From Membranipora membranacea (Eukaryota; Bryozoa; Gymnolaemata; Cheilostomatida; Membraniporidae): a stretch of DNA of 60,000 bases. Made by a program: the position numbers and the translations under genes. The notes under the pieces are model-generated. The model ran no database searches. It was given only the letters and a program-made list of their open reading frames with translations, and was not told the origin of the DNA. The stretch is from positions 15,116,062 to 15,176,061 of the forward strand of contig OU612074.1 of the NCBI GenBank assembly GCA_914767715.1, written 5' to 3'. Shown in pieces: positions 1 to 60,000 of the stretch. Position 1 is the stretch's first letter. Every line of letters starts with the position of its first letter.

Positions 1-14751
<14,751 letters not shown>

Positions 14752-16512
14752 CCCTCCGCTGTTCATTTTTTATCCTAATCACATTTATTTTTCTCTGCAT
14801 TTTAGTTTGATCTTTGTTTTAAAAAGACTTCATAGTGTATCCTGCTATTCATAGCGAGCATGATGTCATGAACTCATTCAATGATGCCAAAACGTCCCAG
14901 CAGCGCCGGCAGCGATTTTTTTTACTCCGCATGTTAAGTTGCCAAATGTGAATCAATGTGCTATTTTGTGCAATCAACCTTTTGTAGCAGGTATTTTTTT
15001 ATTGTGTGTATTTCTACACCCAAGATAATGGAAGGTGGTTTTGGCAAACAAGTTGCTGCTGTAGAAATATATATTGCCTGTATACCCTGAATTTGTTTTA
15101 ACTCTCTGTTGGCACAAACTGCAATTCTGACCTTGACAAGGCACTAGATTAAAACTTAGACACTCCCAGGAGCCTTCAGGGTTGTGAGTAGTTATTTCAC
15201 CATGACTCCTAAGATTGCACTGATGCACAAAATACAACATTTTTAGTAATCAAGTGTGTTCTTACATGAGAATCCTTATTAATGGATTGAAGAAAATTTA
15301 TCCACTAAACCAACAAGCCCATATCCCCGGTCTTGCATCGCATGTAAGGAACTAAACCAAGTTGACTTAACTACAAGCAGACCCATGTCATTACAAAACT
15401 GTAAACATGCAAATGAAAAATAATTTATACTGAAATAGTACTCGATGATCCTGTGTCTTGCTATAATAAATTACCTCAGGGTTGAAATGACTCACTGATG
15501 GCATAGTGGCCCCTTTCCACAGATAAATTTACATTAATTACTTTTGCTGAGTTATTGTCAACAAAATACATACTAAGGTAGTAAAAAGGCACATTTTTCC
15601 AGACCATTACATTGATCATGCATAAGGAGAAAGCACAAGCAGCCAGAAAAGAGGATTTTCAATGCTTCAGCTCTGTCTTTTGAAATAAATTCCTGACAGA
15701 ATCACTGTCCTGCAAGATATATCACTTACATTGATGTTTTGGTGTGAAATTTTATTTTGACTGGAAGAGATATCAATTAGCACTCAAAGCAACTTTAAGC
15801 TCACTTCAACCTGAATGTAAGGTTTTGATTGCAATGAAAAGGTGTATTCTCCACAAGCGTTTCTCACAAAAAAATAATGCTTATTAAAGCAAGGCCCAAA
15901 ATTCAATCTAAAAGCTGAAAACAATCATAAAGAAAGCCACAATCTTGTAGAAATTATGGTTTTCAGCATTTTGTATTGATCATATCTGATTCAAAGTAAA
16001 GTATTTTTAACTGATGGGAACAAATGATTTGTTAAATTATATTAAGATAAATTGATGAGTCCAAAAGGTATAATATTATTCCCAAAATTCATTCCAACAT
16101 TACTTTTGAATAACAGCTTATTCAGCGAATAGACTTGATTTTATTTCAGATCTTGCAACTACATCATTCATGCGAGGTCTAATTTGTTTTATCCCATAAT
16201 TGACCGGCTAAAAAAATATGTTAAAAGATAAGCTCATCTGGTGGTGCAGTTCAATAGAGACCTCGTATAACTGAAGCAAGACACTATGATTTGTTAACAG
16301 AAATCAAATCAAAGTGGAAGACTTCATAAATAAACATACTAGTTGGAAATACAGTTGATAATCTCACATGAACATATCAATCAAGCGTTACTCGAAAGTA
16401 ATCATGCCATCAATAGTGGCTACTCCATCCCAAACACAGGGTATATACAAGAGGTCGCAACGCAACGAACCATCACCTGCAGTTCGTCTGTAGGCCGAGA
16501 GCTATCATCATT
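14752..16512. other. Convergent intergenic region / 3' UTRs
   Basis: Lies between the stop codon of the PI3K gene (+) and the stop of the caspase-PARP gene (-). It probably holds the 3' untranslated regions of both. A canonical AATAAA on the + strand occurs at 15465-15470 and could end the PI3K transcript. Open frames here are short and show no recognisable protein pattern. Confidence 0.5.
15465..15470 (+). terminator. Candidate poly(A) signal of the PI3K gene
   Basis: First canonical AATAAA downstream of the stop at 14751; would imply a 3' UTR of about 0.7 kb. Confidence 0.4.
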
Positions 16513-18315
16513 TTAATGTGATCGTAGACTTGGTAAATAATAATCATACATGAAAAAATTAAAAAAGTTGTGTTTACTGTGTGCCGACCCACACCGGTAC
16601 TCTATAATTCCCAGTGGCACAATATGATCTGGATTGAATATAACTTTTAAGATCATGTCATCATTCGTTATGCTGTCATATCCATCAGGTGGCTTGGATA
16701 GGCCAGGTGAATCCCTTTTGGTTATAGCCTTTGAGCGACCAGTTATTATCTTGCATACAATTTGCGTACACATTACTCTCCCGCTTCGCTCTTCATCATC
16801 TAAAATCTTGCCATGAAAGCTCACCGGACGGTTAGCAATTAGCACTGCAAAGGGATGTGCTACACATGGACGCAATCCAAAATATGCTCCCTTTCCGTAA
16901 CCTGTAAAAGGGAGAAAGTAGGCATATACGGTTTCTGAAACTTCTTTCAATATCAATATTTTATTTAGTTTTAATTCTTAGCTACATCACTAATCATGCA
17001 ACAAAGCGTAAGAGGAACTTTCCTGTCTACATCCTCCCCTTTATTCATAGTGGTCAAAACATTCTGTCGATGTCAGGGAAAATGAGGAATGAAAATGTCA
17101 AGGTCTGATTAGTATACATCCAGCGACATTTTGAGTAACATCTGACACTCAAATATACTACGCTGTGAAAACAGAATACTAACCATAGAATGTTTCGGAG
17201 TATTATGTTACAGACTGACTAAGTATTGGAAGTAAATGCAGCTAATAAACATAGTTTGATAAATTAAGTTACTACCTCAGATCATCATATAGTTCTACAC
17301 CCGCTCAATGTATCTCTAACCAGGACACAACTCACTCATTTATCTACGGTTTGTTAGAAAATGGGAAACTCAAACTGCCTCTCATGTGTCACGTCATCAG
17401 AAGTTCTCTTAAAATTGAAACAACAGCAGATATATTTGCTTACCGCTACCAAAGCTGGTGCCTGAGCGTCTCATATCAAACTGGGATTGTACAATTTTCT
17501 GGGCATAGCTCTGATGTGTGCCGTGATACCCGATTTCCTCCACAGTATCCAGTTCTGGCCTCATGACTTTAACTTCCTGAAGGGCCTTATGATACTTTTT
17601 CAGCTGTTGTTGGTTGTGTACTGGAATCCACTGAAAAAAGTGCAGTCAGCGTTTTTTAAGCTGAGACCTGGTGCCCATAAAATGTTTCATTTTTAAATGT
17701 AAAGCTTTGCCACTAAAATTACTGAACACCCGCTATAATCTGATTGTACCATGGTAACATTTTTTGAGGGTTATAAGTAACTAGTTTTCCTATATGCAAC
17801 AATCTGTGTTCACATAGTTTTTGAAGATGGAGCTGCATCACAATCAATCGGACATATATAAAGTTGAGGCTTGGACTCTTTATTTTTGGTTAAGCTCTAT
17901 GCACCCTTTTTTCAGCACCTCGTCAGTGCATGTGATATTGATAACCAATCAACCGATCAATCGTCAAATCAAGAACCTACTCAAAGTTTGAGCAAAGTTA
18001 TGGTGGGTTGTGATGGGGTGCTTTGTGCAGTTCCTGTATGTGTCAGCGCATGAGCGTGTGTGTGTATGTGCAGATAATAGATATTATCAAGGAGGTCAGC
18101 CACCAACTTCGTCCTCAATTATCAGGCTGGGCAATGCATAGTCATTGTGTAATACAATAGTAGAGCAGAATGATAAAAAGACAATTAGAACATACTTTTA
18201 CGTCTCGGATTTTTGTGTCAATTTCGTGTTCTCTGTTGAAAGAGAGGATGTCTTGTCTGAAATCCTTGCAGAACTTCAACACTTCGGAGGTTGCCGGCGC
18301 CAAAATTTTGGGAAG
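16513..18315 (-). CDS. Exons 3-5 of caspase-PARP gene: complete PARP/ART catalytic domain
   Basis: Exon 3 (18315-18196) encodes the first helix and strand of a mono-ART PARP domain (SEVLKFCKDFR... EIDTKIRDVK). Exon 4 (17630-17444) carries the family's tryptophan/asparagine region followed by YHGT. Exon 5 (16901-16513) carries YGKGAYF and the C-terminal strands up to IIEYR. The order His, Tyr, then a hydrophobic residue at the third triad position matches PARP10/14/15-type mono-ARTs. There is no macrodomain, WWE or ankyrin region in the visible exons. If the link to the caspase exons were wrong, this would be a stand-alone PARP domain lacking a clear first exon. Confidence 0.85.
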
Positions 18316-21300
18316 CTGCAAAATAAAGAGATCATCCAGAATAGCATAGTTTCTATACAAAATTGACATATTATTTTTCTTGGTGAATTTCATACCGAAT
18401 ATAATATGTCAATGTTTAAGGGTATATATATACTGTCTGGAAGCCATAATGTAACGTAGTTATGGCAGTGTTTCTTAATAATTTTCATGCATAGCATAGC
18501 TTGGGGGAATTCTATATATCCTATAGTCTTACTGCAATTACTAGTCAATTACTGCAAATCAGACTAGATTTATTCCTGATCTTCTCTTTGGGAGTACTGT
18601 GAAAGCCAGCAGTGAATGCAATCACATAGAATATTGCCAATTGCCAACACAAAAAATTTGGTTTTTTCTAGCCATTATTTTATAAACCTCAATCAACATT
18701 AAACCTTTGCTCCCTTCATCTTTTTAAGCAAATTGTTAGGGCCTTAGTGCCTCGGCAAATATGCTTCTATAGAAATTTATTTGGTACAAAGGCTAATATC
18801 TTATAGTCCAGTCATATCTTTCGTTAAAACTTCAAAAACGAAATGTAATTCCACAGTAATAGATAGGCTTCTTCCTACGCTTTTGTTGAAATATGAGCCA
18901 TTACACCACAATTCCAATGAACTATCTTAACTCATTGCCGCAATGAAGTATTACTTTGACTTCAAATTCTCAGTGAGCAAAACAGGCAAGCAATCTCAGT
19001 AGTGAGATGAAACATTCTTATATTATTCTATCTTGTTTACATATTATATACCATTTGTAACTGCTTGCTATCATCAGTGTTTTACACCTACATCACATAT
19101 CCTTATATATAATTTCAAAGGGCTTATCTACGTTTTAAAACCGACCATATTTGCCTATTTATCAACATATCTATGCCTGTTTATGATGCTTGGTGGTCAA
19201 CTTTGGCTATATGAAGACATTGTAGGCAAAATGCGGTGGAGGTATAAGGGTTGGAGCGCCGGAAGGGTTTTTGTACATTAACACAAGAAATCTTGATGAC
19301 AAATGTTACGTATTTATTATTTGAAGGAGCATCCAAAGCCATGTCTAGCAACTAGCGACAATTAACCCTAGCTCGGCAAGGCCATACTTATTGGCTATGG
19401 ATGAGTGGGGCGAAGGGGGCAAGAGATGGTGCGGGATCAGGAAACCACATCCAACTAATTATTAGATTTAGACATCTTTTGATTGCCTTCCAAACTAACA
19501 AAGATATATGCACGCAAAAAATAAAAACTTTTATGGTATGTCTAAATACATAAGTTAGTACTGTTAATACATACACTATGATCCCATGTTGCGATTTCGT
19601 AATAATTTCGGGAGTAATCGCCCCATGGAAATGACATTAAAGTAACTTTCAGATTGTGACGAATGACTTTTTGGACGCTAATACCCATACCGGGTTAATT
19701 CTTATTACTTCCTAATTCGCGGTGTGGCTGCATGGTTAGCGCGCTTGCACACAATGCCTAAAAAAAGCGATAAGATGCAGGAGACTGGGGTTCAAGCCGC
19801 GGCAGATGTTTTTTCCATCATGGGAATGGTTAGAATCCACTGGATTCTAACCATTAGAAATTGGAGTGAACCACAAATTCGAAGCATGGGACCATAGTGA
19901 TAAACAGTGCCACCTTGCCTACCCTGAATTTTTCAGTTTTCCTACTACAGGCTTCCTATATGACCCGAAACCTTACTGGCATGCGTGTCTTCGGTGGGTT
20001 CCCTGAGCGTATCGATAGTAATCCTCCACTATCAAAACTAGTGATTTGACTGACTGACTAATTTTTCACTTTATTAATTGGAGTTATATCTAGTTTCTCT
20101 GTAGTGTAAGTCAGTTAGAGCCATAGACTATATTGGCTATTTGATACAGGCCCAGACTCGGTCAATCTGTTGGTCCGTGCATTCCTCATGACGCAACGAC
20201 ACTTTATCATTCAATTGAACGGTATGGCAATTGGGATAACCGCTGATTTAAAATACATGGATTGGAGATACATATCACAGAGTAAGGATATACAGAGAAG
20301 ACACTTCAATGATCGTTATAGTGCCTGCGGTTTTTGATTAACTTGGGGAAAATTGTGCACAGCTGGATGCCGAAAACTCATTATCTCTATATGTTATAAT
20401 GTCATTTTTCTTGCAGACATCTCTACATTTGATGGGCCATAATTCATTCTGTATTTATCCTAAAGACTGAATTCCAACTTTGTTAGAATGTCCAACCTTC
20501 AAGCTATACACCATATTGTTGTCATTTTTTGCTAGGATACATAGGCCATGAGCTATCTGTGTTTTTAAAATGAGTTATATCATATAGATTTACATGTGGC
20601 CTGGGTCAATACACGGACATTTCCTAATTTTTATGACCAGAAGTTTATCAATTGTCACATGTAAATCTATATAATAAAACTCATTTTACAAATCCAGATA
20701 GCTCATAGCCTATGTATCCTAGCAAAAAATGAAAACAATATGGTGTATAGCTTGAAGGTTGGACATTCCAACAAAGTTGGAAATCAGTCTTTAGGATAAA
20801 TACAGAATGAATTATGGCCTAACAAAGGTAGAGATGTCTGCAAGAAAAATGACATTATAACATATAGAGATAATGAGTTTCCGGCATCCAGCTGTACACA
20901 ATTTTCCCCCAGTTAATCAAAAACCGCAGGCACTATAACGATCATTGAAGTGTCCTCTCTATATATCCTTACTCTGTGTACATATCCAGCTTAGAAAATG
21001 TGAATGGCTTTATAGCGCTGTACTACTCCATGTGCTTTTTGTTTACAATGCACTTTATTGGCTCTCCAATTTTCCATTGGCCCTCCCCTTTTTTTATCAG
21101 CCAATGAAATGATTACGTAATGCTACAGCGTGTCTATTATTAATCAGTGGGGATAAATGGCTGGCTGGCTCTCCTAGCAAGATAAGTTTCCCTTGCTGTG
21201 TTCAAAGACAGCTGAATTTATGGTTCCAGATATGGATTTAAAATGTATTCTACTGATCAAGAACTCCACTGCATTTGATGTAGGGGGCTCTATGTACGTA

Positions 21301-22687
21301 CACAAACACTTCAAGCTACGAGCCAATTACTTGACGAGAGTTTTGGAATAAATTTGCAACTTACTTTTACTTTATGATTTCTCTTTGGTAGAACAAGGTG
21401 AAACTTCAAGGTATCTCTGTACTCTGCTGTCTGCTCAGGATTGTGTTTCCCCATTTGTGCCACTGCTCTTCTATGCATGTCATAAATACTAGTAGAGCCA
21501 TCTGCCTGTTGTAATTCTGCAGCTATAGCACCTGTGTATGCACCCCGTATAGCCATAGTCCCTTTCATTGTGGCTTGGAGGATAACAGTATGTGCTCTGG
21601 TCATATCGATGTAGTCACATCCAGGCTGAGCTGCACCCCATGCATCCTTACAGGCATCCATGTTCATTCTATATGTATTGGTGACACGATGTATACGCTG
21701 ACATGCTTGTATTATCAAAATCTGCAAAAAAGCATACCAATATTTGGATTTCGATTTATTTATATGATTGTTGGTTTATATTCTGATTGTTATCTAATAG
21801 AGTATAATTGTCATAAGACGCTATCGCTGGCGCCATGTTGACCGAAATTCTGTAAATCAGTATCATGTTCTGAACTCACATCTTCCAAACCAGGTCATTA
21901 ATCTCTATGAATGATAACTCATCATAAATAACTGGTGAAAAGTTTAGACTAAAAATATTGTTTAATAATTCATTGACTCCTGGAGTACTGAATAGACTTT
22001 AGAAAACGCCCTTGAGGGACTATTAGTCTAATTAGAACTATGATCAAAGTATTATTCTAGGATGGGGACTTGTGTTATAGACAGTCAGAGTTGTGGAATC
22101 AGGGAGGGTTAAATGAAGAAAGGGTATATTTTATTCTAAATCTTTTTGAATCAATTTAGCTATTTGGTAAGTGTAAAAATAACTTTACAAACTGACTTAT
22201 GTGTCGCTCACCAATTTTTCACCACATGAATCTATTAAGATGAGTAACATAGAAATTTGAAATACGAGTGCCACAGTAGACATTTTCAACCCCTCCCACA
22301 ACTGCCATAACCATACTGGTTGGAGCTAGAACTTACCATGGGTAGTTCAACGGGAATCCTGTCTTTAAAGCGGCGAATTATGTCATTGATTGCAATCATA
22401 TGGTCATGTTCATCCGAAGTTCTCAGCCTCCCAGCTAGACCATGAGCCATGAGACATACTACAAGTAGACTACAGTCATCCACTGATGGAAGAATACCAT
22501 CAACTAGGCCCCTTAGTTCTAACTTCTTTCTCCATGTTGCTCTTATTATTTCAAACCCAGCAGAGCCTAATCCTGACTGGAGTTTATCCGCTTCTTCTGA
22601 TGCGCCTTGTCGATCCTCAGGGTTGTATAAGATGACACCCAGCATCTTCTTGTTGGTTGGAAACTGGTAACGCTGTTGAGCAGCCAT
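16513..22687 (-). CDS. Caspase-like domain fused to PARP-type ADP-ribosyltransferase domain
   Basis: Exons on the minus strand, in transcript order: 22687-22337, 21721-21365, 18315-18196, 17630-17444, 16901-16513. Every splice site is canonical and phase is continuous; 1404 nt give 467 residues. Residues 1-236 form a C14 caspase-like domain without a prodomain. They include LLVVCLMAHG with the expected catalytic His82, ILIIQACQR with the expected catalytic Cys124, and AIRG, where Arg176 sits at the position of the caspase SWR arginine. Residues 237-467 match a PARP catalytic domain: YHGT (His312), YGKGAYF (Tyr345), then GYDSI. Leu423 falls where polymer-forming PARPs have Glu, so mono-ADP-ribosylation, if active, is expected. 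The start ATG has a good context (AAGATGG). The link between halves is inferred from donor AAA|GTAAGT at 21364 and acceptor TTTTGCAG at 18316, both phase 0. The alternative is two adjacent genes. Confidence 0.78.
19719..19814 (+). mobile_element. tRNA-like SINE head with pol III terminator
   Basis: A box TGGCTGCATGGTTAGCGCG and B box GGGGTTCAAGCCGC, separated by an extended variable region as in tRNA-Leu/Ser, followed by TTTTTT at 19809-19814. In the caspase-PARP intron. Could be a decayed tRNA gene; no anticodon arm pairs cleanly. Confidence 0.45.
20262..20992. mobile_element. Foldback element with about 330-bp arms
   Basis: The left arm (20262-20598) and right arm (20656-20992) are nearly exact reverse complements around a 57-bp spacer. 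Arm ends: ACAGAGTAAGGATAT / ATATCCTTACTCTGTG. Inner ends: ATAGATTTACATGTG / CACATGTAAATCTAT. No open frame of note inside. Lies in the intron joining the caspase and PARP halves. Confidence 0.85.
21311..21364 (-). other. Read-through extension giving a caspase-only isoform
   Basis: If the GTAAGT donor at 21364-21359 is not used, translation continues 17 codons to a stop at 21311, giving a 253-residue caspase-like protein without the PARP half. This would act by intron retention or early polyadenylation. It is visible only as an open extension; use is not shown. Confidence 0.4.
22337..22687 (-). CDS. Exon 1 of caspase-PARP gene: caspase p20 N-terminal part
   Basis: Start codon at 22687-22685 and donor GTAAGT at 22336-22331; 117 codons ending in phase 0. 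It encodes the first beta-strand region (MLGVILYNPEDR), the ADKL/LGSAGFEI stretch typical of caspases (family form xxDxLxxxLxxLGFEV), and the His-containing strand CLMAHGLAG. The conserved order of these blocks is why I call it caspase-like rather than a generic hydrolase. Confidence 0.85.
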
Positions 22688-22884
22688 CTTCTATGACCAC
22701 TGCAACCTTATTGCAATAGACTTCCGCTTTGAAATGGCAATATAGTTAACGTTTCAATATTATCTCAGCCCACTCCTCTGTATGTGAATAGTTGGTTATC
22801 TTTTTGATAGGAGCCAAGGAGATAAAAGGTCATAAATGGTGTGTTGACATGACATATAAATATATATGTTTATGGCCTTAACAT

Positions 22885-24246
22885 TCCATCACAGATACTT
22901 TAGGGACTTCCCTTACTCATCCCATCATGACATCAAGGTTTTTTGCGAATTAGCCTGTGATATTAACGAGGATGATGGGGTATAACATCTCTCTTTGAAC
23001 AGTTTCTATTTATAGGGTTTGCTATCAGCTATACTAACAAGTTTTTATCAAAACTCAATACAATGACTATAGCCATGTTTTTCCTTCATGAAAGCGATAA
23101 GCTCATGGCTGGTGCACATTGTCCAAGACAGACATCCCAGACAATGTGAACATGAAGTTTACAGATAGTTTTAACTCCATGGTAAAGGACCCTTGTCGGC
23201 CTATTGGCTAAGATCAAAGTGTCATTGCCAACGACCGATTAGTGCCAGTTCAGTTTTGGCAGCTTGTGCTTGTTTATCTGCAATGCTAGTCACTATGTAC
23301 AAAATAGAAGCTAGTTTAGATATAAACATTGTATTTTATGCCTGGGTGATAGTCTTGTTTTGAATGTTTTTTTGTGTCTGGCTTGTTGGATAAGTGGATA
23401 AGTTTTCACTCATTTTCTGGATAACAAGGATTAAGCTCAGAAATGCAGAATTATCTGCTAGGAGAACATTATTTTCTCATCATTTACCACCATGTAACAA
23501 TAGACACATTATTTACTTTACATTTTAACATTATCTAAGTCTTAAGATAAGCTGCCTCCTTGTTAGTCTGAGCCCCCCAGACTTTTTCCCCTCGTCCGAC
23601 GGCCCCCCGGCGAGGGTGAAAGGAGCCAGGTGCGAGAAAAGTCATAATGGTGCTGTTGCCATAATATGCCTAAATATTTCAGTCACAGATTTTTTATGGA
23701 CTTCCCTTACTCAGCCCAAGGAGTTAAAGACTTTAAATCCTTGCTCAGCCCCTTGTGGCAGGTCAAGGTTGCTACGATTCAGCCTGTGCTATTAACTTGA
23801 TGGGGTATGATTTCTCTATGTACAGTCTCTATTTACATAGTGAGGTGTTATCAGCTAAGTTGTTATCAGTGAGTTGTTATAGTGAGGTGTTATCAGGTGT
23901 TAAGTTTTTAGCAAATCTCAATACACTGACTGTTGCCATGTTTTGCCTTCTTGAAAGCAATGAGCTCATGGCTGGTACACATTGTCCCAGATTGCCATCC
24001 CAGACAATGTAAAATTACAGAGAGTTTTGAATCCATGGTAAAGGACACGACAAAATGTACACTAGTGTTGTTAACTGTAACAGTTGAAATTTTACCTAAC
24101 TTGTTTATCTGTGATGTTAGTCACATTGCACAAAATAAAAAAAAAAGCTAGTTTAGATATAAACATTGTATTTCGTGCCTGGGTGATAGCATGTTTTGAA
24201 CAGACTTTTGTGACTTAGCTTGTTGGATAAGTTTTCACTTGTTTGT
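22885..24246 (+). repeat. Diverged direct duplication (two units of about 540-560 bp)
   Basis: Unit 1 (22885-23420) and unit 2 (23680-24246) share, in order, GACTTCCCTTACTCA, GCTCATGGCTGGT, CCCAGACAATGT, GCTAGTTTAGATATAAACAT and GCCTGGGTGATAG. Each has private insertions. Neither unit keeps a long open frame. Confidence 0.7.
23195..23222 (+). ncRNA. U2 snRNA 5'-end-like fragment
   Basis: TCGGCCTATTGGCTAAGATC and the next bases AAAGTGT match the 5' part of animal U2 snRNA (known form CGGCCTTTTGGCTAAGATCA) with about one mismatch. Nothing of the rest of U2 follows, so it is a fragment, not a gene. Confidence 0.5.
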
Positions 24247-25920
24247 AGCAAGGAGTTTGTAGGTACTCATAATTAAAATCAGTCACCTAAGTTGAATAAC
24301 AAAAATATCAAACGCACCTGAACACATTCACAAATAGTGATTGTGTCGTACTAACATCTAAAGATAATATTGACTTTGTGGTGCAAGAGCATGGTCTCAA
24401 AACCCATCAAGAGTTTTACTGTTAGAACAAGACAGGGGTCTTAGCAGCTTATGGGCAGGAACCTTTCTTCAAACAGCTCGAAGGCAACTTCTAGTGAATC
24501 TAAGAAAAGGTCTGGCTTTATAACAACCCCTAGTAAATTACTTTGTGGGGTAGTGGGAACCAGCTGTTCGTCACAAGAAATTACAAGTTAAATACCTCGT
24601 ACTCACCAGAGTGCTAGCATTACCAATTGGAACCACGTTTTAATAGATTTGAACGATCTTGTCTTTCTTCAGTGCACGAAGGGAGGCAACTCCAAATTAG
24701 AACTCCAAATAAATAACACAACAATAAAGTGACATTTAGAAGTGTCCCGAGTGCAAGATTTAGAACCATTACTAGAACAAAATTTAAAAGTAGGACGGTT
24801 ATAGAACAACTATACATACTAACAGTACACAGCGTATACTCTAGTATATGCGTACATCTAAATTCTAAATCCGTTCCTCACACATTTTGTAATCGAATTG
24901 ATACCATCTGAGTTAGCCAGTGAGTAAGGCTTGAAATTGCTATCTACGACAACCTCAACTAATCAAAACTGGTGCTAACTGACATAATGTCACCCCTAAA
25001 CCCGCTTTATTTTCATTTCACTGTTTCAGTCACGGTGTTTATGACGATCTCCGTAGTCTGGGTTCTAGGCCCTAAGGCCTAAGGTATATCAATGAACTAG
25101 AACATTAGCTATCAAATATACAAGTCAAATTAATAGTTGTCCTCTCATGTGGCATAAAAAGGCAACTCCCAAATATAAAAGAAGGAAATGACCTTCAACT
25201 TGCCTTGGCTCTATGTTCTTACTTTGATGACAAGGTAGGGCGTAACAATGTCTCCACATTAATCTGGCCATAGTCAAAATTTTATAATTAATTACAAAGG
25301 AAATTTTCACAACACAGGGTAGTGAACAAACTCATTTCCATGCACAAGTGAGTCATGGCATTGCAACAATTTTGAAAGTTCATTACTCCATTTGTCTCAT
25401 TGACTACAGACACACCATTTGTGTACTAATCCAGTCCTGTTGTTGAGTCTAGCTTCTGGTACCAGTAATTACTGTACTACTTAGGTAGGTAGGCCTACCC
25501 AAGGCAAGGAGTTAAAGAATTTAACTCCTTGGCCTACCGCACTGAACTGTAGTGATAGAAGTTGTAGAATGGTTATGCTAGTTGGGTAGAGCAGGACTGT
25601 AGCAGTTGAATATAATAATTCTATCTTTTCTTTGAATGGTACCATTAATTAACCCACATTTCACTTCTGTAACATTTTCAAACACGTGTTCTTCAATCAT
25701 GAGATCACATGTCAAGATTTGTTACTAACAACATTAGAGTACTGCGAATGGAAGTCGGACCACGTATGAACGTATGAAGTTAAGCTACCCAGGCTCATAT
25801 TTCATATACCCTACTGACCTTTTTTATGTTTTCAAATGGTTTAATATTTCGCGGTTAGCGATGACAGAAACCGGCGAATAATTAAAACTAGCTAATTACA
25901 CAGTCCTTAAGACAAGATGT

Positions 25921-26001
25921 TGAATAGCTCAGTGTGTAGAGTGTCAGCCTTGTAAACACAAGGATATGGGATGTTACAGTTTCAAATCCCATTGAGGTCC
26001 T
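25921..26001 (+). mobile_element. tRNA-like element
   Basis: TAGCTCAGTGTGTAGAGTG resembles an A box and GTTTCAAATCCCATTG a B box, followed by TTTTTTT. Degenerate, so more likely a SINE head than a functional tRNA gene. Confidence 0.45.
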
Positions 26002-26956
26002 TTTTTTAAAGTAGAATACTACTACTATAGAGGTGTTATCCACTCAATTTCGCGGCCTGAGATCCGCGAATAATTAAAGGGATAATGCACTTCTGATCTC
26101 TGTTTGGCAGCCAATGGAGCACAGAAAAATGTATGTACATACATAAACTCCTTATTTGTAATTCAAAACCCCTTGCTCTGCTCAAATGTGCATTCTAAAT
26201 TGTAGTTGTGCATCTCCAACAAGAAATAAGACAACTAACAGAATTGCTTGTGATCTGAAAAAAGCTGATTTTGTGTGCAGTTGTGTGTTCCTACCTCTTG
26301 GTTGGTGTTTCAATTGTACAGATACTCATGAGTACGCATGTGTAATAGTGATGACCTTTGAACTTTAGCTTGTTATTTTCTAACAGCCCAGCTTCACACT
26401 TTTACTACCATACCATTTCTCCTCAATGCTCAGCAGTGTTCATAACAAATATATTTATATTTTTTTGGTGAATAATAAGACAACCTATTGTTACTTTGAC
26501 CTATCAATCATCAGTAAAATAACTGATAGCTTAGATCCGGTTTTTAGGAATATGGTTTGCATTTTGCCATTCTCTTACTCAATCAAAAAGGACGAAAATA
26601 CGTTTTAGAAGCAAGTCAATCGATGTTAACATGCAGCTGAGATCATAGGTGCATTGTTATCAGATATTTTTATTCAGTTTATAAGACCTAGCTAAAGGCC
26701 TACACGACAAACCACTTGCCAAACGCTACCAAACTACAACACCAATCGTCTGAACTTATGCTTTTCCCTGTAAGGCGCGTCTGAGTACCCTGAAGAAGAA
26801 GGGTAATTAATATTGTATGAGCTGTGTTTGCTTTGTGCTTGTGAACTTGCCTACCATTGGTTGACCAACTGCCACTCCACAATTGGCACCATGGGTCTGA
26901 GACCAAACAGTACTCATTATCACAGTATCTCAATCATTCTTTTGTAGTAAACAAAA

Positions 26957-29900
26957 ATGGCTGAAGAGGATATGAATAAAATGTCTCTTGGGAAGTCACC
27001 CGAGAGTTCACTCAAACACAATGTCAAAGATCTACCAGTGCTCTCTGTGACAGTGTACACAGACCGGGCAGAGGTGAAGCGTACCCTCAAACTAGACATT
27101 GAGAAGAAAGGAGATATTGAGGCTATCATTGAGAAACTGTCAGAAAACTGTGATCTTGAATCTATAAGGTGAGAAATATAGGATTATTACTCTTCGTGAT
27201 GGCCTGCACTCGTTTTAGTAACTTAAATTCTCTAAATAAATCGCTAAATTAAAATAAATTGAGCACTAGTAGTTTTTGATGAGTTTAGTTTGTTGATGTT
27301 GAAGGGGTCAAGAATGGCCAGTGAAAGGTCAAGAAGAGCTTAGACCAAGAGTAACAGGGTTACTCCTTGCTTATACCAATGTGTCAATGGAATTTACTAA
27401 ACAAGTATTCCGTATCCTCTATTTCGCTTGGCTGTGGCTTGTTGAAACAGGGCGGTTCTCAGAGCCACAACTCCACCGAAGAATAAGGAAAATATCAATG
27501 TGACTTTTAATCAAGTACACTGCCTGGCCTGTGTTGGAAGAACTAGCTAGTTTAAAAAGTTGTTTTGAAATAAAAGTGCTTGGTACAAATTTGCTGCCTA
27601 ATAAATTGTCATATTGTTTGGTTAAACGATTGTCTCGAGGGGAAATTTGCGGCAGTGCATTGGGGATTGGAATCTTGTCATACTAAATTTTCCTCATTTT
27701 GAGCTAACTAATATGCAAAGCATTGATCCTTAGGCCTATGTAGGCCAATTTTTTTGTTTGCTCCATGTATGACAACTGCGATAAAGATAGTAGTGAGTGT
27801 GCAAGCTCATATACTTGGAATTGGCATGTTTAGTCTGCCATTACTAGATATCTATTATCATTTTCTTTTACAAATGAATGAGCTCTTGTTTCTCAGATCT
27901 TAATCTTGAATTGAGGAAAACTAATTTGTTTTCTAGTAACAAATAAGTAAAAAGTAACAAATAGTGTTTTGAAATTTCATTGCATTTGTTTTTGTAAACA
28001 CCTGAATATTTTTATTGTGTAGTAAGATTTGACATTATCAATCCAAAAGGGAATAGGGCTTTGCTCGAGCTAATAGTAAATGTAATGAAGCTTTAGATGA
28101 TAATAAGTATAATTTTGTGACTTTTTTTATATATTTTCCAGGGTCGAAGGTCGCGGTGAGGCCACAATAACTGAAGTGACATCCGTAGAGAAGTTATCCG
28201 AGCGACCAGAGGTCGATGAGAACGCGGTCAAGTCTATCAGAGACCAGATAACAGATGTGCAGCTGCAGGTTACTGTGCTGGAGTCAGAGAAGGCCAGGGT
28301 GCAGCAGAGAAAAGGCATCATACAGGGGCTGGGTCAACAAGTGCAGACACCTTCTGCTGTCGGCAGCGCCTCGGACAAGAAAGAGGTAATGAAACTGGGG
28401 GTCTTTCAATTAGGATGAGCGATGCTTTACTTACTAAATTTTTTTATTATCACATCGCTCAAAATTATCTCTCACTTGTGCATTCAATTAGACAAAATGA
28501 CTCCCAAATCGCTCACTCAGAATGTGTTTAGTTCCATCAATGAGTTAGCGATTACTGTGCGAGACTCTAGCTGGTATTGCTCACTCACTAGTTGAGTGAG
28601 CAATAAGAATGCGATTTTGGCTGTGTTTTTTTTATTGACAGACCCCATGATTGTTATTTGAGTGATTGTGACAAAATCAGATTTTTGTAACGTTCTTGGG
28701 TTTTCAGGCTAATTTAGAACATTGTTATAATTTAAGTCTAAATCTGACTTTGTCATGTGACTTTCAGGTCATTTGATCAATGGCTGCATAACATGTGAGT
28801 CTGAGCTTTAAAGATGCGCGGCTCTGAAATCTATTGGCTGCGAAACTAGTTAGATTCGATTGGAAACATTCGTTCTGTGTCAGGTCTCATTTGGTGACAA
28901 ACAAATTGCCTTTCCTCCACTACCATACTTTGTATTAGGCCTGCATGGAGCAGCTGTAGCGCTAACATATTATTACCGGCAAAACATCAAGAATGATGAT
29001 ATCCCACATTCAGCAAGCCACAAATTGCCCCGATCAAGGGATGCCAACATAAAACACCCATTTACCAATACCAAACAAATACTCGTACCGAAAGGGGATT
29101 AGGGGTATTATATTTGTCGAGCCATGATAATGATAATTCACCTGACACATGACAATCACATGTATGGTAATATCTATTATTGAGGAAGTAGCATATTCAA
29201 ATATTTGGGTGCCGTGTCATCATATTGCAGAGATGTTGTTGCCATATAATTTCAAACAGTATGACGAAACCACTAAATCATTGCTCTGTTGCGAACCATT
29301 TGCAATTAAGTTCCGATTGCTAAGATTTCTAGTCTAGTTTTATAAAGCCATTCCCACCAAATGAGCTGTGCAATTTCGTCATCGAGTGTCATACAGTAGG
29401 CTATGTCTTAATCATAAAATTCCAAACCAGTCATGCATTCCAACCATGGTGATTGTAAATACTATCATCCATACAAAACAAAAAACAAACCTGTATATGA
29501 GGAAGTTGTTAAATGTTGTAACTAGATTAAAAGAGATTAGAGCTAGGAGACATTGTTTTGAGATCGAGCCAGCCCCCCCTTTCTCCCTTCCTAGGTCTAC
29601 ATCTAATCACGCCTGTTTGATTAGAGCCTGTCACTGTCCAACACATTTACTACTGTTTTAGATGAGTAATATCACAAACATTTTACTTGATCTAGATTTC
29701 TAGACATTCAATGTTAAAGGCATAAGCCGGCAGAACACTTTTCTCATATACTCTCGAAATCTGACTGTTTTATTTAAGAATAAAATGAGCTAATTCTTGA
29801 TTTAACTGCAACGCATTGATTATTGAACATTGAACATTTTATCTACTTATCTAGATTTTAAATAATGCAGCCAATGTTAAAATGAGACAACATCTGGCTA

Positions 29901-32900
29901 TTTTCTTCGAGAAAAAATAAAATTAACAATAATTTAATTTAACAGGGTTCTGCTGGTATAAGCCTGCTGTCCAGTGATGGGTTGGAAGGTGTCGTCAAGT
30001 TCCTGGACATGTACAGCAGGCAACTGGAGACCTTGGATGTTGAACTGTTCAGAATCGATGCTGAAATCAGGTCGTTGAGAGATAAGATTAAAGTTCTCAA
30101 CGATCAAACCACGGAGCAAAGAAATGTTGGCAGTAAAGTCGAGAGGAACAGGTACTGGTTCAAGCTAGCACTCGGTGTTGGGTTGTCTACCTGACCCGTA
30201 AATAAAGTCAGTTCAGAGACTATAGATATATCTATAGTCTCTGCTCAGATACTATAGTAGCTGAATTAAGGATGATATTGACATCCTGTTATGCAATGAC
30301 TTTGAAACACGTAGTGTTAGTAACTCGTTAATTAGTTGGTTTGTATGATTTTTGATCTATATTACTGTTATTACAACATTTCATACTTTAACAGCACCGA
30401 AAATTCAGTAATGCTTTAAAACCTTTAATTTATAGACAAGTTTCTATCCTCATGGATGTAAAAGAGCCAGGGGAGATCACTCTCACAATATCATATCTTG
30501 TGACAGGGGCGAGCTGGAACCCCCGATATGATATACGAGCATTCAGTGAGGATGAAGTGGTTAAGGTATGTGAATATAGACAATAGCATTAATACACTCT
30601 CATCCAGATTACACTAAGAGCCCATATATCTCTGATCATAACAGTCAATTTAGTCTTAGTACCTAGCATGTGCCCCCCCCCCCCCCTTAAATCTTTAATT
30701 TCATGTGCCCGACTCTGATTTGTAAACTTCGTGTGCCTGTCTCTGATTCTTTAATTAGACTACATCAAAATTATTAAATGAATTACTTTTGGGTACTGTG
30801 CCACGATTAGAGATAAAAACAGCTCATGAACCTGGTCTATTGGCTTTCTTACTGTCTATGTCTATGTACTTTGTTATATATTATTATATTATTATATAAT
30901 GTTGACATTGCTGGCTATTGAGAGCCTGGATGTGTTTTTCTAACTAGTTTGAAGTCTTGCTCAGTAGTCTAAGTGCTCTGAATGCTGTGTAAGTGCGGGT
31001 TTGTTGCGTTATATGTGGAACGTTCGATAATGTAATGTAATGACACCAACTCGCTCCTATATCGAGCGCTTAGAGCACGCTCTCTCAATGTAGTGCTGTC
31101 ATTTTCTTTGGAGGCTTGCAGTTGTATTTTTATTTCCTCCGCAAAAAAACACTTCCCTTCAATTTGCCTTTACTTAACTTTTCTGGCACTGTTTTACTTG
31201 ATATAATTTGTAGATTACATATTTTGGACTGATAAAGCAAAAGACTGGAGAAGATTGGAACGAAGCTAAACTGCACTTGTCAACTGCTCAGCCAAGTGTG
31301 GGTGGTACTATACCCACCCTCCCTTCCCGGACTGTCAACTTCAAAGTTCCACCGCAGCCGAGGTGAGCATCCATGTTCTTCATTAGCTAGGATATGCAAG
31401 CATATTGAAACTCAATTGGCTGAACACGATGATTTTTAAAGCTCTGTTGTTACAAAAAAATTTGATTGTCATTCGGAAGATGCTAATGGTTTGTTCAGCC
31501 AGTTGAACCAGCTTCAGCGTTTATGACGTGACAGTTAGAAAGATGACATGTATTGATTTTGATCTGAATTGCCTGTATTTCGAGACAGTCCCTTTCTACT
31601 ATAAGGGGAACGACTCCTAACGCAGACATTTTTGATCAAACTTGATTTGATATAGTTATGACCATGTCACCTTGTCAGTCTGGATTAATACATTCCAGCC
31701 TCCCACAACCCCCCCCCCCCCTTTTATACCACACACGTCTTGTTACTGTTTTTTTTGGCTATTGATCAATCAATTTGTTGCTGTCTTTTTGCTAAGTTAG
31801 GGAAACGTTACGAGCATCTCCGGCACGGGTTTTCATATCCAAACGTAGCCACATACTTGTTTTCACTGTTGATTGGAATAACGCTTGTCAGAAAACCCTT
31901 ACTCGTGTGTCAATTACATATCATGTTACTCCTGATATTCATTTTCCATTGTATTACATTTATGAGTGTGTTGATTTGATAGGTGTCATGAACAGCAGGT
32001 GTTAAAGTCATACGATTTTGGATTTAGTTCAAAAGCTAAATCTAAATCCAAATCTCTCCGTAGCTCAGTCTTGAACAAATATGATCCCACAATAGAGGAT
32101 TACGAGTATGATGAACCTCCTGAGTTAGGGGTTGCAATGGCTGAGGTGAGATGATTGAATGGTACCAAAAACGCGCAAGAGCACCACTTAAAGTGTTATA
32201 TCTCACAGTTCTGTTTCAAACAAGCATATCCTCACCGCTTAATCATCTCTTACTTTTCTTCTCCTGATCTGTTATCTTTCTCCCGTTTTGCCGATCTAGC
32301 TAGGAGCTGATGCCAAAGACTGTCCTGTTCAGTACCCGTCAAAAGGTCAAGGTCATAAGGTCAAGGTCACAAATTCAGGGTCAAACGGTCACCTGATTTC
32401 CACAACATGCTTCCTTTCGCTTTCTATGGCACATACCATACCATCTATTCTTTGTCTACGCCAAGATTACTCGACCAACAATACCAAGAGGCTCCGTGTT
32501 ATCTCGGCTCAAGATGTTTCATTATGGCATTGATCCTGTTCGCTGACACCAGCCCTCATTACAGCTGCAGCCTGGGAACCTCTGATTCGGCATCGGATGC
32601 TCTGCGCGCCTCCCCAGATATGAACAACTTTTAGATATCTGGAGTTGAGTAGTGCATTATTGTGTTATGTATCAACTTTTTTACTGATCAAAACTCCGGA
32701 GAGCACATAAGATCATGTTTACGGTATTATGGGAGACGCACTAAATAATACGCTAAATAATGGTGAAAAAATATTGACTCATGTTATAATTACAAAAATC
32801 TCTGAATAAGTGACTTAGACCGCTGTGCTGTTCTTGATTTTGATTTGATTTGCCTGCCACTGTTCTACCAGTGGCCGTGTAGGTATGTTGAGGGTGAGTG

Positions 32901-35900
32901 TCATCATTGATCAAGCTTTCCATGTTGAGCATCTACGTGCCGACCAGTCTTCTGTTCTAAACTACTGGATCTGATTACTGTCCTCATTTGCAGATGTTTC
33001 TTTTGGTTGGTGCAGCCTCAGCCTCTTCTGTTGTATGATATTTAGTTTTTTTGTTGGAAGATGTTTGTTAGGGGATGTTGCTACAGTATTCATTTATAGA
33101 TTGTTGCCTGGTTTGTACGGTGTGGCTTGGTGTGGCAAAATTCCCTGATATATGAGATCAATAGAAAAGCCTCTTCATAAGGTCATAAATATGAGACAGG
33201 CATTGGCAGATACAGATAGATGGCAATGCAAACTCAAATCCTTTGCTTGGTTTGAACAAACTATGATAGGCTAAAAAATTAATCATGGACTGAGCTCAAC
33301 TCTTATATTTTAACATCAAGGGCTTATGGAAGATCGATGATGGCTCGCAGTGTTCAACCACAAGCTATGATGCTCTGTTCTGCTGATTATAGCATGGATT
33401 GTGATGTTGGAATGGCCGGTTCACCACCTCCACCAGCTATGGCCACGGCTACTGCTGAGGTAACAGAAACATACTGCAAGTTTATGTAGGCTGAATCCTG
33501 AGTCTGGGTGAAAATCTTTGAACACAACTGAGGAATGAATCATGCATCAGAAAAGTTTCAAAGTTTCTCAGCCACATTGTTTTTGCCTGCTCAAAAATAA
33601 TACCCAATAGATCAAACTTGAATCTTGAAGGAAAAATCACCTTTGATGTTCAATAATTTGCTGGAGTGAAAATTATGAACAAAATAATCAAAATGGCGAT
33701 TTCTGAGTTCGCCAAAAGCGGAAAGCAGTATAATTTGAAATTAAATTGGAAATTGCCATCTCTGTCAAATGACAACACAGCTGAGAATACAATTTAGACA
33801 GTCAATCTTCAGTGCTCATCACGTAGGCATTTCTCATTATATTTTTCATGATCCCAATAAAAAATAGTATGTTAAATGTGGGGAAAGCCTAATGAGGGCT
33901 CAGATGGATTGATTGCTGGCTGACTCAGCATTCATTGTCTTTATCCATTCTCATACTTCATACTACTACCACTACCACCACCACTTCTTTCATATCACAT
34001 AAAACTTCTTTCTATACACACTAACGGTACTGATTCACTTCTTCTCAGCACGTTTCAGTTGGTTTTGTTCGCTTCAAACACCCTTGAGCTTGCTCGGTTT
34101 GTTATAAAAACGAAAAAAAATCCAAGTTTCTTTGCACAAATGTCTGGCAGACTCTAGTGGTGGTAGCTAATTATTGGAGACTTGTGCTTACAAGAAAGAA
34201 ACTCATAGCTGTCAAGGGCATCACCATCTACAATCTACATCAACTAGTTTTGACTTCTGTACTGTTCTTGTTTTGTTTGCTGCTTCCTTTGTCAGCTTCT
34301 TTGATCGTCCATCACTGTGGCCTAATAACACAGCGTGGCATTTTAAGCCAGCAATAAGATGAGGAGTAGTAGAAAGAGAAATTCACTGTATTATCTGACC
34401 TCTTCACTGACTTTTACATTGCTATGCTACCACGAGGGGGAAGAGAGCAGCTGTGGAGAGTGGTGCTCTGTGGACAGTGGTACTCTGTAGACAGCATGCT
34501 CCGTGGACAGTGATGCTCGGTGGACAGTGGTGCTCTGTGGACAGTGGTGCTCCGTGGACAGTTGTGGACAGTGGTGCTCTGTGAACAGTGGTGGTCTGTG
34601 AACAGTGGTGCTCTGTGGAGATTGATGCTCTGTGGACAGCGGTACTCTGTGGACAGTGGTGCTCTGTGGACAGTGGTGCTCTGTGGACAGTGGTATTCTG
34701 TAGACAGAGGTGCTCTGTGGACAGTTGTGCTCTGTGGACAGTGGTGCTCTGTGGACAGTGGTGCTCTGTGGACAGTGGTGCTCTGTGAACAGTGGTATTC
34801 TGTGGACAGAGGTGCTCTGCACTTGTAATATGATTAGCTGTTGGTTTGGTAAGACTTCTAAAGTAGCTGAATGCATAACAATAGAGTTCTAAAGTCAGAA
34901 GGTGAGATCTAGATAAGAGTTGGAGATGAAGCTGCCTCGATCAGTTTAAGCATTTGAATCTTTACAGGTTGAATCAACGGAGTCCTCACACTCCCGGGCA
35001 ATCTGAAGCTCTAAGAAGGTTAAATGCAAAAGCTGCAGCCTTGGATAATCAAATTGCACCGTTTAACAGAAGGGCTAGAGGTCTTTTAGTCCAAGAAGAG
35101 GGTAATCAATATGATGATGACTTCATTTGTGACGAAGAACCTCTTGTAGATATGAGTGTTACTCAGGTAAAAAAGGCTCTGCTTTGTTGGTGTTGGCTAG
35201 ATGATACATATTAGCTAGGCTAAGAATAATGCACTTTTTCAAATTTCTTCTGCTAAGACTGGCTGTGACCTCAATAGATGCTTTTTGAACTCCATTTCAA
35301 ATTCTATCACTGAATTCAATCACGCTCGTGAATGTCACTTCAAAGATGCACAGATCCCCTACTGACTGTTTTGTCTTCAATGTCAGTTTGAGTCAAATTA
35401 ATGTAGCTTTTTAAGTTTTACGCCGATATTAGCTCTCTGTGAGGATGGCATATAGTTAGACTTGCGATATTTATTTTGATTTCTGTAGATCTGGTCTAGT
35501 GTTGCATACTGTTTAACTGCGGTTTATCTCTGTGTGTCCATATTTACGACTTCTCGGCTACCAACCCTGTGTCTTGTTGAATTAATCCTTGGCGGTCAGG
35601 CTAAGATGTTTTTCGCATGGATTCAATCTGACACAGGTACCTCTCATGCCACAGTTGAGAGAATACAGCATTGAATGAAAAAAAGCTGTGGGAGATCAAG
35701 ACACTTATGATTGTAAAATCCATCACTGTCTATGTGTTTCTTAGAGGGAGAGTTCGCGAAAGACTTAAGTTTTGTGGGTTTGTATGGCTGCCTCAGCAAG
35801 AAGCGGCAGCAATAGGACCAATTATTGACAGCAGCAATCCATAGCATGTCTACCAATAAGAACTACGGGGACAGGCTGTATAGCTGACCCTCAGGATAAA

Positions 35901-38900
35901 GAGGCAAAGAACAAGATGATTCTAGTTGAGCTGTTGTATTGGGGTTGAGTTAGTTGGCTTGGTCTTGATAGTGATAAAATATCAAAAATGTTTTAGTTAG
36001 GCAGAAAATTTACTCAGAGTCACCTTAGTTGGTTCACTGCCTCACTGGTTTAGTGAGGTTCTCGTTATAGTTGAACACAGATGGATGGATCATTACCTGA
36101 AGTCTACATCATCAAGCGGTAGCTATGTATGGTAGTGTTTTCCATATCCATATCCAATCCAATCAACTTTATTTTTTTGCTATTCAAGGCCCTTTCAGGC
36201 AAATGAGAATAGGACCAGCATTGAATGAAGAAAAGCTGTGGGAGATCAAGACACTTATGATTGTAAAATCCATCACTGTCTATGTGTTTCTTAGAGGGAG
36301 AGTTCGCGAAAGCCTTAAGTTTTGTGGGTTTGTATGGCTGCCTCAGCAAGAAGCGGCAGCAATAGGACCAATTATTGACAGCAGCAATCCATAGCATGTC
36401 TACCAATAAGAACTACGGGGACAGGCTGTATAGCTGACCCTCAGGATAAAGAGGCAAAGAACAAGATGATTCTAGTTGAGCTGTTGTATTGGGGTTGAGT
36501 TAGTTGGCTTGGTCTTAATAGTGATAAAATATCAAAAATGTTTTAGTTAGGCAGAAAATTTACTCAGAGTCACCTTAGTTGGTTCACTGCCTCACTGGTT
36601 TAGTGAGGTTCTCGTTATAGTTGAACACAGATGGATGGATCATTACCTGAAGTCTACATCATCAAGCGGTAGCTATGTATGGTAGTGTTTTCCATATCCA
36701 TATCCAATCCAATCAACTTTATTTTTTTGCTATTCAAGGCCCTTTCAGGCAAATGAGAATATGCTTACAGTATTTGGAATAAGATTTATCACATCTATTT
36801 AGCGCACTCCTGTACAAGGTAGGAGTGGGCAAGCTAGGGTTTAACCGGAGAGCTCACCTCCTTTAGCAGCATGTGTAGTGACCAGGATTCGAACCTGCAA
36901 CTCTCAGATTGAGAAGCATGAATCCTCACCACTACGCCACCCTGCCACCCTTGCAAGATTCTCATGTTTATTCAGGGTCGCAGAACAAGCATCTGGATTA
37001 TAGCTTTACAGATCTTCCTTCTCTCATTACACATCTGCTATACTTCATTTTTAGAAGCGTGGGATACTCTCTCACAAATGACAGTGATACAATGCTGGCA
37101 CTTGCAAAGTCCAGGAGCAGAAAGGGGTTTGGGTCATTCCGCTCACGTGGGCGGAAGTCGCGGGATCTTGGGAATGTCAGTTATTGTGAAGAGGAGGAAG
37201 AAATCTTACCTTCGCTTGAGATTTTGACAGCTGAGGTGAGAACCAATACTTGCACAGATGATTCGTTCTGCTCTAATTTCTGGCTAGCAAACCTGATTTT
37301 GGTGGTGGACAATATTTTTTGTCAGCAGCCATGTACCGCTCATTATCGATCTTTGGAAGGAAATCAATGTGATGAGTAGGGATCAGTTGCTAACACTCTG
37401 GAATTGTACAATGTCACTGTGTCTAGATGGAAAGGCAGAATAAGGGGACGGATGTAGAAATACATGGTCTTTGTCATGAGCTTGACGAGGTTATGGGAAT
37501 GGGCTAATCTTCAAAGGCACTCATAGTCATCTAAAAAGCTGACTTATTTGATTATTGCTGATGTCAACTGACTCAGGACGTCTGCGTGCGCTTTTATCCA
37601 AGGCCAAGGATAACACATTTCATCAAATTGTTTCAGCTAACACCTGCTGTGACCTCAATAGACGCTTTTTTAACTCCAACTCTTACCCTTTAATTTCGAT
37701 TTCAATCACTTAATTCAATCACGCTAGTCGTTTGTCATCTCAAAAATGCACAGATCCCTTACCAACTGTGTTTTGTCTTTGATTTCAATTTGAATCTGAT
37801 TGATGTGGCTTCTTAAGTTTTACTCTCTAATTAGTTCTCTGTTCTAAGATGCCAGGTACTTGATTGAGGATGTTGTTTCGATTTCTGTACATCTGGTCTA
37901 GAGATAAATACTATTTAATTGCGTTTCTGTCGTTGTTTTGTTTATCTCTGTGTGCCCATATTTACGACTGCTAGGCTAACAACCTTATGTCTTGTTGAAG
38001 TAATCTTTGATGGTCAGACTTGGACGCTTTTCTTTGCATGGTTTCAATCTGATAAAGGTACCTCTCATGCCACAGTTGAGAGTATAAAGAAGAACTATGG
38101 GAGATCCACACACTTATTATTGTAAATGACATCACTCTCAATGTGTTTCTTACAACAGCCTAAGGCCACCTAAAGCGTCCAGGAGCACAAAGGGGATTGG
38201 GTTTGCAACAGCAGAGGTGAGATCAATCTATGCTCAGATGATATAGTCTGCTCTCATCTCTTGCCAGCAGACCTGATGTTGGTGGTGGACAATGTGTTTT
38301 TGTCAACAAATAGTACTGCTCATTATCAATCTTGGATGGAAAGCAATGTGGTGGGTAGGAAGCTGCTGCTTGAAATCTGGAATTGTACTCTGTCACTGTC
38401 TAGGTGGAAAGGCAAATAAGGGACCATTTAAAAATACATAATCCTTGTCATCAGCTTAGAGAATTTATGGCAATGGGCTAATCTTCAAAGGCACTAATAG
38501 TCATCTAAAAGGCTGACTTGCTGGATTATTGCTGATGTCAACTCACTCATGTCCACATGATGTCAACGGTGATTTCCAATATCAGTCTTCACGGTGCTCA
38601 GCATGTGGCGATCAGGACGATTATGGTTGTAAAAGACATCACTGTCTATATGTTTCTTACAGCAAGAGATAACAAAAGCCTTAAGTTTCTTTGACCAATT
38701 GAGAGCTGTCGTTCTTCAATTATTGCAGTATGTTGAGTTGGTTATAGTTGAGTATAATAATGAATTACAGGTGCTTACTAAACAACCCTGGTACTCATCT
38801 GTACGCTGACGCAAGAGTTCTGCAAGCTCCATCAATATCGTTATGATTGATAAGTCCACCCTTATGATTAAATGATATTACAGTAGCTTGAATTGCCATT

Positions 38901-41900
38901 TAGACTCTCAATCGTCAGCCTGTCCATCGATTGACAATCAGGCTTCCTACATCACTATGGGATGCAAGATCCTTTTTTAATGTGTTGATACTGCAGAGTA
39001 TTCATTTATGAGAACTATAACGATGCTCTGCGCTATTAGTTGAATTATTGCGGCCATCATATCACCTCTATTTCCGATAACATGTCATCTGAAAATTGAT
39101 GCATTTAGCTACATCATTATAAATTAATGGATTTTTCACTGTCAGACATTTTACAAAAATTGCTCCATGATTCAACCAATAAGGCCACTGTGCAAAACCA
39201 CCACAAGCTATCACTGCTTCTTTTCTGTGCTTTCAGTGTGCTTCATCAGCTTCTTCTTCATGCTCTATCCTCACAATCAAAATGTGCAGTCATCATTACT
39301 GCTTACTTTCTCATGAACATGGAATTAAATGATAACCCACAGCAGTACAAATTATTTAATTGCATATTGCTAATGCACAGGGAACTTGTTGCTAATGCGT
39401 AAAGCATATTGTTTACATAACTGAAAAGTATCAGTATTCATGTGTTATGTTGTCTTGACTTCTGAAGTCAGATGTCATTTATATTTGGGATTCCGCCATG
39501 TGACTGTGTCCCTTGATTCGACCCCTGTCTGTAGCAGCGACTTAGCTAGCTCATTTTTTCCCAAGCAGTATCTATTTCACCTGCCGTAAATGCTGTTGAA
39601 ATCAGGAAATTTTTGAATTCATAGCTAGATGAAGAAATTGATGGATTTATTTGAAATTCTTAATTGGAAATTGATAACAAACCCTCTTGTTAACACAACA
39701 AAGCTGAGAACATGTTCACAGCCCTAGCTGAAATTCACTCCACGCAGTTTTAACATCTAAAGACCTCTAATGTGTATGTAATACAAAAATCTGAACCAAA
39801 TGCCAATAACCAAATTTGAGTTATAAATGAAAGCAAGTTGAAAGAAATTGATTTTATCTATTTATTTTTCATTTGATTTCACCTTACTCGAGGGGTTCTT
39901 TTAAGCAATATTTTATTCCACATGAAAAATTTTACTTTATGTTTACATCCCTGGAGAGAGAGTTTATTAAAAGTAAACAAACAGACAAGTTTGCTGTATT
40001 CCTTAACTATTTCTATATTCATATTTAGGTTAAAGGAGGAGCTATGAGTACAACATATGAAGTCGCCAGAAAGTCAACAATACCAAGCGACAATACAGGT
40101 TAGAAATTAATACATCAATTATAGTGGATACAAGGTGTGTCAGCTTCAGAACAGTCATTTGGTGCTCACATTTTGCATGACTTTGCCTCCAATTGGGTTG
40201 TGTCAGGAGTTATCCCTAATTATAGGGGGCGCTAAACAGATGAGACCATAAATTTGACCATAGATTTTCGGATAATTTTTTATTTCAGCATATTGGTCAA
40301 TTATCTGGACTGCAGAATATGTAGATCAATGTGGTTAGCTGAAACCAATGAGTTTTTACAGCATAAGGTCTCATCTGCTTCCTTTATGGCTTATATAGAA
40401 CTTCGCAAAAGTATGGTCTTGTCTGTAAATAATCAAGGGAGATTACTCCGAAAAACATGACCCCCATTTACTCAAGTAAATGGTCCAAAGTATGCTATCG
40501 ATGATCTAGTAACACTGCTGGTCTCTGTGTGTTTGTCAGCCATAACGGCATAACTTTGAAATATTGCTGTCTCGGCTTGTAGTTGGGATGGGGTCATAAC
40601 AAATGGACAGTGGTATCCACAGAATACAAGGTGATTGCTGAAACAAACACTTAGTACTGATAGTACTGCTAGTACTGCTAGTGGTGCTAGTACTGTTAGT
40701 ACTGCTAGTACTGCTAGTACTGCTAGTTGTGCTAGTAATGATAGTAGTGCTAGTACTGATAGTGCTGCTAGTAATGCTAGTACTGCTAGTGGTGCTAGTA
40801 CTGTTAGTAGTGCTAGTAGTGCTAGTACTGATAGTACTGCTAGTACTGCTAGTACTGCCAGTACTGCTAGTTGTGATAGTAGTGCTAGTACTGATAGTAC
40901 TGCTAGTACTGCTAGTTGTGATAGTAGTGCTAGTACTGATAGTACTGCTAGTAGTGCTAATACTGTTCATAGTGCTAGTAGTGCTAGTAGTCTTAATAGT
41001 GCTAGTAGTGCTAGTACTGCTAGCGCGAGTACGAGCACTTTGAAAGTACAATGAAGAGCAACACAACATGCACATCATTTTCATGTTCCTTTAGAAAGTT
41101 TTGTTGTTTTACAGAGCACAAAGTAACGGTGGCCATGTTTGATTTGAAGCCGGAGTTTGAGCATCTCAGCATCCCAAAGATGGTTGCGAGTACGTACCTC
41201 AAAGCTAAGCTTACTAACGACAGTCCCTATCTTATCCTCGCTGGGCCTTCAAGTGTGTTTGTCGACAATAACTTTATCGCAAAGGTAAGTTAACTTATAT
41301 GCCAAGACATTGGCTCCAGCTTAAACTGAAAGCGAAAGAGATTCTTATTTCAGTCTCATTCCACCTTCTCCAGTTTTGTTTTCTGATGAGATATTGGGTG
41401 GCTTGCTTTTGATTTGCTTACGATTTTGCCTTTTTTTTACGATTTTGCTTCAATGGATCTCCATATTTCAATGATGGGTATGACTTGAAACCTCCATGGC
41501 AGCACTCAATTTACACTCAGTAAGCAGGGAAAAAAACAAATAATAACCGTCCTTACCATCGCTGTACAATTTAAAACCTCATGAGTAATTCGGCCAAACA
41601 CAAGTATGTCAACAGACTTGAAAGAACTTTGTAAACAGTTGGCCTCATCATCATTCTACTATAATATAATTCAGTAAGTAACATCAAGGGTTGGCGAGAT
41701 GGCGCGCAATGGGTTAGCACGCTTGCTATTCACTGCCAGGCGATTAGTGCCGCAGGAGTTGTGGGTTCGAATCCCATTGGGGGAGCTTTCAAGAATGATT
41801 GTTCCAGCCCCCAGCACCCTCGGGTGTATACCTCTTCCCTTTATTTTGAGTTGTTCGATGAAATTGAAAATAAAACAAAAAAAACATAACAAATGTTTTC

Positions 41901-44655
41901 CAACTATAAGTTGGCGATTTGCAATTCTGCGATTTTTCAGTTTCCAATTCTACCTATTGATTAAAATACCTATTTATTTACATACATTGATGAAGCCCAT
42001 TAATTTCAGCATTCTTGTTTTGTAATACTAGAGAGTGGCCGTGGTGCAATGGGTAGGGCATAGGTCTTAAATCGAGAGGTCTCGTGTACGATCATGGTGG
42101 TGTCAGGAAGGGCATCCGACCTCAAATGCTCCTGTGCCATAACCTTATACAGTCTGTAGAATTGTACCGATACAGAAAAAAAAACATCAAGGTTTCTCAC
42201 AAGGTAGCGAGACTATAACTGTGTATGACTTAGTTTGCTTCTTTCTGTTATAGTCTGTTTTGCCAACAGTGAGCCCATCTGAGAAGTTTGAATGCTCTCT
42301 AGGAGTTGACTTCGCTGTCAGGATCGATTATAGACCATGTCGTAAGATCAACGAAACAGCCGGAGGTAAGAAATGTGACTTTTTTTATCTCCTTTGTAAT
42401 GAAAACAGGGCCACTCATGTAGCATACTTCAAGCTTCGGGTTGATTTTTATCATCCTTCAGTTCATTATTTTGTTTTTTAAAGGGCTTGCTCTGCCCAAT
42501 TTTTGATTCAGGTTATTGTTTATGTTTATTGCCTTCCTACCAAATGATGATATATGTGAGAATTTCGCCTTAAAACAGTATGAATGTAAGCAGCATTCTC
42601 CTGGCCCTGTTTCAAACAACAATGACTTTGGCCCCGCTGCATCTTTAAATTTGGTAGAGCCTTTTTGCGACCTTTCATAAGTAGCAGACAACTCATAACA
42701 ATTACAAACACATAACACAATACTTAGTATTTAACTCATAGTCCAAAGAGTTAACAAAGCTTAGTACTTTCAGGCTTTGTTTGGTCATTTTATGGTAGTA
42801 AGAAAGTAGTTGGAAATTTGATAATTCACAGTTATCCAAGTTTAAATTTGAGTTTGTTCAAATGTGGTTTCTTTTCAATTTAAATTTAGTGGTTTCTGCT
42901 TTGCGATTTTATCTTGTTGGATTGGCTTTTAACTCAGTGACCATGTCATACAATATGCTGTAAACCAACTGTCTAGCAGTATGGACATATTTATGATACA
43001 TTTTCAAACTAGTGAAATTGAAATCTTGACTCAGCTAGGGTATGAGCTCGGATTCTATTTACATTGTCATGAATGTTAGTAAGGTGACACTAGGAGTGGG
43101 AGGAGGCTCAGTGGTGCTCTCATCTGGCTGCAAACAGAGAGCAAGCTGGTGCAGAAATTGCGGCCTCATCCTTGAGGCAACAACATTTCGCCGCCCATTC
43201 TTCATGATATGGCATAAGATATGACTATGATTTATCAACCGTAATTTATTTGCATTGTCATGATAGTAAGTAAGGCGACACTTACTCTCTATTTAATTTA
43301 TATTGTCATGAAAGTTAGTGAGCCGACACTTACTCAATATTTTATTTCCATTTTCAGGTATGTTCAGTAAGACAACACTTACTCGATATCAGCAGCCGAT
43401 AGAGGTTAAGAACACCCACCAACACGAAATTAAGATTCAGGTAGAGGAGCAACTGCCACGCAGTGAAGATGAGAAGATTAAGGTTAGTCCGGCACACTTA
43501 CATCTAGACTACACTATAAGCTTGTGTACCTCTAATAGTAAGAGTCAACTTAGAATGAGGACCTAAAATGTGCCCGCCCATCCATGATGAAATTGACCTC
43601 GGATTATCAAACCAAATTCTTGACTGATGGACCTCTAGCTTGGCGAATTAACTCACTCTCTATCGATCAGAGATATATATATATATATATATAAAGTATA
43701 TCACGTGATCAGTTTGGGTTAGTCCAGCACACATTAGGGCATGTTTAAAACGTTCCCAAGATGCAATTTGTGTTTTATTGATAGATTGATGTCATACTAC
43801 ACTGATAAAATCAAACGCTAGAATAATGATAAATATCTCAGCAGTAAAATGACTAGTACATAAGCTGTTAAAATGGGTCGTGAAAAAACGGGAAAAACGA
43901 ATTGGTATGTTTCTGTGTGCGGCACTTTTTGGGTCTTTAACTAGGAATTCCCAGGAAGAACTGTTAGATCGATTTATTTTATTTAATGCCTCTATCTTGT
44001 TGTGAACTACAAAGAACTGCATGAGAACAAAATATTTGTTTAAGATGAAGCCTCAATTAATCAGTTATTAATAAATTATATAAAGTGAGATTTCTCCACC
44101 AAAACTAAGACTAATTAAGACTAAAAGGCAGGCGAATCTCATCTACAAGGGTCGCTTCATTCCCGCTTGCACTAGGACTGCCCGCGCTGTCAAAAACCTT
44201 GCAGATATTATTCATTTCTGTGTGCTATCTAGTCTAATTACGTATTAATGCTTTGTAAATATTTTCTCACATATTTTGCATTTTGTAAAACAGAGCAATA
44301 ATGTGCTGCACTAATTTTTATTCCACCATTTATCCTACGAATCGTTATCGCTGTCACATTTGCTTTCACAAGTACTGACTGGAAATTAAAGTGCATTCAA
44401 ACTAACAAAATATGCAGATCAAATTCTTAGAATCTCAGTTCACATATACTTTATTATTTCCAGGTGATCCTGATATCCCCAGTAATCCCTAAAGATAAGC
44501 ACCAGCCTGCAGCTGATGCTCCCATATCTCAAAATGTAAAAGGTAACATTGTCTGGCGGTCCACCATCAAGGCTGGAGCAACTGAGACGTTCACGCTTCA
44601 CTACACAGTGGAAAAACCTGTCGACAGCCGCGATCTGGATTTTAAAGATCTGTGA
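26957..44655 (+). CDS. DUF4140/DUF4139 protein (F37C4.5-like) with a mutually exclusive exon cluster
   Basis: Constitutive exons: 26957-27168, 28142-28385, 29946-30151, 30436-30565, 31214-31362, then one alternative exon, then 40029-40098, 41115-41284, 42254-42365, 43358-43482, 44464-44655. With the first alternative exon (31983-32145) the product is 590 residues, in the usual range for this family. Residues about 26-90 are the N-terminal DUF4140 domain (VTVYTDRAEVKR). Residues about 90-220 are helical or coiled coil. Residues about 220-585 are DUF4139 (TISYLVTGASWNPRYDIRA, LHLSTAQP, IPSDN, LILAGPSSVFVDN). No signal peptide or membrane segment is seen. The variable exon falls inside DUF4139 at the loop before the VKGGAMSTTYEV strand. 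A poly(A) signal AATAAA lies at 45081-45086. The biochemical role of the family is not established; the bacterial name 'mucoidy inhibitor A' is an annotation label only. Confidence 0.93.
28397..28646. mobile_element. MITE of the GAGTGAGCGAT family, copy 2
   Basis: Begins GGGGGTCTTTCAATTAGGAT and ends TTTATTGACAGACCCC, giving rough terminal inverted repeats. The internal GAGTGAGCAAT motifs match copy 1. It starts only 11 bp after a splice donor of the DUF4139 gene (28386). Confidence 0.6.
28664..28735. repeat. Solo end of the AGAATCAGG MITE
   Basis: GTGACAAAATCAGATTTTTG followed by a TCTTGGGTTTTCAGGCTAAT-type stretch matches only the left terminal part of the 13988 element. Confidence 0.4.
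30214..30243. repeat. Perfect 30-bp palindrome
   Basis: CAGAGACTATAGATA followed directly by its reverse complement. A second, 48-bp version with an internal AATATAGAT duplication is at 49807-49854. Confidence 0.9.
31983..32145 (+). CDS. Alternative exon a of the DUF4139 gene
   Basis: 163 nt. Acceptor TTTGATAG at 31975-31982, donor GTGAGA at 32146. The first base completes Arg with the 'ag' carried from exon 5; the exon ends in phase 0. It encodes a Lys/Ser-rich stretch followed by an acidic stretch (DYEYDEPPELG) ending MAE. First of the cluster and a natural default isoform. Confidence 0.85.
33321..33459 (+). CDS. Alternative exon b of the DUF4139 gene
   Basis: 139 nt. Acceptor ACATCAAG ending at 33320, donor GTAACA at 33460. 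Same start phase and end phase as exon a. It encodes a Met/Pro-rich loop (SMMARSVQPQAMM ... SPPPPAMATATAE), a composition common in this loop of animal family members. An upstream AG at 33295 could extend it but would change the phase. Confidence 0.75.
34450..34820 (+). repeat. 17-bp minisatellite
   Basis: About 21 degenerate copies of GTGGACAGTGGTGCTCT. Because 17 is not a multiple of 3, all frames stay open, giving spurious peptides in several frames on both strands. In the intron just before alternative exon c. Confidence 0.9.
34968..35166 (+). CDS. Alternative exon c of the DUF4139 gene
   Basis: 199 nt. Acceptor TCTTTACAG at 34959-34967, donor GTAAAA at 35167. Same phases as exon a. It encodes a basic, helix-prone segment (EALRRLNAKAAALDNQ) followed by an acidic stretch (YDDDFICDEEP) and ends VTQ. 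It has the same basic-then-acidic layout as exons a and d. Confidence 0.78.
35666..36762 (+). repeat. Recent tandem duplication, 550-bp period
   Basis: Two head-to-tail copies, from CAGCATTGAATGAA to CAAATGAGAATA, with only about three substitutions that I can see. Lies between alternative exons c and d of the DUF4139 gene. Confidence 0.9.
36815..36952 (-). mobile_element. tRNA-derived SINE, family D
   Basis: On the minus strand: GGCGTAGTGGTGAGGATTCA then GCAGGTTCGAATCCTGG, a clear A box and B box pair, followed by a unique body. In the DUF4139 gene intron between alternative exons c and d. Confidence 0.65.
37055..37235 (+). CDS. Alternative exon d of the DUF4139 gene
   Basis: 181 nt. Acceptor TCATTTTTAG ending at 37054, donor GTGAGA at 37236. 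Same phases as exon a. It encodes a basic Ser/Arg/Gly-rich run (KSRSRKGFGSFRSRGRKSR), then an acidic run (EEEEE), ending TAE. Its 3' flank is homologous to that of exon e. Confidence 0.8.
38159..38216 (+). CDS. Alternative exon e of the DUF4139 gene (short, possibly decaying)
   Basis: 58 nt. Acceptor TTTCTTACAACAG ending at 38158, donor GTGAGA at 38217. Same phases as the others. It encodes a shortened version of exon d's basic run (SRSTKGIG) and ends ATAE. It retains good splice sites and an open frame but lacks the acidic part, so it may be either a functional short variant or a relic. Confidence 0.55.
40652..41022 (+). repeat. Trinucleotide/9-bp microsatellite (GCTAGTACT)n
   Basis: About 370 bp of degenerate GCTAGTACT units. 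All six frames are open or nearly so, giving artefactual Ser/Thr-rich or Val/Leu-rich peptides. Ends 92 bp before the DUF4139 exon at 41115. Confidence 0.9.
41691..41888 (+). mobile_element. tRNA-derived SINE, family B, copy 2
   Basis: A box region GGCGCGCAATGGGTTAGCACG and B box GGGTTCGAATCCC, then GGGGGAGCTTTC and an A-rich tail (AAAACAAAAAAAACAT). Homologous to 3285-3433 (minus) in both head and body. Confidence 0.75.
42031..42190 (+). mobile_element. tRNA-derived SINE, family C
   Basis: Degenerate tRNA-like head (GTGGTGCAATGGGTAGGGC), then GTCAGGAAGGGCATCCGACC, a central motif known from several animal SINE families, and an A-run at 42176-42185. In the DUF4139 gene intron upstream of 42254. 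Confidence 0.6.
43092..43240 (+). mobile_element. tRNA-derived SINE, family A, copy 3 (deleted)
   Basis: Shares the head (GGAGGCTCAGT) and the body (TGCAAACAGAGAGCAAGCTGG, TTTCGCCGCCCATTC) with the two PI3K-intron copies but lacks the B box and adjacent DNA. In the DUF4139 gene intron before 43358. Confidence 0.7.
43673..43692 (+). repeat. (AT)n microsatellite
   Basis: About nine AT repeats in an intron of the DUF4139 gene. Confidence 0.9.
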
Positions 44656-45080
44656 AAAGACCTTGACATTTGACCGTTGACTCTGAAAGTCATTTAAAAT
44701 CTCTCCTAATGCTTGCATGTTATTGGACAAACTTGGTGAGGAAAATGAATTGAATTGATTCGTCAAAACATTGATGAGGTAACTCCCAATTTACTTGAAT
44801 TGATAACCTATCAGTTCAAGTAGGGAGTATTTTAACCAACGACTTGAAATTGTTCCAGTTTTGTTTCATATATTTCTTACAGTTCTTTATTATTGATAAT
44901 CAGTATCACCCATTATTATGTTCTGTATGTTATTTTACGATAGATATAGTAGAAGTAGGTGTTATAAGATCAGTAATTATGGAAATATTCAGTTTCCGCT
45001 ACATTCAACTCAATGATGTTTCTATATTTTCTATTCTTTCTATCAAAAGTACAGAACAATTTTTAATTTTTCTGTAGATT

Positions 45081-45086
45081 AATAAA
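45081..45086 (+). terminator. Poly(A) signal of the DUF4139 gene
   Basis: AATAAA, first canonical hexamer after the stop codon at 44655. Confidence 0.6.
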
Positions 45087-46301
45087 AGCCAAATACCTCC
45101 TTTCTACAACTAGAACTGATACGATCAGAATTAATCAATCATTCCATAATGCAACACTGAGAGATCAGGTCTAGTTCTCAACAGTGAGTTGCCTGAACCA
45201 GTAAGCTATGGTTGAACTCGGGGAATCCCATAACTTGCATTGTGGGATACTGTTATTATTGGTACCTACCTCATCATTTGGATACTTGCAACTTACTAAC
45301 TCATATCTTGGACTATGCAAAGGCAACATCTTCACCAAATACTACTACTACAAGTCACATTATAGCAACTTATGTGCCACGTTTGTCAAACATCATGACA
45401 ATTGATGAGGGGATTTTGTGGTTGGTTATGAAATGACACTTCCATCTACCTTAAGCTATATTTACTGTTATCTATCCCGATCGATCGAAAAGTCTTCAAT
45501 GGTGATATCACTTCAGAAAAAGACTGCTGTGAAAATAATGTGACACACAGTTTTTTTGTATTATTGTATTATCGGGAGATTTACCTTGTCAGGATAACCA
45601 GCATGGGCTTGGCTTACTTTATCCTGATCGCCAACTTTTCAACAATCGTAAAGCCTAAAGGCAAATGCCAGACGAAACGTCTGTTGAAAACAAGACTGTC
45701 AGACATAAAAATATGCCGTTTGTTAACTATGGTATGATTTTTTTCATTTGTACTTACTAGCAAACTAAAACTTTCAAAGAAACAAATATATAATTTGATT
45801 AATAGGTAAAAAATAATAGGTAAGCTGTTTGTTTAGTCAGCTAGAATTTTAAATTTGTAAGAGCATGATTATCAGGTTGTTAAAAATAGTTACAATGTTA
45901 TATCTGAAACTAAGGGGTTTTAGAATAACCGATACAATACTATACCTAAACTCAATACAATCGATAGAACAGGCTCACCTCAAATCACTGTTACAAATGT
46001 CTGACTTGCTCAAGCAAGATCTTCTCAGTACAGAGCTATCAGTGGATTGTCCTCTCTACTAGCCGCCAGCCTTCTGGGTGACTCTACAAGTAATATAATC
46101 CTCATATGAGTAATCTAGCTGTCCTCATGAGTATACATGTTGTACAGTAAGCAGTTATAAGTAGAGTCCCTTTCCCATTCTTGCCTTCTTCCTTTATATT
46201 CTTTTGCTTTTTCTGTCGGTTTATTTTCTGTTTTTGTTGTAGCGTCCTACAAGTTTTTGGTTGATTTGTTTGGATCCATAATTGTAATGATGTATATATA
46301 T

Positions 46302-46437
46302 ATGTAGTTGGTACAAAGGTATAATATGATTCCTCAGTACGAAATATGATAGTAGTCTGCACTATCTGGTTGCCGTTATATGACTGACTGGTTTCTGGCT
46401 GAGTCATATTATTTATACCTTTGTATTCCAACTACAT
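46302..46437. repeat. Inverted-repeat element
   Basis: ATGTAGTTGGTACAAAGGTA at left pairs with TACCTTTGTATTCCAACTACAT at right, with arms extending about 37 bp. The minus-strand open frame across it is a by-product. Confidence 0.6.
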
Positions 46438-46855
46438 GTAAAAATGGGAGTTGCGTTAATTTATGTATGGTGGGGCAACTCCAAAGTAATATATGATGGC
46501 TATTAGAATTTGACTAATATTCAATATAGCAACAATACAGTTACAGAATACAATAAAGGAATATTTCTTTCGCTCCCGATCCACTGGTCATGCCACAGGC
46601 AAAGGGATCAAGAATTAACTACCACTTTGCGGTAATTGTCTGCTCCCCGGGTGGACCAGTTGAAGGGAGCAACAGGAATTCAGGCAATTGGATTAAACTG
46701 GTTCTATGGTGAATGCATGTATTGAATGCAGTGACTACAGTATTTATATATATACTTTTATTGGCAACCGAAGTCATCTCATTCGAAATGTTTTGCACTC
46801 AGTGCCAGAAAAAAAATTTCTAAAACAAAAAAAAAAGAGAAACAGAATGGAAATC

Positions 46856-47206
46856 ATGGGCGTCAGAAGGATTTACCAAGGGTTGCTCCTTTTTTGCTGT
46901 GGAGTAGTTAGTGGCATGTGTAAGCGGGGAGGGGTGCCCAAGCGCCCTCCTGCCGACGGAAATTTTTTGAAATTCGAGACCCAAAAAGAGACATTCTGGT
47001 ACATACCAGCCAACTTTTATGGATGAGTATCACCAAGCATGATACCAAAAATATTTAACAGCAACAGCCTCTTGCCCGGGCCCCGATTAAAAGTTCTAGC
47101 GATAAAAGAAAACATTGAGTTCCAATTGTTAAAAAGAAAAAAAAAATTTAAACCTCCCAAGGGGTGCTCACTTGAGCACCCTGAGCACCCCTTCTGACGC
47201 CCATGA
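46856..47206. mobile_element. Non-autonomous DNA transposon with GGGCGTCAGAAGG ends
   Basis: CATGGGCGTCAGAAGG at the left and CCTTCTGACGCCCATG at the right form exact terminal inverted repeats of a roughly 350-bp element. The interior carries paired GGGGTGC/GCACCCC runs. No transposase. Confidence 0.7.
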
Positions 47207-47672
47207 TGGAAATAATATCATCAATGATGTCGGTCAAGTCGATAATATATGGTTGAAAAGTAAAGTTTTGAATGGGCTGAACTTCTCTTTAGATCTCAAA
47301 TGTAACGGTAATGAATTGATGTAGCAGAAACTTTGTATCTTAGATTGTCTGTATGATATAAACAGTATTTAATCGATATAACCATAGACATGTTTTGTCT
47401 ATGGTCAAAGCTACTTTCTAAATTTTTGAGTGAAGTGTAATCAACAGTAAAAGACGATAATTCCCCACATAGCAGCTACACAAAAGCTTTGTCCCTCTTT
47501 TGGCATAGTGTAAAGAATATGGACCTAAGTGTTTTCATTATTAACCAATATCAATATCCTGGTGAGTTTTTATGAGCATTCAACAATTATATAGATTCAA
47601 TGACGAAAAGCTGTGCCTCTTAGTAAGCTTTGTTTACTTTCCTTCAGTACTGTGTAGCAATATACTTAAAAA

Positions 47673-50600
47673 ATGGCACACCAACCAGACGAATCGTCAG
47701 ATGAGGAATGGACCGATGAGACATTGTCATGGGAAAATATAGACCCAGAGCTGCTAGATACATTTGGTGATATAGGTTTGCTCATGATGATATGCGTTAA
47801 GTTGGAGGCTGTACTAACTGAGGTCTTAGCGCAATATTGCCATCTTAACCCGGCTGACAGTCCTATTTCACTCTTAAATGATTCTGATTCTTCGCATCCT
47901 AAGGTTCATCTAATAGACTACTATCTACAGATATATGACAGTAAACACGTGAGTGGCTCTGTGCAGGAAGACAGTGTCAAAAGCTTCTCAGAAGCTTTAA
48001 AAACCAGCTCTAAAATGATGTTTGGGCATTTGATATACAATGTCTTTCAGAATAAGGATGGAAATCCTGCTACATACTGGGGTTTCAGTTCTGAGGAGTT
48101 TCGTTTTACAGACATCAATAATCTGCGGCCAAAAGTTGCTCACTACAGCAAACACACAGACCCTAAAAAGATTTTGGGGGATCTCAGCGCACCAGAGAGA
48201 AAGAAAATAGTGAGTAACTTTACATGGATTATAAAGAATAGCAGGACCTTCCAGAAGGCCTATCCGGGTACCTACGCCCAGGTGAGTCAAACTCTGATCA
48301 TTTACACTGTAAAGTTCATAGATACGGGGGATGGAATCACAGAGTTGAATTAAGTACCCAAACACATCTATCTTCTAAGCTTCATCGTTGTTACAGAAAG
48401 TTATGTGATGTATGTACTCTAGCGTCTAGCTGAGATGATGGCTTTCTAAATTAAGGGTCAATGTCAATTTAAAATCACAAAAACTTTGCTCAAAATTATG
48501 CTCATTAGGTCCTAGACAATTTTGTTTCTAAATCTCTCACTCAGCATTTGTGAGTAAGAGTTTCACTCACTTAGTCAGACACTGAGTGAGCGATCAGATT
48601 TCGATTTCGGATGCTTTTAATCGAAAGAACCCACACCCCACCCCCCCCCGCTTAATCCAGCCCCTTGAACAATAGTTGTTTCACCCTGAAACAAAAGAAG
48701 ACAACTCCTTACCTCAATAAACAATTCCACAACAATAATGTTTAGCAATTCAATGACCATTCTTTACAGCTAAAAAATGTCTTTACAGCTAAAAATATAC
48801 TAGGAACCTCCTCATTGCTCTACCCTCTCCCCGAAATTTTGACCTGAGGTCAATAGATGAAGAAATTTAAATTCCACACTCTATTGTTGTTGCGAGCAAC
48901 ACTTGATTTGTAGCTGATTCATATGCCTATTATTATGAGATGAATGCTGTTGAATGATCCTTTGCTCTTTTAACTTTTTTATGACTCACCATGACAACAG
49001 ACTGATTTACAAGGAATAAATCTTAGCTGCTTTTTTTTTAATTTTTCACCACACATGCCACACCATCGCATTGCATTCAATAGCATCGTCTTTGATGATG
49101 ACTCAATGAAATGAACTAAAACCTTATCCCTGTTTTTATGTAGAGGCAAAAGGACTTTCTTGAAGTAAAAAAACTAAAGGAGTTCAAAACTTTAGTCAGA
49201 GTATATAACCAAACAGTTAACAATACAGACAAAGAAATCGACGAAATTAAAGAGTAAGTTACCTAAAATTCTTCGCATTCATTCACAAAACAAAAAACTT
49301 ACGGCCCCTTCTAACCCATCTTGTATGCATCAACTTTTTTTCTGTTTCTCGGGAACCACTCGCCCCAGATCAAAAATTCCTTCTATACATAAGAAAAGTG
49401 CACACTTCAGCTTAACAAAGCTAGTTGAGCTACCAAAATTTAAATATCTTGAGCTGCAAAGCCTTATTCGACTATACCTTTCATCAAAATTTAGATTATA
49501 TCCCGCTGTTTATCTTTAAAAAACAAAGCTACTTTCTGAATTTTTGAGTGAAGTGTAATCAACAGTGAAAGTGTCAGTACACAACCAAAATGGGTGGTTA
49601 ATACTCTGAATATCTTAGTTCCTGTCGCTATTGTCGAATTCACTTTCTCTTCTCACATAAAACCTCATGCCGCGCCCGCCTGTCAGAGATAAATCTAATC
49701 CTATCACTATATACCCTGGTTAATCAAACCCTATCACTGAGCTACCTTGTTCAATATTGACTAAGCAATCCTGTATGTTGAGAAGCACACATTCTTACAG
49801 TTTTATCAGAGACTATAGATAATATAGATAATATAGATATATCTATAGTCTCTGGTTGTATTATAGTATGGTACCAGAGGCAAAATAGCCAGTTTTATCT
49901 GAGAAAAGTATACCATCTCAAAGCCAGGAATCTGGGGCATGGTGAAACCTAGCAAACTTTGCCCAGGATCAGTGGTAGTGGCATTCCATTGGAAGGGTAA
50001 GATGGATCTTAAGGTTAGAAAATTGAAGGCTGATGAGGGAAATACTGCTTTATTATTGCAGTGCAAGTGCAAGTTTTCCCAGAGCCAACAAACATCCTTT
50101 TGGGTGACATGTTGAAATTATATAAACAGCCTAATTCTTGCAAGAATTAGTAGCCTGTTTAACATCATTTAGTATTTTGATTATTATTTATTGATTGTGC
50201 AATTTTTAAACTCCAGGGCTAACCAGTTGTTGTTGGACAAAATGGAGAAAAATCAGGAAGAGATTGACCAGCTGGAAAGTACAAAAGCTATTCTTCAGGA
50301 GAAAGTGAAGGAGTATAAGGAGAATCTAAATGAATCAGAGAGTAGGAGAAAATCGGACAAGGACCTAGCCAGTAAAGAGAGGAGAAATTTGAAGGGTGAG
50401 CTCCAAATAAGTGAAAGATCCAACAAAAATAATGAAGCAGCTGTTGAGAAACTTAAGGAGGACTTGAAGAAAGAACAGAAAAAGGGGCTTATCAAGGATG
50501 GACAAAATCAGAATGAGCAAGCAAAGCTAAAGAAAACAATTCATAAACTACACAAACCATGCTCCCGTTGCGGTCATATTGAGGATACTTCGGATAATCT

Positions 50601-50865
50601 CCAATCAACAAAGGATCTCCCATCTAGCACCGTCAAATTATCATCAGACCACAATTCTGTGTCTCCAAAAGCAGATTCGTCTGTGGCTGTGGGAATCAAA
50701 GAGGAGACTGAGCGTGAGAGTGAGAGTGATGAGAAAACAGGAGTTGCTTGCAGTGAAATACAGCCAAAGACACAAGCAGAGATGCCCCAAGCCACCATAA
50801 GTGGGAGCAGAAAAACGCTAAAGCGAAGACAAAATAGGAATAAAAAGAAAGAATCAAAGAAGTAA
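47673..50865 (+). CDS. HEPN-like (DZIP3-type) domain protein with coiled coil and basic tail
   Basis: Exons 47673-48281, 49144-49253 and 50217-50865; 1368 nt with continuous phase, 455 residues. The ATG (AAAATGG) opens a 203-codon first exon. This exon begins with an acidic leader (ESSDEEWTDE) followed by a helical domain of about 170 residues. The domain contains LRPKVAHYSKH, a good R-x4-H motif (Arg152, His157), the hallmark of HEPN RNase folds. The arrangement resembles the HEPN domain of DZIP3-like animal proteins. Exons 2-3 encode a long Lys/Glu coiled coil (about 205-345), a KPCSRCGH motif that could be half a zinc finger, a Ser-rich acidic region and a Lys/Arg-rich end. No RING domain is present, unlike DZIP3 itself. 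The HEPN assignment rests on the motif and general pattern, so function (RNA cleavage or only a scaffold) is open. AATAAA at 51162-51167. Confidence 0.72.
48530..48645. mobile_element. MITE of the GAGTGAGCGAT family, copy 3 (partial)
   Basis: ACTGAGTGAGCGATCAGATT and TTTTAATCGAAAGAACCC match the right half of the family. In the HEPN-like gene intron 1. Confidence 0.5.
49807..49854. repeat. Second CAGAGACTATAGAT palindrome
   Basis: Same arms as 30214-30243, with an expanded centre. In the intron before the last exon of the HEPN-like gene. Confidence 0.85.
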
Positions 50866-50952
50866 AGCCTTGTTTTCTGATTATTAAACCGATGTTTGTC
50901 GGTGTGCTGAGACTGAGATATTTTTTAGGAACTCTATCCATTGGACCAATGG

Positions 50953-51070
50953 ACTTTAGTACAGTGATTGAGAAAACCTTGCTTCTAAACCTTCCAAATT
51001 CCACCCTATGACATGGGGGTAATTTTTGTAGGTTTAGAAGCAAGGTTTTCTCAATCACTGTACTAAAGTT
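50953..51070. repeat. Hairpin with 40-bp arms in a 3' UTR
   Basis: ACTTTAGTACAGTGATTGAG at left and CTCAATCACTGTACTAAAGT at right; inner parts GAAAACCTTGCTTCTAAACC / GGTTTAGAAGCAAGGTTTTC also match, loop about 38 bp. About 90 bp after the stop codon of the HEPN-like gene, so probably transcribed as a strong stem. Confidence 0.8.
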
Positions 51071-51161
51071 TGATTTAATTGAGAAGAGGAGATTTTTTAT
51101 GGAGGGAGCCGCCTACATGTTAGCATCAACTTCACTAATCAAGGTGGGATTTATCTAAAGT

Positions 51162-51167
51162 AATAAA
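51162..51167 (+). terminator. Poly(A) signal of the HEPN-like gene
   Basis: AATAAA 297 bp after the stop codon, beyond the long 3' UTR hairpin. Confidence 0.5.
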
Positions 51168-52611
51168 GTTGAGTATGTATGTGTTAGTAGTTCGTGTTAG
51201 GTGAATATTCCTGTTTTCCATTTTACTTCAATTGACTTTTGAACGTAGATGGTTGTGAGTTTTTAAGCTGCATTGTATAATATTCTTATTGTGTTATTTT
51301 GTTTTATTTTTCTCTAGATCCCAGAAATAAAAGAATTTTTTTTAGACGAAAATTATTCACAGTTTCAACAGATTTTTGCGTCTCTTCATTCTTTGATAAT
51401 AAAATATATAATGTGATGAAAAAGTTCTATTATCAAGTGCTGCACCAACAAAACTCCCACAATGCAACTGCAGGAGTCATAGAGTATTTATCATTAGATT
51501 TAACCATGGTAATCAATGAACACTACATAATAGGGCACAGTTTTTTGGACCACGCACTAGGGAAGAATTTGTTATCAAAGTTTTGTATTAACAGCAAACC
51601 TGTTTCACTCATGGTAATATTCTAAAAATAGTCTCCTGGTAATCTTTCTATGTTGGAAAGAACATAATTGAACACGATAAAGCTGTGGTAAATCAAGGTA
51701 TATGATCATCATATTCACAAGTTATATAGTCCGAGCCCCCCAGACTTTTGCATCTCGCTGGACGCCCCCCCCCCCCCCCGGCTGGGGAAATAAATCTTAA
51801 ATTGACTATTATCTAGACTTTTTATACACACACAATGGCATACACATTTACAATAGCTGGTCTGCATATCGTGAGTTATTTTTCTTCAAATATAATTTAT
51901 GAAATCACACAGAAACAGTTGCTGTAATGCAGCACCATTTTATTGAGTGAAGTTTTGTCAGCTACAAATTGTAGATCCTTGATGATTGTGTCGACTGGTT
52001 ACTGTGACATCTATTTTGGGTTATCTGCTTTTAGTTCACAAACATACAACTCCAAATTGACTATCAGCGTTATTATTTTAACCTTCTTGGTACGAAAACA
52101 AATTTAAAGGAGCAGATACGTCAGAAATAAACCAGCACAAGAGCTAGACAGTGAACAGGTATTGCACATGGTTCTTACGAAGTCGAAATAAATAGCCTAG
52201 TTGTTGACACTGCGATGTCTGTGAACTAAAATCATGGTTTCAATATATAAACTCCCTTATGAAAACATGTTATACTATATAACATATTACCCATTAAAAT
52301 TGAAGTCTCCATTTTAAATTATGGTACAAGCATCTACAGATTTCATTGCAGTGATTTACAACCACCTTACCTACCACAAGCAACATAAATAATGCTTCCC
52401 CTATTTATAAAATAATATTGGTACTATTGAAAGGCAATTATGTATTGTTTTACTTTATATGTCATATACTCCGAGGGTCTAAAAGGAGCAGGCTAGCTTA
52501 TACGCTATTATACGTACCTACTAAGTATCAAAATACGATTGCACACAACTTTAAACAAATGAATAGCTGGCTCCTTCCTTTTTTGAGGATGCAAGATGTT
52601 GCATATGGATA

Positions 52612-52700
52612 AGCCGCTTACTCAGCTCTGCCATGCGATAGGTGCTGCGGATATTGTGAGCTTAATTCCATTTTGGGAGCATTTCTAGATGGCCACTCAA
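52612..52700 (+). mobile_element. Decayed family B SINE fragment
   Basis: GCCATGCGATAGGTGCTGCGG and TTCCATTTTGGGAGC align with the middle of the family B copy at 41691. Head and tail are lost. Confidence 0.5.
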
Positions 52701-53065
52701 ATCTCTCAAGTTTATATATCGCTTCATTGCCGACTTTTGTTTAATAGTATAATCTGAATGTATTAACTGTAAAATGGGAAGTTAACAGCTACTACTTTGA
52801 CAACAAAAAGCATAAACCACTTCCTTGGCAGGCTGGCATATCTGTGTATCAGATTCTCGAAATATCTCACCCCACACAAACAGTTTACTATATACACTCA
52901 TCGATAAAGTGCACTCCTAATGTTTAGCAGCGTAATACTCTCAGAGTTTGTAAACAAGGAACAAGGCAGCACAGCAACATTATGCTCGTTAGCACAATCC
53001 CTGACATTAAATGGGTCTATGCGGTAGATATGATGAACTGATAACATATGAGTAAAATAATAATA

Positions 53066-53331
53066 CAGGACCGTAGCTCTATGGGAGGCAGGGGCGCTCC
53101 GCCTCCCCTAGAGTGCTCAACATAGTGGCCTAAAACGCTATAATTGAATATTCCATGTCAGAAACAGCTCATTTTGGTCTTCCATTTGCGATTGATTTCA
53201 TTAAAACACTTTAGAGGCTGGGAATTAACCCCAGACTCCACAGGTGAAGCTTGCAATATCCAATCTGGGGCCACTTTACACCCTCAAAGTTTTTGCACCT
53301 CCCCTAAGATTTTTCAAAAATTACGGCCCTG
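53066..53331. mobile_element. Non-autonomous DNA transposon-like element
   Basis: Left end CAGGACCGTAG, right end TTACGGCCCTG, approximate inverted repeats; subterminal GGGGCGCTCCGCCTCCCCTA against CACCTCCCCTAAG is partly repeated. No coding capacity. Confidence 0.45.
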
Positions 53332-53945
53332 GGACAATAATACAGAACCACACATACATGTTTAAACTATTAATAATACTTGTTAATTCTATTGCGTTAA
53401 CCTCAAATCAGACAGTATTTTGACATTTTTATAATTTCATCTGCAGCTTTCAATTTGCTCAGAGGTCAGACTTGATAATAATTTTATAGCACTGCCATTT
53501 TATGGCATCAAAGACCACTAAAAGCCAGTGACTGCTATTCTGTGATTCTCAAACGCAGCGGATAACGCTTCAATTCAAAGTCTATGTCCAATGACTTACA
53601 GCATAATCTATGATAACTAATGGACTCCATGAAGCAGCGCATCTTCTCTATAAAGGTATGCCTGTATGTGTATTAGTATCACTTTGCATGATATAATCGA
53701 TTTTCGACGCAGATGTAATTTGCTAAAAGGAGGAAGAAAGGCTATAATTGTTGTTAAAAAAACATGATTCGGATATGTACCCGTATAGATCTGGAGCGAA
53801 AGAAAAGACAACTGGGAGGTAGCAACACGTTCTTCTGTTTGTGTGATAGGGAAGGGTGAGAGGAGCCCACCCTTTCTGGTGTGATGAAAGAAGCTATACA
53901 AATTGGTCGTAATCACAGTGAAAAATAAAGCTAACTAGACTTAGC

Positions 53946-53952
53946 TATAAAA
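53946..53952 (+). promoter_or_regulatory. TATA-box candidate
   Basis: TATAAAA located 77 bp before an ATG in good context at 54029. Spacing allows a transcription start near 53976. It supports, weakly, a transcription unit starting here. Confidence 0.3.
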
Positions 53953-54028
53953 ACGCCAGTTTGGCACACTCTCTGTTGCAAGACTCACCTATGGCGTAAA
54001 CAAGGCCCATGTCATAGGAGGCCTGCCG

Positions 54029-54648
54029 ATGGATTCAAATATAACATCTCTCCAATCCTTCCTTGAGAAAGGACAGGTGCACCAACCTCTTTGGCTTTCT
54101 CCAATCCAGTTGAAAAATGCTAAGAACTTTTTGCAAAACCTCGCAAACAACTGCAGGTTATATAGATCATCTCTGAAGTATTTTTGGGATTGAGGTTAAT
54201 ATATCATTCCAAGCTCCTACTATCAAAATTGATGTGCTTGGAAATTCAAATGCGCTTGACGTCTTTTTTTAAAAACTTATTTGCGGCCAATTTTATTTAC
54301 AGGTCAACCAAAGCGGACCATCAAAAAGCCGGACGGGCGATACTGCTTCATCAGCGGATAACAAGCAAACCGCCAGAAAATCTGCAATATCAATATTCCA
54401 GAAGCAAAACTCAAAGGAACAAAAACGTAGTGAGAAGACTGCAAATTGTGGATGTAGTTCGCTGCTCAGAATGGCTAGGGTTCGACTACGTGGATTATAT
54501 TTCAGGATCTTCAAGAACCCTGAGAGATCTAGAAAAAGACATAATAAGCTTGTTGCGACGGTGAGACAAAAACAGGAGATCAGGAAAAAGCTGTACCTTC
54601 ATCAACAAAACCAGTCGTCGCCGGAAGTTGCTGAGACCAATGGTCTAT
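54029..54648 (+). CDS. Possible small two-exon gene, product unknown
   Basis: ATG at 54029 (CCGATGG) opens MDSNITSLQSFLEKGQ and continues for about 42 codons. A possible acceptor TTTATTTACAG ends at 54301. Two frames are open after it. One, phase 0, runs 54302-54648 (basic, Ser-rich, ending EVAETNGL) and would join a donor CAG|GTGCAC in the first exon. The other ends at 54564 (ends LEKDIISLLRR) and would join CAG|GTTATA at 54156. In the first frame a donor ACG|GTGAGA near 54561 could lead on to an open stretch from 55139. I cannot choose between these and recognise no family. Confidence 0.28.
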
Positions 54649-55138
54649 GAGTTGTAACTCATTTTGCCATAGACATACATACATCAATATATAAGCATAC
54701 AAAAAAACTATTTTCATGTTTATGGATTTTGCAGACGTCACAAAACCAAGAGACTTTGTTGTGCGGATGTCTCCAATATTTTGCTCAAGTGCCAAGAGCC
54801 ACTGACCAATGAGAGAATACTTTGTGAACTAAGGAATGACTTTGGCAGATTTCTTTATATCTTTTTCAGCAGTGATAATTTGTTACTGCATTTTTATCAC
54901 TCTCATGTTATTTCAATAATCTAGTCATGCTCAAATGCTACTTTACGCAAGCCGCAGATATTTAATGAGTATCTTATCTTTACGCAAATACCTTTTTTAT
55001 TTAACCTTCAATAGATTGACTGATGAGTTGCACGAAACAGTGAGTGATAACTGAATATCAGGATGGACCTAAAGCGGATCGCAAGTTGCCCTGAATGCAT
55101 ATACTGAGGGGGTGACGTATTTTATAAAACAAAACAGG

Positions 55139-55329
55139 TTCTAGAATTGTACAAAGCCATAAATTTTATAATAGATATTGGAAAAGACGCGGCACGTCGA
55201 TACTCGACTTTTGCAATACCCCTCCGCCACAGCAGAGGGAACAAACTTGATTTAGTCTATCTCCGCAGCGCAGTGATGTTGGGGCTACCTTCCATTAAGA
55301 AAGGCAACTCCCAGAGTTTAAGGCTGTGA
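55139..55329 (+). CDS. Possible exon of unknown gene
   Basis: Open phase-0 stretch after an AG at 55137-55138, encoding LELYKAINFIIDIGKDAARR and continuing to a stop at 55329. Its base composition is less AT-rich than the surroundings. It would be in frame with a donor near 54561. The 3' end runs into a dispersed repeat (GGCAACTCCC), so the true end is unclear. No homologue recognised. Confidence 0.2.
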
Positions 55330-58300
55330 GTGTGAGGCACTGTTCCGTTGAGGCCCAAATATTTTTAAATCATAGGTTTTCCTTATTTTCCTCAATTAGG
55401 TACTCAGTCTAGGTGAATTGATTCAGGCCAGAGATGAACGCATGCCACAACAGTTCACTCATTTGCAGAGACACTTTGATCTTAGCCAAGAGTTTTGGGT
55501 CACCTTCTCCACATCAGCCATTTGAGTGTTTGATGTTTGGTGATTGACACCTGGTGTTTGATGAGATTGCATTTGTTAACGTCACACCCAAAGGCCTGCA
55601 GCATGGACTTGATCAAAACTTATCGCAGCCAGAATATTTTATTTTATTCTTTTGTACCTTCACTGTAGATATTGTATAGATTGAATCCAATCATTATTTA
55701 AGTTTTATGACCAACTGTATTATCTAGGATCCAAAAAAACAGATACCAGGCATTTGGTATCTGAGATGGGTTCAGGCCTGAACAAATAAGCAACCAGTGT
55801 TCCAAAATAAAATCTGCTATTCTATATAATTAAATTGGAATGTTATACTTTGTTTCGATGAAGAAGCAAGGCAAGTCAGACTAGCTCATACGTTCACACC
55901 AAATCAAGCTTTCCTTATATTTATGAATGCAAATAGAATTGTCGCACTGCATTGAATTGTAACAGCTTCAATATGAAAATGGAACTACACATATATCAGC
56001 TTGCTCAATTCTACGACTAATGTGCCTTCAATGTTTGCCATACCTCAAATAAGCTAGATAGGTGGGGACGGGGTCGGGTCAGTTGACACTCCACGATTTT
56101 TGCCATTTATGGCACATCACGAAAAACAAAAGAATTGATGAATGGTTGCTGAAAATAAAAGCATTATATATATACATGATGCTATTCTTACCCGGAATTT
56201 CCAGGCAGGCTAGTTCAATAGTTTTGTTTGGTAATACCAAAAATTGATTTTTGGATACCAAAAAAATCTGTTAGGGAGTCGTTCCACATTCTGGTAAGAG
56301 AAGACAACTAGAATTATGGTGTAATAATGGCGGATAATGGCCGTATACAACGTGAGCCATCATTTTATCAAACATCTCATCACTGCACAATAACTTCAGT
56401 TGTAATTCTAACTGTATTCAATTATTGACACACTTCTGATGAACACATATATGGGTACAAAATCATGGTGTGGCAAACAGCTTCTGTCACATGATAGACA
56501 AATCCTTATCCCTATGAGCCGAATCCAACCAAGACCGACTCAATAATTTTGGTAGTGTGGAGTTCTATTTGTGACAAGAGTACTATTGCCATTTTTGTTA
56601 TGAGTTTGGTTCTTACAAACACAGCTCAGTTACATCATGATACTAGCCACAAGGTTAATTTTTAGGTAGCGTATTCTTTTCCCTTACCTTTTCATCCTCA
56701 TAAATGACCATTTAATCCATTATTATGTGATTTATCGAGTAGTTTTTATTATGTGTTTTTATTATTTTATTTATTATTACTTACTATTTTAATTTATCTT
56801 ATATTGATTACTTATTATTATTTTAATTTATCTTTTATTGATTATACTTATTATTATTTATTTCATTTATATTATTATTATGTGTATTTAATTATTTTTT
56901 GCGTGTTTTTATTTAGTTTTTATGAATGTGGTCCTATCACAACATCATCCACAAAGCATGCCTATTCCTATTTATTTCATTTATATTAATATTATGTGTA
57001 TTTAATTATTTTATCACTGGGATGGGACAAGAAATTGTCTCCCTTCAATAATCATAGCAATTTCATGGTTGTATTTGATGCTTAAACTGCGTAGAAATTT
57101 TGATAGAAAAAAAAGCAGATCTATAGGACATGGTATTAACCCAAAATTGTCTAAGAAACATATATAGTTCGGTGATGGGACAGTCATATAAACCCAAAAA
57201 GAATATATAATTAATAAATGTGACCCCTAATTGTGCCCGTTTAGGATTTATTCCAAACATACAAGCTAGTAGCTTACACTAATGAGCCTGGGGGGGGGGG
57301 GGGTGTGTTTCAATTAAAATCAGGCAAAATTGCAAACTGCTAGGGTCTCGCTCACGCATTGAACTCATTGGTTTTCGCTCACTCATTGTTTTGGCACACT
57401 TGGAAGCACATCATTTTAATGATGAAGATTGCTTGTCAATAAAAGTTTTAAAAAAAATTTGATAGAAGTGTGTACATTCCAAGAAAGCGATTTAATGTTA
57501 CCAGGCATTAGACTTGTCACGTGGTTACTTTTTTAGAAAAAAGTAACCGCTAGACAAGGCTAACCAGGTATTATTTAAATGGTGCGGCTAAACTTGCATG
57601 ATACTCTGGATAAGCGAGCTAGATGTTAAGCCTGTATGCAATCGCTTTTTCCAAACTGAAAGTTTTGCTGTATTGGAATAGTCTAGCCTGAGCAGGCTGT
57701 TGGGGGTGGGTGGGTGCCCAGGCTAGGAATAGTCAGTAAACCCTGAAATAATCCCCAACTCAAATAGCAATAGGTTGTTTGATATAATATTGCACAGTGC
57801 CATGAATAAACAAACTGTATATACCCTTTATTAATCTTCAACTCCAACATTCATTATTCAATAGGCAATGCCCACGAGGAAAAATATAGCTTCAATTTAA
57901 GTTTGATACTGGCTCTGCTAGTAATATCGACTGACGTTGATCATCGAACAACTATTTGAAAATATGAATCAGTCATACGATAAATAAATCGCTTAATTTC
58001 CGAATCTAATTACAAATATTTGTCCTCTGGTTTGGTGCTTGACAGATAGTGCAAAAGTCACGGCCATGGCACGTGCCAGGAGAGAAAATAAGAATACTTG
58101 TGTAATTAAAAAATTGGCCGGAAGAATAACTCTTTTGCTGCTGTTGCAGTAAAAGTAGAGTTGTAAGTAGTCAACTGCAGGGGACAATCAGGTTGCAGCG
58201 ATCAGGCGTTGGACTTCCCTATTTGGCTAGACCTTGTCATTATGGCACTGATATGAATATTATACCTTTTATTGATTAATGTAGAGAGAATGCGACTAAT

Positions 58301-58691
58301 CAAACTTTGCGTAGTAATTGAATCTCACTGAATATATAACAGCTTTTATGTTCTGTATTGATCTGACTTTTAATCCCAGTAGCAACATTCGTAGATCTCA
58401 AGGTTCTTATATAATTCTATTGTCATAACATCATTCAGCTATATTTTAAGCTGCTCCACAACGATACCTTAAGTACTAACTGCATGTTGCTTTCACTACA
58501 GTCAGACTATGTAGCAAAACTTATTATTCATTATTCTGAGCAATAGTCAACAAGTCTTCATAGCTACCTATCAGACTAAACACATTTGTGACGCAGAGAA
58601 GACGTTACTGAACTTCACTGAAGGAAGTATTGTCAACAAAAAAAGGATTACATTGCTACATGAGCAGCAATATAAAACAAACCGAGACGTC
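55330..58691. other. Intergenic, low-complexity AT-rich DNA
   Basis: No convincing exon. Contains a U2-like fragment (55471-55489), a long ATT-rich tract (about 56740-57015) that carries a direct repeat of some 45 bp at about 56850-56898 and 56966-57012, a G-run at 57292-57303, and a 23-bp-arm hairpin at about 57510-57558. Confidence 0.5.
55471..55489 (-). ncRNA. Second U2-like fragment
   Basis: On the minus strand TTGGCTAAGATCAAAGTGT, identical over 19 bases to 23204-23222. No further U2 sequence on either side. Confidence 0.4.
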
Positions 58692-58762
58692 ATGATGAGA
58701 GTAGCTGGCAGCAAGTTGGCGATAGCAGTGGTCGCCGTGGTGCTTTGTACACTCACACTAAG
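58692..58762 (+). CDS. First exon encoding a signal peptide; gene continues beyond window
   Basis: Two tandem ATG codons (58692 and 58695) start a 23-codon exon: a short basic start, then a hydrophobic core (LAIAVVAVVLC) and a donor AG|GTAAGG at 58763. This is the pattern of a secreted or membrane protein's first coding exon. No matching second exon is evident before 60000, where a transposon remnant and minisatellite fill the intron. It could be chance, because the evidence is one exon. Confidence 0.42.
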
Positions 58763-58892
58763 GTAAGGAGTCACTACTACCAAGGAGTAACAGTTCCACG
58801 CTACTACACATAGGTGAAGTTTTTATTGCTTCAGTAGGCCTAGTGCTATTTGATACTATCAATATTTTTATCCAGGGCAGTTTTTCCTTTAG

Positions 58893-59822
58893 ACCAGGGG
58901 TGCCCAACCTTTTCATTGAGGGGGCCGCATCCACATCCACTTCACCATAAATCAAACATCCATATATGGGTGTGTAGTATTTTCATCTCTGCAGTGGGGA
59001 ACTTATTTATTGGAGCTTACTCAAATGCAATGGTTGGGGAATTCCAAAATACGGTGACTAGATGTAGAGCGAATTCCTTATTATTGTACAAATCAGGAAT
59101 GTAATACATATGCTGCGCTAAGAACCCATCCGGCTGCCTATCGGACAACCGGCGGTTGTCCGCGCGATCCAGTGGTTGTCCGATAGGCATCCGGTTGGCC
59201 GTCGGACAACCGCCGGATGCCAAATAGGCATCCGGTTGCATAAAACGCGCCCGGACATAAATTTGACAGAGACGGATGGGTTCGTAACAGAAAAGTATGG
59301 GTTGTGGACACTCATCATCCAAGCGAAAGACCCATCCGGATGGGTATTTGGCAATCAAGAGTTGCTAAATGGCCATCCGGATGGGTATTTGGCAATCAAG
59401 AGTTGCTAAATGGCCATCCGGATGGGTTTTTGGCAATCAAGAGTTGCTAAACGGCCATCCGGATGGGTTTGTTGCAGCAAATATTATTACTTCTCCAAGC
59501 CCATCCGGATGGGTATTTCCCAATCAAAAGTTGCTAAACGGCCATCCGGATGGGTATTTGGCAATCAAGAGTTTGCTAAATAGCCATCCGGATGGGTTTG
59601 TGACAGTCACACTTCAAGATTGATGCTAGGCGAAGTGGATGGCCAGTTAGCACTGCCGGATGGGTATTTGGCACAAGCGGTTGGCCCTTTTAGAGAGAAG
59701 TGTGGCGGATGGCCATTTACCGGACACATTTTTAGCACAACATATAGGGGTGAAAATTGTTTTCGCGACTACGCTATTGTCTCAAACGGGTCGGTGGCCG
59801 CATAAAATTAGGTTGGGGGGGG
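58893..59822. mobile_element. hAT-like transposon remnant
   Basis: The left end CAGGGGTGCCCAACCTTTTC is a typical hAT-type terminus, followed by GGGGGCCGCA. The right side shows GGCCGCATAAAATTAGGTTG, the rough inverse, but the last bases are replaced by a G-run. No transposase frame. Confidence 0.45.
59331..59600 (+). repeat. 41-bp minisatellite built on CCATCCGGATGGG palindrome
   Basis: Seven copies of the palindrome (C/G)CCATCCGGATGGG, mostly with 28 bp between (TATTTGGCAATCAAGAGTTG + CTAAATGG). Two more half-copies lie at 59649-59665 and 59706. Confidence 0.9.
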
Positions 59823-60000
59823 GGGCCATGCGGCCATTTGGTTTTGGTCTACCCCTAGGTCGCACTCCTTCGACTGTCATCTCTGCCTAAATCATACCTT
59901 CCTTAAAATTCTGAGCACAAATTTAATATTTTGATGATTTCATAAATGATCCAGTCTCAGCGACAATTTTGATAGATTACGGCATTCGGTACTAAGTTTT

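Follow-up and report, generated by a model that had tools for sequence, protein, structure and literature searches.

Does a single animal gene encode both a caspase-type protease and a PARP-type ADP-ribosyltransferase? Caspases and PARPs are normally separate proteins, and in apoptosis they meet as protease and substrate. To our knowledge, caspase-type and mono-ADP-ribosyltransferase effector activities have so far been known in animals only as separate proteins. The question is raised here by five minus-strand exons within the window, that is, the whole 60,000-nt stretch of DNA analysed. We argue that they probably form a real fusion gene with a new architecture of known domains. Because both domains are known, what is new would be the arrangement and not the kind of enzyme.

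Translation of the five joined minus-strand exons gives a product of 467 residues that ends in TAA. Retranslation reproduced the gene model of the initial annotation exactly, with canonical splice sites and unbroken phase, and placed its motifs at residues 80-83 (MAHG), 122-126 (QACQR), 311-314 (YHGT) and 340-346 (YGKGAYF). All four introns are GT...AG, in phases 0, 0, 0 and 1. Intron 2 (18316..21364), the junction that carries the fusion claim, is 3,049 nt long, against 615, 565 and 542 nt for the other three. Its length is partly accounted for by a 703-nt foldback (inverted-repeat) element at 20276..20978, with arms of 323 nt that are 95% complementary, which is probably a mobile-element insertion. 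Because an in-frame TAG lies two codons 5' of the exon-1 ATG, translation very probably starts at that ATG. This start would leave no space for an N-terminal CARD or DED, barring an upstream exon joined through the poor acceptor at 22687 (rank 244 of 409 AG sites with approximate splice matrices), and the predicted N-terminal protease is thus one without a CARD or DED prodomain.

Multi-exon genes with long introns, as here, suggest an animal-like eukaryote. The gene sits between two plus-strand genes. On one side is a phosphoinositide 3-kinase gene, with PI3K_C2 at 2896-3249 (Pfam E 6.7e-14) and the end of a kinase domain at 13462-13818 (20.6 bits, under the cut-off of 27.1). On the other is a divergent DUF4140-type gene at 26957-30191, perhaps extending beyond, with PF13600 at 28113-28415; it begins about 4.3 kb upstream of the caspase-PARP gene. 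By eye, pieces of the DUF4140-type gene seem to extend to about 43.5 kb, and the ORFs at 41024 and 42254 gave no Pfam match. A plus-strand open frame of 227 residues with an acidic start lies at 47670-48350 and has no Pfam match. Between the DUF4140-type gene and exon 1, at 22884-24232, is a diverged direct duplication with matching pieces 794-863 nt apart. Five minus-strand ORFs upstream of the gene, from nine of at least 50 aa in 22.7-27.2 kb, returned two chance-level Pfam matches (E 0.1 and 0.14). Apart from its own exons, a tblastn search of the window with the product gave a single match, at E 1.1 and interrupted by a stop.

The first two exons encode the protease half. Exon 1 (22337..22687) holds the start Met, the first part of the domain, a pocket-type Arg (R26) and a catalytic-type His (H82). 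Exon 2 (21365..21721) holds QACQR with C124 and a p10-like half with R176, and runs through LVLPKRNHKVK to the donor AAA/GTAAGT. Peptidase_C14 (Pfam) matches residues 24-216 of the product at E 8.7e-10 (39.1 bits against a cut-off of 21.4; profile positions 17-221 of 233), and this half scored alone reaches 41.6 bits. Singly, the exon-1 and exon-2 frames match the profile at E 0.0039 and 0.0011; joined, they match at 1.5e-10. The solved structures nearest to the N-terminal half are effector caspases, both reconstructed and natural, with E no better than 0.055, improving to 0.007 with a two-row profile. These matches are confined to about residues 22-126, the p20-like part; the p10-like part, which lies outside them, is supported by the Pfam profile and by a database relative, P0001. 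Caspase-6 is among the nearest solved sequences, and H82 and C124 align with its SHG and QAC, so that the catalytic His and Cys are kept. R26 pairs in the HMMER alignment with a caspase Arg that we take to be the S1-pocket residue, and R176, placed by eye, stands at the second pocket Arg position of caspases and is kept in P0001.

P0001 was the only one of 543 candidates to match the caspase half at E<=10 in the protein database (E 2.5e-9; 39% identity over 47% of the half). This 140-aa sequence resembles the exon-2 part only, sharing RGAYT and EYRDTL...LVLPK and carrying QACQT, and it matches the caspase profile weakly (E 0.026, under the cut-off). It points to a caspase-like subfamily without the final Gly of QACxG. 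In the present product too the pentapeptide is not matched, the last residue of QACQR being Arg, and because of this alteration we call the domain caspase-like.

The paracaspase MALT1 is active without the same Gly, which bears on whether the protease half could be catalytic. A real fusion whose protease half is inactive and controls the transferase by dimerising or by binding would fit both the QACQR of the product and the absence of that Gly in P0001, and cFLIP is one example of an inactive caspase relative (PMC8195603). We nevertheless regard an inactive protease as unlikely, given MALT1, the retention of R176 in P0001, and the alignment with caspases of the His, the Cys and its QAC, and the pocket-type R26.

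The remaining exons encode the PARP half. Exon 3 (18196..18315) contributes 40 residues, comprising a linker and the start of the domain, and contains no Met; exon 4 (17444..17630) carries the catalytic-type H312 in YHGT, and exon 5 (16513..16901) carries Y345 in YGKGAYF, the putative third triad residue L423 and the stop codon TAA. PARP (Pfam) matches residues 268-436 of the product at E 7.4e-5 and 22.8 bits, and the half alone at E 1.4e-5 and 25.1 bits, both below the curated cut-off of 26.7, and for this reason we call the domain PARP-like. Taken singly, exons 3, 4 and 5 have frames that match no Pfam family at E<=1; PARP is matched only when they are joined. Because joining exons raises the profile scores in this way, the profiles separately support the caspase half (exons 1-2) and the PARP half (exons 3-5). 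The domain search proposed for the 467-residue product recovered Peptidase_C14 above its cut-off and PARP below its own. These were the only Pfam families in the product, with no CCCH, WWE or macro domain; NCBIfam gave 0 families and Rfam no match at gathering scores. Judged by their profiles, both domains are real but divergent. Structure predictions from single sequences had low confidence (pLDDT 33.9 and 34.3).

The nearest solved structures to the C-terminal half are PARP12 (E 2.8e-4) and then ZAP (E 0.0016), and the NAD-binding residues H312 and Y345 are kept in the alignment with PARP12. Because PARP12 and ZAP are nearest among the sequences of solved structures, we assign this half as probably a mono-ADP-ribosyltransferase and not a relative of PARP1. 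L423 probably occupies the third triad position; it lies opposite a Val of ZAP in a stretch of only 4.1 bits. A residue other than Glu at this position indicates transfer of a single ADP-ribose, and L423 would therefore point to such transfer if the triad rule holds here. Weak PDB matches to cytochrome P450 BM3 at residues 245-299 were discarded as chance.

Whether the two halves are joined turns on the exon 2-exon 3 junction, which no domain profile spans; the join rests on splice signals, phase and a missing alternative start. The donor at 21365 ranks 4 of 343 GT sites and the acceptor at 18315 ranks 3 of 409 AG sites, both in phase 0; the ranking covers the minus strand of 16.4-22.8 kb, uses approximate matrices and is partly circular, since sites of this kind guided the choice of the model. 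In a codon test exon 3, at 0.051, exceeds the 95th percentile of 408 stop-free 40-codon windows from introns or upstream sequence (-0.067), whereas the open 93 nt 5' of it, at -0.174, falls short of the corresponding percentile for 883 windows (-0.035). The test is weak, as exon 1 reaches only -0.02 and exon 2 only -0.094. The GC content is 27% in these 93 nt and 43% in exon 3.

The alternative is two adjacent minus-strand genes, a caspase-like gene of exons 1-2 with a short tail and a PARP gene starting in intron 2. Several features would suit this arrangement, in addition to the lack of a spanning profile. Left unspliced, exon 2 gives a 17-residue tail and then a stop; an ATG at 18393 reads open into exon 3 if acceptor 18315 is skipped; and intron 2 holds five AATAAA sites. 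P0001 stops 18 residues beyond the shared LVLPK, without a PARP domain. However, the end of P0001 is not decisive on the fusion, because no contig of its source record exceeds 1,558 bases and the reading frame could continue into an intron. The protease half could also end in another last exon through any of six acceptors that score at least 3, from which a stop is reached after 2 to 45 residues. All but one of these sit in the foldback element, including acceptor 20837, which slightly outscores 18315 and looks unused.

Against two genes stand the strength and matching phase of donor 21365 and acceptor 18315, and the low GC and apparently non-coding character of the 93 nt before exon 3. If acceptor 18315 is used, the available Met starts are poor. 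Intron 2 has five donors at least as strong as the gene's weakest, only one of which has a phase-0 coding first exon, two codons long; the first Met downstream of the acceptor, M299, already falls within the PARP profile match and thus within the fold. A separate PARP gene using acceptor 18315 thus has no plausible coding start that we could find. We also considered extra domain-bearing exons in intron 2 and rejected them, as its five exon-free minus-strand ORFs of 50 aa or longer had no Pfam match at E<=1. Two genes seem rather unlikely on this evidence; of the readings considered, one gene bearing both domains is the strongest and is likely. On sequence evidence, the original claim of one polypeptide is supported within each half by the gain on joining exons, and is likely for the join between them.

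What might such a protein do? Caspases are cut between their two protease halves, and the product has two Asp residues, D139 (MNMD/A) and D143 (ACKD/A), each directly before an Ala in that position; four more, D254, D258, D269 (HEID/T) and D274, are found near the boundary between protease and transferase. We tentatively propose an immune or cell-death switch, in which a caspase-type protease would cut itself to arm or free a mono-ADP-ribosyltransferase within one animal polypeptide. The 467-residue protein would be a zymogen-like effector whose protease becomes active when brought together by partner binding or dimerisation. It would then cut itself at D139 and D143, and possibly also in the linker at HEID (266-269), so activating or freeing the transferase, which would put single ADP-ribose units on targets. 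Self-cleavage is plausible because the protease residues are kept and because bacterial toxins have a caspase-like domain upstream of the effector (PMC3482391). The freeing of the transferase had also been suggested in the initial annotation, by reference to PARP1 as a caspase substrate; since the domain here is nearest PARP12 and ZAP and not PARP1, that argument is one of analogy. For the fusion and some self-processing mechanism jointly, we would put the chances at a little short of even.

Caspase cleavage inactivates PARP1, and the protease of a real fusion could likewise turn its transferase off, or the transferase could modify the protease. The PARP profile match begins within HEID (266-269), where a cut could harm the fold. 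The order of protease and then enzyme resembles autoprocessing toxins instead (PMC3482391), and we consider such a reversed relationship improbable.

Searches for relatives of the fusion returned little. None of 7,695 candidates matched the full-length product at E<=0.001 in the protein database, and none of 113 matched the PARP half at E<=10. Scans of viral contigs gave 8 pattern matches for the fusion and 3 for P0001, and scans of prokaryote genomes gave 21 for the fusion and 54 for the query A2, with 0 relatives in each; as these collections consist of viruses and prokaryotes, the results say little on animals. A decaying pseudogene or an assembly join, to which the divergent sequence, the lack of an orthologue in the databases searched and the probable mobile element in intron 2 might point, is very improbable given 467 codons free of stops and frameshifts, intact splice sites, catalytic-type residues that are kept and 0 N in the whole window.

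The architecture had been put forward as one not described in animals, and this agrees with our search of the open-licence literature, in which no animal caspase-PARP fusion was found among the papers listed. Sponge PARPs occur with macro, WWE, RRM and other domains, in a paper from whose main text the word 'caspase' is absent (PMC4245714). Caspase shuffling is known from amphioxus, which has TNFR-caspase and LRR-caspase proteins (PMC2575513). If the fusion is real, it would physically couple proteolysis with mono-ADP-ribosylation and offer a natural system for studying whether ADP-ribosylation is controlled by proteolysis.

Comparison with known systems places the predicted protein among several partial likenesses. 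With animal caspases (C14A) it shares the p20/p10 order of the Pfam profile, an SHG-type His, the QAC Cys and the pocket-type R26; it differs in having QACQR where they have QACxG, in the absence of CARD and DED, and in the PARP-like domain that directly follows. With mono-ADP-ribosyltransferases of the PARP12, PARP13 (ZAP) and PARP14 type it shares the HGT and YGKGxYF motifs, but by Pfam it is without their macro, WWE and CCCH zinc-finger domains, and it is fused to a protease. Among the immune fusions of marine invertebrates, a DED-TRADD-N protein with macro and PARP14-like domains and a TRADD-N protein with a caspase domain have been described (PMC8195603). Of the fusions named in the available text of that paper none holds both domains, and neither TRADD-N nor a death fold was found here by Pfam; alike is the use of caspase and PARP-type domains as effectors in shuffled proteins (PMC8195603). 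Bacterial polymorphic toxins differ in being bacterial and secreted, and our two prokaryote-genome scans gave no relative of the present gene. Yet these toxins have a caspase-like autoprotease immediately before the toxin domain, and one such protein has an ADP-ribosyltransferase domain (PMC3482391). If the fusion is real, the animal gene would parallel them in its caspase-like domain placed immediately ahead of an effector domain (PMC3482391).
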